Below are positions 1 through 64,000 of a DNA stretch of 64,000 nt, piece after piece (position 1 is the stretch's first letter; each line of letters begins with the position of its first letter). The stretch comes from Bacteroidales bacterium (GTDB lineage: Bacteria > Bacteroidota > Bacteroidia > Bacteroidales > JAADGE01). Where the stretch lies: contig JAKISF010000001.1 in the NCBI GenBank assembly GCA_021648725.1, positions 124,001 to 188,000 of the forward strand, written 5' to 3'. A program made the translations under genes and the position numbers. The notes beneath the pieces were generated by a model that was given only the letters and a program-made list of their open reading frames with translations, did not search any database and was not told the origin of the DNA.

Positions 1-2
1 AA

Positions 3-701
3 TTTTCTGATGATGGCAATAAAGAAAATAATTCGGAATATTTTATTCCTGATGTAGAAAATTATATTGATTTTAACCCTAATATAATTTCAGATTTTGA
101 ATGGAAAAGATTGGGATTTTCAACAAAGCAAATTACTGTAATCCGAAAATATTTAGACAAAGGCGGCAAGTTTTATAAAAAAGAAGATTTGAAAAAGATA
201 TACGGAATTAAAGAATTTCAATACGAGAGAATAAAAAATTATATAAAAATTCCGATAAAAGAAGACAGTACTGAAATAAAGGAAAAAGAAGTTAATATTA
301 AACCGAAAGTTAATATAAACAATTTATCGATTGAAGAAATGAAAAAATACGGTAAATTTTGGCAATTCAACGCAACAAGAATTGTAAAATACAGAAATTT
401 ACTCGGCGGATATTACAAAAAAGAACAACTTCTTGAAGTTTACGGTATGAAAAGAGAATACTACCTGAAAGTTGCAGATGATATTACTATAGATAAATCA
501 AAACTTGAAAAAATCAATATTAACTTTGCCGAAGTTTCAGAACTCGGCAGGCATCCTTACATAACTTATAAAGAGGCAGAAAAAATATTGAAATACAGAA
601 ATAGAAAAGGGTCGTATAAAAATCTTGAAGATTTAATAAATAAAGAGATCGTTACAAAATCATTATACGACAAAATAAGTCCTTATTTAAAAGTGAAATA
701 A
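3..701 (+). CDS. Helix-hairpin-helix (ComEA-like) protein, 5'-truncated by the window edge
   Basis: The frame is open from base 3, so the gene starts upstream of the window; the TTG at 111 is not a convincing start because coding-like sequence continues before it. The visible 232 residues hold three related units of about 60-70 residues. Each begins near an NPN/NIN turn and carries a Y-R-x-x-x-G-x-[FY]-K-x-x-x-x-L helix-hairpin-helix pattern (for example KYRNLLGGYYKKEQL and KYRNRKGSYKNLEDL). Helix-hairpin-helix units bind DNA non-specifically, and Bacteroidota carry multi-unit ComEA-like proteins of this kind, some with an N-terminal signal peptide that would lie off-window here. A role in DNA binding or uptake is inferred. 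The next gene starts 3 nt after the stop, which suggests cotranscription. Confidence 0.75.
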   Translation, partial: FSDDGNKENNSEYFIPDVENYIDFNPNIISDFEWKRLGFSTKQITVIRKYLDKGGKFYKKEDLKKIYGIKEFQYERIKNYIKIPIKEDSTEIKEKEVNIKPKVNINNLSIEEMKKYGKFWQFNATRIVKYRNLLGGYYKKEQLLEVYGMKREYYLKVADDITIDKSKLEKININFAEVSELGRHPYITYKEAEKILKYRNRKGSYKNLEDLINKEIVTKSLYDKISPYLKVK

Positions 702-704
702 AAA

Positions 705-983
705 ATGAACAGGAAAAAAAATAAAAAAGAAATATTTCTGAAACAACAAAAAGAACCTTCAAAGATAACTTTAAAATTAAACAGGGCTTGTATCTTCGGA
801 GGATCTTTGGCTGAAATAAAAAGACTTGTGGCAGAAAATGAATATACAATTCCTGAATTAGAACATGCTGTTTCGGTTTTAAGAGGAAGCGTAACAAGTG
901 CACTTGAAAACAATTTAGCAGAAGAAGCAGAAATGTTTTTAAAGAAAATTATTAAAGGAAAAAAACTTTTGAAAAGGATATGA
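705..983 (+). CDS. Small hypothetical protein (92 aa)
   Basis: I do not recognise this family. The protein has a very basic N-terminus (residues 1-20 rich in Lys), followed by about 60 residues that look like two or three helices (LAEIKRLVAENEYTIPELEHAV and a second helix ending in a Lys-rich tail). There is no signal peptide, membrane segment or cysteine motif. It starts with ATG 3 nt after the upstream helix-hairpin-helix gene, so translation of the two is probably linked; that argues it is real despite its size. Its basic character would fit nucleic-acid or ribosome binding, but that is only a guess. Confidence 0.55.
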   Translation: MNRKKNKKEIFLKQQKEPSKITLKLNRACIFGGSLAEIKRLVAENEYTIPELEHAVSVLRGSVTSALENNLAEEAEMFLKKIIKGKKLLKRI

Positions 984-1061
984 TTTTATTCTTTTAAGGT
1001 AATCTTTTTTCATTTTTATTTTATTTATATTTACAAAATAAAAATTCTAAATATATTTAAA

Positions 1062-2207
1062 ATGAATTTCGATTTATCAGAAGAACATAAATTAATACGC
1101 CAAACCGTAAGAAATTTTGCCGAAAGAGAGATTAAACCTGTTGCACAAGAATTAGACGAAAAAGGAGAATTCTCTGTTGATTTAACAAAAAAAATGGGAG
1201 AATTAGGTTTGTTCGGAATGTATTTACCTGAAAAATTCGGAGGGCAGGGACTTGATACACTTTCATATATTATAGCTGTTGAGGAACTTGCAAGAATCGA
1301 CAGTTCACAAGCGGCAACACTTGCAGCACATAACTCATTGGGTATCGGTCCAATCTATTATTTCGGAACAAAAGAACAAAAAGAAAAATATTTGCCGAAG
1401 CTTTGTACAGGAGAGCATCTTTGGGCATTCGGTTTAACCGAACCCGATGCAGGTTCAGATTCCAGAGGAACCAAAACAACAGGCAAACTCGTAAACGGAG
1501 AGTGGGTTATAAACGGTTCAAAGATTTTTATTACAAACGGAGCTTCGAAGATTGCAATGGGAGCAACGGTGCAAACAGTTGCAAAAACAGAAGGAAGAGA
1601 ACGAAAGTTTACAACAATCCTTGTTGATAAAGGAACAAAAGGATACAGCACTATACCCATGCACGGAAAAATGATGTGGCGAGCATCAGATACTGCTGAA
1701 TTGTATTTTGATGATTGCAGAGTTCCGAAGGAGAATATTCTCGGAAAAGAGGGGCAAGGTTCTAAAATTATGTTGAGCACGCTTGATAACGGTCGCTTGT
1801 CTATTGCTGCAATGGGACTTGGGTTGGCACAAGGAGCATTAGAAATGGCAGTTCAATACTCAAAAGAAAGAAAACAATTCGGAAGAGAAATTAATAAGTT
1901 TCAAGCAATTTCTTTTCGTCTTGCTGACATGGCAATGAAAGTTGAACTCGGCAGAAACTTATTATATAAAGCATGTTGGTTGAAAGATAATAAAAAACCT
2001 TTCGGAAAAGAGGCTGCTATGTCCAAATTATACTGTTCAGAAATTGCAAAAGAAGTTGCAGACGACGCTGTTCAAATTCACGGAGGTTACGGCTTGATGA
2101 AGGATTATCCGATTGAAAGGTTTTTCAGAGACCAGAGGTTATTGCAAATAGGAGAGGGAACGTCAGAAATTCAAAGATTAGTAATTGCAAGAGAAGTATT
2201 AAAATAA
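1062..2207 (+). CDS. Acyl-CoA dehydrogenase (short-chain/butyryl-CoA type)
   Basis: An FAD-dependent enzyme that oxidises acyl-CoA to trans-2-enoyl-CoA and passes electrons to electron transfer flavoprotein. The 381 aa match the usual family length. The N-terminal helical domain starts at MNFDLSEEHKLI. The family signature WAFGLTEPDAGSD is near residues 119-131. The C-terminal QIHGGYG and RD motifs are followed by IGEGTSEIQR, where Glu365 is the expected catalytic base of short-chain enzymes. Chain-length specificity cannot be fixed from sequence. It stands alone: rpsU downstream has its own promoter, and no ETF or thiolase gene is nearby. A weak TATATTTA box at 1026-1033 might be its promoter. 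Confidence 0.93.
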   Translation: MNFDLSEEHKLIRQTVRNFAEREIKPVAQELDEKGEFSVDLTKKMGELGLFGMYLPEKFGGQGLDTLSYIIAVEELARIDSSQAATLAAHNSLGIGPIYYFGTKEQKEKYLPKLCTGEHLWAFGLTEPDAGSDSRGTKTTGKLVNGEWVINGSKIFITNGASKIAMGATVQTVAKTEGRERKFTTILVDKGTKGYSTIPMHGKMMWRASDTAELYFDDCRVPKENILGKEGQGSKIMLSTLDNGRLSIAAMGLGLAQGALEMAVQYSKERKQFGREINKFQAISFRLADMAMKVELGRNLLYKACWLKDNKKPFGKEAAMSKLYCSEIAKEVADDAVQIHGGYGLMKDYPIERFFRDQRLLQIGEGTSEIQRLVIAREVLK

Positions 2208-2240
2208 AATTTTAACAATTTGTTGTTTTTGTGAAAAATA

Positions 2241-2271
2241 TTTGTTATTTTTATAGTAATTAATAAATTTG
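2241..2271 (+). promoter_or_regulatory. Bacteroidota-type promoter for rpsU
   Basis: TTTG at 2241-2244 and TAAATTTG at 2264-2271 are separated by 19 bp. This matches the -33 TTTG / -7 TAnnTTTG promoter known from Bacteroides. Transcription should begin near 2275-2279, giving a leader of about 40 nt that carries the strong ribosome binding site of rpsU. Confidence 0.75.
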
Positions 2272-2302
2272 CCGTTTAAAATTTTTATAACAATAATTAA
2301 AA

Positions 2303-2310
2303 AAAGGAGA
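2303..2310 (+). promoter_or_regulatory. Strong Shine-Dalgarno sequence of rpsU
   Basis: AAAGGAGA lies with its GGAG core at 2306-2309, six nt before the rpsU ATG at 2316. This is a textbook Shine-Dalgarno. Nearly all other genes here, including tuf, the ribosomal protein genes and rpoB, lack one and have only A/T-rich leaders. In Bacteroidota the anti-SD of 16S rRNA is sequestered on the ribosome partly by bS21, so a strong SD on the bS21 gene suggests autoregulation. Confidence 0.85.
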
Positions 2311-2315
2311 TTTTT

Positions 2316-2510
2316 ATGATTAAAATACCCGTTAAAGAAGGCGAAAGCATTGAAAGAGCTTTAAAAAGATTAAAACGAAAAATTGACAGAACAGGTGTTA
2401 TTAAAGAAGTTCGTATCAGAAAACAATTTAATAAACCTTCTGTTTTAAAACGTCAACAACTTATTAAAGCTATATATGTTGAGCAGTTAAGAAGAGAAGA
2501 AAACGAGTAG
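2316..2510 (+). CDS. rpsU: 30S ribosomal protein bS21
   Basis: A small basic protein of the 30S platform, bound near the 3' end of 16S rRNA. The 64 aa and the pattern IPVKEGESIERALKRLKRK followed by a basic helix are typical bS21. Tyr54, in KAIYVEQ, is in the C-terminal helix; I recall this residue as part of the pocket that holds the anti-Shine-Dalgarno in Flavobacterium ribosomes. The gene has its own promoter (2241-2271), an unusually strong Shine-Dalgarno (2303-2310) and its own terminator (2524-2561), so it is a single-gene unit. Regulation by free bS21 level is an inference from that leader. Confidence 0.97.
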   Translation: MIKIPVKEGESIERALKRLKRKIDRTGVIKEVRIRKQFNKPSVLKRQQLIKAIYVEQLRREENE

Positions 2511-2523
2511 TTTAGTTTTTCAC

Positions 2524-2561
2524 ATTACTTTTCTGAGGTTTTTTTACTTCGGGAAAGTAAT
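2524..2561 (+). terminator. Rho-independent terminator after rpsU
   Basis: Arms 2524-2539 and 2546-2561 pair over 16 bp with three G-U wobbles, with a six-T loop, followed by TTTCTC. It begins 13 nt after the rpsU stop and separates rpsU from the recombinase gene. Confidence 0.75.
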
Positions 2562-2610
2562 TTTCTCGATTGAATTTTATTTCTGTAGAATCTCGAAAAT
2601 TTTATTGTCA

Positions 2611-3501
2611 ATGCATAAGGAGAAATTCTTAAAATATTTAGAATTCCGAAAAAAATATTCTCTCCATACAATAAATTCTTATGCACGTGATTTAGCCCAA
2701 TTTGAAAATTTCTGTTCAGACTTCTTCCCTGAAAATAAAGTTAACGGAATAGTCGTTGATTTTAAAATTATCAGAAGATGGATTTCTTCATTAGCCGAAA
2801 AAGGAATAAGTACAAAAACAATAAACAGAAAATTATCAACTCTCAGAACATATTATAATTTTTTAATGCGAGAGGGACTTACCGAAACAAATCCTGCCGT
2901 GAAAGTTGTTCGTCCTAAAACCGAAAAAAAGTTACCCGAATTTATCAGTGAAGAAAAAATTAACGTATTATTAGACAGTGATTTATTTGATGACAATTTT
3001 GAAGGTGTCAGAAATAAACTAATGATAGAACTCTTATACGGAACAGGAATGAGAAGGGCCGAATTGATAGTAATTAAAATATTTGATATAGATATAGATA
3101 AAATGACAGTAAAAGTTACAGGTAAAGGAAACAAACAGAGAATTATTCCCTTCCCGGTTGTTTTTAAATCATTAATAAAAAGATATACAAAGTTGCGAGA
3201 AGAGCAAACCCCCGAAACAAACCATTTTTTTATAACTAAATCAGGTAAAGAAATATATCCGAATTTGGTATATCGAGTTGTTACTAAAAATATTTCACTT
3301 GTTTCTTCCGTTAAAAAGAGAAGCCCGCATACTTTAAGACATTCTTACGCGACACATTTATTAAACAACGGGGCAGATATAAATGCCGTAAAAGAATTAT
3401 TAGGACATGCAAATTTATCGGCAACACAAATATACACACACAATACATTTGAAAAACTAAATAAAATTTATAAACAAGCTCACCCCAGAGCAAAAAAATA
3501 A
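2611..3501 (+). CDS. Tyrosine recombinase, XerC/XerD family
   Basis: A site-specific recombinase, most likely acting at dif to resolve chromosome dimers. The length of 296 aa is normal for Xer proteins. The N-terminal SAM-like DNA-binding domain (about residues 1-85) is followed by the catalytic domain. From the ATG at 2611 the catalytic residues are Arg148 (GTGMRRAEL), Lys172 (TGKGNKQR), His240-x-x-Arg243 (PHTLRHSYATHLL), His266 (LLGH) and nucleophile Tyr275 (IYTH). A TTG at 2605 in frame would add two residues; I prefer the ATG. hpf begins 5 nt after the stop, so the two are cotranscribed. I cannot tell XerC from XerD without a comparison. No integron or mobile-element context is visible. 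Confidence 0.93.
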   Translation: MHKEKFLKYLEFRKKYSLHTINSYARDLAQFENFCSDFFPENKVNGIVVDFKIIRRWISSLAEKGISTKTINRKLSTLRTYYNFLMREGLTETNPAVKVVRPKTEKKLPEFISEEKINVLLDSDLFDDNFEGVRNKLMIELLYGTGMRRAELIVIKIFDIDIDKMTVKVTGKGNKQRIIPFPVVFKSLIKRYTKLREEQTPETNHFFITKSGKEIYPNLVYRVVTKNISLVSSVKKRSPHTLRHSYATHLLNNGADINAVKELLGHANLSATQIYTHNTFEKLNKIYKQAHPRAKK

Positions 3502-3506
3502 ATATT

Positions 3507-3806
3507 ATGGATATAAACATAAAAACTACGCATTTCGATGCAGACAAAAAATTAATTGATTTTGTAAACAATAAAGTCAATAAACTGGATAAATATTTTG
3601 ACGGAATAATAAGGTCAGAAGTTTCTCTTAATTATAACAAATCAAAGAAAAAATTTACGGAAAATAAAGAAGCTAAAATCAAAATTGAAATACCCGGCAG
3701 TGATTTATTTGCAGAAAAAGAAGCAACAACATTTGAAGAAGCTATTGACCTAACCCTTGATGCTCTTGAAAAACAAGTTAAAAAATACAAAAGTAAATTG
3801 AAGTAA
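3507..3806 (+). CDS. hpf: Ribosome hibernation-promoting factor, short form (HPF/RaiA)
   Basis: Binds the 30S decoding region in stationary phase and inactivates or dimerises ribosomes. The 99 aa make a single HPF/YfiA domain with the beta-alpha-beta-beta-beta-alpha pattern: MDINIKTTHFDADKKL at the start, the ATTFEEAIDLTLDALEKQVKKYKSK helix at the end. There is no C-terminal dimerisation extension, so it is the short type. It lies 5 nt after the recombinase gene and just upstream of the tRNA-tuf promoter. This neighbourhood (bS21, recombinase, HPF, tRNAs, tuf) is, as far as I know, common in Bacteroidota. Confidence 0.93.
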   Translation: MDINIKTTHFDADKKLIDFVNNKVNKLDKYFDGIIRSEVSLNYNKSKKKFTENKEAKIKIEIPGSDLFAEKEATTFEEAIDLTLDALEKQVKKYKSKLK

Positions 3807-3838
3807 ATTAAAAAAATATTAAAATATTAAAAAAACAT

Positions 3839-3870
3839 TTTGGTTGCTTAAAAAATAATCTTTACATTTG
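3839..3870 (+). promoter_or_regulatory. Promoter of the tRNA-tuf operon
   Basis: TTTG at 3839-3842 and TACATTTG at 3863-3870, spaced by 20 bp, fit the Bacteroidota housekeeping consensus exactly. It faces the tRNA cluster that begins at 3946, so the precursor has a leader of about 70 nt. It is the best-matching promoter in the window, as expected for a highly expressed stable-RNA/tuf operon. Confidence 0.85.
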
Positions 3871-3945
3871 CAAACCGATTTTTGAGAGTAACGAAGAAAT
3901 CGAGACAGTTCTTTATAGGAAATAGTTTATCTTTAAAAGAGTTTT

Positions 3946-4019
3946 GCCGATATAGCTCAGTTGGCCAGAGCAGCTGATTTGTAATCAGCCGGTCGGCGGT
4001 TCGAATCCGTCTATCGGCT
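3946..4019 (+). tRNA. tRNA-Thr (anticodon TGT)
   Basis: A 74-nt cloverleaf with acceptor arms GCCGATA/TATCGGC, GTTCGAATCC T-arm and anticodon loop TTTGTAA closed by GCTGA/TCAGC. It reads ACA and related codons. First of four tRNAs ahead of tuf. CCA is not encoded. Confidence 0.97.
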
Positions 4020-4034
4020 CTTTTTTTGAAATAA

Positions 4035-4116
4035 GGGGGGATTCCGGAGCGGTCAAACGGGGCAGACTGTAAATCTGTTGGCATAGCCTTCGGAGGTTCG
4101 AATCCTCCTCCCCCCA
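4035..4116 (+). tRNA. tRNA-Tyr (anticodon GTA)
   Basis: An 82-nt tRNA with a long variable arm, as expected for bacterial tRNA-Tyr. The acceptor stem is GGGGGGA/TCCCCCC, the discriminator is A, and the anticodon loop CTGTAAA carries GTA. Confidence 0.97.
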
Positions 4117-4146
4117 CAAATCAAAAAAAGGAGATAATAAAAAAAT

Positions 4147-4219
4147 GCGGGAGTAGCTCAGTTGGTAGAGCGGCAGCCTTCCAAGCTGCAGGTCGCGGGT
4201 TCGAGCCTCGTCTTCCGCT
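4147..4219 (+). tRNA. tRNA-Gly (anticodon TCC)
   Basis: A 73-nt cloverleaf with acceptor GCGGGAG/CTTCCGC (one G-U pair) and anticodon loop CTTCCAA closed by GCAGC/GCTGC. It reads GGA and GGG. Confidence 0.97.
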
Positions 4220-4232
4220 CTTTTTTTTATTA

Positions 4233-4304
4233 GCCGATGTAGCTCAGGGGTAGAGCGTTTCCTTGGTAAGGAAGAGGTCACGAGTTCAATTCTCGTCATC
4301 GGCT
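4233..4304 (+). tRNA. tRNA-Thr (anticodon GGT)
   Basis: A 72-nt cloverleaf with acceptor GCCGATG/CATCGGC and anticodon loop TTGGTAA carrying GGT, reading ACC and ACU. It is the second tRNA-Thr of the cluster and lies 61 nt before the tuf start. Confidence 0.97.
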
Positions 4305-4365
4305 CAACATTAAAAAATATATGTAAAAAAGTTTTTCAATCACTTTATAATAAATTTAAATAATC

Positions 4366-5553
4366 ATGGCTAAAGAAAAATTTGACAGGTCAAAACCACA
4401 CCTAAATATCGGAACAATCGGTCACGTTGACCACGGAAAAACTACTTTAACAGCAGCGATTACCTTAACACTAAGTAAAAAAGGTTTATGCGAAGTTAAA
4501 GATTTTGATTCTATTGATAATGCTCCGGAAGAAAAAGAAAGGGGTATTACTATTAATACTGCTCACGTTGAATATTCAACTGAAAAAAGACACTATGCAC
4601 ATGTTGACTGTCCCGGTCACGCCGATTACGTGAAAAATATGGTAACAGGTGCTGCTCAAATGGACGGTGCTATTATTGTTGTCGCCGGAACTGACGGTCC
4701 TATGCCTCAAACTCGTGAACATATTCTTTTAGCTAGACAAGTAAACGTTCCTAAAATCGTTGTTTTTATCAATAAAGTTGATATGGTTGACGATGATGAA
4801 CTTCTTGAATTAGTTGAAATGGAAATGAGAGAACTTCTTGATTTCTATAAATATGACGGAGATAATACTCCTGTTATTATGGGATCTGCTCTTGGTGCAT
4901 TAAACGGAGAAGCAAAATGGGAAGAAAAAATAATGGAACTTATGGATGCTGTTGATGAATGGATTCCGCTTCCTCCGAGAGATGTTGATAAAGATTTCTT
5001 AATGCCGGTAGAAGATGTATTCTCAATTACAGGCAGAGGTACTGTTGCAACAGGAAGAATTGAAACCGGACTGATACATACAGGAGATGAAGTTCAGATT
5101 ATAGGTCTTGGTGCTGAAAAAATGAAATCAGTAATTACAGGAGTTGAAATGTTCAGAAAAATTCTTGATGACGGACAAGCAGGTGATAATGTAGGTTTAC
5201 TTCTCAGAGGTGTAAAAAAAGAAGATATTTCAAGAGGTATGGTTATTTGTAAACCAGGTTCAGTTAACCCTCATACAAAATTTAAAGCTGAAGTTTATGT
5301 TTTGAAAAAAGAAGAAGGCGGACGTCATACTCCGTTCCATAATAACTATAGACCCCAGTTTTATCTAAGAACACTTGATGTTACAGGAGAAATTATGTTA
5401 CCGGAAGGAACTGAAATGGTTATGCCCGGTGATAATGTTACAATTCAAGTTAATTTGATTACACCTGTTGCTCTTGATAATGGTTTAACTTTTGCTATTC
5501 GTGAAGGCGGACGTACAGTAGGAGCCGGTCAAGTAACTGAAATTATTGAATAA
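4366..5553 (+). CDS. tuf: Elongation factor Tu
   Basis: The GTPase that delivers aminoacyl-tRNA to the ribosomal A site. The 395 aa are full length. G-domain motifs are visible: GHVDHGKT at residues 19-26, the switch II DCPGH, and NKVD. Domains 2 and 3 follow, ending in [15 protein letters not shown]. It is expressed with the four upstream tRNAs, as in the thrU-tyrU-glyT-thrT-tufB operon of E. coli, and is closed by a terminator at 5572-5606. No Shine-Dalgarno is present; the leader before ATG is A/T-rich. Confidence 0.99.
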
Positions 5554-5571
5554 TAATTTTGTCAAAATAAT

Positions 5572-5606
5572 ATTAATTCGGTAGTTGTTTCGGCTGCCGA
5601 ATTAAT
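5572..5606 (+). terminator. Terminator-like hairpin between tuf and tRNA-Trp
   Basis: Arms 5572-5584 and 5594-5606 pair over 13 bp with one G-U pair and a nine-nt loop, followed by TTTGTAT. It starts 18 nt after the tuf stop. The downstream run of T is short, so termination may be partial, which would let some transcripts continue into tRNA-Trp and secE. Confidence 0.65.
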
Positions 5607-5617
5607 TTGTATAACAA

Positions 5618-5690
5618 ACGGGAGTAGCTCAGTTGGTAGAGCATCGGTCTCCAAAACCGAGTGCCGGGAGTTCGAGTCTCTCCTCCCGTG
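5618..5690 (+). tRNA. tRNA-Trp (anticodon CCA)
   Basis: A 73-nt cloverleaf with acceptor ACGGGAG/CTCCCGT, discriminator G and anticodon loop CTCCAAA closed by TCGGT/ACCGA. It lies between tuf and secE and ends 13 nt before the secE start. I see no clean separate promoter. Confidence 0.97.
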
Positions 5691-5703
5691 CTAAATTTCA
5701 GAT

Positions 5704-5892
5704 ATGAAAATTAAAGGTTACGTAAAGCAGTCATATAATGAACTTGTAAATAAAGTTACTTGGCCTACATGGTCAGATTTACAAAATAGTGCAATAGTTG
5801 TGATGATTGCATCATTTATCATTGCTTTGGTTATATATCTTATGGATATATCGTTTAAATTTATTATGGATTTTATTTATAAAGCTCTTTAA
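5704..5892 (+). CDS. secE: Preprotein translocase subunit SecE
   Basis: The essential small subunit of the SecYEG channel, which clamps the two halves of SecY. The 62 aa represent the short one-TM form. An amphipathic N-terminal helix contains the conserved NKVTWPTWSDL motif (about residues 15-26), followed by one membrane segment at about 30-50. It is 7 nt ahead of nusG, the usual secE-nusG pairing. Confidence 0.96.
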   Translation: MKIKGYVKQSYNELVNKVTWPTWSDLQNSAIVVMIASFIIALVIYLMDISFKFIMDFIYKAL

Positions 5893-5899
5893 GTAAGAT

Positions 5900-6457
5900 A
5901 TGAGTGAAGTAATTGAAAATAAAGCAAAATGGTATGTTCTGAGAGCAATCGGAGGTAAAGAGAAAAAAGTAAAACTTTACATCGAAAGTGAAATCAGTCG
6001 ATTAAATCTTGAAGACTTTATTATACAGGTAATTATTCCTACAGAGAAAGTTTTTCAAGTAAGAAACGGGAAGAAAGTAAGCAGGGAGAGAAACTATTTC
6101 CCGGGCTATGTTTTCGTTGAAGCAATTTTGGTGGGTGAAATCCCCCATATTTTAAAAGGTGTTCCTAATGTTATCAATTTTTTAAGTGAAACAAAAGGAG
6201 GAGAGCCTGTGCCACTCAGACAAACAGAGGTAAACAGAATGCTTGGAAAAGTTGATGAATTAACAGAAAGCCAAGAATCTATATCAATACCTTATTTTGC
6301 AGGAGAGAATGTTAAAGTTACAGATGGACCCTTTAACGGGTTCACGGGTGTAATAGAAGAAGTTAACGAAGAAAAGAAAAAATTAAAAGTTATGGTTAAA
6401 ATCTTCGGTAGAAAAACACCTTTAGAATTAAGTTTTATGCAAGTAGAAAAAGAATAG
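5900..6457 (+). CDS. nusG: Transcription termination/antitermination protein NusG
   Basis: Binds RNA polymerase to control elongation and Rho action and links polymerase to the ribosome. The 185 aa carry the N-terminal NGN domain (KWYVLRAIGGKEKKVK, then FPGYVFVEA at about 70-80, which contacts the RpoC clamp). A KOW domain follows (VKVTDGPFNGFTGVIEEVNEEK, about 135-157). The order secE-nusG-rplK is the universal one. Confidence 0.97.
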   Translation: MSEVIENKAKWYVLRAIGGKEKKVKLYIESEISRLNLEDFIIQVIIPTEKVFQVRNGKKVSRERNYFPGYVFVEAILVGEIPHILKGVPNVINFLSETKGGEPVPLRQTEVNRMLGKVDELTESQESISIPYFAGENVKVTDGPFNGFTGVIEEVNEEKKKLKVMVKIFGRKTPLELSFMQVEKE

Positions 6458-6523
6458 CTGTTACGTTTATTTATTATAAATGCTTCCACATACACTTTTT
6501 AAACACTTTCAAAAAGAAAGAAA

Positions 6524-6961
6524 ATGGCTAAAGAAGTAACAAAAGTTGTTAAATTACAAATAAAAGGCGGTGCTGCAAACCCATCACCACCGGTTGGACC
6601 TGCATTAGGTGCTGCAGGCGTTAATATTATGGAATTCTGTAAGCAATTTAACGCCAGAACGCAAGATAAAGCAGGACAAGTTATTCCGGTAGAGATACAG
6701 GTTTACAAAGATAAGTCTTTTGATTTTGTAACAAAAACTTCACCCGCTGCAGTCCAGTTATTGCAAGCTGCTAAAATTAAGTCCGGTTCAGGTGAACCTA
6801 ACGTAGATAAAGTAGCTAAAGTAACTTGGGATCAAATCAGAGCAATTGCTGAAGATAAAATGGCAGATTTAAATGCCTTTAAAATTGAATCAGCAATGAA
6901 AATGGTTGCAGGTACGGCTAGAAGTATGGGAATTGTCGTGAAAGGCGAATTTCCCGGATAA
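6524..6961 (+). CDS. rplK: 50S ribosomal protein uL11
   Basis: Part of the GTPase-associated centre and stalk base. The 145 aa begin with the typical [20 protein letters not shown], in which the two Pro residues of the flexible N-terminal domain are present. The rRNA-binding C-terminal domain follows. It is the first gene of the rplKAJL group, after a 66-nt spacer from nusG without any convincing promoter. Confidence 0.98.
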
Positions 6962-6988
6962 GATGAATTAATTAATCTTCCTAATAAA

Positions 6989-7687
6989 ATGGCAAGAATA
7001 ACTAAAAATGTAAAGGCAGCCTTTGCTAAAGTAGAAAAAGGCAGAAAGTACTCATTGTCTGAAGCTTCATCTTTGGTAAAAGAGATAACATTCGCAAAAT
7101 TTGATTCATCTGTTGATATTGATGTCAAATTAGGTGTAGATCCGCGAAAAGCAGATCAAATGGTAAGAGGAACAGTGTCATTACCTAACGGAACAGGTAA
7201 AGACGTAAGAGTTCTCGTGCTATGCACACCTGATAAAGAAGACGAAGCTAAATCAGCAGGTGCAGATCATGTAGGGTTGGATGAATATGTCGAAAAAATC
7301 AAAGGTGGTTGGACAGATATTGATGTTATTGTAGCAACTCCGTCTGTTATGGGAAAGGTAGGTCCCTTAGGTCGAATTTTAGGACCAAGAGGTTTAATGC
7401 CGAACCCAAAAATCGGAACAGTTACAATGGATATTGCGAACACCGTAAATGAATTAAAACAAGGGAAAATAGACTTTAAAGTTGATAAGTATGGAATTAT
7501 CCATTCTTCAATAGGTAAAGTTTCCTTTGATGCTTCAAAAATTGCTGAGAATGCAAAAGAATTTTTAAATACAATTCTTAAATTAAGACCGACATCAGCA
7601 AAAGGAAGTTATATGGAAAGTATCTATATGTCCAGTACAATGAGTCCGAGTATCAGTATAGATGAAAAATCATTTATTGCTGAATAG
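6989..7687 (+). CDS. rplA: 50S ribosomal protein uL1
   Basis: Forms the L1 stalk that guides E-site tRNA release. The 232 aa are normal length. The conserved central block [19 protein letters not shown] followed by [10 protein letters not shown] is complete. In other bacteria L1 represses translation of its own operon by binding a leader that mimics 23S rRNA; I could not identify such a leader here by eye. Confidence 0.98.
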
Positions 7688-7714
7688 TATAAATAATTTT
7701 CAAATAATCTGATT

Positions 7715-8239
7715 ATGACACGTGAAGAAAAAAATCAGGTAATTGGTATATTAACCGATAAAATTAATAATGCTTCGCATATCTATGTAACTAATTCTTT
7801 AGGATTAAATGCAGGAGATACTGTTAAATTAAGAAAGGAGTGTTATAAAAATGAAATCGAGTTAGTTATCGCTAAAAATACCTTATTAAAAAAAGCGATT
7901 GAAAAGTCTGATAAAGACTTATCAGAATTGTTTGAGGCACTTGCGGGTCCCACTTCAATTATGTTTTCTGAAGTGGGAAATAAACCGGCTAAGCTCATAA
8001 AAGACTTTAAAAAGAAATTTAATCTGGATAAACCCTTATTAAAAGGTGCTTATGTTGAAGAAGGTTTCTATTTTGGAGACGATCAAATAGATGTATTAGC
8101 TTCTATTAAATCGAAAGAAGAGCTTATTGCTGATGTTATCGGCTTATTACAAGCACCTGCCGTAAATGTGCTCTCAGCATTGCAATCAGGAGGAAATACT
8201 CTTACAGGTATATTAAAAACTCTTGAAGAAAAAGAATAA
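7715..8239 (+). CDS. rplJ: 50S ribosomal protein uL10
   Basis: Anchors the L7/L12 dimers to the ribosome. The 174 aa comprise an N-terminal rRNA-binding domain (MTREEKNQVIGILTDKI, AKNTLLKKAIE) and a C-terminal helix that binds L7/L12. The gene is followed after 36 nt by rplL, the usual pair, which is usually controlled by the L10-L12 complex binding its own leader. Confidence 0.97.
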   Translation: MTREEKNQVIGILTDKINNASHIYVTNSLGLNAGDTVKLRKECYKNEIELVIAKNTLLKKAIEKSDKDLSELFEALAGPTSIMFSEVGNKPAKLIKDFKKKFNLDKPLLKGAYVEEGFYFGDDQIDVLASIKSKEELIADVIGLLQAPAVNVLSALQSGGNTLTGILKTLEEKE

Positions 8240-8275
8240 ATAATTAAGTAAATTAAACTAATAAAATTGAATAAA

Positions 8276-8650
8276 ATGGCAAATATTAAAGATTTTGCAG
8301 AGCAATTAGTTAGCTTAACAGTAAAAGAAGTTAAAGAATTAGCAGATATTCTTAAAGACGAATACGGAATTGAACCCGCAGCTGCACCTGTTGCAGTTGC
8401 TGCAGCTGCTGCCGGTGGTGGTGATGCCGCTGCTGAAAAAACTGAATTTGATGTAATTTTAAAAGCAGCAGGTTCAGCTAAACTTAAAGTAGTTAAGAAA
8501 GTTAAGGAATTAACAAGTGTAGGTTTAAAAGAAGCTAAAGATATCGTAGATAGTGCACCTTCAACAATTAAAGAAGGAGTTTCAAAAGAAGAAGCCGAAG
8601 CTTTAAAGACTGAATTAGAAGGAGAAGGCGCTGAAATAGAACTGAAATAA
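8276..8650 (+). CDS. rplL: 50S ribosomal protein bL12 (L7/L12)
   Basis: The multi-copy stalk protein that recruits translational GTPases. From the ATG at 8276 it has 124 aa; a TTG at 8267 would add only MNK, so I reject it. An N-terminal dimerisation domain ([14 protein letters not shown]) is joined by an Ala/Gly-rich hinge (about residues 36-52) to the C-terminal domain with the [10 protein letters not shown] motif. It ends 20 nt before a strong hairpin that separates it from rpoB. Confidence 0.98.
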
Positions 8651-8670
8651 CTATTTATTTTCGGTTAAGT

Positions 8671-8706
8671 AGGGTTTAGAGTTAAAGAAATTTAACTCTA
8701 AACCTT
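8671..8706 (+). terminator. Strong hairpin between rplL and rpoB (attenuator or partial terminator)
   Basis: Arms 8671-8686 and 8691-8706 pair over 16 bp, with GAAA as a tetraloop, and the right arm runs into TTTTGTTG. The stem and short T-run look like a Rho-independent terminator placed inside a single operon. In E. coli a partial terminator at the same place lowers rpoBC expression relative to the ribosomal protein genes. A similar role here is inferred. Confidence 0.75.
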
Positions 8707-8746
8707 TTGTTGTAATTTATAAATAATTATAAAATCAATATTTCTG

Positions 8747-11700
8747 ATGACTACTCCAACTAAAAGAATAAATTTTGCATCAACAGGTGCAAAATTAAAT
8801 TACCCGGATTTTCTTGAGATTCAATTAAAAACATTTCAGGAATTCTATCAACTTAATTCAACATATGAAGAGAGAAAATCAGAAGGATTATATAAAGTCT
8901 TTTCTGAAAACTTTCCGATTACGGACACAAGAAATAATTTTGTTCTTGAATTTTTAGATTATAGCTTAGACCCTCCTAAATATTCAATAGATGAATGTCT
9001 TGCAAGAGGTTTATCATATAGTTTACCTTTTAGAGCAAAATTAAAACTCTATTGTACCGATCCTGAGCATGAAGATTTTGATACTGTTATTCAAGATGTT
9101 TATTTGGATCAAGTTCCTTATATGACACCAAAAGGAACATTTATTATTAATGGTGCAGAACGAGCTATCGTTTCTCAACTGCACAGATCTCCCGGTGTGT
9201 TTTTTAGTCAGAGTTTGCATGCAAACGGAACTAAATTATACTCAGCCAGAATTATTCCGTTTAAAGGTTCATGGATTGAATTTGCAACGGATATTAACAA
9301 TGTAATGTTTGCATACATTGACAGAAAAAAGAAATTACCTGTTACAACTCTTTTAAGAGCAATCGGATATGAAAGCGATAAAGAAATTCTCGAAATATTC
9401 GATTTAGCAGATGAAATAAAAGTAACTAAAACTTCAATGAAAGCTGCTGTCGGAACTAAGTTAGCAGCCAGAGTATTAAAATCATGGATTGAAGATTTTG
9501 TAGATGAAGATACCGGAGAAGTTGTTTCTATTGAAAGAAATGAAGTTATAATTGACAGAGAAACTGTTATAGAAGAAGAACATGTTGCTCAGATTCTTGA
9601 TTCCGGTGTTAAAACCGTTTTACTTCACAGAGAATCTAAAAGTCCAATTGACTACGCACTGATTTACAGCACATTACAAAAAGACCCCTGTAACTCTGAA
9701 AAAGAAGCTGTTTTATATATTTACAGACAATTAAGGAGTGCTGAGCCCCCGGATGAATCAACAGCTCGTGAAGTAATTGATAATCTGTTCTTTTCTGATA
9801 AAAGATATGACCTTGGTGATGTGGGAAGATATAAGATGAACAAAAAACTTAATCTTAACATACCGCAAGAAACCCGAGTATTAACAAAAGAAGATATTGT
9901 TGCTATTATCAAATATTTAATTGAATTGATTAATTCTAAAATAGATGTTGATGATATTGACCATTTAAGTAACAGACGTGTAAGAACTGTTGGTGAACAA
10001 TTAGGAAATCAATTTGGTGTAGGGCTTGCTCGTATGGCAAGAACTATCAGAGAAAGAATGAATGTTCGTGACAATGAGGTATTTACACCTGTTGACTTGA
10101 TAAATGCAAAAACACTGTCCTCAGTAATAAATTCATTCTTCGGAACAAACCAACTGTCTCAATTTATGGATCAAACAAATCCTTTAGCGGAGATGACCCA
10201 TAAAAGAAGAATGTCTGCTCTCGGACCCGGCGGTTTGTCGCGTGAAAGAGCAGGATTTGAGGTAAGAGATGTTCATTATACTCATTACGGAAGATTATGT
10301 CCGATTGAAACACCGGAAGGACCGAATATCGGTTTGATTTCTTCTTTATGTGTGTATGCAAAAATAAATGATTTAGGTTTTATTGAAACACCGTACAGAA
10401 AAGTTGAAACAGGAAAACTTGACATTACTGATAAAGGTGTTATTTATTTAAGTGCAGAAGAAGAAGATAATAAAATAATAGGACAAGCAAATTCTGAAAT
10501 AGATAAAGACGGACAATTATTAACTGAAAGAGTAAGAGCTCGTTCACATGGTGATTTCCCATATATTGAAAAGGAAAAATTAGATTATATGGATGTTGCA
10601 CCTAATCAAATAGCATCTATTGCAGCATCTTTAATTCCTTTCTTAGAACATAACGATGCAAACCGTGCGTTGATGGGATCAAATATGATGCGTCAGGCGG
10701 TTCCTTTAATAACTTGTGACTCTCCTATTGTAGGTACAGGAATTGAACCTGTTGTAATCAGAGACGGAAGAATTCACATCTTTGCAGAAGGTGATGGTGT
10801 TGTTGAATATGTTGATGCTGACGAGATAGTTATAAGGTATTCAAGATCTGATGATGAAAAATTTGTAAGTTTTGATGATGATACAAAAAGATATAAACTT
10901 CCTAAGTTCAGAAAAACTAATCAAAATACAACAGTTAATCTTATCCCCATTGTAAAAAAAGGAGATAAAGTAACAAACGGACAAATTTTAACCGATGGAT
11001 ATTCAACAGATAATGCAGAATTAGCCCTCGGCAAAAACTTGAAAGTTGCTTTTATGCCTTGGAAAGGTTATAACTTTGAGGATGCAATCGTAATTTCTGA
11101 AAGAGTAGTTCGTGAAGATATATTTACCTCAATACACGTTGAAGAACATGTTTTGCAAGTTCGTGACACTAAAAGAGGAGCAGAAGAATTAACTCCGGAT
11201 ATTCCGAATGTCAGTGAAGAAGCAACGAGACAACTTGACGAAAACGGTATGATCAGAATAGGTGCTCATGTTAACCCCGGTGATATTTTAATAGGAAAAA
11301 TTACACCGAAAGGAGAGTCTGACCCTTCACCGGAAGAAAAATTATTGAGAGCAATTTTCGGAGATAAAGCAGGAGATGTTAAAGATGCATCTTTAAAAGC
11401 ATCCCCTTCATTAAAAGGTGTTATTATTAATAAAAAATTATTTTCTCGTTCTATGAAGAACAGAAAAATGAGAAATGCCGATAAACCATTACTTGATAAA
11501 ATTGATGCAGAACTGGAAAGAGAACTTATTATTTTAACCGAAAAATTAATTGATAAATTATTTATATTGGTTAACGGTAAAACATCGCAAGGTGTATTTG
11601 ATTTTATTAATGTTGAGCTTATTCCTAAAGGTAAAAAGTTTGCATTGAAGAAATTAAAAGAAATTGATTTTATGTCGGTTAATCCTAATAACTGGACTAC

Positions 11701-12553
11701 CGAAGAAAAGACAAATAAGTTGATTGAGCGTTTACTTCATAACTACGCAACAAGGAATAAAGAAATACAAGGTAAATATAAAAGAAAGAAATACAGCATT
11801 TCAGTAGGGGATGAATTACCTATAGGTATTGTACAATTAGCAAAAGTTTATATTGCCAAAAAAAGAAAGATAAAGGTTGGAGATAAAATGGCGGGACGTC
11901 ACGGGAATAAAGGAATTGTAGCAAGAATTGTAAAAGATGAAGATATGCCTTTCCTCGAAGACGGAACTACTGTTGATATTGTTCTTAATCCGCTTGGTGT
12001 ACCGTCAAGGATGAATTTGGGACAAATTTATGAAACAGTTCTGGGTTGGGCAGGCTTAAAATTAGGCGTTAAGTTTTTTACTCCTATTTTTGACGGAGCA
12101 ACTCTTGAAGATATCAATGAATATACTGATAAAGCCGGTATCCCGAGATATGGTAAAACATATCTATACGATGGCGGCACAGGAATGAAATTCCACCAGC
12201 CTGCAACAGTAGGAGTTATTTATATGTTAAAATTAGGGCATATGGTAGATGATAAAATGCATGCTCGTTCTATCGGACCATACTCTTTAATAACACAACA
12301 ACCTTTAGGAGGTAAAGCTCAGTTCGGCGGTCAGAGATTCGGAGAAATGGAGGTGTGGGCACTTGAAGCATTCGGTGCGTCTAATATCCTCCAAGAGATG
12401 CTGACAATTAAGTCAGATGATGTTGTGGGAAGAGCAAAAGCTTATGAAGCAATAGTGAAAGGAAAACCGTTGCCGAAACCGGGAACACCGGAATCTTTTA
12501 AAGTCATTTTACATGAATTAAGAGGTTTGGGCTTACGCATTAGTTTAGAATAA
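8747..12553 (+). CDS. rpoB: DNA-directed RNA polymerase subunit beta
   Basis: The 1268-aa beta subunit, typical length for Bacteroidota. The rifampicin-region block is readable near residues 460-520 ([37 protein letters not shown]). The catalytic-face motif [14 protein letters not shown] follows, and the C-terminal flap/clamp motifs [28 protein letters not shown] and [10 protein letters not shown] are present. His in THKRR and Ser in RRMSAL are wild-type-like at the common rifampicin resistance sites. rpoC follows after 64 nt, with no terminator between. Confidence 0.99.
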
Positions 12554-12617
12554 AATCTAAATGTTTAATATTCAGATTATAAAAGTTTTCTAGTATAACA
12601 GTTTTTAATATTATAAT

Positions 12618-15600
12618 ATGGCTTTCAGACAAAAAACAAAAGCTACAAAAGAATTTTCAAAAGTTGTAATAAGTTTATCTTCTCCGGAAGAAATTTTAGA
12701 ACGCTCAAGCGGCGAAGTTTTAAAACCGGAAACAATAAACTATAGAACATATAAACCCGAAAGAGACGGATTATTCTGCGAAAGAATATTCGGACCTGTA
12801 AAGGATTATGAATGTCATTGCGGCAAATACAAAAGAATTCGATACAAAGGAATTGTTTGTGACAGATGTGGTGTTGAAGTTACCGAGAAAAAAGTAAGAC
12901 GAGACAGGGTAGGGCATATTGCTCTTGTTGTTCCGGTTGTCCATCTTTGGTATTTTAGGTCTTTACCGAATAAATTAGGTTATTTATTAGGAATCCCTAC
13001 TAAAAAACTAAATACAATTATTTATTACGAAAAATATGTTGTAATTCAACCCGGTGTTAAAAAAGAAGACGGCATTAATGAGCTTGATTTTCTTTCGGAA
13101 GAAGAATATATGGATATTCTGGATTCTTTGCCGAGCGATAACAATATGCTTGAAGATAACGATCCGAATAAATTTATTGCAAAAATGGGTGCCGGAGCTG
13201 TTGAATTATTACTCAACAGAATTAACTTAGATGAACTGGCTATTGACTTAAAAGATAAAGCAAATAACGAAACTTCTCAACAAAGAAAAAGTCAAGCACT
13301 AAAAAGATTAAGAGTTGTAAATGCTTTTCAAGCCTCAAAAAATGTTAATAAACCCGAATGGCTTATAGTTAAAGTTTTGCCGGTAATTCCGCCTGAATTA
13401 AGACCATTAGTACCTTTAGACGGAGGACGTTTTGCAACTTCAGATTTAAATGATTTATACAGAAGGGTTATTATCAGAAATAACAGACTTAAAAGATTAA
13501 TAGAAATAAAAGCACCGGAAGTTATTCTCAGAAATGAGAAAAGAATGCTACAGGAAGCCGTTGATTCATTATTTGACAATTCAAGAAAATCAAGTGCTGT
13601 TAAAACTGATGCAAACAGACCTTTAAAGTCGTTAAGTGACAGCTTAAAAGGTAAACAAGGTCGTTTTCGTCAAAATTTACTGGGTAAGCGTGTTGATTAT
13701 TCTGCACGTTCGGTTATTGTTGTAGGTCCTGAGTTAAAACTTCACGAATGCGGTTTGCCGAAAGAAATGGCTGCTGAACTTTATAAGCCTTTTATCATAA
13801 GAAAACTCATTGAAAGAGGAATTGTAAAAACGGTTAAATCTGCAAAGAAAATTGTTGACAGAAGAGATGCAGTTGTTTGGGATATTCTTGAAAATGTATT
13901 AAAAGGACATCCTATTTTGCTGAATCGTGCTCCTACTCTTCATAAACTTGGGATTCAGGCATTTCAGCCAAAACTAATTGAAGGAAAAGCAATACAATTA
14001 CACCCATTGGTTTGTACTGCTTTTAATGCCGACTTTGACGGTGATCAAATGGCCGTTCATTTACCCTTAGGAAATGATGCTGTTATAGAGGCTCAAATGT
14101 TAATGTTAGCATCTCATAATATATTAAATCCCGCAAACGGAGCACCAATTACAGTTCCTTCGCAAGACATGGTTTTAGGGTTGTATTATATTACAAAAGC
14201 TAAGAAAAATTCAAAAATTCATACCGTAAAAGGTGAAGGTTTAACTTTCTATTCAGCAGAAGAAGTAATAATTGCATATAATGAAAAAGCAGTTGATATG
14301 CATTCTGTTATTAATGTATTGGTAAACGATGAATTAATTGAAACAACTGTAGGTCGTGTAATTTTTAATAAATTAGTTCCGGAAGAAGTAGGTTATATTA
14401 ATGAAGTTTTAACTAAAAAATCGTTACGAACAATTATCGGAAATGTATTAAGCACTTGCGGTATTGCTAAAACTGCTAAATTTTTGGATGATATTAAAAG
14501 TCTTGGTTATAAAACAGCTTTTGAAGGCGGCTTATCATTTAATTTAGATGATGTAATTATTCCGAAAGTAAAAAGCGAAATGGTTGAAGACGGTTATAAA
14601 CAAGTTGAAGAAGTAATGAATAACTTCAATATGGGATTTATTGCTAATAATGAAAGATATAACCAAATTATTGATATATGGACACATACGAATGCAAGAT
14701 TGACCCAACAAGTGATGAACGAAATCAGTTCGGATAAAGAAGGGTTTAACTCAGTTTATATGATGCTTGATTCCGGAGCAAGGGGGTCAAGAGAGCAAAT
14801 TCGTCAACTTTCAGGAATGAGAGGATTGATGGCGAAACCTCAAAAATCCGGTGCAACAACCGGGCAAATTATTGAAAACCCGATTCTTTCTAACTTTAAA
14901 GAAGGACTTTCAGTTTTGGAATATTTTGTTTCTACTCACGGTGCCAGAAAAGGACTTGCAGATACGGCTCTTAAAACTGCAGATGCCGGTTATTTAACCA
15001 GAAGACTTGTAGATGTTGCTCAAGATGTTGTAATAACGGAAGAAGATTGCAATACATTAAGGGGACTTATGGCAAGCACCGTTATGAAAAAAGATGAAAT
15101 TGTTGTAACTCTCGGAGAAAGGATTTTAGGAAGAACTACAGTTCATGATATCTGCCACCCGAGTGATAACAGCCTAATTATTAAAGCAGGTGTTGAGATT
15201 ACAGAAGATGTTGCAAAACTAATTGAAGATTCTCCTATTGAGAGAGTTGAGATCAGATCAGTTTTAACCTGTGAAACCAGACAAGGTGTTTGTGCAAAAT
15301 GTTACGGTCGTAATTTATCAACCGGTCGAATGGTTCAAAGAGGCGAGGCAGTAGGTGTTATTGCTGCTCAATCAATCGGAGAACCGGGTACACAGCTTAC
15401 ATTAAGAACATTCCACGTAGGAGGTGTTGCCGGTGGTGCAGCCTCTGAAAACAGTATTACTGCAAAATATGACGGTATTGCCCATTTTGAAGATTTAAGA
15501 ACTGTTCCTGTTGAAAAAGACGGTAAAAAATATGATATTGTTGTAAGCAGAATGACAGAGTTGAAAGTTCATGATAAGAATACAGATACCATGTTGACGA

Positions 15601-16868
15601 GTTATTCAATACCTTATGCTTCAAGACTATATGTAAAAGAAGGCGAAATTTCAAAAGGTATGCTGATTTGTGAGTGGGATCCTTATAATGCTCTTATTAT
15701 TTCTGAATTTTCGGGTCAAATAGCTTTTAAAAATCTTGAAGAGGGAGTTACTTATAAAATTGAAAAAGACGAACAAACAAACTATATTGAAAAAGTAATT
15801 ATAGAGTCAAAAGATAAAAGAAAAAACCCGGAAATTGTAATTCTGGATAAAGACGGAGAAGTTATAAGAGAATATAATATTCCGGCAGGTGCACATTTAT
15901 CTGTTGAAAACGGCGATAAAATAGGTCAAGGTGATATTATTGCAAAAATTCCGAGAGCAGCCGGTAAAGCAGGTGATATTACAGGAGGTCTTCCGAGAGT
16001 AACTGAACTTGTTGAAGCAAGAAACCCTTCTAACCCTGCAGCAGTATCAGAAATTGACGGAATTGTTTCTTTCGATAAAATAAAAAGAGGTAAGAAAGGA
16101 GTAATTGTTACGTCTAAAACCGGAGAGAAAAAATTATATTACATTTCTCTTTCAAAACAAATTTTAGTACAATCAGGCGATTTTGTAAAAGCCGGTATGC
16201 CGTTATCAGACGGTGCAATTACACCGAAAGATATTTTGGATATAAAAGGAACAACAAAAGTTCAGGAACATATTGTTAATGAAGTTCAAGAGGTTTACCG
16301 TTTACAAGGTGTGAAAATTAATGATAAGCATTTTGAGGTAATTGTACGTCAAATGATGAAAAAAGTTGAAATAGAAGATGCCGGAGATACAATATTCCGA
16401 GAAAAACAAGTTGTTGATAAATGGGATTTTATTGATGAGAATGATAACATTTTCGGAATGAAAGTAATTGAAGATCATGGTGACTCTGTAAATTACAAAG
16501 TAGGAGAGATTCTTTCGAACAGAAAACTCGGAAATGAAAATTCGATGCTTAAAAGAAAAGATATGGCTCAAATGGTTGCAAGAGATGCAATACAAGCTAC
16601 GTCAAGCCCTGTATTACAAGGGATTACCAAAGCGTCCCTGGCAACCAAAAGCTTCTTGTCGGCAGCGTCATTCCAAGAAACAACAAAGGTTCTGAATATG
16701 GCTGCTATTTCCGGTAAAACAGATTATTTATTAGGATTAAAAGAGAATGTAATTGTAGGACACAAGATTCCTGCAGGTACAGGAATGAGAGAGTATAGTT
16801 CATTAATTGTAGGATCGAAGCAAGAATATGATAAGTTGAAAGAAGATTCGATAAATGAAGATGCTTAA
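12618..16868 (+). CDS. rpoC: DNA-directed RNA polymerase subunit beta'
   Basis: The 1416-aa beta' subunit. The N-terminal zinc site is visible as [20 protein letters not shown] near residues 70-90. The active-site magnesium loop [12 protein letters not shown] is near 470. The second cysteine cluster, [16 protein letters not shown], follows near 890-910, with the trigger-loop and bridge-helix region around [17 protein letters not shown]. No intein, split or insertion was noticed. Expression comes from the upstream operon; a terminator-like hairpin follows the stop. Confidence 0.99.
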
Positions 16869-16911
16869 AAATGTTTATATTGAGTCGTCAGGCTTCTTAC
16901 TTTAATAATAT

Positions 16912-16943
16912 AAAAAGCTTAAGTCGGGAGATTTAAGCTTTTT
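16912..16943 (+). terminator. Terminator after rpoC
   Basis: Arms AAAAAGCTTAA (16912-16922) and TTAAGCTTTTT (16933-16943) pair perfectly and can extend by two more pairs into the loop. CTTT follows. It ends the rplK-rpoC unit 43 nt after the rpoC stop, and lies 17 nt before the next start codon. Confidence 0.75.
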
Positions 16944-16960
16944 CTTTAAAAAATAAAATA

Positions 16961-17272
16961 ATGGAAAATACAGAAAACAAAGGCGGATTAAATATCGAGT
17001 TATCTGAGGAAATTGCACAAGGGACTTATTCAAATTTAGCGGTTATATCACATTCTGCGTCAGAATTTATTGTTGATTTTGCAAGAATGATGCCCGGAAT
17101 ACCGAAAACTCCTGTTAAATCAAGAATAATAATGACACCGGATAATGCTAAGAGATTATTAAATGCATTAAGTGAAAATGTGAAAAAATATGAAAATACT
17201 TTCGGTGTGATTAAAGAAAATAAAGGACCGAAGATTCCTATGAATTTTGGAGGACCTACTGCAAAAGCTTAA
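16961..17272 (+). CDS. DUF3467 family protein
   Basis: 103 aa, small soluble protein of the DUF3467 family, as recognised from IELSEEIAQGTYSNLAVISHSASEFIVDFARMMPG and the following RIIMTPDNAKRLLNAL. The function is unknown. It often sits directly behind rpoC in Bacteroidota, as here, although a terminator-like hairpin lies between. It is convergent with the ATP-grasp gene: only 4 nt separate the two stop codons. Confidence 0.85.
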   Translation: MENTENKGGLNIELSEEIAQGTYSNLAVISHSASEFIVDFARMMPGIPKTPVKSRIIMTPDNAKRLLNALSENVKKYENTFGVIKENKGPKIPMNFGGPTAKA

Positions 17273-17276
17273 GGTC

Positions 17277-18173
17277 TTACAGTATTTTTGAGATTGCATT
17301 TGCAAATAAATCAGCAGCAGGCGGATAAAACCTGAACCATAATTCGGGTTCAATCATTTCAAGCTCACCTACTGCCGGTTTGTTGTTATTATCAAAAATA
17401 ATATCAACACGAGCATATATCGGTTTAGGATTACATGCCGAAACAACTTCTTCTGCAAATTTGATTTCATTTGAAGAAGCAGTGTATTCATAAACACTAC
17501 CTCCGAAATCATCTTGAACTTTAAATTCTCCTTTCTTAGCTTTTTTTAAAATTGCATGACTGAATTTTCCGTCAAAAATCATAAAAGCAAGTTCTCCTTT
17601 TTCGTAAATATTGTATTGAAATTCTTGAAGCATCATATCTTCTTCAAAAATTAATTTTTTGAATACTTCTTCATGCAAATTTACATTTTCTGCAGTCAAC
17701 TTATAAGTATGTCTGCCTGCTCCTGAAACTGTCGGTTTTAAAACGGCTTCTTTCCAATTGCAATATTTGAAGATGTTTTTTAAAGTTCTGTTATCGTACC
17801 TTTTTATAAAGTAGGTGTTCGGAATATTTATACCTTTTTCGTGCAGGTATTTAAGATAATGTTTGCCAATATTCCAACGAATTGTTTCGGGGGAATTAAT
17901 AAATGTAGTTTTGTGTTTTGTATTGTCTAACCATTTTGAGAATTCCTCAAAACGATGAAAATAATCCCAAACGGTTCTGAAAAGTGTAATTTTTGCAGTA
18001 GAAAAGTCAAAATCGGGATTATCCCAATAAGTTCTTGTAACTTTTAATCCTTTTTTTTTGAGTGCTTTTTTTACAAGTTCATCTTCTTGAAGAACCTGTT
18101 TTATATACCAATCCGGGTTTATCGGTTTGCAGAAACTTTTTTGAGTTAAAATAACAACATCGTAATTCTTCAT
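17277..18173 (-). CDS. ATP-grasp family protein (glutathione synthetase/DcsG-like)
   Basis: 298 aa with the ATP-grasp architecture. An N-terminal pre-ATP-grasp domain contains RTVWDYFHRFEEFSKWLD (about 65-83). The ATP-binding lobe follows with VLKPTVSGAGRHT (about 144-157), and the metal/ATP site with ARVDIIFDNNNKPAVGELEMIEPELWF (about 252-278). Such enzymes join a carboxylate to an amine or thiol using ATP. The substrate is not predictable; the closest named relatives that I recall are prokaryotic glutathione synthetase-like domains and the cycloserine enzyme DcsG. It is the last gene of a minus-strand operon, 12 nt after ribBA. Confidence 0.75.
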   Translation of the reverse strand: MKNYDVVILTQKSFCKPINPDWYIKQVLQEDELVKKALKKKGLKVTRTYWDNPDFDFSTAKITLFRTVWDYFHRFEEFSKWLDNTKHKTTFINSPETIRWNIGKHYLKYLHEKGINIPNTYFIKRYDNRTLKNIFKYCNWKEAVLKPTVSGAGRHTYKLTAENVNLHEEVFKKLIFEEDMMLQEFQYNIYEKGELAFMIFDGKFSHAILKKAKKGEFKVQDDFGGSVYEYTASSNEIKFAEEVVSACNPKPIYARVDIIFDNNNKPAVGELEMIEPELWFRFYPPAADLFANAISKIL

Positions 18174-18185
18174 AAACGGAAAATA

Positions 18186-19415
18186 TCAGATTTTCTTTAA
18201 ATCGTGTCCCATTTTAGCCTTTTTTGTTTCCATATAAAATTTATTATGTTTATTGGTTTCAATTTCAATAGGAACAACTTCTATTATTTCTAATCCGTAA
18301 CCTTCTAATCCGGCACGTTTTACGGGATTGTTGGTCATTAATCTTATTTTGCAGATACCTAAATCTCTTAAAATTTGAGCACCTACGCCGTAATCTCTTT
18401 CGTCATCATCAAAACCGAGTTTGTGATTTGCTTCAACAGTATCATAACCTTGCTCTTGCAATTTGTAGGTTTTTATTTTATTGAAATATCCTATTCCTCT
18501 TCCTTCTTGATCCATATACAAAATTAAACCCTTACCTTCTTTATCAACCATTTTCATAGATTCATGAAGTTGGTCGCCGCAATCGCAACGTTGAGAACCA
18601 AAAATATCACCCGTAACGCAGGATGAATGGACTCTTACCAAAACAGGTTCTTCTTTTTTCCATGTTCCTTTGATAAGAGCGGAATGTTCAAGCCCGTTTG
18701 ATAATTGTTTATAAGGAATTAAGTCAAAATTTCCGAAACTTGTCGGCATTTTAACTCTTTCGCCTCTTTCAATTAAAGTTTCTTCTTTTAATCTGTATGA
18801 AATAAGATCTTTTATGGTTACAATTTTGAGATTGTGCTTTTCGGCAACTTTAAACAACTCGGGTAAACGAGCCATTGTTCCGTCATCATTCATAATTTCG
18901 ACTAATGCTCCTCCGTGTTTTAAGCCGGCAAGTCTTGTGAGGTCAACGGTTGCTTCGGTGTGTCCTGCACGTCGTAAAACGCCCATGTTTTTAGATTTAA
19001 GCGGAAAAATATGTCCGGGTCTTCCGAGGTCTTCCGATTTTGTGTCATCGGCAACAAGAGCTTTTATTGTTTTTGCACGGTCAGAAGCAGAAATCCCTGT
19101 TGTACATCCTTCGCCTATTAAATCTACCGAAACCGTAAAGGGTGTTTCATGCAAAGATGTATTGTTCTGTTTGCCTATCATTAATTCCAAGTCTAATTCT
19201 ACGCATTTTGTTTCCGGAATTGCTGCACAAATTAAACCTCTTCCGTATTTTGCCATAAAATTGACTTTTTCGGGTGTTATTAATTCGGCAGAAGTAATAA
19301 AATCGCCTTCATTCTCTCTGTCTTCATCATCAACAACAATTATTATTTCTCCGTTTTTAATTGCTTCGATTGCTTCGGGTATTGTATTGAGTTGTTCTTT
19401 TATATTTTTGCTCAT
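18186..19415 (-). CDS. ribBA: Bifunctional 3,4-dihydroxy-2-butanone-4-phosphate synthase / GTP cyclohydrolase II
   Basis: Catalyses the two entry reactions of riboflavin synthesis: ribulose 5-phosphate to DHBP, and GTP to the pyrimidine precursor. In 409 aa the RibB domain comes first ([35 protein letters not shown]). The RibA domain (about 210-400) has the zinc-binding Cys motif [32 protein letters not shown] and [14 protein letters not shown]. Both active sites look intact. It is the fourth gene of a five-gene minus-strand operon, 16 nt behind the family 2 glycosyltransferase. No FMN riboswitch-like leader is seen. Confidence 0.97.
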
Positions 19416-19431
19416 TATTATGTATTGTTTT

Positions 19432-20622
19432 TCAGTTATTTAATTGATTTCTTTTTGTCGGTTGCCAGATGCCGCTTTTTACTCCTGTTAAATATTTTAA
19501 AAAGCCGATTAATAATGCTGCATTCATTGAGTAAAAATGCGTAATATACCTAAGTACAGGCAGATGTATTTTTAGTCTTTTTAAAATTAAGTCAATAAAA
19601 AGAACTGCGAAAGTAATAGTAATTAAATAAATGCTGACAATATATATGTTAAAATTCAGCAGAAATATATTTGCGATAAGTGCAGAAAGAATAAAAAAAG
19701 GTCCGAACCATCTTAAAACTTTATGTGAAAAGAAACAAAATGACAGTCCTTTCATTGATGAAAACAGCAATTTTCTGTAAGCAATAAGGTTTTGGAAGTT
19801 TCCTGTTGAGATTCTTATTTTTCTTCTGAACTCTTCTTTTAAATCATTGGAAACATCCTCATAAACAACAGCTTGCTTGCAGTTAACGGCTTTCCTGCCT
19901 TGTTTTAGAATATTCATACAGATATAAAAATCGTCAACCAAAAAATTTGAGGGAACAGGTTTATATAAACCGGCTCTTATTGAATAACAACCGCCGAAGG
20001 GTCCCATCATTGTACCGAATAAAATACTTTCGTTTTGCTTAATTTTAACTTCACCCGAAATGTAGTTGCTCTCAGGAATTGATATTCCGGTATTTGAAAT
20101 GGATTCTTTTGTATTTCTCATTTGAGAATCAACTAAACCTATGGATTTATCTTTGTAATATTTTACCATTTCAAAAATTGTATTTTTTGAAAAAATAACA
20201 TTTGCATCTGTAATAATGAGAATATTTCCTGTTGCTTTTTTTTGAAGTTGATTAATAATGCTCGGTTTTCCTTGTCTTTCTTTAAAAATTGTAAAAAACA
20301 GATTTTTATGTTTTTCGGAATATTTTTCTACTATGTTATTTGTATTATCATCAGAATTATCAGAGCCGATTATTAGTTCTAACTTTTCGGAAGGGTATTC
20401 GGAACTAAATACAGATTTAATTTTTTCTTCAATAACAGCTTCTTCGTTATATAAAGACATTAAAATTGAAACCGTAGGCAAATTGTCAGAGTCGGAAGAA
20501 TGAAAATTGTAAGGTTCTTTTTTATTCTTCACCAAAACTTTTAAAATTAACGGAAAAAATACATAAGAATGCAGAATAGCAGAAACGGAAAGCCAAAATA
20601 GTATTTGAAAGAAAATTTCCAA
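19432..20622 (-). CDS. Membrane glycosyltransferase, family 2 (GT-A)
   Basis: 396 aa: an N-terminal membrane helix (about 5-27), a GT-A core ([18 protein letters not shown] at about 52-69, GSDNSDDNT, and TDANVIFSK as the sugar-nucleotide/metal region), then an acceptor-side VDDFYICM segment. Two or three C-terminal membrane helices follow at about 300-375. This layout is that of processive or membrane-anchored GT2 enzymes acting on lipid-linked or extracellular glycans; the donor is unknown. The start is TTG at 20622, because the next Met is inside the catalytic core. It starts 1 nt after the GT4 stop, implying translational coupling. Confidence 0.87.
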
Positions 20623-20623
20623 T

Positions 20624-21835
20624 TTAATTTTTTAATTGCTTTTTATAAAACTCAATTAATGATTTTGAGATTGCAAAATTATCAAAATTATTCAGAATAA
20701 ACTGTTGTGCATTGAATGAAATACTTTTTAAATCTATTTTGTTTTCGTAAATTTCAGTTATTGTTTGCTTAAACTCATTAATTGTATTTGCAATTAAAAA
20801 ATCTGTTCCGTTCTTACCGTTAATACCTTCTGCTCCTTTACTTGTAGATAATATAATATTGCCTGATGCCATTCCTTCAATTATTTTTATTCTCATACCA
20901 CTGCCGGATAATAACGGCACAATCATAACATCGTGACTTTTCATAAAGGAAACTGCATTGTCAATTTCTCCGAGGTAGTTTATGTTTTTATAATTTTTAA
21001 AAGTTTTTTCTAACCAATCCGGAGCATTTCTGCCTGCTATTGAGAATGTTAAATTTTTGTATTTTTTTGAAATTTCAGTCCAAACATTTTCTAAAAACCA
21101 AATTAATCCTTCTTGGTTCGGTGTCCAATCCAAAGAACCGATATGGAATATTTCTATTTCTTTAAAATCTTTTTCTTTTGATTTGTATTTTGATGCATTA
21201 ACACCCGTCGGGCAAACAATGGTACTTTTTTTGTTTCCTGTTTTATTGAAATAGTCGGCATCTCTCTGTGTAATAGGAATAAGAATGTCGTATTTATTTG
21301 AGAATGATAATTCAAATTTTTTCATTCTTTTTGCAATAATTTGCAAATATATTTTTTTGAGAAAACTTTTTTCTTGCTTCAATGTTTGTTCCCAAATTTC
21401 GTGTTCAATATTATGTGCTCTGAATACAATTTTTGCTTTTGAATGTTTTTTTATTGTTTCAATATAAGGCATCATATATAAACCTTCTATTTGAATAAAA
21501 TCATATTTATTGTTTATTAACAGTTTTTTAAGTTCTTTTTTAAAGTCTTCATTTATAAATCGTTCTGCGTTATACGGTATCTTTGAGAAGAATAAATTCT
21601 TTAATGCTTTTAATATTCTGATTTCCGTATTAATATTTACGGTTTTTATATTTATATTTTTATGAACTTTATTTTTAACAGAATTCAAATCAACATAATG
21701 CTTCTTTGTATTGCAGGATAATATTTCAACTCGACAACCGGCTTCTGCAAATCCTAAGCTTAAATTGTAAACAGCAATTGAGCCTCCGTCTTTCGGGGGA
21801 AAAGGGACTTTATTGTGTATTTGAAGAATTTTCAT
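20624..21835 (-). CDS. Glycosyltransferase, family 4 (GT-B)
   Basis: 403 aa. The N-terminal Rossmann domain starts MKILQIHNKVPFPPKDGGS, a typical GT4 acceptor-side motif. The C-terminal donor-binding domain has SLDWTPNQEGLIWFLENVW (about 235-253) and the E-x7-E-like region GSGMRIKIIEGMASGN (about 310-325). It is expected to add a nucleotide-sugar-derived residue to a surface glycan such as LPS or O-antigen. It lies 1 nt behind the LptF/LptG-like permease and 1 nt ahead of the GT2 enzyme, so all three are probably made together. Confidence 0.9.
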   Translation of the reverse strand: MKILQIHNKVPFPPKDGGSIAVYNLSLGFAEAGCRVEILSCNTKKHYVDLNSVKNKVHKNINIKTVNINTEIRILKALKNLFFSKIPYNAERFINEDFKKELKKLLINNKYDFIQIEGLYMMPYIETIKKHSKAKIVFRAHNIEHEIWEQTLKQEKSFLKKIYLQIIAKRMKKFELSFSNKYDILIPITQRDADYFNKTGNKKSTIVCPTGVNASKYKSKEKDFKEIEIFHIGSLDWTPNQEGLIWFLENVWTEISKKYKNLTFSIAGRNAPDWLEKTFKNYKNINYLGEIDNAVSFMKSHDVMIVPLLSGSGMRIKIIEGMASGNIILSTSKGAEGINGKNGTDFLIANTINEFKQTITEIYENKIDLKSISFNAQQFILNNFDNFAISKSLIEFYKKQLKN

Positions 21836-21836
21836 C

Positions 21837-23321
21837 TTATGTATTCAATCTTAATATACGAGATATTTTTTTAAGAATTTCTTCAAATTTCTGGATGTTT
21901 ATAATTTTTGAGTCTTTTGTAGCTTGGTATGAAACGTAAACGCCGATTGGGAATAAAATGCCGGGTGCAAGCCAAGCTCCGAGAAAAACAGGAACAGCAC
22001 TTTCTATTGCAGCTTTTTCTCCGAAACTGAATAATACATAATAAAACATGAATAACAGGACAGAAACTAAGATGGGAAGACCGAATCCGCCTTTTCTAAT
22101 TATTGCTCCTAAGGGTGCTCCTATAAAGAAGAAGACCAAACAAGCAAATGAAAGCGAAAATTTCTTATACCAAGCTAATTGGTGCTTTTTTAACCATTTT
22201 AAACGATTACTGAGAGATTGACTGTTGTTTTCAATATTTGTTTTTAACCTGTTTGCAGAAGTTAAAGAACTTTGTAATGCTTTTTGTTTTTCACTTATTG
22301 ACATTTTTTCATATATACTGTCTAAGTTCATTCTTGATATTAATTTTTCAGGATTTTGGTATCTGCTTATTGAGTCTCTATGTTTTATCTTATTGTCTTT
22401 AATTTCAGCTAATCTTTTTTCATGTTTGAAATAATTAAATTCAATTAATTTCCTATTATAACTTTCTGCTCTGTTGTAATATTCTTTTTTTAACGAGTCA
22501 ATTGCATAGGAAAGTTGCTTTGTATCCATAATCTCATAATGTTTTTCAAATAAACTTTCATCGCTTTTTTTCATAGAAATATCAGGTAATTTAAAAACAA
22601 TGGTTTGTTTTGTAAAACGGTCATGCCTGTACGGATATTCTTTTACGGAGCTGTTATGTTTTTCTTTCATTTCTGTATAATTGCTGCCACTGTATAAGGT
22701 TACAATCATATTTTTTTGGTCTCTTGTAATATTCATTTCTCCGGAGTCGGCAACGGTAACATCTTTATTTCCTTTTTGTTTTGTATGATTATATATCATA
22801 AAGCCGTACATCATTCCGGTATCCGGGTCTTTATCTTCAATTTTAATACTGTAGCCGTCTATGTCATTATTAAAAACACCTGTTTTAATGTTTAATTCAG
22901 GGCGTTTCCTTGATAAATCATATAATAAGCCGGCATATTTTAAGTTTGTATAAGGAAGCACATTATTTGAGAAGTAAAAAGCACCTATACTAAGTAAGAT
23001 AATAAAAACAATTAATGAACTCATAATTCTCCATAATGAAATTCCTGAAGTTTTCATTGCGGTAAGTTCAAAATGTTCTCCTAAGTTGCCGAATGTCATC
23101 ACGGAAGCAAGCAAAACTGCCAAAGGCAAAGCCATAGGAACTAACATTGCTGCTGAATAAAAAAGGACTTTGAGAATAAAGTACCATTCTAAACCTTTTC
23201 CTACCATATCCTCTATCCACAGCCATATAAATTGCATTAAGAAAAAAAAGATAGAAATTGCAAAGGTTATAATAAACGGACCTATGAAAGATTTAATTAT
23301 TAGTATGTGTATTTTTTTCAC
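21837..23321 (-). CDS. LptF/LptG family permease (YjgP/YjgQ)
   Basis: The inner-membrane part of the Lpt machinery that extracts LPS and drives it toward the outer membrane. 494 aa: three N-terminal TM helices (about 8-30, 55-78, 100-122), a large periplasmic domain (about 130-395) that here contains a long charged helical stretch, and three C-terminal TM helices (about 400-480). Family hallmarks are the N-terminal IKSFIGPFIITF and C-terminal FFIGAPLGAIIRKGGFG. The start is GTG at 23321. First gene of the operon with two glycosyltransferases, ribBA and the ATP-grasp gene. Whether it is LptF, LptG or a single Bacteroidota version cannot be decided here. Confidence 0.9.
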   Translation of the reverse strand: MKKIHILIIKSFIGPFIITFAISIFFFLMQFIWLWIEDMVGKGLEWYFILKVLFYSAAMLVPMALPLAVLLASVMTFGNLGEHFELTAMKTSGISLWRIMSSLIVFIILLSIGAFYFSNNVLPYTNLKYAGLLYDLSRKRPELNIKTGVFNNDIDGYSIKIEDKDPDTGMMYGFMIYNHTKQKGNKDVTVADSGEMNITRDQKNMIVTLYSGSNYTEMKEKHNSSVKEYPYRHDRFTKQTIVFKLPDISMKKSDESLFEKHYEIMDTKQLSYAIDSLKKEYYNRAESYNRKLIEFNYFKHEKRLAEIKDNKIKHRDSISRYQNPEKLISRMNLDSIYEKMSISEKQKALQSSLTSANRLKTNIENNSQSLSNRLKWLKKHQLAWYKKFSLSFACLVFFFIGAPLGAIIRKGGFGLPILVSVLLFMFYYVLFSFGEKAAIESAVPVFLGAWLAPGILFPIGVYVSYQATKDSKIINIQKFEEILKKISRILRLNT

Positions 23322-23340
23322 TTATACTTTGAATATAATA

Positions 23341-23348
23341 CAAAAGTA
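23341..23348 (-). promoter_or_regulatory. Probable -7 box for the lptF-ribBA operon
   Basis: On the minus strand TACTTTTG matches TAnnTTTG, 19 nt before the GTG start. No clear TTTG lies at the -33 distance, so support is partial. Transcription would start around 23335, leaving a very short leader. Confidence 0.45.
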
Positions 23349-23489
23349 GAAAAATTATAAATAAAACTTTATTATCATAAGTTAATTTTAATTAAAAAAG
23401 ATTAAATTTCATTAATTATGTGAGCACACTAAAAATGAGATATTGGGGTTGGTTTCTAAATTGTCAGCGAAGAAATGTTTAATTAATAT

Positions 23490-23870
23490 TTATACACCTA
23501 AAGTATGCTTTAAGCCCTCAACTTGCTCATTCCACATTTCAATTATACTTTCTTTTTCGTCCTGTTCTGCAAAGTCAATAATTTGAAGAGCAACATCTCC
23601 TGTAAGTTCTTGTTTGTGAATGCTAAATTCAAAGTAAGTACCTTCTTCTGAATCTAACCATTTGAATCGGATGTAATTGTCAGATTTTTTTTCAATCAAT
23701 TTTGCTTGTTGCTCTGAACGATCCCATATAAAAGTATATATCCCGTCTTCTAATGTAACTTTGTTTGCAAACCATTCTTCTAAGCCGGAAGGGTTGCTTA
23801 ATCTGTAAAATAATATTTTAGGAATGGTGTTAATCGAATATTCTAAGTCAATCCTCTCTAAATTCTCCAT
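23490..23870 (-). CDS. START-like domain protein (Bacteroidota type)
   Basis: 126 aa, a single small helix-grip domain of the START/Aha1-like superfamily, recognised from LSNPSGLEEWFANKVTLEDGIYTFIWDRSEQQAKL and a C-terminal long helix. Members are small cytosolic proteins that bind a hydrophobic ligand; the role of this Bacteroidota version is unknown. It stands alone with A/T-rich spacers of about 170 nt on its 3' side and about 100 nt to tRNA-Met on the other; I see nothing further in those spacers. Confidence 0.8.
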   Translation of the reverse strand: MENLERIDLEYSINTIPKILFYRLSNPSGLEEWFANKVTLEDGIYTFIWDRSEQQAKLIEKKSDNYIRFKWLDSEEGTYFEFSIHKQELTGDVALQIIDFAEQDEKESIIEMWNEQVEGLKHTLGV

Positions 23871-23952
23871 ATATTTTTATTTATAGTGTCTGCAATTTAA
23901 GAAAAAAAAACAAATAAAAAAAATATTTTCTTTCAGTTTTAATCAAAGTTTA

Positions 23953-23960
23953 TATATTTG
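23953..23960 (+). promoter_or_regulatory. -7 box for tRNA-Met
   Basis: TATATTTG matches TAnnTTTG and ends 14 nt before the tRNA. The -33 region has only a TTTC at 23931-23934, 18 bp upstream, so this is a partial match. Confidence 0.5.
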
Positions 23961-23974
23961 CATCCGCAAAAAAA

Positions 23975-24048
23975 GGCGAGGTAGCTCAGTCGGTTAGAGC
24001 GTCGGATTCATAACCCGGAGGTCACGAGTTCAATTCTCGTTCTCGCCA
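23975..24048 (+). tRNA. tRNA-Met (anticodon CAT), elongator type
   Basis: A 74-nt cloverleaf with acceptor GGCGAGG/TCTCGCC and anticodon loop TTCATAA. The first acceptor pair is G-C, so it is not the initiator. The anticodon stem TCGGA/CCCGG has an A-C mismatch next to the loop. A tRNA-Ile whose C34 becomes lysidine also reads CAT in DNA and is not fully excluded. A terminator hairpin follows at once. Confidence 0.9.
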
Positions 24049-24050
24049 CA

Positions 24051-24083
24051 AAAAAAGACTTCTTTTTTCTAGAAGTCTTTTTT
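24051..24083. terminator. Bidirectional terminator between tRNA-Met and upp
   Basis: Arms 24051-24063 and 24071-24083 (AAAAAAGACTTCT / AGAAGTCTTTTTT) form a perfect 13-bp stem with a seven-nt loop. A on the left and T on the right make it work in both directions, serving tRNA-Met on plus and upp on minus. Confidence 0.88.
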
Positions 24084-24100
24084 ATTTAATGTACGAAAGG

Positions 24101-24751
24101 TTAAATCTTATCTCCGTATGCCAAATCTCCTGCATCGCCTAAGCCGGGAACAATATATGATTTTGCCGTTAGTTCATTATCCATTGCACCGACCCAAATT
24201 GTGTATTTACCTTCCGGTAAGTTTTCCTGCATATATTCTACTCCTTCTTTCGCGGCAATAATCGTAACTATATGAGTATGTTTTGGGTCTTCATTTTTTG
24301 TCAAATCTTTATATGCTAATACTAAGGATGAACCGCTTGCTAACATCGGATCAGAGAGGATTAAAAATTTATCGTCTATATTCGGGGTTGATAAATACCC
24401 CGATTTTATTTCAAAGCTGTTATCTTTATGATATTTTCTGAAAGAACCGACAAAAGCATTTTGTGCATAATCAAAATAGTTTAATAAACCTTGGTGAAGC
24501 GGTAAACCTGCACGCAAAACTGTTGCTAATACAATATTATCTTTCATAATTTGCATATCGGTTGTTCCGAGCGGAGTTGTAACTTCTTTTTTCTCAAATT
24601 CTAACTCTTTACTCAGTTCATAAGCAAAAATTTCTCCTATACGTTCTAAGTTTTTTCTAAACCGAAGCCTGTCGTTTTGAATATTGACATCTCTTAATTC
24701 AGAAATAAACTTATTTAAGATTGAGTTTTGCTCGCCAAGAATATGTATCAT
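24101..24751 (-). CDS. upp: Uracil phosphoribosyltransferase
   Basis: Converts uracil and PRPP to UMP for pyrimidine salvage. The 216 aa are family length. The PRPP-binding loop LILSDPMLASGSS (about 130-142) and the uracil-binding C-terminus PGLGDAGDLAYG are present, as is VLRAGLPLHQGL near 80. It follows a nucleoside-transporter gene on the same strand; with udk at 27.4 kb these form a local pyrimidine salvage set. Confidence 0.96.
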   Translation of the reverse strand: MIHILGEQNSILNKFISELRDVNIQNDRLRFRKNLERIGEIFAYELSKELEFEKKEVTTPLGTTDMQIMKDNIVLATVLRAGLPLHQGLLNYFDYAQNAFVGSFRKYHKDNSFEIKSGYLSTPNIDDKFLILSDPMLASGSSLVLAYKDLTKNEDPKHTHIVTIIAAKEGVEYMQENLPEGKYTIWVGAMDNELTAKSYIVPGLGDAGDLAYGDKI

Positions 24752-24818
24752 ATTTTATGATTATAATAATAAATAAATATCTTATATTTTAAGTTTAAAA
24801 CGTCTAAGATTAAAGTCT

Positions 24819-26078
24819 TTAATGGCTTATATCTTTAATTTTATCCGGATTGTGTTTATGCTTAAATAAGAATATAAATAAAACGGCAACAATTAGTGCG
24901 TATAATGCAAATCCTAACCAGATATTTTTCCAATCCCATGTGCCGTCAGATAATACATAAAATTTATCAATAATGATACCGCTTCCTAAAGCTCCTATCA
25001 TTGTTCCGAAACCGTTAGTCATCATCATAAACAGTCCTTGAGCACTACCGCGCATTTTGCTGTCTGTTTCTGTTTCAATAAATAAAGAGCCTGAGATATT
25101 AAAGAAGTCAAAAGCCAATCCGTAAATTATCATTGAAAGAATAATGAAAATAAGTCCGAATCCTTCGGGTTCTCCGATTCCGAACAAAGCAAACCTGAGA
25201 ACCCATGCAAACATACTGAATATCATAACTTTTTTTATGCCGAAACGTTTTAAGAAAAACGGAATTGTAAGAATAAAAAGAGTTTCGGATATTTGAGAAA
25301 TAGACATGACAATTGTTGAATATTTAATAACAAATGAGTCCGCATATTTAGGTATTTCTTTGAAATGGTCAAGGAACCGGTCGCCGTACATATTAGTTAA
25401 TTGCAAAGATGCACCCAGCATCATTGAAAATATAAAGAAAATTGCCATTTTATAGTTGCCGAATAACTTAAAGGCTTCTAATCCGAATAGTTTTACAAAT
25501 GAAGATTTTTCGGCAACTTTTTGTTGCGGCCGGCATTTAGGCAAAGAGAAAGAGTATATTCCTAAAATAAGCGAAGCAATTGCTGAAATATAAAATTGAT
25601 TTTCACTTGCTTTGTTTCCTGTTAAATTAGTAAACCACATGGCAGCTATAAAACCGATTGTTCCCCAAACACGTATTGGCGGGAACGATTTAACAACATC
25701 TAATTTTGCAATATTAAGTGCATTGTATGCTACTGTGTTGGTTAATGCAATTGTCGGCATATAAAAACTCATAGCAAGCAGCATTACCCAAAAAAATGTA
25801 TCGGGGTTGTTTATAAACGGAAAGCTTGCTACTGCCGCTCCTGCTATAATATGTGAAACGGCATAAACTATTTCTGCATTAACCCATCTGTCGGCAATGA
25901 TTCCGGTGATAGTAGGCATAAACAATGATGCAATTCCTAATGTCAGGAATACTGCACCAAATTCGGTAGGTCCCCATCCCATTGTTCCGAACCAATAGTT
26001 TGCAAAAGTTATCAGCCAAGAACCCCATACAAAGAATTGCAGGAAGTTCATTATCGTTAATCTTAGTTTTATTCCCAT
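24819..26078 (-). CDS. Nucleoside:H+ symporter-like MFS transporter (NupG/XapB type)
   Basis: 419 aa with about 12 predicted TM helices. The start, KLRLTIMNFLQFFVWGSWLITFANYW, and the motif GIIADRWVNAEI after TM2 are typical of the nucleoside:H+ symporter family. The gene ends 67 nt before upp and begins 24 nt after the bifunctional nuclease gene, all on the minus strand. Import of nucleosides fits the neighbouring upp and udk, but the exact substrate is inferred. Confidence 0.85.
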   Translation of the reverse strand: MGIKLRLTIMNFLQFFVWGSWLITFANYWFGTMGWGPTEFGAVFLTLGIASLFMPTITGIIADRWVNAEIVYAVSHIIAGAAVASFPFINNPDTFFWVMLLAMSFYMPTIALTNTVAYNALNIAKLDVVKSFPPIRVWGTIGFIAAMWFTNLTGNKASENQFYISAIASLILGIYSFSLPKCRPQQKVAEKSSFVKLFGLEAFKLFGNYKMAIFFIFSMMLGASLQLTNMYGDRFLDHFKEIPKYADSFVIKYSTIVMSISQISETLFILTIPFFLKRFGIKKVMIFSMFAWVLRFALFGIGEPEGFGLIFIILSMIIYGLAFDFFNISGSLFIETETDSKMRGSAQGLFMMMTNGFGTMIGALGSGIIIDKFYVLSDGTWDWKNIWLGFALYALIVAVLFIFLFKHKHNPDKIKDISH

Positions 26079-26102
26079 ACTTTATTCTTAATTATTATAT
26101 TT

Positions 26103-26687
26103 CTACTTTTCTTTTCTTTTCTTTAACTCGTCTCGAATTTTTGATGCCGTTTCATAATCTTCATTATTAATTGCTTCTTGCATCATTTTTTTTAATTCTT
26201 TATCTGACAAGCTTTTATAATCTCTTTTCTCATCAGATTTATCTTTGCTCGGTTCAGAACTTGTTTTTTGTATATCTTCATTAATCATCATTCCGGCTTT
26301 ATCAATAATGCTTTCTTTTACAAAAATAGGTGCATGAAACCTCAATGCAATAGCAATGGCATCGGAAGTTCTGGAATCTATTTTAATTTTTGTATGTTCT
26401 TTTTTGCAAATAATTTCCGAATAAAATATTCCTTCTTCTAATTTAACAATATTAACTTCAACCACTTCAATACGAAATGAATTAGCCATATTTACAAACA
26501 AATCATGAGTTAAAGGTCTGAACGGTTTTAAACCTTCAAGTTGAATGGCAATAGATTGAGCTTCGGATGTGCCGATTATTACGGGGAGTCTTCTGTTTCC
26601 GTCTTCTTCCTCGAGTATTAATGCGTAGGCTCCGTGCCTTGTTTGGCTGTATGATAATCCTGCAATTTTTAAACGAATTTTTTTCAT
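26103..26687 (-). CDS. Bifunctional nuclease domain protein with UVR motif
   Basis: 194 aa. Residues 1-130 form the DUF151/bifunctional nuclease domain (LEEEDGNRRLPVIIGTSEAQSIAI, then SRTSDAIAIALRFHAPIFVKESI). Residues about 155-190 form a UvrB/UvrC-type UVR motif (LKKMMQEAINNEDYETASKIRDELKK), which usually mediates protein contacts. A Ser/Lys/Asp-rich linker joins them. The fusion is common in Bacteroidota. Nuclease activity has been reported for plant homologues; the bacterial role is uncertain. The upstream -7 box at 26716 suggests its own promoter. Confidence 0.9.
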   Translation of the reverse strand: MKKIRLKIAGLSYSQTRHGAYALILEEEDGNRRLPVIIGTSEAQSIAIQLEGLKPFRPLTHDLFVNMANSFRIEVVEVNIVKLEEGIFYSEIICKKEHTKIKIDSRTSDAIAIALRFHAPIFVKESIIDKAGMMINEDIQKTSSEPSKDKSDEKRDYKSLSDKELKKMMQEAINNEDYETASKIRDELKKRKEK

Positions 26688-26715
26688 TTATATTCGGCGT
26701 CTCTGTTCTTAACAG

Positions 26716-26745
26716 CAAAAGTAAACAATAGCTTTAAATTTGCAA
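26716..26745 (-). promoter_or_regulatory. Probable promoter of the bifunctional nuclease gene
   Basis: On the minus strand, TACTTTTG (26716-26723) is preceded at 19 bp by TTG (26743-26745). It sits in the 62-nt gap after the exonuclease gene. Confidence 0.5.
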
Positions 26746-26749
26746 TTTT

Positions 26750-27457
26750 TTAATTTACACTTATTATATTTTCCGGTTTCAGCAGTTCTTTATTTTTATA
26801 TCTTAAATAAAGTTGAACAACTGCTGCAACATCTTTTTCGCAATATTTTGCAATTCTTTTAATATCTTTTTCTTTATAATAAATATCGGCAACCATACTT
26901 CCGTCAATATCATCTTTCGGTGTGGGGATGTTGAATATTTCGGTTAAAAGTTCTAATGACGTATAGTGTTTGTAATCACCGAATTTCCAGAGTTCAAGTG
27001 TATCTAAATGTCTTACCTCCCAAGGTTTTTTTCCTGCAAAATTTAATATTTTAGGAATCGGGATATTGTTAATCAGCATTCTTCTCGCTATATACGGATA
27101 ATCAAATTCTTTTCCGTTATGTGCACATAAATATTTGTTGCTTGTATTGTATGATTTTTCTACTAAATTTTTGAAACCTGAGAGAATTTCTTTTTCATCA
27201 TCTCCGAAGAATGATTTTATTCTTAATTTACCATCATTAATAAAACCTGCCGAAATACAGATGATTTTTCCGAATTCGGCATAAATTCCTGCTCTTTGCC
27301 AAATATCTTCCGGTTTTTCGTCATCTTTGATAAAATGTTTTGCTTTTTTTTCCCATAAATATTTCATTTTATCCGATAGGTTATCAAAGTTTTCGGAGTT
27401 AGGAACTGTTTCAATATCAATAAAAAGAATTTGCTCGTTTTTAATGTTATTTAACAT
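26750..27457 (-). CDS. PolB-like 3'-5' exonuclease (DEDDy)
   Basis: 235 aa with an RNase H-fold DEDD exonuclease domain. Exo I is FIDIETVP (Asp14 and Glu16 region), Exo II is CAHNGKEFDYPYIARRML, and Exo III is IAKYCEKDVAAVVQL, with the Y-x3-D spacing of the DEDDy class. This matches the family described as related to the exonuclease domain of DNA polymerase B. It is expected to act on DNA or RNA 3' ends. Its first codons overlap the end of udk by 11 nt, so the two genes are translated from one message. Confidence 0.85.
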   Translation of the reverse strand: MLNNIKNEQILFIDIETVPNSENFDNLSDKMKYLWEKKAKHFIKDDEKPEDIWQRAGIYAEFGKIICISAGFINDGKLRIKSFFGDDEKEILSGFKNLVEKSYNTSNKYLCAHNGKEFDYPYIARRMLINNIPIPKILNFAGKKPWEVRHLDTLELWKFGDYKHYTSLELLTEIFNIPTPKDDIDGSMVADIYYKEKDIKRIAKYCEKDVAAVVQLYLRYKNKELLKPENIISVN

Positions 27458-28073
27458 TGTATTTATTGTTTAGGTTTTTTTCGATGATGGTTGAAAGCAT
27501 TTCAATTGCAACTTTGTTATGTCCGCCTTGCGGAATTATTATGTCAGCATAGCTTTTTGAGGGTTCTATAAATTGAAGGTGCATGGGTTTAACAGATTTA
27601 GAATAGCGTTCCAGAACTTTTTTTACGGTTCTTCCTCGTTCAATAATATCACGTTCTATTACTCTTCCTAATCGGTCGTCGTCATCTGCATATACAAATA
27701 TTTTTATATCGAATAAATCTCGAAGTTTTTTATTTGTGAGTACAAGTATTCCTTCAACAATTACAACTTCGTGAGGTTCAATGGTTGTTGTTTCTTTTTC
27801 TCTTGTGCAGGTTAGGTAGGAATATTTGGGCTCTTCAATAGATTTGTTTTGTTTCAGTTTTTTTATATGTTCTATTAAAAGTTCAAATTCAATAGAATTA
27901 GGATGGTCGAAGTTAATTTTTTGTCGTTCTTCAAGAGGAAGCGAGCTGTTATCTTTATAATATGAATCTTGTGAAAGTACGGCAACTTCGCCCTTCGGCA
28001 GTTGTTCTACTAATTTTTTAACCACTGTTGTTTTGCCTGAACCTGTTCCGCCTGCAATTCCTATAACTAACAT
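27447..28073 (-). CDS. udk: Uridine kinase
   Basis: Phosphorylates uridine and cytidine in pyrimidine salvage. 208 aa, full length. Walker A is GIAGGTGSGKTTVVKK (about 5-20); SQDSYYKDNSSLP and FDHPNSIEFELL bind substrate; VVIVEGILVLTNKKLRDLFD is the Walker B/lid region. The 3' end overlaps the exonuclease gene. It begins a short minus-strand unit; a -7 box is at 28108. Confidence 0.95.
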   Translation of the reverse strand: MLVIGIAGGTGSGKTTVVKKLVEQLPKGEVAVLSQDSYYKDNSSLPLEERQKINFDHPNSIEFELLIEHIKKLKQNKSIEEPKYSYLTCTREKETTTIEPHEVVIVEGILVLTNKKLRDLFDIKIFVYADDDDRLGRVIERDIIERGRTVKKVLERYSKSVKPMHLQFIEPSKSYADIIIPQGGHNKVAIEMLSTIIEKNLNNKYNVK

Positions 28074-28107
28074 GCTTTATTAATTTTATGAAGTTTTGAC
28101 TACTTCT

Positions 28108-28115
28108 CAAAATTA
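28108..28115 (-). promoter_or_regulatory. Possible -7 box for udk
   Basis: TAATTTTG on the minus strand lies 34 nt before the udk start. No TTTG is seen at the -33 position, so this is weak. Confidence 0.35.
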
Positions 28116-28166
28116 ATAAAAATTACTTAACTTAAAAGTTATGATTAAAATATTGTTAAACAGAAA

Positions 28167-29078
28167 TTAATTTTGTGTTTTCATTATGTTATCAACTTCT
28201 GAATTTGTAGGGGCAATTTCTTTTAAAATATTATAAACTTTTCTTTTTTCTTGTGGTGGAGCGTCTGAGAATATTTTTACGATTTCAGACATTTTAGTAG
28301 ATAAAAAGATGCTTAAAAAATATGAATCAGGTTTTCTGTTATAGACATTTTTCAGCAGCATAATTGAATTTGCAATTTCTGCTCTTCCTTGAATAAGTTT
28401 TTCGGTCATTTGGTCTAAACCTAATCGATGATATTTGTAGTACAGTTTTCGTATTCCGGAATTGTCGTTTGAGGTCATGTGTTCAATTAAGTAGAATCTG
28501 TTTTTTCTGCTGCTTGTTCCGAATGCTTGCCAAGTTTGATCAAAAGGGTCTGCTTGTGCATGGTCTTTAATTTGTTTGGCTTTTTGCAGAAATTCTGTTC
28601 CTCCGAGCATTGAATAAGAATCGTAATCTAAGCCGATTATTATATATGCATAAAATGCTAATACGGAGGTTAAGTTGGAAAGATGAGTATTTTCATTAAA
28701 GTCTAATGCTTGCCCTTCGACATAAGTAAATTCAAAATCTTTGTCTTCTTTGTAATTGAACAAAGTTGATTTATAGTTTGTGTTGAAAATTGTTCTGGTG
28801 GATTGGATTGATATATTTCCTTTAAATTTATCTATTCCGTTATAACTTTTAAGGTTTATTTGAATTTGACATTCGATTCTTTCATTGTTAGAGAAAACAT
28901 TATTAGTCCATTTTCTGTTATTCATAAATTCGTATAAATCTTGTTGCATTTTAATATACAAATCTCTGTTTGTTCCTTGAATTTGGTTGCTGTTAATACT
29001 GATTCTGCAATTAAGTTCTTGCGAGAAAAGATTATATGCAGAAACAATTATAAACAGAAAAACTATTGTTTTTTTCAT
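28167..29078 (-). CDS. DUF4835 family exported protein
   Basis: 303 aa with a signal peptide (MKKTIVFLFIIVSAYNLFSQ, cleavage after about residue 20) and the QELNCRISINSNQIQGTN start typical of DUF4835. The family is confined to Bacteroidota as far as I know; its function is unknown and envelope location is inferred. Its start codon overlaps the coaBC stop by one base, and the order bamD, omega-like, coaBC, DUF4835 is a recurring Bacteroidota arrangement. Confidence 0.88.
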   Translation of the reverse strand: MKKTIVFLFIIVSAYNLFSQELNCRISINSNQIQGTNRDLYIKMQQDLYEFMNNRKWTNNVFSNNERIECQIQINLKSYNGIDKFKGNISIQSTRTIFNTNYKSTLFNYKEDKDFEFTYVEGQALDFNENTHLSNLTSVLAFYAYIIIGLDYDSYSMLGGTEFLQKAKQIKDHAQADPFDQTWQAFGTSSRKNRFYLIEHMTSNDNSGIRKLYYKYHRLGLDQMTEKLIQGRAEIANSIMLLKNVYNRKPDSYFLSIFLSTKMSEIVKIFSDAPPQEKRKVYNILKEIAPTNSEVDNIMKTQN

Positions 29079-30277
29079 TATTGATATATTAATTCAATTA
29101 TTGTAGCAGTTATATCTTCTGCAACTTCTTTTTTAGATTTTAACTCAAATCTTTGTATATTATTGTCTTTATCAATAACAGTAATTTTATTTGTATCAAA
29201 AGCAAAACCTGCTCCTTTGTCTTTTAGAGAGTTCAGAACTATAAAATCAAAGTTTTTGTTTTTAATTTTTTGTTGTGCATTTTTTAACTCGTTATCTGTT
29301 TCTAATGCAAAACCTACGGTTAGTTGATTTTTTCTTTTTTTATTGCTCAGTTCTGCGGCAATATCTTTTGTTGGAATTAATTCTATGTTTAAAGAGTCTG
29401 TTTTCTTTTTTATTTTTGAGTTTTTTTGATGTTTTGGGGTGTAATCAGCAACTGCGGCAGCAAAAATTATAATATCTTGCTTGTTAAAATGTTTTTTTGT
29501 TTGTTTGTACATTTCGTCAGCCGATTCAACATTGATGAGATTTATTGATTTATTAATAGGTTTAATTGATACCGGACCTGATATTAATGTTATATCTCCG
29601 CCATTTTCTGCCAATGTTTCGGCTAATGCAAATCCCATTTTACCTGATGAGTTATTTCCTATAAATCTTACGGGGTCAATTTTTTCGTGCGTAGGTCCGG
29701 CAGTAATTAAAACTTTAAAATTATTCAGTTTTTTTTTTGAGTTGAAAAAGGTTTCAATTTTTTCTACTATTTGTTCCGGTTCTGCCATTCGTCCTTTTCC
29801 TTCCAAACCGCTTGCAAGTTCACCGGTTTCTGCATCAATAATATGGTTTCCGAAAGATTTTAATTTAGCAATATTTGATTGAACGGCTGTATGTTTAAAC
29901 ATATCTAAATCCATTGCAGGAGCCCAAAATACAGGACACTTTGCTGAAAGATATGTTGTGAGCAAAAGGTTGTCGGCAATTCCGTTTGCTGCTTTTCCTA
30001 TTGTGTTAGCGGTTGCGGGTGCAATGATAAAAGCATCTGCCCAAAGTCCTAAATCTACGTGGCTGTTCCAATCACCGTTTTCGGGATTATAGAACATTTT
30101 TAAAACAGGTCTTTTAGAAAGTGTGGCAAGGGTTAAAGGTGTTATAAACTTTTCTGCAAAAGGTGTTGTGATAACTTGCACTTCGGCTTCTTTTTTTATA
30201 AGCAGTCTTATAAGAATAGCCGCTTTATAAGCAGCTATTCCTCCTGTGATACCTAAGAGTATTTTTTTTCCTTTCAT
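29078..30277 (-). CDS. coaBC: Bifunctional phosphopantothenoylcysteine decarboxylase / phosphopantothenate-cysteine ligase
   Basis: Two consecutive steps of coenzyme A synthesis. From the ATG at 30277 the protein has 399 aa; a TTG seven codons upstream is less likely. The N-terminal flavoprotein domain has GITGGIAAYK, the His-containing WNSHVDLGLWAD, and APAMDLDM. The C-terminal CoaB domain begins at VLITAGPTHEKIDPVRFIGN. In the segment ELASGLEGKGRMAEPE a Ser stands where E. coli Dfp has Cys158, a residue implicated in decarboxylase turnover. I recall Ser as usual in Bacteroidota but cannot confirm it. coaD lies elsewhere in the window (53.7 kb). Confidence 0.95.
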   Translation of the reverse strand: MKGKKILLGITGGIAAYKAAILIRLLIKKEAEVQVITTPFAEKFITPLTLATLSKRPVLKMFYNPENGDWNSHVDLGLWADAFIIAPATANTIGKAANGIADNLLLTTYLSAKCPVFWAPAMDLDMFKHTAVQSNIAKLKSFGNHIIDAETGELASGLEGKGRMAEPEQIVEKIETFFNSKKKLNNFKVLITAGPTHEKIDPVRFIGNNSSGKMGFALAETLAENGGDITLISGPVSIKPINKSINLINVESADEMYKQTKKHFNKQDIIIFAAAVADYTPKHQKNSKIKKKTDSLNIELIPTKDIAAELSNKKRKNQLTVGFALETDNELKNAQQKIKNKNFDFIVLNSLKDKGAGFAFDTNKITVIDKDNNIQRFELKSKKEVAEDITATIIELIYQ

Positions 30278-30304
30278 CAAATGCCGATTATTTGACAAAT
30301 TTAA

Positions 30305-30637
30305 TTATTTTTCTTCAAGTTCTTCGTCTGATCTTCTAAAATAAATATCTTCATCTAAATATTCTCTTGTTGCAATTAAAATCGGTTTAGGAAGGCGTTC
30401 GTAAAATTTAGAAATTTCAATTTGTTCTCTGTTTTCAAATATTTCTTCTAAATTATCGGTATATGAAGCAAATTCTTGAAGTTTTTTGTCAAGTTCTTCT
30501 TTTAGCTCTCTTTGAATTTGTTTAGCTCGCTTTGAGATAATTGTAAGTGATTCATAAATATTTCCTGTTTGTTTTTCAAATTCAGAAAAATCTCTTGTAA
30601 TGGTTGAATCTGATGCAGTTGTTTTTTTGTAGTCCAT
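30305..30637 (-). CDS. RNA polymerase omega/Rpb6-like protein
   Basis: 110 aa. Residues 20-70 (GNIYESLTIISKRAKQIQRELKEELDKKL) resemble the core of the omega/Rpb6 fold, with I-S-K-R-A-x-Q-I as the characteristic helix, and an acidic C-terminus. In Bacteroidota this gene between bamD and coaBC is annotated as the RNA polymerase omega/Rpb6 family. Omega supports beta' folding and assembly. It lies 33 nt after bamD and 27 nt before coaBC on the same strand. Confidence 0.8.
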   Translation of the reverse strand: MDYKKTTASDSTITRDFSEFEKQTGNIYESLTIISKRAKQIQRELKEELDKKLQEFASYTDNLEEIFENREQIEISKFYERLPKPILIATREYLDEDIYFRRSDEELEEK

Positions 30638-30670
30638 ATTATGTTTGTTTTACTTTCGTTACTTTAAAAA

Positions 30671-31492
30671 TTAACTTTGTTTATCTTTTTTATTGAGTTC
30701 TCTTATTTTTTTCTCGGAGAAAGATTTTATCATTTGTAATTCATCTAAGAATTTTGTTTTAGGATATTTTGAAATTATTTTATTATAAGCCGAAATTACT
30801 TCCTTATATCTTTCTTCTTGTTTTGTGATAATACTGTTTTTAGCATATTTATACTTAGACATTGCGATTAAATATAAAATTTCCTCTTTATATTTTGTGT
30901 CAGGATATTCTTTTAAATTATCTTTTAAAGCAATTGCAGCAGCATTATAATAGCCTATATCATAATAGAGTTTTGCGTTTTCAAAATGTTTTAATTCTAA
31001 TTTATCTCTTAATTCATCCACAAGGTTGTTGCATTCTGCGATTTTGTCACTTTCAGGGTATTTTGTAATAAATAATTCAAATTCTTGAAGTGCTGTTAAT
31101 GTTGCACCTTGATATAATTTTGATTTTGGGGCATCAAGATAATAACATTTAGCACTCATAAATTGTGCATTTTCAGCTTTAATTCCCTTAGGGTAATCAC
31201 CTACATATTTTCTGAAATAATAACCGGCAAGGATATAATCTTTTAAGTGGTAATAAGAATCTGCGTATTTATAAAGAGCATCTTCACCTTCTTTGGTCAT
31301 TCTTAAAGACAGAATAACATCTTCCAGCATAATTTGCGTTTTTGCATATTTGCCTAAATCATAATATTCCATAGCCCTTGCATATTTATTCGAAGGGTTT
31401 TGAATTTTTTTAGCTCTGTTAAAGTCGCAAGATTGAAACAATGCTATAACAGAAATACTTATTAATATAAGATTTAACTTATTTTTAAACAT
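30671..31492 (-). CDS. bamD: Outer membrane protein assembly factor BamD
   Basis: A lipoprotein of the BAM complex that inserts beta-barrel proteins into the outer membrane. 273 aa. The signal peptide ends in the lipobox LFQSC, with Cys22 as lipid anchor. Several TPR-like repeats follow (ARAMEYYDLGKYAKTQIMLED, ADSYYHLKDYILAGYYFRKYVGDYP, KLYYDIGYYNAAAIALKDNLKEYPDT), the pattern for YfiO/BamD. First gene of the bamD, omega-like, coaBC, DUF4835 operon. A -7 promoter box lies only 5 nt before its ATG. Confidence 0.93.
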   Translation of the reverse strand: MFKNKLNLILISISVIALFQSCDFNRAKKIQNPSNKYARAMEYYDLGKYAKTQIMLEDVILSLRMTKEGEDALYKYADSYYHLKDYILAGYYFRKYVGDYPKGIKAENAQFMSAKCYYLDAPKSKLYQGATLTALQEFELFITKYPESDKIAECNNLVDELRDKLELKHFENAKLYYDIGYYNAAAIALKDNLKEYPDTKYKEEILYLIAMSKYKYAKNSIITKQEERYKEVISAYNKIISKYPKTKFLDELQMIKSFSEKKIRELNKKDKQS

Positions 31493-31497
31493 GGCTG

Positions 31498-31505
31498 CAA
31501 AATTA
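31498..31505 (-). promoter_or_regulatory. -7 box immediately upstream of bamD
   Basis: TAATTTTG on the minus strand, then CAGCC, then ATG. If used, transcription would begin at or within a few bases of the start codon, giving a leaderless or nearly leaderless message. No -33 element is clear. Confidence 0.45.
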
Positions 31506-31601
31506 AAATTTTATTCCGAAAAATATACCTTTTTAAAAAGATTTATTTGCCTTAATTATTGTTAAAACGATTTATGTGAGAAAAAGTTACGCAGGTTTTA
31601 A

Positions 31602-32675
31602 TTACTTTTTTGTTTTTTGAATTTTATTAAATCCGTAACTTAATGAAAAAATATTAGAATATAGTGCAATTGATTGGTCGCCGATGTCAGTTAAAGCATA
31701 GTCTAACTTGAGGTTGAATATATTTACGCCTATCCCGATACTCGGTTGAAAACTCAGTACATCTTTATCGAAATCTTTAATTATTGCATAATTACCGGTT
31801 CCTCCTCTGACGAAAATAAAGTTTTTATAAGCAAGTTCAAATCCTATGTGAGGGTCAATTGAGGCAAGTTTACTTGACAATAAAACGTGTTTTTTTCCGT
31901 CGAAACTTAAATCGACACCGATTTCTGTAAGTAAGTTGAACTTGTCATTTAAGGTAAATTTTCTTCCTGCTCCGAGCAATAATTCCGGCATTGTTATTTC
32001 AATACTGTTTTCGGGAATTTCATTTCCTGTATCCGTAAAAATACTTTCGAGAGATTCGGTATTGTAGAACCAAGCATTAAAGGTTGATGTTGCATCTTTT
32101 AAATTTGCACCATACAGCCATTTTCCTTTATTGTAGTTTAGAGCAATATCAAAACCGAAGCCGAATGCTTTTGCAAATTCGGCTTGATTTCTGAAAATAA
32201 TTTTTGTGTTTGCTCCGTATGATAAGCCGGGAATTTTGCTTTTTTTTGCATAAGACAATAAAAGTGCGTAGTCTGCAACAGAAAAATAACTTATTCTGTT
32301 GTAATCAACATTTCCGTTTGCATCAATTAATTCTAGGGTGTTGGGAATGTTATCAACTCCGAACCTTAAAAAAGTTACGGCAAGAGCTGTTGAATCAGTT
32401 GTTTTGTATGATGCCCCGAGATAATCGAATTTTGCAATTCCGGCAAAATATTCGGAATGCATTGCGGCAACTTCGTATTTGTTTTTTTGATTAATTAAAG
32501 ATGCAGGATTCCAATAAGCAGAATTTGTACCGCCGGAAGATGCAATAACTGAGTTAGACATTGATAATGCTCTTGCTCCGACACCGACGGATAAAAATTC
32601 ATTACTGTAAATTCTTATTTGAGAATGAACTAATTGTAATGAAAAAATAAAAATCAGTGTTAATAATTTTGGCAT
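31602..32675 (-). CDS. PorV/PorQ family outer-membrane protein
   Basis: 357 aa with a signal peptide (cleavage near LQLVHSQ, residue 19) and an outer-membrane beta-barrel of the FadL-like PorV/PorQ family. The mature start SNEFLSVGVGARALSMSNSVIASSGGTNSAYWNPAS is diagnostic. PorV and PorQ belong to the type IX secretion apparatus (PorV shuttles cargo to the attachment complex); paralogues with other roles exist, so the assignment is to the family only. A T9SS cargo protein is encoded at 44.2 kb. The gene is divergent from pssA. Confidence 0.85.
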   Translation of the reverse strand: MPKLLTLIFIFSLQLVHSQIRIYSNEFLSVGVGARALSMSNSVIASSGGTNSAYWNPASLINQKNKYEVAAMHSEYFAGIAKFDYLGASYKTTDSTALAVTFLRFGVDNIPNTLELIDANGNVDYNRISYFSVADYALLLSYAKKSKIPGLSYGANTKIIFRNQAEFAKAFGFGFDIALNYNKGKWLYGANLKDATSTFNAWFYNTESLESIFTDTGNEIPENSIEITMPELLLGAGRKFTLNDKFNLLTEIGVDLSFDGKKHVLLSSKLASIDPHIGFELAYKNFIFVRGGTGNYAIIKDFDKDVLSFQPSIGIGVNIFNLKLDYALTDIGDQSIALYSNIFSLSYGFNKIQKTKK

Positions 32676-32726
32676 TTCGTTAAATTTAAGATATTTTTAC
32701 CAAACAATATTTAAACTATAAAAGTG

Positions 32727-32734
32727 CAAACATA
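32727..32734 (-). promoter_or_regulatory. Possible -7 box for the PorV/PorQ gene
   Basis: TATGTTTG on the minus strand fits TAnnTTTG, 51 nt before the start codon. A -33 element is not apparent. Confidence 0.4.
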
Positions 32735-32758
32735 TTGCCTTTTCTAAAAAATATAATT

Positions 32759-33586
32759 ATGAATAAAGAATTACGATATTTTACATTGCCTAATATTTTA
32801 ACTTTATTTAATTTGATTGCAGGTAGTTTTGCTTTGTTTTTTGCGTTTGAGAAGAGCGGAGAACAATTATATGTAGCATCAATATTTATTTTAATTGCAA
32901 TAGTTTTTGATTTTTTGGACGGATTTGTTGCCAGATTAACCGATTCTGTTTCGAAAATAGGAAAACAATTAGATTCTCTTGCTGACATTGTAAGTTTCGG
33001 TATTGCTCCTGCTGTTATTGTATTTCAAATGCTGAAAGGTGCACTGGAGATAAAAGACTTTTCTTTAGATTTGCCTTTTACTGATATTTTGTTGATGATG
33101 ATGCCTGTTTTATTAATTGTTGCAGCAGCTTTACGGTTAGCAAAATTTACGGCGGATGATAAACAAAAAACTGTTTTCTTAGGTTTGGCAACACCTGTTT
33201 CTGCTTTGTTTTTTGCATCGTTACCTTTATTAGATATGTTTGACCCTGATAACTTACTTATTTTAAAGGTTTGGCTTGATGTAAATTTACCTTTTGATTT
33301 TATTTTGGCAATAATAGGTTTACAAGTATTTATTTTAACAAGTGTTTGGTTTTTTACTGTATCAATAGTTGTAATTTCAATTTTACAATTGATTAATTTA
33401 CCAATGTTCTCATTTAAATTTGAAGGCTACAGTTTTAAAAAGAATGCTACAAAATATGTATTTATAATTTTATCGTTCTTATTAATAATATTTTTGCAAT
33501 GTTTTATTATTCCGTTTGTTGTAGTTTTATATATACTATTTTCTGCCGGTGATGATGTTGTGGGGCTTTTTATTAAGAAAAAATAA
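32759..33586 (+). CDS. pssA: CDP-diacylglycerol-serine O-phosphatidyltransferase
   Basis: Makes phosphatidylserine, the precursor of phosphatidylethanolamine. From the ATG at 32759 it has 275 aa; the TTG at 32735 is rejected. The CDP-alcohol phosphatidyltransferase signature DFLDGFVARLTDSVSKIGKQLDSLAD (about residues 60-85; D-G-x2-A-R-x8-G-x3-D-x3-D) is complete, and six to eight TM helices follow. PNILTLFNLIAGSFALFFAF at the start is typical of the PssA type rather than PgsA. It ends at a bidirectional terminator. Confidence 0.92.
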   Translation: MNKELRYFTLPNILTLFNLIAGSFALFFAFEKSGEQLYVASIFILIAIVFDFLDGFVARLTDSVSKIGKQLDSLADIVSFGIAPAVIVFQMLKGALEIKDFSLDLPFTDILLMMMPVLLIVAAALRLAKFTADDKQKTVFLGLATPVSALFFASLPLLDMFDPDNLLILKVWLDVNLPFDFILAIIGLQVFILTSVWFFTVSIVVISILQLINLPMFSFKFEGYSFKKNATKYVFIILSFLLIIFLQCFIIPFVVVLYILFSAGDDVVGLFIKKK

Positions 33587-33598
33587 TACTTTTAAATT

Positions 33599-33632
33599 AA
33601 AATATCCGAATTCGACAGAGTTCGGATATTTT
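33599..33632. terminator. Bidirectional terminator between pssA and the dehydrogenase gene
   Basis: Arms AAAATATCCGAA (33599-33610) and TTCGGATATTTT (33621-33632) form a perfect 12-bp stem with a ten-nt loop. The right arm contains two bases of the minus-strand stop codon of the dehydrogenase gene. Confidence 0.85.
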
Positions 33633-34569
33633 ATTTAAAGTTCAAGATAATTTTATCAGCCAAAACCTCTGCAATTTTTCGGTAAGATGCATTTGAACTT
33701 CCGGCAATATGAGGTGTTAATATTACATTTTCGGAATTTATAAGATAATTTAGGGTAGGAGAGTCTTGCCCTGAGAAAATATCGGTAAAAGATGCTTTTT
33801 CATACTCCAAAACATCTAATGCAACACCGATAACTCTATTATTTTTAAGGTTTTTTACTAAGTCATCTGTTTTTAAAATTTTTCCTCTTGCGGTATTAAT
33901 TATGTAAATCGATTTTTTAAAATTTCGGATATAACTATCGTTTATCATAAATAAAGTTTCATCGGTTAGAGGGATGTGAATACTGAGGATGTCTGTTTTC
34001 TCAAAATATTCTGCTTCGGAAACTTCTTTAACAAATTCGTCTGAATAGTTTTTTTTGTATTTATCATAAGCCAAAACATCACAATCAAAACCTTGTAATC
34101 GTTGAGCAAAAGCACTTCCCATATTTCCGTAACCGAGAATTCCTATTGTTTTTCCTTGTATTTCCGTACCGATGTTTTTCCTGTTCCAAATGCCGTTTTT
34201 TACTTCTGTATTTGCAATATTAATTTTATGAAATAAGCTGAGAAGCATACCGAGTGCGTGTTCTCCTACGGAATCTCTGTTGCCTTCGGGAGAATTAATA
34301 CATAATATTCCGACTTTTGCAGCGTGCTCAGTATCAATGTTTTCCGTGCCTGCTCCTGCACGAGCAATAAGTTTTAATGAACCGGAATTATCAATAAAAT
34401 TTTTATCAATCATAAATTTGCTTCGAATAACGAGTCCGTTATATCCGGGTATTATTTTAAGCAATTCTTCAAAAGAAATATTCGGTTTATAATCACAAAT
34501 AAAACCTGCAATTTCAAGTTTCTTTTGCAGGTTTTTATGCGTGGGTTCGGCAATTATTATTTTAAACAT
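33631..34569 (-). CDS. D-2-hydroxyacid dehydrogenase (SerA-like, NAD-binding)
   Basis: 312 aa of the D-isomer-specific 2-hydroxyacid dehydrogenase family. The NAD-binding Rossmann motif is GKTIGILGYGNMGSA (about residues 138-152). Catalytic residues are Arg in IARAGAGTENID / TARGKIL, Glu in LDVLEYE, and His in LTPHIAGSS. The N-terminal FEELLKIIPGYNGLVIRSKF resembles 3-phosphoglycerate dehydrogenase, but there is no ACT or ASB domain and no serC nearby, so the substrate is open. phoH lies 45 nt upstream on the same strand. Confidence 0.87.
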   Translation of the reverse strand: MFKIIIAEPTHKNLQKKLEIAGFICDYKPNISFEELLKIIPGYNGLVIRSKFMIDKNFIDNSGSLKLIARAGAGTENIDTEHAAKVGILCINSPEGNRDSVGEHALGMLLSLFHKINIANTEVKNGIWNRKNIGTEIQGKTIGILGYGNMGSAFAQRLQGFDCDVLAYDKYKKNYSDEFVKEVSEAEYFEKTDILSIHIPLTDETLFMINDSYIRNFKKSIYIINTARGKILKTDDLVKNLKNNRVIGVALDVLEYEKASFTDIFSGQDSPTLNYLINSENVILTPHIAGSSNASYRKIAEVLADKIILNFK

Positions 34570-34614
34570 TTATTATATTGAACTCGGGTTAATTAATAAT
34601 TCCGTTACTTTATT

Positions 34615-35934
34615 TTATAATAAATCACTTGCAAGTTCAGCTAAATAACTTCTTTCTCCTTTTGTTAAATTAATATGAGCAAAAATATCTTGTCCTTTCA
34701 TTTTATCGGTTAAATATGAAAGTCCGTTAGATTTTGTATCTAAATACGGAGAGTCAATTTGGTCAATATCTCCTGTAAAAATAATTTTAGTTCCTTCTCC
34801 GGCTCTTGTTACAATGGTTTTTACTTCGTGAGGTGTGAGGTTTTGAGCTTCATCAATTATAAAAAACACTTTTGATAAACTTCTTCCTCTTATATATGCA
34901 AGGGGTGTAATTATTAATTTTTCATCTTTAAGTAAATCGTCAATTCTTGCAAAATCTTTAGATTGTCTTCCGAATTGATGTTTTATGACAGTTAAATTAT
35001 CAAACAGAGGTTGCATATACGGTCCTATTTTTTGCTTTTCGTCTCCGGGCAGATAACCTAAATCTTTATCGGAAAGTGAAACAATCGGCCGTGCTAACAT
35101 AATTTGTTCAAAATCACGTCTTTGTTGAAGAGCAGCAGCAAGTGCCAGTAAGGTTTTTCCTGTTCCTGCTTTTCCTGTTATAGAAATAAGTTGTATTTTT
35201 TCGTCTAATAGTGCTTCAAGAGCAAAAGTTTGTTCGGCATTACGGGGTTTAATGTTATAGGCATTTTTCTTGCTTACTTTAGTAACTGTTTTTTCGATAT
35301 GATTATATTTTGCCAAAGCACTTGAAGCCCCGCCTTTTAAAATGAAGAAGCTGTTTATTGCGGGTTCATGTTCAAACTTGAATTCTTCAACAGGTATTCC
35401 TTCTTTTTCTTGAAATAATCTTGAGACTAATGCATCGTCTATATTTTCATGAACATGAATTTCTTTGTATAGTTCTTCAACATTTCTAACCTTATCGGTT
35501 TGATAGTCTTCAGCATTAATTCCGAGAGATTTTGCTTTCATTCTCAGGTTTATATCTTTACTTACCAATGCAACGTTTTTATCGGGATATGTTCTGTGAT
35601 AATAATCTGCAACTGCAAGTATCTGATGGTCAGGTTTGTTTTCTGTAAATGATAATTTCATTTTTTCAGAAAACTCTTTTCCCAATTCTATTTTTAATGT
35701 TCCTTTTCCTTCTCCGAGAGAAACGCCTCCGTTAAATAAACTGTCGCCTGCTAATTTATCTAGTTCTCTCATAAACTCTCTTGCATTGAAATTAATCTCC
35801 TCATTCCCTTTTTTAAAGTTGTCTAATTCTTCCAAAACAACAATCGGAATAATAACATCATTTTCTTCAAATTTCATGATACTGTTGTAGTCATGTAAAA
35901 TCACATTCGTATCTAATATAAATGTTTTAGCCAT
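34615..35934 (-). CDS. PIN domain-PhoH family ATPase (YlaK/PhoH2 type)
   Basis: 439 aa. An N-terminal PIN ribonuclease domain (ILDTNVILHD at 5-14, conserved acidic residues through NVALVSKDINLRMKAKSLG near 125-143) is followed by a PhoH ATPase/helicase domain. The latter has Walker A ITGKAGTGKTLLAL (about 250-263), PIVSLSDKDLGYLPGD, and Walker B FFIIDEAQNLTPHE (about 350-363). PIN-PhoH proteins are described as RNA unwinding/degrading enzymes. The divergent folC gene shares the intergenic region. Confidence 0.92.
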   Translation of the reverse strand: MAKTFILDTNVILHDYNSIMKFEENDVIIPIVVLEELDNFKKGNEEINFNAREFMRELDKLAGDSLFNGGVSLGEGKGTLKIELGKEFSEKMKLSFTENKPDHQILAVADYYHRTYPDKNVALVSKDINLRMKAKSLGINAEDYQTDKVRNVEELYKEIHVHENIDDALVSRLFQEKEGIPVEEFKFEHEPAINSFFILKGGASSALAKYNHIEKTVTKVSKKNAYNIKPRNAEQTFALEALLDEKIQLISITGKAGTGKTLLALAAALQQRRDFEQIMLARPIVSLSDKDLGYLPGDEKQKIGPYMQPLFDNLTVIKHQFGRQSKDFARIDDLLKDEKLIITPLAYIRGRSLSKVFFIIDEAQNLTPHEVKTIVTRAGEGTKIIFTGDIDQIDSPYLDTKSNGLSYLTDKMKGQDIFAHINLTKGERSYLAELASDLL

Positions 35935-35974
35935 TACTTATATTTTTAATTAATAGTATTGTAAAATTATCTCT

Positions 35975-36005
35975 CAAAATTAAATAATCTTTTTTCTGTT
36001 TCAAA
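35975..36005 (-). promoter_or_regulatory. Promoter of the PIN-PhoH gene
   Basis: On the minus strand TTTG (36002-36005) and TAATTTTG (35975-35982) are 19 bp apart, a full consensus match, 41 nt before the start codon. Confidence 0.75.
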
Positions 36006-36023
36006 CTATTTGCAGGTTTATTT

Positions 36024-36031
36024 TAGTTTTG
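36024..36031 (+). promoter_or_regulatory. -7 box for folC
   Basis: TAGTTTTG matches TAnnTTTG and lies 29 nt before the folC ATG. No good -33 TTTG at the right distance, so moderate support. Confidence 0.45.
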
Positions 36032-36060
36032 CAGAAAGTATTCGGACAAAACAAAATTTA

Positions 36061-37347
36061 ATGAATTATAACGAAACAATAAAATGGCTTTTTAGTCAAC
36101 TTCCGATGTACCAAAGACAAGGGAAAACAGCTTTTAAAAAAGATTTAAAAAATATAAAAGCTTTATGCAAACATTTGAAAAGTCCTCAAAATAGATTTAA
36201 AAGTGTACATATTGCAGGTACAAACGGTAAAGGTTCGGTTTCTCATATTCTTGCATCTGTTTTACAATCAGCAGGATATAAAACAGGGTTATATACATCG
36301 CCGCATTTAAAGGATTTCAGAGAACGTATCAGAATAAACGGTAAAATAATTTCTGAACAAGAAGTTATATTTTTCGTGAAAGAGAATAAAAGCATTTTTG
36401 AAAGAATAAAACCTTCTTTTTTTGAGATGACTGTAGCAATGGCTTTTAATTATTTTGCAGAAAAAGAAGTTGATATTGCAATTATTGAAACAGGAATGGG
36501 AGGCAGACTGGATTCTACGAATATTTTAAACCCCATTTTAACGGCAATAACGAATATAAGTTTAGACCATACTCAATTTTTAGGAGAAACAGTTGAAGAA
36601 ATTGCTTTTGAAAAAGCGGGAATTATTAAAGAAAGAATCCCTGTGGTAATAGGAGAAACAAGTTCTGAAAGCAAAAAAGTTTTTGTCAAAAAAGCAGAAA
36701 GTGTAAATGCTCCTATTTATTTTGCAGACTCTCAATATAAAATAAATTATGCTCTTTTAAATAAAGATTACAAACAAGTTTTTAATGTTGAGAAGAATAA
36801 AGAATTAACTTATAAAAATTTAACAACAGATTTAATCGGGTTATATCAGAAAAAAAATATTATTACTTCTTTAAAAATAATAGATTTATTACCGGAAAGT
36901 TTTCAGATTTCTAAAAAAAACATTTTTGCAGGTATTTTAAATGTAAGAAAAAATACCGGATTTGCAGGAAGGTGGCATATTTTAGGGCATAATCCGTTAA
37001 TTGTAGCAGATACGGGACATAATGTTGCAGGAATAAAAGAAATATTAAAACAGTTGAAAGCAATTGCATATAAAAAACTGCATTTTGTTTTCGGAACTGT
37101 GAATGATAAAAATATTGATTCCGTTTTGACACTTTTACCTAAGAATGCCGTTTATTATTTTACGCAGGCAGATATTCCGAGAGCATTAAATGTTGAATTA
37201 TTAAAGGAAAAAGCAGAGCAACATTGTTTAAACGGAGATATTTATTTAAAAACAAAAGATGCTTTTATTGCAGCAAAGCAAAACGCAGAAAGTTCAGATT
37301 TAATACTAATAGGCGGCAGTACGTTTATAGTTGCAGAGCTGATATAG
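36061..37347 (+). CDS. folC: Folylpolyglutamate synthase / dihydrofolate synthase
   Basis: Adds glutamate to dihydropteroate and folates. From the ATG at 36061 it has 428 aa; an upstream in-frame TTG at 36010 overlaps the promoter box and is rejected. Mur-ligase family motifs: HIAGTNGKGSVSH (about 53-65), TSPHLKDFRERIRINGK, ETGMGGRLDSTN (about 140-151), ISLDHTQFLG, and the C-terminal domain with ADTGHN. Single gene, divergent from PIN-PhoH. Confidence 0.95.
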   Translation: MNYNETIKWLFSQLPMYQRQGKTAFKKDLKNIKALCKHLKSPQNRFKSVHIAGTNGKGSVSHILASVLQSAGYKTGLYTSPHLKDFRERIRINGKIISEQEVIFFVKENKSIFERIKPSFFEMTVAMAFNYFAEKEVDIAIIETGMGGRLDSTNILNPILTAITNISLDHTQFLGETVEEIAFEKAGIIKERIPVVIGETSSESKKVFVKKAESVNAPIYFADSQYKINYALLNKDYKQVFNVEKNKELTYKNLTTDLIGLYQKKNIITSLKIIDLLPESFQISKKNIFAGILNVRKNTGFAGRWHILGHNPLIVADTGHNVAGIKEILKQLKAIAYKKLHFVFGTVNDKNIDSVLTLLPKNAVYYFTQADIPRALNVELLKEKAEQHCLNGDIYLKTKDAFIAAKQNAESSDLILIGGSTFIVAELI

Positions 37348-37427
37348 AATAATATCGGAATCAAATAAAAATAATAAATTATAAAATTAATTATGAACTA
37401 AGCTTTTTTATATTTATATTAGCTGAA

Positions 37428-40124
37428 ATGCTTAAAACTAACCTAAAATACATTCTTTTCAAGATTATGCCTGTAATATTACTGGTTTTTTTTGTTGAAA
37501 AAGAAGTAATGTCCCAACAACATTCACTTCAGGAAACAGAAAAACTAATTTCAATTGCAGATTCTTTATCAAAAATAAATCCGGACAGTTCTTTAATAAT
37601 ACTTAACAATATTATTAGTTTAACAGAAGATGAAGATTCGGAAGAATATATGAAAGTATTATGGGTAAAGGGACTTTCGTTTTATTATTTAAACAATAAC
37701 GATTCTTCAATATTTATATTCCGGCAATTAGAAGAGCTTAGTAATAAAAATAAAAGTTTTCAATATAAAGCCGATGCTTTAAAAATGATTGCATTAGTTT
37801 ACAGGAATATAGGGAATTATAAAAAATCTATTGAAAGTTTTAAAGCTTGTATAGAATTATGTAAAAAAGCCGGACTAAAAGATAAACAGGCTGCTGCTAT
37901 GAATAACTTGGGAATTGTTTATGAAGAGACAGGAAATTTTGATGAAAGTTTGGAAATTCAGATGCAGAGTTTAAATCTTCATCAACAATTGAATGATACA
38001 TTAGGTTTGATGGCTTGTTTCAATAATATAGGTTTACTGTATAGAAATTTAAATGATTATGATTTGGCGTATGAGTATTATTTGAAAGTTTTAGCTTTTG
38101 CAAATAAAACTAACAGTATTGCACATAAATCAAGAGCCTATGCTAATATCGGGGTTATTTATACTTATAAAGAAGAATATGATAAAGCATTAGAGTATTT
38201 TTTCAAAGCATTAAAACTTAAAAAAATTATCAGCGGAAAATACGGACTTGCTCTTACATACGAAAATATAGGAGAAGTGTATTTTTTAACAAAAGATTAT
38301 TTAAAAGCTGAGAAGTACTATAATCTTGCTTACGAACTTTTTTCTGAAGGCGGAAACTACAAAAATAAAGTAACTATAAACATATATTTAGCAAAAGTAT
38401 TGATAAAGAATAAGAAATTCAATTCTGCATTTTATTATATTAAACAGGCAGATTCATTGTTGAATAATCAACTGGAGAAGTTATTATTTCCTGAATTTTA
38501 TGAAGTAAAATCTCAATATTACGAAGCAACAGGAAATTATGGTACTGCGTTAAAGAATTATAAAATTTTCACACAATTGAAAGACAGTTTACATAATACA
38601 GAAATAAACGATAAAATTGCAAAACAAAAAGCAAAATTCGACTTTGAATCACAAGAAAAAGAATTAAAAAGATTAAATGCAGAAACAGAACTAAATAAAA
38701 TTAAAGCCGAAAAGCAAGAACAAAAACTTAAAAAAAATAAGTTTTATATTATCGGAACTATATTTTTTGTAATTATAGGAATAATTTCATTTTTAATTGT
38801 TCAAATACAATTAAGAAAAAATAGAAAAGCTACTGCTTTATTGCAAAAAAACCGACAAATATTGCTCAAAAAAAACTATGAAATAACCTTGCAAAATGAA
38901 GAAATAAAAAATCAAACAGAGCAGCTATATGCAATAAACGATGATTTAATGCAACTTAAAACAGCAATTGACGAAACAGATAATGCAGTTGTAATACTTG
39001 ATAAAAACGGCAACTTTGAATGGGGGAATAAAGGATTTGACAGATTATATGATGTTAATTTTGAGGAATTCAGAGCAAAATATCCCGGTATTCTCGATGC
39101 TTCAAAAAAATCAAGTAATTACGATACTATGTCAAAAGTAATTAAAAAATGTATTAAATATAAAACATCGGGCAGCTATGAGTTTTCAACATTTAATAAA
39201 AAAGGCGAAAAAATTTGGATTCAAACAAATATAAAAGCTGTTACGGATTTATCCGGAAATATTATGAATTTAATAGTGATTGACACAGATGTTTCCGAAA
39301 AAGTGAAAACCGGACGAATTTTAGAACAAAAAAATTACGAACTGGAAAAACAAAAAGAAGAAATTGATTCCAGTTTGCGTTATGCTCAAACAATTCAAAA
39401 AGCAATTTTACCGGCACCCCTAACAATGAGAAAAAATCATGATTTTTTTCTTGTATATTTACCTAAAGATATCGTTTCGGGCGATTTTTATTGGTTTTCA
39501 GATCAAAAAAACAGTCCTTACACATTCTTTGCAGTTGTTGATTGCACCGGACACGGTGTTCCCGGTGCATTTATGAGTATGATAGGAGCAAGGCTTTTGA
39601 ATTTTATAGTAAACGAAAAAAATATATCAGACCCTGCCGATATTTTAGAACAAATGCACGTTTCTGTTAAAATCGCACTTAAACAAAACTTATCCGGCAA
39701 TAAAGACGGTATGGACATTTCGTTATGCAGAATTGAAAAAAAATCAAACAGTTCTGTCAATATTGTTTTCAGCGGTGCAAAGCAATCAGTATATTATTAT
39801 AAAACAAAGCAAAAGAAACTTATAAAAATAAGAGGAGACGTAAAAACAATAGGCGGACATTATTATGATGATGCAGAATTTTCAAATAAATCTTTTCGAT
39901 TAGAACAAAATGATATGTTGTATTTATTAACCGACGGTTACATTGACCAAGACTCTCCCGAAGGGAAAAAAATAGGAAGTGCCGGTGTTGCAGGGCTTCT
40001 TAATAAAATAGGCTTATTACCCCTTAAACAACAAAAAGAAATAATGATTAAACTTCTTAATTCACACAAAAAAGATGTTTACCAAAGAGACGATATTACT
40101 TTTTTAGGAATTAAAATTGAATAA
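37428..40124 (+). CDS. TPR-PAS-SpoIIE family phosphatase (membrane-anchored)
   Basis: 898 aa. A signal peptide or N-terminal anchor (about 10-28) precedes at least six TPR repeats (about 75-400; for example AAAMNNLGIVYEETGNFDESLEI). A charged coiled coil and one TM helix (about 438-462) are followed by a second coiled coil, a PAS domain (about 507-625; VVILDKNGNFEWGNKGF) and a PP2C-type SpoIIE domain (about 650-898; DIVSGDFYW, DCTGHGVPGAFMS, RDDITFLGI) with its metal-binding Asp residues. The layout, with an extracytoplasmic TPR sensor driving a cytoplasmic Ser/Thr phosphatase, is common in Bacteroidota. Usual partners are anti-sigma or STAS proteins; none is adjacent. The next gene is an exported LRR protein. 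Confidence 0.9.
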   Translation: MLKTNLKYILFKIMPVILLVFFVEKEVMSQQHSLQETEKLISIADSLSKINPDSSLIILNNIISLTEDEDSEEYMKVLWVKGLSFYYLNNNDSSIFIFRQLEELSNKNKSFQYKADALKMIALVYRNIGNYKKSIESFKACIELCKKAGLKDKQAAAMNNLGIVYEETGNFDESLEIQMQSLNLHQQLNDTLGLMACFNNIGLLYRNLNDYDLAYEYYLKVLAFANKTNSIAHKSRAYANIGVIYTYKEEYDKALEYFFKALKLKKIISGKYGLALTYENIGEVYFLTKDYLKAEKYYNLAYELFSEGGNYKNKVTINIYLAKVLIKNKKFNSAFYYIKQADSLLNNQLEKLLFPEFYEVKSQYYEATGNYGTALKNYKIFTQLKDSLHNTEINDKIAKQKAKFDFESQEKELKRLNAETELNKIKAEKQEQKLKKNKFYIIGTIFFVIIGIISFLIVQIQLRKNRKATALLQKNRQILLKKNYEITLQNEEIKNQTEQLYAINDDLMQLKTAIDETDNAVVILDKNGNFEWGNKGFDRLYDVNFEEFRAKYPGILDASKKSSNYDTMSKVIKKCIKYKTSGSYEFSTFNKKGEKIWIQTNIKAVTDLSGNIMNLIVIDTDVSEKVKTGRILEQKNYELEKQKEEIDSSLRYAQTIQKAILPAPLTMRKNHDFFLVYLPKDIVSGDFYWFSDQKNSPYTFFAVVDCTGHGVPGAFMSMIGARLLNFIVNEKNISDPADILEQMHVSVKIALKQNLSGNKDGMDISLCRIEKKSNSSVNIVFSGAKQSVYYYKTKQKKLIKIRGDVKTIGGHYYDDAEFSNKSFRLEQNDMLYLLTDGYIDQDSPEGKKIGSAGVAGLLNKIGLLPLKQQKEIMIKLLNSHKKDVYQRDDITFLGIKIE

Positions 40125-40223
40125 AATCATAAAAAACTATACTTTAGTGGCTTGAAATTTAATACGATTTCAGGAAATAATATTTTTAAATTATTTAAGG
40201 CGATAAATTATAATACTTTTCTA

Positions 40224-42251
40224 ATGAAAACACATATGAGATTTTTTTTGGTTGTTATTTTAAGTTTAAGTTCATTTTTTTTAAATGCACAAGTATATTA
40301 TAACATAAATGTAGCACTTACCGATCCCGAAAGTGTTGATTCCTTGGATTTAAACAGTGCTTTTCTGGGAACTTTGCCTAAAGATATAGGAAAGTTAGTA
40401 AACTTAAAGTATTTGGATATTAGTTTTAATAACCTGAAAAAATTGCCGTCAGGAATTACAAAGCTAACAAAATTAGAAACTTTAATTATTGAAGATAATC
40501 AAATTAAAGAATTACCGTCAGGCTTCGGGAATTTAAAAAGTTTGAAAAAATTAAATTTAAGAAATAACAAAATTACATCATTACCGAAAGATTTTATAGG
40601 ACTAACTTCACTAACCGAATTAAATCTTCGACATAACAGGATATTAGAAATTCCGAAAGAATTACTCAAGCTTGAACAAATTAAAAAACTGAATCTTGGC
40701 GAAAATAAAATTATTGAAGTTCCGTCTTTCGCTAAAATGTTGAATTTAGAAGTACTATATTTAAATAAAAATAAAATTACTGAATTTCCTAAAAATGTCA
40801 CAAAAAATATAAATCTGAAAGAGCTGTATCTTAACAATAACAGGATAGTAGAATTAAGTGAGAAAATTAAAGATATGAATAAATTGCAGACTCTTAACCT
40901 CGAGTATAATAAAATCGCAATAATTCATCCTGTAATTTATAAAGAAACAAATATACCGTATTTAAATTTCGGATTCAACAAATTAAAAGCCGTTCCGAAA
41001 GGTCTGTTAGAAATGACAGCATTAAAATATATTGATTTAAGAGGAAATAAAATTCCGTATTATCAAGTTAAGCAATTAAGAGACTCTTTAAAAAGTTGCG
41101 AGGTTAATATGAAGTTAAATACAGCAGAGTTGCAGGAAGCAATTGAATTTACATCAATGGAAGAAGCTTTAAAAAATCCTGAAAAAGTATATATTCTCAC
41201 TTTGATAAATACACCCGTAATTCCGAATGAATTAAAGATGCTTTCAAATCTTCAATCACTTAATTTAGAAGAAAATAATATTACAAATATTCCTTCATTT
41301 TTAGGTCGATTAACTAACTTAGAAATATTAAAATTAGCACGAAACAGCATAACATATATTCCTAAATCAATAAAAGACCTCAAGTATTTAAAAATGCTTG
41401 ATATGAGAGACAATCAATTAAGCGAAATACCGCATGAGATAGGAGAACTTAAAAAATTAGAATATATAGACTTCAGACAAAATAATTTAACTTCATTACC
41501 GCCCGAAATAGGGAATCTTGAGAATTTAGAAGTATTAAGTATTGAAGAAAACAGCATAACTCAACTTCCTGAAGAAATAGGAAACTTAAAAAAACTTGTA
41601 ACTTTATATGCAGCAAAAAATAAACTGGAAAGTTTACCGGCATCAATCGGAAAGCTGAAAAATGTTACCGAATTTGATGTAAGCCAAAATGTAAACTTAA
41701 GTTCAATACCTGCCGAAATAAGTAATATGGATAATTTGATAAAGTTTTCTGCAGGAAACAATAATCTTGATTCATTACCTTCTGAAATAGGAAACATCTC
41801 GAACCTCTCAGATATTGACGTAAGAGGTAACTTTTTGACAGACTTGCCCGCAAGTATCGAAAATTTGCAATATTTAATAATAATTGATTTAAGTTCAAAT
41901 AAGTTTGAGGAAATTCCTTTAAGCCTTATGAATATTCCCGGTTTGAATAAGTTATCAATCAGCGATAATAAAATTAAAACATTACCTCCGGATATTCAAA
42001 ACTTGGTTTTTGTGGAGGAATTTGATTTGTTCGGAAATCAATTAACCGATATACCTGCCGAAATTGCAGGAATGGAGTCATTATCAATCCTTAATTTATT
42101 CGCTAATAAAATAAAAACATTACCGCAAGAAATTTCAAGTTGCACAAATATAAGGCTCATTGATTTGAGAATGAACCCGATAAACGAAGGCGATAAATAC
42201 AAAATAAGAAGATATGTTGAAGGTGCCGAAGTAAGATTCGACTCAAATTAA
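40224..42251 (+). CDS. Exported leucine-rich repeat protein
   Basis: 675 aa from the ATG at 40224, which gives a clean signal peptide (MRFFLVVILSLSSFFLNAQ); the TTG at 40152 is rejected, and the ATG at 40236 is a close alternative. Two arrays of 23-residue LRRs of the LPxxIxxLxxLxxLxLxxNxI type (about 40-300 and 340-660) are separated by a short non-repeat stretch with MEEALKNPEKVYILTL, which resembles the N-terminal ALTDPESVDSLDL segment, so the protein may be a duplicated cap-plus-LRR unit. No C-terminal T9SS domain is seen. A binding role is inferred. Its last 4 nt overlap the convergent M23 peptidase gene. Confidence 0.88.
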   Translation: MKTHMRFFLVVILSLSSFFLNAQVYYNINVALTDPESVDSLDLNSAFLGTLPKDIGKLVNLKYLDISFNNLKKLPSGITKLTKLETLIIEDNQIKELPSGFGNLKSLKKLNLRNNKITSLPKDFIGLTSLTELNLRHNRILEIPKELLKLEQIKKLNLGENKIIEVPSFAKMLNLEVLYLNKNKITEFPKNVTKNINLKELYLNNNRIVELSEKIKDMNKLQTLNLEYNKIAIIHPVIYKETNIPYLNFGFNKLKAVPKGLLEMTALKYIDLRGNKIPYYQVKQLRDSLKSCEVNMKLNTAELQEAIEFTSMEEALKNPEKVYILTLINTPVIPNELKMLSNLQSLNLEENNITNIPSFLGRLTNLEILKLARNSITYIPKSIKDLKYLKMLDMRDNQLSEIPHEIGELKKLEYIDFRQNNLTSLPPEIGNLENLEVLSIEENSITQLPEEIGNLKKLVTLYAAKNKLESLPASIGKLKNVTEFDVSQNVNLSSIPAEISNMDNLIKFSAGNNNLDSLPSEIGNISNLSDIDVRGNFLTDLPASIENLQYLIIIDLSSNKFEEIPLSLMNIPGLNKLSISDNKIKTLPPDIQNLVFVEEFDLFGNQLTDIPAEIAGMESLSILNLFANKIKTLPQEISSCTNIRLIDLRMNPINEGDKYKIRRYVEGAEVRFDSN

Positions 42252-43207
42252 TCTAAACTGAGACCCGATTTTGCAGAAAGCAATCTTATTTGATAAAATT
42301 CTTCCGGAGATAAATCAATAAAAAAATAATTTACCGGATTAATCGGTTTGCCGTTATAATGCAATTCATAATGCAAATGAGGTATTAATGATTTTCCTGT
42401 CATGCCTATCGAACCTATTTTATCTCCCCTTTTTATTTTCTTTCCTTTGCTTACATTTATTCTTCCCAAATGAGCATAAATAGTTTTATATCCGTTTTCG
42501 TGATTGATAATAATGCGTTTTCCTAAACCCCTTTTTGTGCCTGCTTGTTCAATTTTTCCGTCAGCAGTTGCAAAAACAGCTGTTCCTTCAGGAGCGGCAT
42601 AATCTATTCCGGGGTGAAAAACCAATGATTTATAAACTTGATCAATTCGCTTGCCGAAACCGTAAACAGGAAACTTTAAGTTTTTATTGAAAATTGGTTG
42701 AATAGCAGGAATACGCATTAATTCCTCGGATTTTGAAGACTTTAGGATATTCAATATTTTTTTATACTCTTTTCGTTGTGTATCTGTTTCTTTTTCAAAA
42801 GAAGACATCCTTTCGTTATTTTGTTGTATTACTATATTAACATCAACATCCGAAAATTTTGTGTAAGGATTTTTTCTTTCAAAAACACTGTTATCCGGCT
42901 CGCTTTTAAATACGGCTTGATAAATTTTCTTATCTTTTTCTACCAACTCGTTTAAATATTCATCGTTTTGCTTTTTCCTGTCCAGTAAGTTTTTATATTG
43001 CTCTTCTAAAATTGCATATTCCGCTTCAGTTTGTTTTGAGTTTTTTGCTTCAAAATAATATGAGAACGCAATAAAAATTATAATAAAAATAAAAATTGCT
43101 CCTATGAAAATTGATATTCCCGAAATCAATAAACGTTTTGATTTTGGCATTGATTTTTCTTCAAAATCCAATGTCTCAGGATTGAAATTATATTTATTTT
43201 CGGTCAT
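42248..43207 (-). CDS. M23 family metallopeptidase, membrane-anchored
   Basis: 319 aa. A cytoplasmic N-terminus is followed by one TM helix (about 27-50), a periplasmic coiled coil (about 55-150) and a LytM/M23 domain (about 185-295). Zinc ligands are His and Asp in HPGIDYAAPEGT and the HLH of IPHLHYELHYNG, so the enzyme looks active. It would cleave peptidoglycan cross-bridges. The TM-coiled coil-M23 layout is like many Bacteroidota cell-wall hydrolases. The 3' end overlaps the LRR gene by 4 nt. Confidence 0.92.
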   Translation of the reverse strand: MTENKYNFNPETLDFEEKSMPKSKRLLISGISIFIGAIFIFIIIFIAFSYYFEAKNSKQTEAEYAILEEQYKNLLDRKKQNDEYLNELVEKDKKIYQAVFKSEPDNSVFERKNPYTKFSDVDVNIVIQQNNERMSSFEKETDTQRKEYKKILNILKSSKSEELMRIPAIQPIFNKNLKFPVYGFGKRIDQVYKSLVFHPGIDYAAPEGTAVFATADGKIEQAGTKRGLGKRIIINHENGYKTIYAHLGRINVSKGKKIKRGDKIGSIGMTGKSLIPHLHYELHYNGKPINPVNYFFIDLSPEEFYQIRLLSAKSGLSLD

Positions 43208-43225
43208 TTCTCAATAAAATTTCGA

Positions 43226-43233
43226 CAAATTTA
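43226..43233 (-). promoter_or_regulatory. Possible -7 box for the M23 gene
   Basis: TAAATTTG on the minus strand, 18 nt before the start codon. No -33 TTTG at the right place. The rest of this 173-nt spacer is A/T-rich with short direct AAAAATTC repeats and no other signal. Confidence 0.4.
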
Positions 43234-43380
43234 AATAAACTTATTTCTTATTCTTGCATATATATTAAAAAATTCAAAAATTCAAATTCGATTTATTTAA
43301 TATTTTTTTGTAAAATTGTGCTTCTTTTCAATATTCTTACAAAATCTTAAACAAAAAGTAAGCATTAATATAAAAGTCAC

Positions 43381-44172
43381 ATGAAAATAAAAGGTTTCTT
43401 TAAAGTTATTTTTAGTAAAAAGTTTTTAATTCAGTACGGAATAGCAGTTTTATTTATAATAGCAGTTATTTCAATAACATTTTTATCATTAAGAATTTCA
43501 ACAAATCACGGAGAAGCATTTTCTTTACCTGATTTTACGGGTTTAACGGTAAACCAAGCTCTTAAAAAAGGAGATGATTTAAACCTCAAAATTGAAGTTA
43601 TTGATTCTGTTTATAACGGACTCGGGAGGAGAGGGACAGTTATTGACCAAAACCCTCCGCCTGATTTTAAGGTAAAATCTCACAGGAAAATTTTTATCAC
43701 AATAAAATCTGTTTCTCCGAAAATAATAAAAATGCCCGATTTTATTCATACAACATTAGTACAAGCAAAATCTGATATTGAAACTTACGGTTTAAGGATA
43801 GGTAAAATTACTTACGAACCTTCAATTTATGATAATGTTGTTCTTGAACAAAAATACAGAGATTTTCCTATTGCGGCAGGAACTGAAATCCCGCAAGGAG
43901 CAGAAATAGAACTTGTACTCGGAAGGTCGGAAGATATGGGAAGAACAATAACGCCTGATTTATACGGATTAACATTAGAAAACGCAGAATTGGAAGCTGC
44001 CGAATTTATGATGAATATAGGAACCGTACTTTATGACGAAACAGTTATTTCATATAACGATTCCGTTTCGGCAAGAGTTTTACGGCAAAGACCTAAAGCA
44101 AATATATCTTCTCAACCCGGAAATGAAATTGATATTGTTCTGAGCATGATTACTGATACAATTCCTGAGTAA
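43381..44172 (+). CDS. PASTA domain protein, membrane-anchored
   Basis: 263 aa. One TM helix (about 15-38) is followed by three PASTA repeats (about 42-108, 109-181 and 185-257), each with the V-x-x-A-x-x-x-L and V-x-x-Q-x-P pattern (for example TVNQALKKGDDLNLKIEV and VIDQNPPPDFKVK). PASTA domains bind peptidoglycan or muropeptides. There is no kinase or transpeptidase domain, so this is a stand-alone sensor or binder, a form common in Bacteroidota. It lies 50 nt before the T9SS cargo gene and divergent from the M23 peptidase. Confidence 0.9.
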   Translation: MKIKGFFKVIFSKKFLIQYGIAVLFIIAVISITFLSLRISTNHGEAFSLPDFTGLTVNQALKKGDDLNLKIEVIDSVYNGLGRRGTVIDQNPPPDFKVKSHRKIFITIKSVSPKIIKMPDFIHTTLVQAKSDIETYGLRIGKITYEPSIYDNVVLEQKYRDFPIAAGTEIPQGAEIELVLGRSEDMGRTITPDLYGLTLENAELEAAEFMMNIGTVLYDETVISYNDSVSARVLRQRPKANISSQPGNEIDIVLSMITDTIPE

Positions 44173-44221
44173 TTAGTAATAATATTATTAATTTGTCGTT
44201 TTTGCTATATATTTTAAGAAC

Positions 44222-46087
44222 ATGAAAAGACTTTTTGTATTTATAACTCTGTTTTTATTCATAAATTTAAACTTTGTTCTTGCACAAGAATATATATCAG
44301 GAGTTACCGTAAATGCACAAATTAAAGAAAAATCAAAGCAAAACCGTAATGCCGAAAAAGAAATAAAAAGTTCTTTAGAACTTCCTTTTTGGGACGATTT
44401 TTCCGACAGTCAAATTTATCCGAAAGCTGAACTGTGGCAAGATAATTATGTTTATATTAATTCAACATTAGTATCAAACTCTCCCTCAATAGGTGTTGCA
44501 ACTTTTGATGCGATTAATGATAAAGGTACGGTATATGAACATGCCGATTATTTAACACCGTTTTTTGCAGATACGCTTACCTCGCAAGCAATTAACTTGA
44601 ATTATCCGAGTGAAAATTCAATATATTTAAGTTTTTATTACAGACCGAGTGTTGATGAAGATTTCGGAGATGTAGGTGCAGAACCTGAAACACAAGATTC
44701 ATTAATATTGGAATTTTATGCATCCGAAGAAGATGCTTGGTATCAAATATGGTCGAAAGAAGGAAATAATAATCCGGAATTTCAATTTGTTATAATAAAT
44801 GTTATTGATGATAAGTTTTTGAAAGACGGTTTTAAATTCAGATTTAAAAATATTGCAAGTTTCGGCTCTGCTACATACCCGAGTTTAGCAGGTAATTGTG
44901 ATTTTTGGCATATTGATTATGTTTATTTGAATAAAGACAGAACAGAAAACGATAATATTTTTCACGATATTGCTTTTACAAAACCGTTTCGTTCTCTTAT
45001 AAATAATTTTGAAGCAGTTCCTTGGTCGCATTATAAATCATTATCTTCACAAGATGTAAAAGATAAAATATCAATTGAATTTATGAATAACGATAATGTT
45101 ATTAGAATAATCGACAGCCTTAATTTTTCTTTAACAGATTTAAGCGGAAATGCCGCAACACAAAACTATTTTGCAGGAACTTTTTTCCCGACAGCTTTTT
45201 CAAGACAAGCAAATGATATTATCGGGCATCCTTTTTTATTTCCTTACAATAATGATTACTTCTGTGATTTTGAACTTCAAGCAAGAATAGTTACAAGTTC
45301 TTTTGATTCGGCACAAAATAATGTAATAAAATATACACAAAAGTTCAGAGATTATTATGCTTATGACGACGGAAGTGCAGAAGCCGGTTACGGAATTTTC
45401 GGAAACGGAACAAAATACGGTTCTGTTGCATATAAATTTACTCCTTTAAAAGCAGATTATATACAAGGTGTGAAAATGTATTTTACGCAAACATTTCAAG
45501 ATGCAAGTCAAAAATATTTTTGGCTGAATGTTTGGAATCAAGGTAACGACGGAAAACCCGACACAACAATAATTTCGTTTGAAGGGCAACTTCCTGAATA
45601 TGACGATGAACTTAATAAATTTATATATTACAAATTTGAAGAACCTGTTTTTTTGGAAGGAACAATTTTTATAGGTTGGACACAAACAACCGATGATAAA
45701 TTAAATATAGGTTTTGATTATAACAATATTAAGAACGAAAACTTATTTTATAATATCTCGGGCGAATGGATTCCGTCATTAATTGAAGGTTCCGTAATGA
45801 TAAGGCCTGTTTTCGGTGAAGTTTATGCCGGAATTTCGAAACCCGAAAAATTTGAAATAAATATATATCCTAATCCGGCAAGTAATTTTTTGCATATAGA
45901 TTATAATAAAAATCCTGCTGAAAATTATACAATTTCAATATATAATATACAAGGTAAGCAAGTATTTGTTAAAAATAATTTTGAAGAAAATACAATTGAC
46001 ATCAGTAATTTAGTGAAAGGATTGTATTTTGTAAGAATTACCGATTCTGCCAATGAATTTTTTAACACAAAATTTATTAAGCAATAA
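44222..46087 (+). CDS. T9SS type A sorting domain protein
   Basis: 621 aa with a signal peptide (cleavage near FVLAQEYI, about 22) and a C-terminal type IX secretion sorting domain of about 75 residues: INIYPNPASNFLHI, then ISIYNIQGKQV and LVKGLYFVRI, ending KFIKQ. The middle, about 500 residues, has a FWDDFSDS start and Asp/Tyr-rich beta-sheet segments; I do not recognise a catalytic site. It is expected to cross the outer membrane through T9SS and be attached or released. The PorV/PorQ-family gene at 31.6 kb fits this pathway. Confidence 0.88.
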   Translation: MKRLFVFITLFLFINLNFVLAQEYISGVTVNAQIKEKSKQNRNAEKEIKSSLELPFWDDFSDSQIYPKAELWQDNYVYINSTLVSNSPSIGVATFDAINDKGTVYEHADYLTPFFADTLTSQAINLNYPSENSIYLSFYYRPSVDEDFGDVGAEPETQDSLILEFYASEEDAWYQIWSKEGNNNPEFQFVIINVIDDKFLKDGFKFRFKNIASFGSATYPSLAGNCDFWHIDYVYLNKDRTENDNIFHDIAFTKPFRSLINNFEAVPWSHYKSLSSQDVKDKISIEFMNNDNVIRIIDSLNFSLTDLSGNAATQNYFAGTFFPTAFSRQANDIIGHPFLFPYNNDYFCDFELQARIVTSSFDSAQNNVIKYTQKFRDYYAYDDGSAEAGYGIFGNGTKYGSVAYKFTPLKADYIQGVKMYFTQTFQDASQKYFWLNVWNQGNDGKPDTTIISFEGQLPEYDDELNKFIYYKFEEPVFLEGTIFIGWTQTTDDKLNIGFDYNNIKNENLFYNISGEWIPSLIEGSVMIRPVFGEVYAGISKPEKFEINIYPNPASNFLHIDYNKNPAENYTISIYNIQGKQVFVKNNFEENTIDISNLVKGLYFVRITDSANEFFNTKFIKQ

Positions 46088-46212
46088 AATATTGCCAACT
46101 TAATAAACATGCGAAAAATTCTCGGTTAAACAAAAAACAGTTAAAAAATAAAGTTTGTACGGTTTATTTCAGGTTTTAGTTTTATTTCTTACACCCGACA
46201 ATATTAATAAAA

Positions 46213-46236
46213 AAGACCGCCTAAAACAGCGGTCTT
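46213..46236 (-). terminator. Terminator of the peroxiredoxin gene
   Basis: Arms AAGACCGC (46213-46220) and GCGGTCTT (46229-46236) form a GC-rich 8-bp stem. On the minus strand it is followed by a T-rich tract, so it ends the peroxiredoxin transcript. It lacks a T-run on the plus strand and is therefore not a good terminator for the upstream T9SS cargo gene. Confidence 0.8.
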
Positions 46237-46257
46237 AAAATTTGTATTGATAACTAA

Positions 46258-46899
46258 TTATTTTTTGCCGAGATATTCAGCAATTCCTACTTGTGTTGCA
46301 ACTAATCCTTCGTCGCCTTGTTTCCAGTCTGCCGGACAAACTTCACCGTTTTTTTCAAAATATTGTAAAGCATCAATCATTCTTAATGTTTCGTTAATGC
46401 TTCTTCCCAAAGGCATATTGTTTACAACTTGGTGCTGAACCGTTCCTTCTTTATCAATTAAAAATAAGCCTCTGTATGCCATAGGTGTTCCGTTAAAAAC
46501 CATTTTGTAATCATCAGAACCTTCTTCAAAATCATAATTTCCTGCAAGAACATCATAATCTAATGAAATTGTTTTATTTTGATCTGCAACCAAAGGATAT
46601 TTTACACCTTTAATTCCGCCGTCGTTTAATTCGGTTTGTAACCATTTCCAGTGTGAGAATTGAGAATCGGTTGATACTCCTATTACTTGAACGTTTCTTT
46701 TGTCAAATTCTTCCATTTTTTCTTGGAATGCAATAATTTCCGTGGGACATACAAAAGTAAAATCTGCAGGATAAAAGAAAAGAACAACATATTTCTTTCC
46801 TATATAATCTTCTAATTTGAATGCGTCTATCATTTCGCCTCCGTTTGATACAGCCGGAGCCGTAAATAAAGGAGCTTTTTTCCCTGTTAAAACTGCCAT
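46258..46899 (-). CDS. 2-Cys peroxiredoxin (AhpC/Prx1 type)
   Basis: Reduces hydrogen peroxide and organic hydroperoxides. 213 aa. The peroxidatic Cys51 is in FYPADFTFVCPTEIIAF and the resolving cysteine in GEVCPADWKQG near residue 188, with the C-terminal tail typical of typical 2-Cys enzymes. No ahpF or other thiol-reductase gene is adjacent, so the electron donor may be thioredoxin. It has a full-consensus promoter (46947-46978) overlapped by a large inverted repeat, which points to regulated expression. Confidence 0.95.
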   Translation of the reverse strand: MAVLTGKKAPLFTAPAVSNGGEMIDAFKLEDYIGKKYVVLFFYPADFTFVCPTEIIAFQEKMEEFDKRNVQVIGVSTDSQFSHWKWLQTELNDGGIKGVKYPLVADQNKTISLDYDVLAGNYDFEEGSDDYKMVFNGTPMAYRGLFLIDKEGTVQHQVVNNMPLGRSINETLRMIDALQYFEKNGEVCPADWKQGDEGLVATQVGIAEYLGKK

Positions 46900-46946
46900 A
46901 ATCTATTTTTTTAAAGTTATTTATATGAATAAAATATTTACAGATG

Positions 46947-46978
46947 CAAATGTATGAAATTATTCTTATTTAGACAAA
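46947..46978 (-). promoter_or_regulatory. Promoter of the peroxiredoxin gene
   Basis: On the minus strand TTTG (46975-46978) and TACATTTG (46947-46954) are 20 bp apart, a full consensus match. The spacer is occupied by the left arm of the inverted repeat at 46957-46997. Confidence 0.8.
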
Positions 46979-46997
46979 TTATAAATAAGAATAATTT
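46957..46997. repeat. Inverted repeat with 16-bp arms, candidate operator
   Basis: Arms 46957-46972 (AAATTATTCTTATTTA) and 46982-46997 are perfect reverse complements around a nine-nt spacer. It lies between divergent genes and overlaps the promoter of the peroxiredoxin gene and reaches to within 8 nt of the facing promoter. On the plus strand it is followed by a T-rich tract, so a terminator for antisense transcripts is an alternative; one G-C pair in 16 would make a weak terminator. Confidence 0.8.
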
Positions 46998-47004
46998 TGT
47001 TTTT

Positions 47005-47033
47005 TTTGAAATCATGCTAATTTATTACTTTTG
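47005..47033 (+). promoter_or_regulatory. Promoter of the WbqC-like gene
   Basis: TTTG (47005-47008) and TACTTTTG (47026-47033) are 17 bp apart, slightly shorter than ideal, 19 nt before the ATG. Confidence 0.6.
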
Positions 47034-47052
47034 AGAATTATTATTTTTAGTA

Positions 47053-47670
47053 ATGGCTATATTTTCAATTGCATATTTTCCGCCGGTACAATATTTTTCA
47101 GAGTTAATTAATTCTGAAGAAAATATTATTGAACAAAATGAAAACTACACAAAGCAGTCATACAGAAATCGTTGCGAGATATTGTCTTCGAACGTAAAAC
47201 AAACTCTAAGTATTCCGATAATAAAAAAGTCAGGTAATAAACAATTAATTAAAGACGTAAAGATTGATTATAAAAACGATTGGCAAAACATTCATTTAAA
47301 AAGTTTGCAGGCTGCATACCTTTCTTCTCCTTTTTATGAATTTTATATTGATGCTTTGTTGCCTTTTTTTGAAAAAAAGTATAAATTTTTATTTGATTTG
47401 AATTTGGAAATTATTATGACAATTTTGGAAGAACTGCAAATTAAAAAGAAAATAACTTTAACGAATGAATATAAAACCACTTATAATTATTCGGATTTCA
47501 GAAGTTCAATTCATCCGAAGAAAAGTTTTCTAACAGCATGCAATAAATTTGTCGTAAAAAGATATACGCAAGTGTTTTTTGAAAAGTTCGACTTTATACC
47601 GAATTTATCAATATTAGATTTGTTGTTTAATGAAGGTCCCGATTCTATAAACTATTTGTTATTAAAATAA
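47053..47670 (+). CDS. WbqC-like family protein
   Basis: 205 aa of the WbqC family, recognised from AYFPPVQYF at residues 7-15, NYTKQSYRNRCEI, LSIPI, VKIDYKNDWQNIHLKSLQAAYLSSPFYEFY and FLFDLN. The family was named from O-antigen/polysaccharide gene clusters; its reaction is not established. Here it stands alone, divergent from the peroxiredoxin gene and convergent with the phosphatase-like gene, whose 3' end it overlaps by 9 nt. Confidence 0.8.
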   Translation: MAIFSIAYFPPVQYFSELINSEENIIEQNENYTKQSYRNRCEILSSNVKQTLSIPIIKKSGNKQLIKDVKIDYKNDWQNIHLKSLQAAYLSSPFYEFYIDALLPFFEKKYKFLFDLNLEIIMTILEELQIKKKITLTNEYKTTYNYSDFRSSIHPKKSFLTACNKFVVKRYTQVFFEKFDFIPNLSILDLLFNEGPDSINYLLLK

Positions 47671-49293
47671 TTCTTCCAAAACTTTACCTGTTGAAGCGTT
47701 AGGATATGCAATTTGCAGAAATCGTGCAAGTGTAGGAGCAACATCTGTAATTGAAACAGATTTATAGCTTTCTCCCGCTTTTATTTTCCAACCGTAGAAA
47801 ATCAGAGGAACATTTGTGAAATTTCTGTAACCTGAGCCGTATTCATTGTCGCTGCCGGGAACATAACCGGGTTCTAAAATAATTGAAATGTCGCCCGAAC
47901 GTTTTTTATGATAACTGTTTTGTGCTCTCATTAACATTCCCGATGTATAATTTCTGCTTTCTAAATCGTTTGAAGTTACACTATTTGCAACACCGGTAAA
48001 ATCAACAATAAAACTTGCAATTTTATTTTGAATTTCGGCTAATTTAAATTTTTCGTCTTCAATTCTGTTTCGGTTTAAGTACATATAAGAACCGTCAAAA
48101 TATTCAATGAAATTATCGTTATTATATATTGCTTTTACAAAACTTTTTATTAGGGTTTCGGCGTTTTTATCTTTAAAATAACCGCCGGGCATATTAATAT
48201 TTTTCAATAATCTGGGAGAATCGGTTGAACCTCTGTCGGAAATAAGTATTATAACCGTATTTTCAATTCCGACAAAATCGTCAATAAAATTTATAAAATG
48301 CTGTAAATCACGGTCTAACCTTATGTAGGTGTCTGCAATTTCCATAGAACGAATGCTGAATTTTTTTGTAATATTTGAACTTGCCGTAAAACTTATATTT
48401 AAATAATCGCAATATTCATCTTTTCCGAGATTTTCATTTACAATAGCCGATACGGCAAAATCTTTTGTATATGTATTTCCGAAAGGAGTATAATTAAGAA
48501 TATCGTAATTGCCTGCATCTTTTTTTAACATCGGAAGTTGATACGGAAAAGTATTGTGACCTCCTAAATAACCTATTTCAAAAGAGTTATCATCACCTAA
48601 GCATTCATTGTATTTTTCTTTCGGCAAAAAAGTATCCCATTCTTTAAATAAATAAATATCGGGAAATTTTTTACTGTTAAATCTGTTTACCCATTTCGGA
48701 AGTTGCGGAAAATAATAACTGCTTGAAATCCAGTTTCCTGTTTTTTTATCAAACCAGTAAGCAGCATTTCCGAGATGTCCTGCAGGTAATACGGCTGCAT
48801 AATCTTTAGGTGAAATACTTATAACTTTTGATTGTTTGAAATTTGAGAGCCTTAATTCGTCAGAGAAAGTTGATGCAAGTAATGATTTCGGTGAGTTTTT
48901 ATAATTTTCGGAATCGGTTCCGAGTGCTGTTACGTTTTTATCATAAACGCAATATACTTTTTTGTTTGAAAGACGTTTATACCACCAATCATTTACAATG
49001 CCGTGTTGTGAAGGGTTTGAGCCGGTAACCAATGTTGCATAGCCGGAGGATGATTTTGTGTAAAGATATTCATATTCGGCATTTCTGTAAAACATACCTT
49101 TGTTAACGAGTTTTTTAAAGCCCCCTTCGCTGAATTTATCCCAATATTTATACAGGTAATCATACCTCATGCCTTCTACAACAATACTGACTATCAGTTT
49201 CGGTTTTTCAGGAGGTGTTTTTTTTTGGGCAGCACTTTTGAAAGTGAAAGCAGATATTAACAATAAAAGTATTAGTATGTTTTTTTTTTGCAT
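47662..49293 (-). CDS. PafA-like alkaline phosphatase superfamily protein, probably catalytically inactive
   Basis: 543 aa with a signal peptide (about 1-22), colinear with PafA-type monoesterases. Against my recollection of the Elizabethkingia PafA residues, most active-site positions are changed: Glu40 for the zinc ligand Asp38, Ser81 for nucleophile Thr79, Tyr165 for Arg164, Ser306 for Asp305, Lys310 for His309, Arg354 for His353 (SDRGS instead of a DHG motif) and Asn494 for His486 (TNVPL instead of THVPL). Lys163, Asn101 and Asp353 are kept. Flanking scaffold segments such as LPAGHLGNAAYWFD and DTYIRLDRDL are well conserved, and the frame is intact. It looks like a secreted pseudoenzyme under selection; its role is unknown. 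Confidence 0.85.
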   Translation of the reverse strand: MQKKNILILLLLISAFTFKSAAQKKTPPEKPKLIVSIVVEGMRYDYLYKYWDKFSEGGFKKLVNKGMFYRNAEYEYLYTKSSSGYATLVTGSNPSQHGIVNDWWYKRLSNKKVYCVYDKNVTALGTDSENYKNSPKSLLASTFSDELRLSNFKQSKVISISPKDYAAVLPAGHLGNAAYWFDKKTGNWISSSYYFPQLPKWVNRFNSKKFPDIYLFKEWDTFLPKEKYNECLGDDNSFEIGYLGGHNTFPYQLPMLKKDAGNYDILNYTPFGNTYTKDFAVSAIVNENLGKDEYCDYLNISFTASSNITKKFSIRSMEIADTYIRLDRDLQHFINFIDDFVGIENTVIILISDRGSTDSPRLLKNINMPGGYFKDKNAETLIKSFVKAIYNNDNFIEYFDGSYMYLNRNRIEDEKFKLAEIQNKIASFIVDFTGVANSVTSNDLESRNYTSGMLMRAQNSYHKKRSGDISIILEPGYVPGSDNEYGSGYRNFTNVPLIFYGWKIKAGESYKSVSITDVAPTLARFLQIAYPNASTGKVLEELF

Positions 49294-49320
49294 AGGGATT
49301 TTAATTTCGGAATAAAATTA

Positions 49321-49350
49321 ACCCGAAAATTTTAAATTAAATTTTCGGGT
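49321..49350 (-). terminator. Terminator after the zinc-ribbon gene
   Basis: Arms 49321-49332 and 49339-49350 (ACCCGAAAATTT / AAATTTTCGGGT) form a perfect 12-bp stem, followed on the minus strand by TAATTTTATT. It separates the Nif3/zinc-ribbon unit from the phosphatase-like gene. Confidence 0.78.
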
Positions 49351-49375
49351 AATGTTTTATATCTTTAAAGAATAG

Positions 49376-50125
49376 TTATTTAATTTCATCAGCAAGAACC
49401 GAGTCAACTATAATTCTTCCGCAATGTTCACAAAAAATAATCTTTTTTCTTGTTGCGATGTCAAGTTGTTTTTGTGGCGGGATTTTATTGTGGCAACCTC
49501 CGCAAGCACCTCTGTCGATAGGAGCAATTGCAAGACCGTTTCTTACATTGTTTCTTATTCGAGTATAAGATTTTGTAAGTCTTTCATCGATTTTAGAAAT
49601 TATTTTTTCCGATTCTTTAATTAATTTATCTTCTTCAATTTTTGTTTCGCCGGTAATTGCTCCAAGTTCTCCTTTCTTTTCTTTTAATTCTGCTTTTTTG
49701 TCTTTAACAATTTCTTTTACTTCTTTTGTTTTTTCTTTTTCAAGTTTAATTTTCTCTTTATATTCTTTTATTCTTTTTTCGCTTAATTCAACTTCTAATT
49801 TTTGAAATTCAATTTCTTTATTTAATGAATCAAATTCGCGGTTATTTTTTACGGTTGCTTGTTGCTTTTCGTATTTTTTAATTTTTTCTTCCGATTCAAT
49901 AATTTGATTCTTTCGGTCTGATATTGAATGGTTTAATTTTTCAAGTTCTTCTTTAATTTTACTTACTCTTGTATCTAAACCTACAATATCATCTTCAAGT
50001 TCTTTAACTTGCAGAGGTAATTCACCTCTTAAAGTTTTTATATTATCCATTGTTGAATCAATTGTTTGTAATTTAAACAACAATTTCAGTTTTTGTTCTT
50101 CTGTTTGCTTAGTCTTGTCAGCCAT
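49376..50125 (-). CDS. Coiled-coil protein with C4 zinc ribbon (DUF164-like)
   Basis: 249 aa. Residues 5-185 are a long antiparallel coiled coil rich in Lys/Glu. The C-terminus holds a zinc ribbon, CGGCHNKIPPQKQ followed after about 18 residues by CEHCGRI. This is the zf-RING_7/DUF164 family. Roles in nucleic-acid or membrane processes have been suggested but are not settled. It starts 3 nt after the Nif3-like gene, a pairing common in Bacteroidota. Confidence 0.88.
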   Translation of the reverse strand: MADKTKQTEEQKLKLLFKLQTIDSTMDNIKTLRGELPLQVKELEDDIVGLDTRVSKIKEELEKLNHSISDRKNQIIESEEKIKKYEKQQATVKNNREFDSLNKEIEFQKLEVELSEKRIKEYKEKIKLEKEKTKEVKEIVKDKKAELKEKKGELGAITGETKIEEDKLIKESEKIISKIDERLTKSYTRIRNNVRNGLAIAPIDRGACGGCHNKIPPQKQLDIATRKKIIFCEHCGRIIVDSVLADEIK

Positions 50126-50128
50126 TGT

Positions 50129-51223
50129 CTATAAATAGTTAATTGGATTTGTATTTATTTCTGATAAAAAACACGCAAAGTTATTAAATTTTTTCACAAG
50201 CACATCAAAAATTAATTCTTTTGTGAATTGTTCTGTTTCATAATGTCCGGCATCTGCAATAATTATTTTATTTTCAGTATCAAAAAATTCGTGATATTTA
50301 AAATCTCCGCTTATAAAAATATCAGCTTTTTCGGCTATTGCATCTTTTAATAAAAAACTTCCGGAACCGCCGCAAAGTGCAACTTTTTTAATTTTGTTTC
50401 CTGTTAATTTTGTATGCTTAACAGTTCCGGTATTGAGCGTCGTTTTAATTCTTTTAAGAAAACTTAAAGCATCTTCGGGTTTGCTGAGTTCTCCTATCAT
50501 TCCTGCTCCTGCATTATTATATTTATTTTCAAGCGAATAAAGATCATACGCAACTTCTTCATAAGGGTGCGACAGGAATAATGCGTTTAGAATTTGATTT
50601 TCGAGATGTTTCGGGTAAATAGTTTCAATTTTAATCTCATTTTCAAAATGTATTTTATTTTTCTTCCCGACAAATGGGTTTGTATTATCTCCGGCTCTGA
50701 AAGTTCCTTGCCCCGAACTGTTAAAGCTGCAATTGTCGTAATTGCCGATATGTCCTGCTCCTGCATTAAAGATTTCTGTTCTTACTTTTTCGGCATGTTC
50801 TTCGGGAACGAATGTTATTAATTTTCTGAGGTGATTATTTACAGGTCTTAGTATTTTGTAATTTTTCAAGTTTAATTTTTTGCAAAGCATTGCATTTACT
50901 CCTGAATTTACATTATCCAAATTTGTATGAACGGCATAAATTGCAATATCATTTTTTATTGCTTTAATTATTGTTCGTTCAACATAATTTTTTCCGGTAA
51001 TTTTTTTTAATCCTTTGAAAATAATCGGATGATGCGAAATTATCAGATTTGCTTCTTTTTTTATTGCTTCTTCAACAACATCTTCAACAGTATCAAGTGT
51101 AATTATTACTCCTTTAAGGTCATTATTTTTATTTCCGGTTATTAAACCTGCATTGTCATAAGGTTCTTGAAATGAGAGCGGTGCAAGTGTTTCTAAATAG
51201 TTAGTTATATCTTTTATTTTCAT
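50129..51223 (-). CDS. Nif3-like dinuclear metal centre protein
   Basis: 364 aa of the Nif3/DUF34 family, which forms hexamers with a two-metal site. Metal-ligand motifs are LIISHHPIIFKGLK (His-His, near 62-75), AVHTNLDNVNSGVNA and the C-terminal ADAGHYETEQF (His and Glu). A CutA-like insert of about 120 residues lies in the middle, giving the long form of the family. The biochemical role is unsettled; it has sometimes been called GTP cyclohydrolase I type 2. It starts 5 nt after the gene for the PD-(D/E)xK-like protein. Confidence 0.92.
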   Translation of the reverse strand: MKIKDITNYLETLAPLSFQEPYDNAGLITGNKNNDLKGVIITLDTVEDVVEEAIKKEANLIISHHPIIFKGLKKITGKNYVERTIIKAIKNDIAIYAVHTNLDNVNSGVNAMLCKKLNLKNYKILRPVNNHLRKLITFVPEEHAEKVRTEIFNAGAGHIGNYDNCSFNSSGQGTFRAGDNTNPFVGKKNKIHFENEIKIETIYPKHLENQILNALFLSHPYEEVAYDLYSLENKYNNAGAGMIGELSKPEDALSFLKRIKTTLNTGTVKHTKLTGNKIKKVALCGGSGSFLLKDAIAEKADIFISGDFKYHEFFDTENKIIIADAGHYETEQFTKELIFDVLVKKFNNFACFLSEINTNPINYL

Positions 51224-51228
51224 GTTTT

Positions 51229-51690
51229 TTAATTATTCATAATTATTTCGTAATCCGGAATATTTTTTAAAAAAATATAAGAATTATCATTATAATTCGG
51301 TTTACAGCAATAGTGAGTTATGCCGTTTGTTACAATCAAATATTTTGCTTTAAAATTCATATTATATCGGGCAATTTGGTCAAAAGCATCCTGTGATATT
51401 TTAACTTTCGGGGCTTTACATTCTACAATTATACTTACATTGCCTTGTTTGTCGTATAAAACTATGTCGGTTCGTTTTGTTGTATCGTAAATTTTTAATT
51501 GTTTTTCTACGGCTAATAATCCTTTCGGATATTGTTTCTTTTCAATTAAATAATGAATAAATTGTTGCCTTACATATTCTTCGGGAGTTAATAGAATGTA
51601 TTTTTTTCGAATTATGTCAAAACCGGAAAGTCCTTTTTCGGTTTCTTTAAATTTTATTTGGTATTCGGGAAGATTAAGCTTCGGAAACAT
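51229..51690 (-). CDS. HsdR N-terminal-like (HSDR_N_2) protein, PD-(D/E)xK fold
   Basis: 153 aa from the ATG at 51690. A longer frame upstream overlaps the Memo gene and is not credible. The nuclease-fold core is RTDIVLYDKQG followed by VECKAPKV, giving the D...ExK pattern with Cys in the middle position, and a Gln in FDQIARYN, as in the N-terminal domain of type I restriction HsdR subunits. No helicase part, HsdM or HsdS is present, so it is a stand-alone protein. It is widespread in Bacteroidota; its substrate is unknown. A -7 box ends 4 nt before the ATG. Confidence 0.85.
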   Translation of the reverse strand: MFPKLNLPEYQIKFKETEKGLSGFDIIRKKYILLTPEEYVRQQFIHYLIEKKQYPKGLLAVEKQLKIYDTTKRTDIVLYDKQGNVSIIVECKAPKVKISQDAFDQIARYNMNFKAKYLIVTNGITHYCCKPNYNDNSYIFLKNIPDYEIIMNN

Positions 51691-51694
51691 ATTG

Positions 51695-51728
51695 CAAATA
51701 TAATTTTTATTTGTCTTCAAAAACCAAA
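51695..51728 (-). promoter_or_regulatory. Promoter of the HSDR_N_2-Nif3-zinc ribbon unit
   Basis: TATATTTG on the minus strand (51695-51702) is separated from the start codon only by CAAT. A TTTG lies 22 bp further upstream (51725-51728). The promoter is partly inside the end of the Memo gene. The message would be leaderless or nearly so. Confidence 0.5.
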
Positions 51729-52543
51729 ATTGAAGCATAATCCACAACTTCATCAGATTGGCGGACTTCTCCGGAATGTCCGAATTTAAGAAGTTCGGCT
51801 TTCGGATTGTTTGAAACAATTTTTGCAAACTCGGTAAGAGATGCCGAAGGACCGTAACCGCACATTGAAATATTATTTTTATTTACGGTATTAATAATTT
51901 CTTCTGAATTAAATTTCAATATTTGATTAATTACTTTCTCATCTTGTTTTTTTCCGAATTCATGGTTTACAAAATGAGAAAAATCGGAAGATGCAATAAA
52001 ACAAATTTTCCGATTTAGTTTTAAAGATGCAAAATGAATTCGACTTGCAATTAATTGAGCATTATAAAAGTTTTGTTCGGACATTGTAATCGGCAAAATT
52101 TTAAACTCATAATCTAAAAAATATTGCAGCATCGGTAATATTACTTCTCCTGAATGTTCATGTTTATGTGCATCTGAAGAAAAATCAAATTTTGTAAGTT
52201 CTGCAAATTCATTATCAATTTTCACTATTCCGAAAGGACTTTCCCAAGCATCATTTTTATCAAGAGCAATTTTTGCCCCGTAGCCTGTGTGGTTCGGATT
52301 TACGATAACAAATGTGTCAAATTTTTGTTTGCTTTGTTTTAATATTTCAAAAAAATGAACTGCTTGATATGCCGAATAAATGTAACCGGCATGCGGAACT
52401 AAAGCACCTATAATTTTGTTTTTTGATAAATCAATATTGATATGTTTTTTTTCAGACTTAACTATTTGTTCTAATAGTTTGTTAAGTTCGTTTACATAAG
52501 ACGGATAAAATTTTCCCGAAACGGCAGCTTTCCTGATTTTCAT
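51707..52543 (-). CDS. amrB: AmmeMemoRadiSam system protein B (Memo family)
   Basis: 278 aa of the Memo family, related in fold to extradiol dioxygenases. Likely metal ligands are His in LVPHAGYIYSA (about 49-59), His in NPNHTGYGA, and Cys in MCGYGPSAS near the C-terminus, matching the His/His/Cys of human MEMO1. SSDFSHF is also conserved. The pathway and substrate are unknown. It starts 23 nt after the radical SAM gene, its usual partner. The third usual partner, the AMMECR1-domain protein A, is not in the window. Confidence 0.92.
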   Translation of the reverse strand: MKIRKAAVSGKFYPSYVNELNKLLEQIVKSEKKHINIDLSKNKIIGALVPHAGYIYSAYQAVHFFEILKQSKQKFDTFVIVNPNHTGYGAKIALDKNDAWESPFGIVKIDNEFAELTKFDFSSDAHKHEHSGEVILPMLQYFLDYEFKILPITMSEQNFYNAQLIASRIHFASLKLNRKICFIASSDFSHFVNHEFGKKQDEKVINQILKFNSEEIINTVNKNNISMCGYGPSASLTEFAKIVSNNPKAELLKFGHSGEVRQSDEVVDYASILVFEDK

Positions 52544-52566
52544 GATATACTTTAGTTAATTCTGAA

Positions 52567-53574
52567 TTAGTTTATTATCGGAATTTTTGTATTGCAGTTC
52601 ATACATCTGTTTTTACTGATATTCGAGATTCGTGTGTAATACTTATCGCGAGAAATAAGACGCTCATTGCAAACTCGACAGATTGTGTTACTTCCTTCTT
52701 CTGAAATAATATTACCGAGATAAACATAATTAAGGTGTTTTTTTGCAATATTATAAAGCTTAATCATTGTTTCTTTTGGTGTATGTTCAATATCCATATT
52801 ATAAGAAGGATAATACCTCGAAATATGCAAGATTAAATTTTTACCTGCTATTTTTACAAGCTCATTAATCATTTCTTCAAAAATTGATTCGTCATCATTT
52901 AATGTAGGGATAATTAAATTTGTTAATTCTAAATGTTTTTTATGATTTGCAATTATTTTTACGGTTTCGAGAACCGGTTTTAAGGATGAGCCTGTTTGTT
53001 CTTTATAAAAAGTTTCGGTAAATGCCTTAATGTCAATATTAAATGCATCAATGTATTTGATAATTTTATTTAGGGGTTTTTTGTTGATATAACCGTTTGA
53101 AACAATTACATTTTTAAGTTTTGCTTTATGAGCTTTTTTTGCCGTATCATACATAAATTCATACCAAACAGTAGGTTCATTGTATGTGTATGCAATTCCT
53201 ATATTATTTCTTGTTCTTTTTGCTTCTTTAATTATGTGTTCAGGATATATTATTTTTGAATTGTTAAAATCAGTTACTTTTGTTTGTGAAATATTGCTGT
53301 TTTGACAGAAATTACATTTCAAATTACAGCCGAGACTTCCTATTGATAAAATATTTTTTCCGGGATAAAAATGATACAGCGGTTTTTTTTCGATAGGATC
53401 TGAATGAATTGCTGAAATTTGTGCATAATTTTCACTTATTAATTTACCTCCTGCATTCTTTCTTACTTTACATATTCCGTATTTGCCTTCATTAATAATA
53501 CAATTATGCGGACATAAAGTGCATTTAACTTGCTTATTTTTAAGCTTGTAGTAATATTTTGCTTTCTTAATCAT
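52567..53574 (-). CDS. amrS: AmmeMemoRadiSam system radical SAM enzyme
   Basis: 335 aa, related to pyruvate formate-lyase activating enzymes. The [4Fe-4S]/SAM motif is GCNLKCNFCQN (C-x3-C-x2-C, near 83-93). An N-terminal cysteine set (KCTLCPHNC, GICKVRK) and a C-terminal four-Cys zinc-like motif (CRVCNERL then CMNCNTKI) are typical of AmrS. It should cleave S-adenosylmethionine to make a radical on an unknown substrate, in concert with the adjacent Memo protein. Confidence 0.92.
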   Translation of the reverse strand: MIKKAKYYYKLKNKQVKCTLCPHNCIINEGKYGICKVRKNAGGKLISENYAQISAIHSDPIEKKPLYHFYPGKNILSIGSLGCNLKCNFCQNSNISQTKVTDFNNSKIIYPEHIIKEAKRTRNNIGIAYTYNEPTVWYEFMYDTAKKAHKAKLKNVIVSNGYINKKPLNKIIKYIDAFNIDIKAFTETFYKEQTGSSLKPVLETVKIIANHKKHLELTNLIIPTLNDDESIFEEMINELVKIAGKNLILHISRYYPSYNMDIEHTPKETMIKLYNIAKKHLNYVYLGNIISEEGSNTICRVCNERLISRDKYYTRISNISKNRCMNCNTKIPIIN

Positions 53575-53682
53575 TTAAATATAAATATACAACTTCTTGA
53601 AGTTTTTTGCAAATGAATTTTAGTTTGAAGTTGGTTATTGCTGAATTACGGTTTTAGTATATCCTGAATGTATAAATATTTA

Positions 53683-54150
53683 TTACATATATTCCTTTAA
53701 ATCAATACATTTAGGAATAAACTGACAAATATTTCCGTTATGTTTTAATATTTCTCTTAAAATTGTAGAACTGACAGGTGTGTGTTTTGCTTCGGTTAAT
53801 AAGAATACTGTTTCAATATTTTTTGCCATATAGTGGTTCATTTGAGCAATTGCTCTTTCATATTCAAAATCAGAGGCAGTTCGCAAGCCTCTTAATATAA
53901 AGTTAATCTTATTTTCTTTGCAGAACTCAACTGTAAGTTTATTATATGCTTCAACTTTTATTTTGTTATTATATTTAAAAATCTCCTTAATAATTTTGAT
54001 TCTGTTTTCAACGGTAAAAAAGCCTTTTTTTGTTGAATTATAGCCAATTGCAATAATAATTTCATCAAATAAAGCCAAAGCTCTTATGACTATTGATTCA
54101 TGCCCGATTGTAAAAGGATCAAAAGATCCCGGAAAGATTGCTCGTTTCAT
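53683..54150 (-). CDS. coaD: Phosphopantetheine adenylyltransferase
   Basis: Adds AMP to 4'-phosphopantetheine, the penultimate step of CoA synthesis. The 155 aa are family length. The nucleotidyltransferase motif PGSFDPFTIGH (about residues 7-17), RGLRTASDFEYE and the ISSTxxR-like HTPVSSTILREI are intact. Single gene, separated by 108 nt from the radical SAM gene. It complements coaBC at 29-30 kb. Confidence 0.96.
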   Translation of the reverse strand: MKRAIFPGSFDPFTIGHESIVIRALALFDEIIIAIGYNSTKKGFFTVENRIKIIKEIFKYNNKIKVEAYNKLTVEFCKENKINFILRGLRTASDFEYERAIAQMNHYMAKNIETVFLLTEAKHTPVSSTILREILKHNGNICQFIPKCIDLKEYM

Positions 54151-54288
54151 TTTTCTTAATTTATTGTAAAAATAAACAATATTGATAAATAAAACTAAGA
54201 AAAAGAGAATATGTTATTTTACAAAATACTGTATAGCCCTTATCTGTTAATAAGGTTAAGTGCCATTTTTTTATATGAAAAAAATTTA

Positions 54289-54296
54289 TAATTTTG
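54289..54296 (+). promoter_or_regulatory. -7 box for the SpoIIAA/STAS-like gene
   Basis: TAATTTTG, 26 nt before the ATG. No TTTG at the -33 distance, so partial support. Confidence 0.45.
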
Positions 54297-54322
54297 GATA
54301 ACAAATTAAATTGCAATTTTTT

Positions 54323-54694
54323 ATGAAAAGTACATATAGAATTTATCCAAATGAAGTTATTATAATTGAAACTTTATCAAAAAATATTAATACTGACGAA
54401 TATACAAAACTGAAACATAGTGAATTTAAAGACCCTGATTTTAACAGAAATTTTAATCTTGTTACGGATTTAAGTTCTTTTGATAAAAATACCGATAAAC
54501 AATTTCTTCAAAATATAATTGAAATTTTCAAAGAAAATAAAGGCAAAATTAACAGGGAAAAAAGTGCAATTGTCGTAAATGATAAAAATTTATTAAAAAA
54601 GATTGACATAAAAGTAAAACAGAATAAAAAGACCAAATATGAGATAAAAGTCTTTACAAATATTGAAGATGCCAGGAAATGGGTGTCTAAATAG
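54323..54694 (+). CDS. SpoIIAA/STAS-like small protein
   Basis: 123 aa from the ATG at 54323; an in-frame TTG at 54311 is less likely. The alternating beta-alpha pattern (YRIYPNEVIIIETLS, FNLVTDLSSF, a helix, SAIVVNDKN, KYEIKVFTNIEDARKWV) resembles SpoIIAA-like/STAS proteins found as single domains in Bacteroidota. The C-terminal VFTNIEDARKW is the most characteristic piece. Whether it is a partner of a SpoIIE-type phosphatase such as that at 37.4 kb is speculation. It stands alone. Confidence 0.6.
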   Translation: MKSTYRIYPNEVIIIETLSKNINTDEYTKLKHSEFKDPDFNRNFNLVTDLSSFDKNTDKQFLQNIIEIFKENKGKINREKSAIVVNDKNLLKKIDIKVKQNKKTKYEIKVFTNIEDARKWVSK

Positions 54695-55030
54695 TTGTCC
54701 ATGATAAAAGGTTCTAATTTCAAAACAAGTTTACAGTATCGACAGTAGTGAAAATACAGAAATTGAAGTATCTTTTTTCTTCGCTGAATTTTAGGGATTT
54801 AATGCCGGGGCAGTTTTGTTTTACTTTCGCTTAATTCTTTTCTAATTTTTGTAATAACAATGGGTTTTAGAATTAAACAAATATTCCGGTTGCTCACTCA
54901 TTATTTCTTTGGTATAAAGAAGTTTCGCCCATTTTAATTTATTCAAATTAATTTCATTAAACGGGATTCGTTATATAAAAATTTGCAATTAACTGTAATT
55001 TAAAACATTTTTGCAGATAAATATTTTACC
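54695..55030. other. 336-nt intergenic region with possible gene or repeat remnant
   Basis: No complete gene. On the minus strand two short open stretches read like decayed protein: one around 54950-54840 giving NEINLNKLKWAKLLYTKE and one around 54830-54735 giving GIKSLKFSEEKRYFNF, ending in stops and in different frames. The composition is less A-rich than neighbouring spacers. It could be the remains of a gene or a dispersed intergenic repeat. No promoter, hairpin or RNA gene is evident. Confidence 0.4.
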
Positions 55031-56356
55031 ATGAAGTTAGGAAAAGTTGAAAAACAATCATTATTATATTCAATCTTAAAAGTTTACGGAAGATTCGTTC
55101 ACGACTTTGTTTTTTACAAAAAGGTTACATATATAGGTGTTGAAAATATTCCGAAAAACAAACCCATATTTATTGCACCCAACCACCAAAATGCACTTAT
55201 GGATGCTTTGGCAATTATTTTCAGTCAAAAAATTCAACCTGTTTTTTTAGCACGCTCCGATATTTTTCAAAAGCCTGCAATTGCAAAAATTTTATATTTC
55301 TTTAAGATTTTACCTGTTTTCAGAATAAGAGACGGAAAAGAAAAGTTAAAACTTAATGAAATTATATATGAAAAAACAATGGAGGTTTTGGAACATAACA
55401 GACAAGTGGTAATTTTTCCGGAAGCTCAACACATTAATAAAAAACACGTAAGAAGATTAAAAAAAGGGATTCAACGAATAGCATTTATGCTTGAAGAAAA
55501 ACATGACTTTAAAGCAGGTGTGCAAATTATTCCGACAGGTATTTACTATTCAAATTATTGGAATTTTAAATCGAAATTAGTAGTAAAGTATGGTAAGCCG
55601 ATAAGCGTTGCTTCTTACAAAGAGGATTATAAAAAGGATGCTGCAAGAACAATTGTAAGTTTTACGGAAGTTCTTTACAAAAAAGTAAAAGAACAAGTTA
55701 TTCATATTCAAGATTTAGATTTTCATGACGAATATGATTTATTAAGAGATATAAATGAGTATCAGATGTTGAATACATTATCATTAAACCCAAATTCTGA
55801 AAATAAGTTAAAAGCCGACCAAGAAACAATTAAGAAAATTGATGATTTAAAAGATTCTGATGCTAATAAGTTTAATGAATTAATGCAGAAGGTTAAAAAA
55901 TACGGAGAGTTTCTTAAAAAGAATAATTTAAAAGATTGGGTTGTCAGAAAAAAAGCAAAGAATAATAACTTTTTGTTACGATTTATTTTGTTGCTTGCAG
56001 GTACACCTTTTTTTATTTACGGTGTTATTAATAATTTATTAACATATCCTTTGCCTCGTTTAATTACAAAAAAAATAAAAGACAGGCAATTTGAAAGTTC
56101 AGTTGTATATGTTTTCTTTTTATTTATTTTTCCTATTGTTTATTTAATACAGGCAGCAGCGATTTTAATTATTTCTAAAATATGGTATGTTGCTTTAATT
56201 TACTTTGTTACAATTCCGTTTATAAGTATAATTGCTTTTAAAGTTCACAGATTATTTATAAAAACAATGGGTTTAATAAGATTCACACAAATGGATAAAA
56301 ACGAAAGGGAAGAAACGGAAACACTAAGAAACGAAATACTTGATACATTAAAATAA
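55031..56356 (+). CDS. 1-acyl-glycerol-3-phosphate acyltransferase-like protein (PlsC family)
   Basis: 441 aa. The N-terminal acyltransferase domain has APNHQNALMDAL (H-x4-D catalytic motif, about 49-60) and VIFPEAQH (about 123-130, the substrate-binding block). A middle region of charged helices and a C-terminal part with three or four TM helices (about 315-420) make it longer than classical PlsC, matching a Bacteroidota subgroup. It probably acylates a lysophospholipid or other lipid acceptor at the inner membrane; the acceptor is uncertain. Single gene ending at a bidirectional terminator. Confidence 0.85.
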   Translation: MKLGKVEKQSLLYSILKVYGRFVHDFVFYKKVTYIGVENIPKNKPIFIAPNHQNALMDALAIIFSQKIQPVFLARSDIFQKPAIAKILYFFKILPVFRIRDGKEKLKLNEIIYEKTMEVLEHNRQVVIFPEAQHINKKHVRRLKKGIQRIAFMLEEKHDFKAGVQIIPTGIYYSNYWNFKSKLVVKYGKPISVASYKEDYKKDAARTIVSFTEVLYKKVKEQVIHIQDLDFHDEYDLLRDINEYQMLNTLSLNPNSENKLKADQETIKKIDDLKDSDANKFNELMQKVKKYGEFLKKNNLKDWVVRKKAKNNNFLLRFILLLAGTPFFIYGVINNLLTYPLPRLITKKIKDRQFESSVVYVFFLFIFPIVYLIQAAAILIISKIWYVALIYFVTIPFISIIAFKVHRLFIKTMGLIRFTQMDKNEREETETLRNEILDTLK

Positions 56357-56388
56357 AAAAACATATCTCAAAAGAGATATGTTTTTTT
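56355..56388. terminator. Bidirectional terminator between the acyltransferase and lipoprotein genes
   Basis: Arms 56355-56369 and 56374-56388 (AAAAAAACATATCTC / GAGATATGTTTTTTT) form a perfect 15-bp stem with an AAAA loop. It works for both converging genes. Confidence 0.92.
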
Positions 56389-56408
56389 ATTAAAAAAGAA
56401 AAATTGTC

Positions 56409-56684
56409 TTATTTAACTTCAACTTCTTCTGCAGCATCTTCTACAGCGTCTGTTGCTTCTTCCATTACGTCTGTTGCTTCTTCAAGAGTTGTATTAACAG
56501 AATCAACAGCAACTTCTATTTCTTCGCTTAAATCATTTAATGCATCATTGAATAGGTTTTCAATTTCAGCAGCAGCTGCTTCTGCATCAGCATTAGCTTC
56601 TTCTTCGCTTTTACAAGATGTGAAAATTGTAGCAATTCCGAAAACAAATGCTAAAGCGATGACAGATAAATAACGTCTTTTCAT
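56409..56684 (-). CDS. Small acidic lipoprotein
   Basis: 91 aa. The signal peptide ends in the lipobox IFTSC (Cys24). The mature part is strongly acidic and Ala-rich, and probably one long helix with heptad-like repeats (EEATDVMEEATDAVEDAAEEVE). No known domain. The overlapping plus-strand frame is a mirror of this repeat and is not a gene. It should be anchored in the outer or inner membrane facing the periplasm. A -7 box and a 22-bp palindrome lie just upstream. Confidence 0.78.
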   Translation of the reverse strand: MKRRYLSVIALAFVFGIATIFTSCKSEEEANADAEAAAAEIENLFNDALNDLSEEIEVAVDSVNTTLEEATDVMEEATDAVEDAAEEVEVK

Positions 56685-56704
56685 AACAATAAAAATTTAA
56701 AATT

Positions 56705-56726
56705 ATTAATAAATATATTTATTAAT
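56705..56726. repeat. 22-bp perfect palindrome upstream of the lipoprotein gene
   Basis: ATTAATAAATATATTTATTA plus AT is its own reverse complement across all 11 positions. It lies between the -7 box at 56729 and the start codon at 56684, near the expected start of transcription. It is pure A/T, so chance is a real possibility. Confidence 0.5.
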
Positions 56727-56728
56727 TA

Positions 56729-56736
56729 CAAAGTTA
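56729..56736 (-). promoter_or_regulatory. -7 box for the acidic lipoprotein gene
   Basis: TAACTTTG on the minus strand fits TAnnTTTG, 44 nt before the start codon. No -33 TTTG is clear. Confidence 0.45.
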
Positions 56737-56818
56737 TTTAAAAAAAGTAGTTTAAAAAATAATTGTTAAATAAAGTTAAAAAAAATGTTTTAATAATAAC
56801 TTTAAAATAAGTCACAAC

Positions 56819-57793
56819 TCAATAAAGGTCAGCATATTCAATAATAACTGAATCTTTTGCCGTTGAATATGAGGAGAAGAAACCGAAACCGTTATTTATG
56901 TTTGTTTTGATATTAACCGGTTCGGCTAACGGATTGTATTCTGTTTCTTCATATTTTGAATAAGAAATTACAAATTGATAAAATTCTTTATTTATTCTGT
57001 GAAAATTAATATAAACAGTTTCAGGCGATGAATCTCCGTATAAATAAATATCGGCATTTAATGTATGTGAGTTTCCGTTAAATAATTCATCCGATAAAAT
57101 ATATCCGTTAAAATTATTCATGTGTAAATAGTTCTGCCAACTTGAATTGTTCATATTATAATCTAAACTTACCATTTTTTCTCCGAGGTAAACTTCATTA
57201 TAATCCGGCGGAAAATATCCGAACTGCGGGATAAGTGCAGTAAAAGTTATTAAATAATAATTTTCTTCTTCGGCAGGGTCTGTAAAAGTAAGTTCAATAT
57301 TCATCCTGTCTAAAGTAAAAATTGTTGTATCAAACTGTTGCCCTGTATTGCTGTCGTACCATGTTTCAACTCTGCTTATAAATTGCGGGGAAGAGTTAAC
57401 AGAAGTTACAGACACAGGATTTAAAATTAAGGTGTTTGCATCAACTGATGTGAGAGAAGGATAATCGGCAGTTATTTTATATGTTTTTCCTATTTTCGGA
57501 AAAGTTACTCCTGTGTAATATCCGTTTGTGTCATATTGTAATTCTTCAATTAAAATATTATTTTCAAAAAGCTTTACATCAGCATTTTTTAAAAATTCAA
57601 CTTCTTTGTCTTTTTGTAAAATTCCGATGCTTTTTGAAAGATTAACTTTAACGGTGCTGTCGGGGTTAATAAATCCATTCAGAACAATTTTTTTATCAAC
57701 TTCATCAACATTTATATCAATAGGTTCGCTGCAAGAAAAGATACTGATTGTAAGTATTATCGAAAAAAGATTTATATATATATTAGTTTTCAT
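56819..57793 (-). CDS. DUF4249 family lipoprotein
   Basis: 324 aa. A signal peptide with lipobox SIFSC (Cys21) is followed by an Ig-like beta-rich domain: VLNGFINPDSTVKVNLSKSIGI and the NADVKLFENNILIEEL segment are typical of DUF4249. Genes of this family nearly always follow a TonB-dependent receptor and are assumed to be surface lipoproteins cooperating with it. Here the receptor gene ends 9 nt upstream on the same strand. Substrate unknown. Confidence 0.88.
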   Translation of the reverse strand: MKTNIYINLFSIILTISIFSCSEPIDINVDEVDKKIVLNGFINPDSTVKVNLSKSIGILQKDKEVEFLKNADVKLFENNILIEELQYDTNGYYTGVTFPKIGKTYKITADYPSLTSVDANTLILNPVSVTSVNSSPQFISRVETWYDSNTGQQFDTTIFTLDRMNIELTFTDPAEEENYYLITFTALIPQFGYFPPDYNEVYLGEKMVSLDYNMNNSSWQNYLHMNNFNGYILSDELFNGNSHTLNADIYLYGDSSPETVYINFHRINKEFYQFVISYSKYEETEYNPLAEPVNIKTNINNGFGFFSSYSTAKDSVIIEYADLY

Positions 57794-57802
57794 TTTACCG
57801 GC

Positions 57803-60270
57803 TTATTTAAATTTATAAATATAACTTACTGAAGGAATAAAAGGAAACAAACTGTATTTTATAAGTTGCCTTTGTGTTGAATTGTAATATTGACCTAATG
57901 TTCCTCCCGAAAAATCTACATAAAAAGCATTTTTTCTGTTATATGCATTGTAAACACTTACATTCCATGTTCTTATTCCGTGCTTTACGGGTTTTGAGAA
58001 ATTTATGCTTAAATCTAACCTGTGATATGCCGGCAGCTTATAATTATTTCTTTTGCCGTAGTATTCGACAATTCCTCCGTCATAATAATAGAAATTATCA
58101 TCAGCATATTGTTGATTTTCTATATATATGTCAACCATATTTAGGGGTAAATATCTTTGTTGAGCAAGAGTAACTGAAATACCTGTACCGTACACCCAAG
58201 TTGCACCGACATCAATCTTTTCATTAATTTTATAGGTTACGGCAATACTTGCATCATGCCGCCTGTCATATCTGTAGGGAAAAACTTCACCGAATGAAAT
58301 ATTTTCAAATTGACGATTTGTTTTAGACCAAGTATATGCTAACCAACCTGTGAGATTTCCGATATTTTTGCTGAGCATGAACTCTGCTCCGTATGAATTT
58401 CCTTCTCCGATTTCAATTTTATTTTCCCAGCCGATTCCGGCAAGCTCACCTTCTTCGGACTTTCAAAAAAACTTGCACCCTCTTTATATTCAATTAAGTT
58501 ACTCATTTCTTTATAATATCCTTCAATCGTAATATTTAAATCGTGAGGTAATGAAAAAACTGTTCCGAATGCATACTGAACGGAATGTTGCGGAGGAACA
58601 AGTTTTGTTGCAGGCAACCAAAGGTCGGTAGGCAACCCGATTGTGCTGTTTGTTAAGAAATGTAAATATTGAGTCATTTGAGAATATGCAGCTTTTACCG
58701 ACCAATTATCCGACAATAAAAAACGTGCTGAAATTCTGGGTTCTATAGAATAATAGAAAGTATCCTGAACTGATAAACCTGAAATTCTTCCTCCGATATT
58801 AAATTTTAGTTTATTTCCGATTTTTATATCATCTTCGGCATAAACGGAATATTCTTGTGCATAAATATTTTTACTGCCGTATGTTGTATCAATATTTTGA
58901 TTGTTTTCTTGATCGGAAAATCTTAATGCCGAAATACCCGGTTTAAAAGTATGGAATATTGCGTTTGCTCCGAATTTAATTTTGTGAGCATGAGAAGGTA
59001 AATAATCAAAATCAGACTTTATTGCATAGTCTTCAATACCCGATAAATATTTTATTTGCCATTCACTATGGTAAACTGTTGCATCGTCAGGATTTGTCCA
59101 CGACGTAAAATCAGATTCTTCCGAAATTGCTGTCGTAAAGTTGTACCTGCTGTATGTAGCAGTTGTGTTGCCGAATAATTTAGGTGCATATATATGATTC
59201 CACCTCAGTGCCGAAGTTATGTTTCCCCAGTGTAAATCAAAATCTGATTTGTATTTGTTGACTTCGTTATTATAACTGTAATCTTCACTTGTTTTTACAT
59301 AAGCTTTATCTTTTCCGGAATAAATGCTTAAAAAAAGTCTGTCTTTATCAGAAAATTTATGATTTATCTTTGCATTAATGTCATAAAAAAAATATCCTCC
59401 CCAAAACTTATCCGTTCCCGGGCTGAAAGAAGAAAAAAGTTTCATAAATGGTGCAGCCAATACATCTAAATATGTTCTGCGTGCTGAAATAATAAATGAT
59501 GTTTTGTCTTTGGTTATAGGTCCTTCAAATGAAAATTTAGATGCAATTAGACTGACAGAGGCTTCACCCGAGAATTCTTTCATATTACCCTCTTTCATTC
59601 TTATGTCGATAACAGATGACAGTCTTCCGCCGTATCTTGCAGGGAAACCTCCTTTAATAAGTGTAATGTCGTTTACGGCATATCCGTTAAAAACAGAGAA
59701 AAACCCGAACAAATGATTTACGTTATAGACAGGAACACCGTCTAAAAGAATAAGATTTTGGTCAGGACCTCCGCCTCTAACGTAAACACCGCTTGTACCT
59801 TCAGAACCTGATTGAACACCGGGCATCAGTTGAATAGTTTTTAATACATCAGTTTCGCCGAATAAAACGGGAAGTTTTCTGACGGCATTAATCAGAATAT
59901 CAATTGAGCTCATTTGGCTCGATTTTATGTTGTTTTGTTTACCGGTAATGATAACTTCATCAATTTCAGTATTCGGTTTTAACAAAATTGTGATAACGGA
60001 GTCTTTTGTAAGATTAATTTCTTGAAAATTATCTGCGAATCCGATAAATCCGGAACCTAATTTTACTTTTCCTTTTTTTAATGTAAGACTAAAAAAACCG
60101 TAAACATTTGTTATCGTTCCTATTTTCAAGTTTTCGGCATCATAAACTGTTGCTCCTATAATGTTTTCACCGCTTGATTCATCAATTATATATCCGCTCA
60201 GTGTATATTTTTGAGCAAATAAGCCGGTAGATATTACAACGGCTGTTAACAGCAAAATAATTTTTTTCAT
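57803..60270 (-). pseudogene. TonB-dependent receptor with carboxypeptidase-like N-domain, split by a -1 frameshift
   Basis: Two frames together encode one receptor of about 820 aa. The first (from 60270) has a signal peptide, a carboxypeptidase-like domain (about 22-100; SGYIIDESSGENIIGATV), the plug (PGVQSGSEGTSGVYVRGGGPDQNLILLDG, about 148-176) and most of the barrel. It leaves the true frame after KEGASFFESP. The second frame carries the rest (GELAGIGWENKIEIGEG and on to the terminal YIYKFK) and ends at 57803. The shift lies between 58451 and 58462, where CCGAAGAAGG would be restored by one extra G. It is next to, but not in, a run of seven T. It may be a true inactivating mutation, phase variation or a sequence error. 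DUF4249 follows 9 nt later. Confidence 0.88.
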
Positions 60271-60386
60271 TTTTTGGTATTATAAATAATAGTTTAATAT
60301 TATGAATACCGATATAACGAATTTTATTTTTTCTTATTTTATTAAAGGATGTTTAATTTTTGGGGGCAAAGCTGTAAATTATTGAA

Positions 60387-61004
60387 TTACTGAATGCTTT
60401 TTTCCCCGTATGCAAGAAAAACAGGATATTTATTTCCTTGTCTGTCAATTTTAAAAATTGTTTCAACATTGGTATTTTTGAAATTTGCATTTTGAAGCCA
60501 AATATTAAATACATTTTTATCGAAACCAAAATGTTTAACACCTGCAAGTGCATTATCATCATGAAATGAGCCGTCTTCGGTTTCTAAATCAGCAATACAA
60601 ATAATTCCTCCCGGGTTTAAACTATCATAAACTTGATTCAGAAATTGTTCGGGTTGCATAAAATGATGAAAAGTCATGCTTGATACGGCTAAATCATATT
60701 GCTTTCCGTTTAAAATATCTTTGTCGGCATTAAAAATAATTGTATCAACATTGTTTACATTTGCTTTTTTTGCTTTTTCAACAAGCATATCTAACATTCC
60801 TTTTGAGTTATCAATGCCTGTTATTTGTTTTACTTGCGTAATAAAGTGCATAAGCAATAAACCGGTTCCGGTTCCGATGTCTAAAACCGACATTGTTTTT
60901 GATAATTTAACTTTATTTTTAATTGCTTTATAAATGTTTTCTGCCAACAGCAGTCTTCTCGGTTCAGCATCCCATTCTTTGGCTATATTATCAAATCGGT
61001 TCAT
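60387..61004 (-). CDS. Class I SAM-dependent methyltransferase
   Basis: 205 aa. Motif I is VLDIGTGTGLLLMHF (about 41-55), followed by ITGIDNSKGMLDML (motif II) and DLAVSSMTFHHFMQPEQFLNQVYDSLNPGG (motif post-II and III), the layout of the methyltransferase-11 type. It methylates a small molecule or an unknown acceptor; the start MNRFDNIAKEWDAEPRR resembles UbiE/arsenic-type relatives but does not fix a substrate. It lies 37 nt after the DUF2147 gene on the same strand. Confidence 0.85.
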   Translation of the reverse strand: MNRFDNIAKEWDAEPRRLLLAENIYKAIKNKVKLSKTMSVLDIGTGTGLLLMHFITQVKQITGIDNSKGMLDMLVEKAKKANVNNVDTIIFNADKDILNGKQYDLAVSSMTFHHFMQPEQFLNQVYDSLNPGGIICIADLETEDGSFHDDNALAGVKHFGFDKNVFNIWLQNANFKNTNVETIFKIDRQGNKYPVFLAYGEKSIQ

Positions 61005-61014
61005 TTTTTTTGTT

Positions 61015-61022
61015 CAAAGGTA
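61015..61022 (-). promoter_or_regulatory. -7 box just upstream of the methyltransferase gene
   Basis: TACCTTTG on the minus strand ends 10 nt before the ATG, which would give a leader of only a few nt. No -33 TTTG is clear. Confidence 0.4.
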
Positions 61023-61041
61023 TAAAATTAAGAATAAAGAC

Positions 61042-61500
61042 CTAAATATCTTCTATCTTCTTTTTCCAAACAGATGTTTTTCCGATAAATGAGAATCCTA
61101 TATATCCTCTTACTTTTAAGGTTTCAGGATTTAAAAGTTCGACTTTTATCTTATATGTATTTCCGCTTTCGGGGTTGTATATAGTACCCTTTAAACAATT
61201 TTCATTTTTTTCGTATTTCAGGTTTTTCATAATTACCAAACCTGTTAACGGTTTATGTCTTAATTTAGGATTAGGGTTATTAATATCCTTTTTAGGATTA
61301 CCGTTTTGGTCATTCGGTTCTTTTTGCCAAACAATTTGTCCGTAACAGATGTTATCTTTTTCAATAATTTTAATTGCCGATCTGTTTTTGGGTGTTAGCC
61401 AAACTCCTGTTATATCAGAGTAGTTTTTTTGTGAATAAGCATGAAAAAAAGAAATTGAAATAATAAAAATAAAAACCGGTTTTAAAAGGTTATTGTTCAT
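61042..61500 (-). CDS. DUF2147 family exported protein
   Basis: 152 aa with a signal peptide (about 1-23, cleavage after HAYS). The mature domain is a small beta-barrel recognised by DITGVWLTPKNRSAIKIIE at the start, YGQIVWQKEPND and GTIYNPESGNTYKIKVEL, and ends LKVRGYIGFSFIGKTSVWKK. The function of DUF2147 is unknown; a periplasmic ligand-binding role is inferred from the fold type. It lies 19 nt after the epimerase gene, so the epimerase, DUF2147 and methyltransferase genes may be one unit. Confidence 0.87.
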   Translation of the reverse strand: MNNNLLKPVFIFIISISFFHAYSQKNYSDITGVWLTPKNRSAIKIIEKDNICYGQIVWQKEPNDQNGNPKKDINNPNPKLRHKPLTGLVIMKNLKYEKNENCLKGTIYNPESGNTYKIKVELLNPETLKVRGYIGFSFIGKTSVWKKKIEDI

Positions 61501-61519
61501 AATATTTTGCCTTAAGATT

Positions 61520-62557
61520 TCAAATAACCTTTATATATTTTGGGTTATAAATGAAAAAATGATTAATTAATTCTGGATTGTTGTTTAAATAAGCTTCATA
61601 AGGTTCAGATTTCGTCAGTAGTTTTTTTTGAATATTTTTTTTAAATAATTTAGAAAGTATCTTTTTAGAAGGATTTATTTTTTCGGACACTTGCTTTAAA
61701 TAATCATCAATTGAATCTCTTTGAAAATTAAGTATATCATTTAAAATTTCTGTATCTTTATAATATCCGCAATGAAAGTTTTTTTCTGCGAAAGCATATT
61801 TAGGGAATTTCATATTGTTTAAACCGAACAATTTAAAGTTTTCCTTCAAGAAATCTTCATAAGAAATTCTGCACTTATTTCCGCCTCCGAGATTGAAAAT
61901 TTGCTCGTTTAAATAATCTTTCTTTTCAACGGCATTAACAAGAGCAAAAGCAACATCTCTTGAAGTAACAATTTCAAGTTGTGTTTTTAGAGGCATGTGA
62001 AAAAATAAAGGATCTAACTTCATTTTTGGATTCATTACAGCTGAAAGTCTGAATATTGTATAATTTTTGGTGTTTATTTTCAGATAACTTTCTGCTTTAA
62101 TTTTTGTTTCGGCATAATAGTCTTTTGGAGCGGGGGATAGGGAATCAAAAACTTTAATTTCAGGATTTTTAATTCTGTCGCCGTAAACCGATATTGAAGA
62201 TGTGTAAATTACAAAAGCTTCGGGATTAAGCTTATTAACAGCATTTACAATATTTTTTGTTCCTCCGATATTAATTTTTTTGGCAAGCTCTGTAAATTTA
62301 TCAGCTTTAGGAGGGATTAATGCAGCTGTATGAATTATTACATCTGAACCGTTTACTGCTTTTTCTGTATCTTTTTCATTTATGATATTTCCGAAAATTA
62401 TTTCAACTTTATTTTTATAAGGTTTTAACTTTTTAACAGACTTCTTATTTTTTAACTCTAAAACTTTAATTTTAAATTTATTTGTATGTTTTAACAACTC
62501 TTTAAGAGTTTCATAACCGACCGAGCCTGTTGCACCTGTTAATAATATTATTTTCAT
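61520..62557 (-). CDS. NAD-dependent epimerase/dehydratase (extended SDR)
   Basis: 345 aa from the ATG at 62557; the longer frame starting further upstream crosses a terminator-like hairpin and is rejected. The NAD(P)-binding motif is TGATGSVGYET (about 6-16). The catalytic pair is Tyr-x3-Lys in YYAETKIKAE, with Ser in IYTSSISVYG. The family uses nucleotide sugars or steroid-like substrates; no sugar genes are adjacent, so the substrate is not predictable. Confidence 0.85.
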   Translation of the reverse strand: MKIILLTGATGSVGYETLKELLKHTNKFKIKVLELKNKKSVKKLKPYKNKVEIIFGNIINEKDTEKAVNGSDVIIHTAALIPPKADKFTELAKKINIGGTKNIVNAVNKLNPEAFVIYTSSISVYGDRIKNPEIKVFDSLSPAPKDYYAETKIKAESYLKINTKNYTIFRLSAVMNPKMKLDPLFFHMPLKTQLEIVTSRDVAFALVNAVEKKDYLNEQIFNLGGGNKCRISYEDFLKENFKLFGLNNMKFPKYAFAEKNFHCGYYKDTEILNDILNFQRDSIDDYLKQVSEKINPSKKILSKLFKKNIQKKLLTKSEPYEAYLNNNPELINHFFIYNPKYIKVI

Positions 62558-62576
62558 ATTACTGATTTTGAAAAAA

Positions 62577-62613
62577 CGGTGTGCCGAAAAAACTGAAATC
62601 ATCAAACACACCG
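62577..62613 (-). terminator. Possible terminator of the AraC-type gene
   Basis: Arms CGGTGTG (62577-62583) and CACACCG (62607-62613) pair over 7 bp around a large 23-nt loop. On the minus strand a TTTTTT run follows directly. A second small stem at 62672-62691 lies nearer to the AraC stop but has no T-run. Confidence 0.5.
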
Positions 62614-62708
62614 ATTGTTTATGTCTAATTAAAAAGTAATACAAATATCAGGAGTTATTAAGTTCATTTCGTCCGAATCGCTTAATTCGGAATATAAACT
62701 TGTTCGAA

Positions 62709-63812
62709 TTATGCGTTTTGAACCTTTTTTTTATATTCCGAGGGAGTAAATCCGGTGTATTTTTTAAATAAGGTATTGAAAGTAGATTTTGAATTGAAAC
62801 CGCATTCATAGGCAACGGCAAGAATTGTATAATGTTTTTTCTTATTATCAAAAAGCATTTTTTTCACTTCCTCAATTCTGTACTCATTGATAAATGTGTA
62901 GAAATTTTTATTAAGTTTCTCATTAATTATTTGTGTGAGATGATGTCGCGAGATTTTTAACATTTCGGCAAGTTCAGAAATTGTAAGTTTTTCATCCAAA
63001 TAAGGTTTTTCTGTAATCATTAAAGCTTGCAATTTATCCAAAATTTCATCTGCATCTTCGCTTTTCAAATTAGAACTTGAATATTTCTGTTTCTTTTCCG
63101 GTGCTTTCTTTTTTGAATAAACCGATAATTGCTTAAACCCGAAAAAACTGAATGCAAAAGCAAAGAATGTTAATCCTATGTATGAAAATTCAATAGGATT
63201 TATATTTCCGATATAGAAGCTTTTATTTTTTATTAAATACCAAGCACCGGTTATATACAAAGTTAAGTATGCAAATAAAAAACTGAACAATACAACTTTT
63301 AACCAATTTAGTGTGATTTTTTCGGAAGTATAAGAGAATACGTTTTTAATATTATCTTGATGTTTGTAAACAAGTATAAATGAAAAAATTACATATATTG
63401 TATTCAATGAAAAAAATGTAAAACCGTATGTTATTCGATAAGGCAGAAATTGATTGTTTTCAAAGAAGTTATTTCCGGGAAGTATTGGTTTGTCAATAAA
63501 TATGACAGTTGCAAAAGCAAAAGCAGCAAAAGGAATAAAATGTAATAAGGATTTATAATTGAATATAAAATTTTCGGAAATTAAACTTTTAACATATAGA
63601 AAAACCAAAGGTCCGAATGCCATAGGCAAAACAGGAGGGATTTCACGAAAAAAAATGATTTCACTTTTTAATAATGAAAAACTCATGTCGGCAGCAATTA
63701 AAAAGAGCAAAGCAGCCAACAATTTATCTGAAATACTTTGATTTTTTTTTACGGCAATAAAAAGCCCGGCAAAAAATGCTTGTGAAATTCCTATATATAA
63801 AATCGGGGTCAT
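62709..63812 (-). CDS. Membrane-anchored AraC family transcription regulator
   Basis: 367 aa. Seven or so TM helices occupy about residues 1-235 (beginning LYIGISQAFFAGLFIAV). The C-terminal AraC-type DNA-binding domain is at about 265-365, with two helix-turn-helix motifs: LTISELAEMLKISRHHLTQIIN and ILAVAYECGFNSKSTFNTLFKKYTGFTPSEYKK. Membrane AraC regulators of this type are frequent in Bacteroidota and are thought to sense a membrane or external signal. Its target is unknown; the gene upstream (beyond 63868) is on the same strand. Confidence 0.92.
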   Translation of the reverse strand: MTPILYIGISQAFFAGLFIAVKKNQSISDKLLAALLFLIAADMSFSLLKSEIIFFREIPPVLPMAFGPLVFLYVKSLISENFIFNYKSLLHFIPFAAFAFATVIFIDKPILPGNNFFENNQFLPYRITYGFTFFSLNTIYVIFSFILVYKHQDNIKNVFSYTSEKITLNWLKVVLFSFLFAYLTLYITGAWYLIKNKSFYIGNINPIEFSYIGLTFFAFAFSFFGFKQLSVYSKKKAPEKKQKYSSSNLKSEDADEILDKLQALMITEKPYLDEKLTISELAEMLKISRHHLTQIINEKLNKNFYTFINEYRIEEVKKMLFDNKKKHYTILAVAYECGFNSKSTFNTLFKKYTGFTPSEYKKKVQNA

Positions 63813-63867
63813 TGTTTGACAGAGGTTTGCAAAAAATGTAATTGTTAATATAGTTACTTACAAAGAG

Positions 63868-64000
63868 TTACTTATTCTGAAAAGAATATTTAAAATACAT
63901 GAAACTTGCATATATCATTGCCGAACCGACACCGATATATATAGGAAATATATAGATATTAGGTATAAATTCAGTATTTCTCATAAATATTCCGAAACCT
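63868..64000 (-). CDS. C-terminal end of a membrane protein, truncated by the window edge
   Basis: An open frame runs from the window edge to a TAA at 63868-63870. The 44 residues include RNTEFIPNIYIFPIYIGVGS and a hydrophobic stretch ending SFMYFKYSFQNK, which looks like the last TM segment of an inner-membrane protein. Family unknown. It lies 55 nt upstream of the AraC-type gene on the same strand. Confidence 0.55.
   Translation of the reverse strand, partial: GFGIFMRNTEFIPNIYIFPIYIGVGSAMIYASFMYFKYSFQNK

Follow-up and report, generated by a model that had tools for sequence, protein, structure and literature searches.

The leader of rpsU, the gene for ribosomal protein bS21, carries a real Shine-Dalgarno (SD) sequence that most likely takes part in a published translational feedback and shares this role with the SD of rpsR, the gene for bS18. 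In Flavobacterium johnsoniae, the 3' tail of 16S rRNA lies in a pocket built from bS21, bS18 and bS6, and ribosomes poor in bS21 favour rpsU mRNA (McNutt et al., 2023; PMC9976891, cited here from excerpts). In the genome described here, the SD is complementary to the genome's own 16S rRNA, rare, present on both of these pocket genes and conserved in the genus. The feedback itself is already published; new are the lineage and the series of states in which it is met. A demonstrated case of specialized ribosomes thereby reaches a lineage without a previously reported qualifying rpsU, and close relatives in which rpsU, rpsR or the two together carry an SD form a natural series in which bS18 sensing, the SD strength needed and the sweeping-in of other genes become testable. 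The window named below is the whole stretch of DNA that was analysed, 64,000 nucleotides in length.

The rpsU leader and its transcription unit

The GGAG motif that the earlier note had placed six nucleotides ahead of the rpsU ATG is there, as the core (2306-2309) of a longer nonamer, AAAAAGGAG, which is separated from the start codon by ATTTTT (Table 1). The 3' end of the genome's own 16S gene reads ...GGAACACCTCCTTTTTAGAG, ends ...GGCTGGAACACCTCCTTTTTAGAG and includes the CCUCC anti-SD; the rpsU leader is therefore able to form nine contiguous Watson-Crick pairs with it. In the predicted helix the GGAG core pairs with CUCC and five A with five U, at 16S positions 1536-1544, read from the gene end in an E. 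coli numbering assigned in this analysis. The helix has an energy of -8.95 kcal/mol as a nearest-neighbour sum with initiation, and of -10.7 kcal/mol by RNAduplex. Both values lie above the limit of < -13 kcal/mol given in the excerpts of PMC9976891, where free_scan was used.

Folding of the leader bears on whether some other regulatory route operates, such as binding of the rpsU leader by bS21 itself or masking of the SD in a folded structure. A weak A/U hairpin can place the rpsU SD in its loop, as such a route would have it; however, shuffled sequences fold as well as the leader does (z -0.27), and the T run flanking the rpsU SD is absent from the rpsR leader. A route of this kind is considered highly improbable, and pairing with the 16S tail is preferred.

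Several features of rpsU as a unit had been claimed from the sequence and were confirmed. Upstream lies a match to TTTG-19-TANNTTTG, which we take to be the Bacteroidota-type promoter pattern, and its TANNTTTG half is retained in all 12 genus leaders that were aligned, the TTTG half only in some; the pattern itself occurs at chance level across the window (8 matches vs 5.7 expected). The hairpin after the rpsU stop has an MFE of -22.9 kcal/mol (z -5.6), in line with the strong terminator that had been described. With its putative promoter and 3' hairpin, rpsU looks like a short autonomous unit. Tyr54 of bS21, said to be conserved, is present in the window protein, in an alignment column at least 90% conserved among 16 sequences.

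The neighbours of rpsU are an acyl-CoA dehydrogenase gene, a phage-integrase-family recombinase gene, presumably xerC, and hpf. Beyond hpf follow tRNAs and then frames that we take, from their sequence and order, to be tuf, secE, nusG, rplK, rplA, rplJ, rplL, rpoB and rpoC. Two genes downstream of rpsU lies a member of the ribosome hibernation factor family (PF02482).

Table 1. Features of the rpsU unit in the window and other loci of the same genome named in the text.
Feature	Position	Strand	Evidence
Putative Bacteroidota-type promoter of rpsU, TTTG-19-TANNTTTG	2241..2271	+	pattern match
Shine-Dalgarno of rpsU, AAAAAGGAG	2301..2309	+	sequence, own 16S tail, pairing energies
rpsU, ribosomal protein bS21, 64 aa, Tyr54	2316..2510	+	PF01165 E 2.3e-17; alignment
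Terminator-like hairpin 3' of rpsU, 16 pairs	2524..2561	+	fold of 2505-2580
Ribosome hibernation factor family gene	3507-3806		PF02482
rpsR (bS18)	G000 C1:222755		
rpmI (bL35)	G000 C30:26150-26361 (L531 2651-2862)		
rpmI with AAAAGGAG	C30:26164		
DUF4476 gene	G000 C6:904-1656 (L530)		
Site with AGGAGG before a putative lipoprotein gene	C5:38399-38415 (L442)		
ECF sigma factor and following gene	L112:16152-17224		
ATPase-like gene and following gene	L126:2060-3770		

Rarity of SD sequences in the genome

Pairing energies were computed for 353 called starts in 448 kb, comprising the window and 384 kb of the same genome, and for mock windows located 22-29 nt upstream. Four starts reached -8.9 kcal/mol or better, against no mock window; at -6 there were four starts and one mock window, and at -5 six of each. 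Relaxed calling, with every ATG within the first 25% of a gene admitted as a start, left the four at -8.9 unchanged and added two further starts at -8. Two of the four are rpsU and rpsR; the others follow an ECF sigma factor gene and an ATPase-like gene, and their SDs fall inside the last part of the reading frame ahead of them. At these two loci the ECF sigma factor gene overlaps the gene of the small protein that follows it, the ATPase-like gene overlaps that of the protein after it, and a perfect SD sits inside the end of the first gene in each pair. As the earlier note had it for tuf, rplK, rplL, rpoB and secE, other starts tested in the window are without an SD: all 12 genes (the acyl-CoA dehydrogenase gene, xerC, hpf and the nine frames from tuf to rpoC) score -2.9 or weaker. 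The mock window of secE, which falls in a tRNA gene, reaches -6.9.

Genome-wide scans were employed for two strong motifs, AAAAGGAG and AGGAGG, before ATG starts. The pattern AAAAGGAG-N4-10-ATG gave 39 sites, all of which were classified. Four are intergenic and precede a gene, namely rpsU, rpsR, rpmI (bL35) and a gene encoding a DUF4476 protein; the remainder lie inside genes, in overlaps or before no notable gene, with one ambiguous site (L372) right where a longer frame begins. The SD of MoaA, which is on this list, lies in the end of the preceding gene. The pattern AGGAGG-N3-9-ATG occurred 88 times genome-wide, without excess over its reversed counterpart (106). In the fetched loci, 87 distinct AGGAGG sites were found: 66 inside longer frames, four in the end of an upstream frame and 17 intergenic. 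Only two of these 17 precede a frame of at least 60 codons, one being the DUF4476 gene and the other that of a putative lipoprotein, whose AGGAGG stands in noncoding DNA ahead of the start. Strong SDs are thus almost absent from the genome, and rpsU belongs to a very small set of SD-bearing genes, not to a set of one. Its rarity as an outlier thus stood, while its position as the sole outlier did not.

Other SD-bearing genes

That rpsU alone carries a strong SD, as had been proposed, is contradicted first by rpsR, located between rpsF and rplI, which has the identical AAAAAGGAG (-10.7), and then by near equivalents at rpmI and the DUF4476 gene. Among ribosomal genes, rpsU does not have the strongest SD: it ties with rpsR, and rpmI reaches -10.0. 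Both rpsU and rpsR have their nonamers at spacings from the start that suit an SD. The start of rpsF, which encodes bS6, had no SD in the energy test.

The gene rpmI lies between infC and rplT, and is not among the SD-bearing ribosomal genes listed in the excerpts of PMC9976891. Before its start, AAAAGGAG was found in five of 11 genus genomes (family loci L454-L472); the SD is absent in the four genus genomes that lack the rpsR SD, as it is in G319 and G324. In the sister genera the comparison covers the three of seven genomes whose rpmI start fitted the search pattern. The DUF4476 gene has AAAAGGAGG before its start, in noncoding DNA, and its product has a signal-like N-terminus.

These additional carriers raise the question of whether the SD merely raises or fixes the translation rate of rpsU and rpsR, with no feedback, because part of the 16S tails would be free at all times and direct pairing would benefit a short leader. 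The rpsU SD is indeed moderate (-8.95) and under the published threshold, and neither rpmI nor the DUF4476 gene encodes a pocket protein. However, a generally useful free tail predicts that strong SDs would be commoner than the four found among 353 starts, the AGGAGG-ATG spacing has no excess over the reversed pattern, and the few carriers include two of the three genes for pocket proteins. An SD without feedback is therefore regarded as unlikely. Feedback through the 16S tail agrees better with this distribution.

rpsU and rpsR SDs in the genus and sister genera

The family sample comprised 21 genomes. An rpsU SD of at least AAAAGGAG was found in 10 of 13 genus leaders; its core is lost in G318 and G322, and G326 keeps AAAAAGGA without the GGAG core. 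The sequence around the SD varies among these leaders. None of the seven sister-genus genomes has an rpsU SD. Conservation of the motif among relatives, the check suggested by the earlier note, was thus observed inside the genus and failed in the sister genera.

These counts also bear on the possibility that the leader is a relic in decay, or an accidental match in A-rich DNA, with no present function. Leaders in this genome are indeed rich in A (GC 0.32), and the motif is lost in two and damaged in one of the 13 genus leaders. Against this, AAAAAGGAG was counted 28 times in 2 x 448 kb, which gives a chance of ~2.5e-4 per given start with eight allowed registers, yet it is met at both rpsU and rpsR; and 10 of 13 leaders have kept the motif despite varying surroundings. 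A relic or chance match is very unlikely, and a functional SD is preferred.

A strong rpsR SD was identified in nine of 13 genus genomes. It is lost in G204, G320, G321 and G323, which retain the rpsU SD. Every one of the 12 genus genomes with both leaders has at least one of the two SDs: four have that of rpsU only, G322 (and G326, at the GGAG core) that of rpsR only, and six both. Several of these genomes are close sisters, so the 12 are not independent cases. In the sister genera the rpsR SD is present in four of seven genomes, and the other three (G313, G314 and G329) have neither SD, from which it follows that the circuit is dispensable in the family. A rule that at least one SD is always present was considered for the whole family and is ruled out by the same three genomes.

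In a tree of ten proteins, the genus is grouped at 100/99, with several weak branches inside it, and the fewest changes needed are three for rpsU, three for rpsR and two for rpmI. The presence of the rpsU SD in 10 of 13 genus leaders vs none of seven in sister genera implies a gain in the genus or losses elsewhere. The simplest reading is that the genus gained it at its root, on tree counts that cannot separate gain from loss. It is conceivable, though we hold it tentatively, that the control handle of the tail-sequestration feedback has been moving in this genus. An ancestral state with the SD on rpsR would have gained the rpsU SD; some species would now carry both together with that of rpmI, forming a small regulon that serves ribosomes in which a pocket protein is scarce; and in a single subgroup the SDs of rpsR and rpmI would have been lost, making it independently rpsU-only like Flavobacteriales.

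Survey of the order

The order was sampled with 295 genomes from 120 families. Both leaders were read in 64 genomes outside the family (f1), which come from best-first listed matches and not from a random draw, some families giving two or three of them; rows with one gene only, and G032, G078 and G194, in which the rpsU start was missed in parsing, were left out. By RNAduplex, an SD at -5 or better was found for rpsR in 48 of 64 genomes and for rpsU in 12 of 64. Mock windows reached the same level in 12 of 64 and five of 64, respectively, so weak SD calls in this survey include chance. At -5 by RNAduplex, four genomes have both SDs, eight that of rpsU only, 44 that of rpsR only and eight neither (Fisher p 0.0008), and scoring by contiguous helix gave an anticorrelation with p 0.002 at -5 and 0.036 at -6. 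When ancestry was considered, using a tree of three short proteins with 83 rows, 3-4 independent pairs on supported branches were obtained, with no direction and too few for significance at 0.05. A general seesaw between rpsU and rpsR is not supported after ancestry, most of the signal coming from a single clade of 10 rows (G040, G094, G103, G110, G119, G124, G130, G201, G265 and G269).

In this clade the rpsU SD is present in eight of 10 rows and the rpsR SD absent in nine of 10. Its rpsU SDs include imperfect ones, e.g. AGAAAGGTAG, and its bS18 starts with IKYLTP vs IRYLTP in most of the surveyed genomes; G066, outside the clade, also has IKYLTP. Elsewhere in the order, G008 has an rpsU SD of -15.6 and an rpsR SD of -9.4 (nearest-neighbour sum). 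No 16S gene was found in G008, whose rpsU would meet the energy limit of McNutt et al. provided that its 16S tail is the usual one.

The 16S tail reads CCTCCTTTTTAG in all three readable genus tails (L001, L219 and L220) and CCTCCTTTCT in all 11 genomes read from other families (L394-L404). The rpsU base facing 16S nt 1543, a number assigned in this analysis, is A in each of 12 genus leaders (the weak G318 left out) and G in seven of 15 others, which were hand-picked as SD-bearing (p 0.008). Covariation at this position, a single contrast on an A-rich background, is only suggestive.

Proposed mechanism

The explanation that we favour, and consider probable, is that the SDs of rpsU and rpsR restore the missing pocket protein through a freed 16S tail. 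By analogy with F. johnsoniae, the 3' tail of 16S rRNA would most likely be held in the bS21-bS18-bS6 pocket of complete 30S subunits, and subunits without bS21 would free the tail and favour the few mRNAs that carry an SD. Subunits without bS18 probably behave likewise, so a shortage of bS18 would probably be sensed in the same way as one of bS21. Here the preferred mRNAs would be those of rpsU and rpsR, with their identical nonamers, and the pocket would close again once the missing protein is restored. Since rpsR encodes another protein of the tail pocket and has the same SD, the circuit here is probably a joint one.

Several observations were counted against feedback: the rpsU helix is weaker than those published, the rpsU SD is lost or damaged in three of 13 genus leaders, three sister-genus genomes have no SD on either gene, and the SDs of rpmI and the DUF4476 gene have no obvious link to the pocket. 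The feedback circuit that the earlier note had read from the rpsU leader nevertheless remains the best reading and is backed by the F. johnsoniae work excerpted from PMC9976891; what falls away is rpsU as its only SD-bearing gene and an SD of published strength.

Comparison with published systems

Among known structures, bS21, bS18 and bS6 of this genome best match chains of PDB 9i5v, followed by the F. johnsoniae ribosome 7jil. Fold searches with a bS21 model (mean pLDDT 85, pTM 0.42) returned weak matches only, and 9i5v was not among the matches listed. A structure for the F. johnsoniae system was reportedly presented by Jha et al. in 2021. Two rpsU paralogs per assembly were observed in one Mesonia assembly (L046, L076) and in Haloflavibacter putidus (L047, L077); a GGGAGGTGA-type SD precedes one paralog of each pair, and the other, being SD-free, could escape feedback.

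According to the excerpts of PMC9976891, loss of bS21 function in F. johnsoniae raises translation of rpsU and of an AGGAGGU reporter, and not of SD-less reporters, and a tuf reporter with AGGAGGU rises >2-fold with bS21-deltaC. On the energy scale used here, the AGGAGGU of that reporter scores -10.28, so an SD of about the strength found at rpsU is able to respond. McNutt et al. argue for an extended SD as a requirement, with rpsU SDs of -14 to -21 kcal/mol and values < -13 as characteristic; in the excerpted text, their survey of complete genomes has no member of Bacteroidales in which the strongest SD is that of rpsU and lies below -13, and Chlorobia are given as lacking Tyr54 of bS21 (PMC9976891). 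For rpsR, SDs of -7 to -14 kcal/mol are reported there in Bacteroidales, Cytophagales and Sphingobacteriales (Jha et al., 2021, via PMC9976891). The feedback model is restated in the excerpts of PMC8710568 and PMC10783764. A search of literature titles and abstracts, with subscription papers and preprints outside its scope, returned none on rpsU SDs of Bacteroidales or on a switch of the SD from one of rpsU and rpsR to the other inside a single genus.

The genome described here resembles the rpsU autoregulation of F. johnsoniae in having rpsU alone in its transcription unit, an SD-poor genome, Tyr54 and the CCUCC anti-SD. Unlike F. johnsoniae, it probably belongs to Bacteroidales, its rpsU SD has nine pairs at -8.95 or -10.7 kcal/mol rather than < -13, its rpsR shares this SD and a similar one precedes rpmI. 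Its Tyr54 speaks against Chlorobia, and the large number of families in its order suits Bacteroidales. It resembles the Bacteroidales type, in which rpsR carries the SD, in that its rpsR SD falls within the reported -7 to -14 kcal/mol, and differs from it in having an SD of equal strength on rpsU, with four species of the genus carrying the rpsU SD only.
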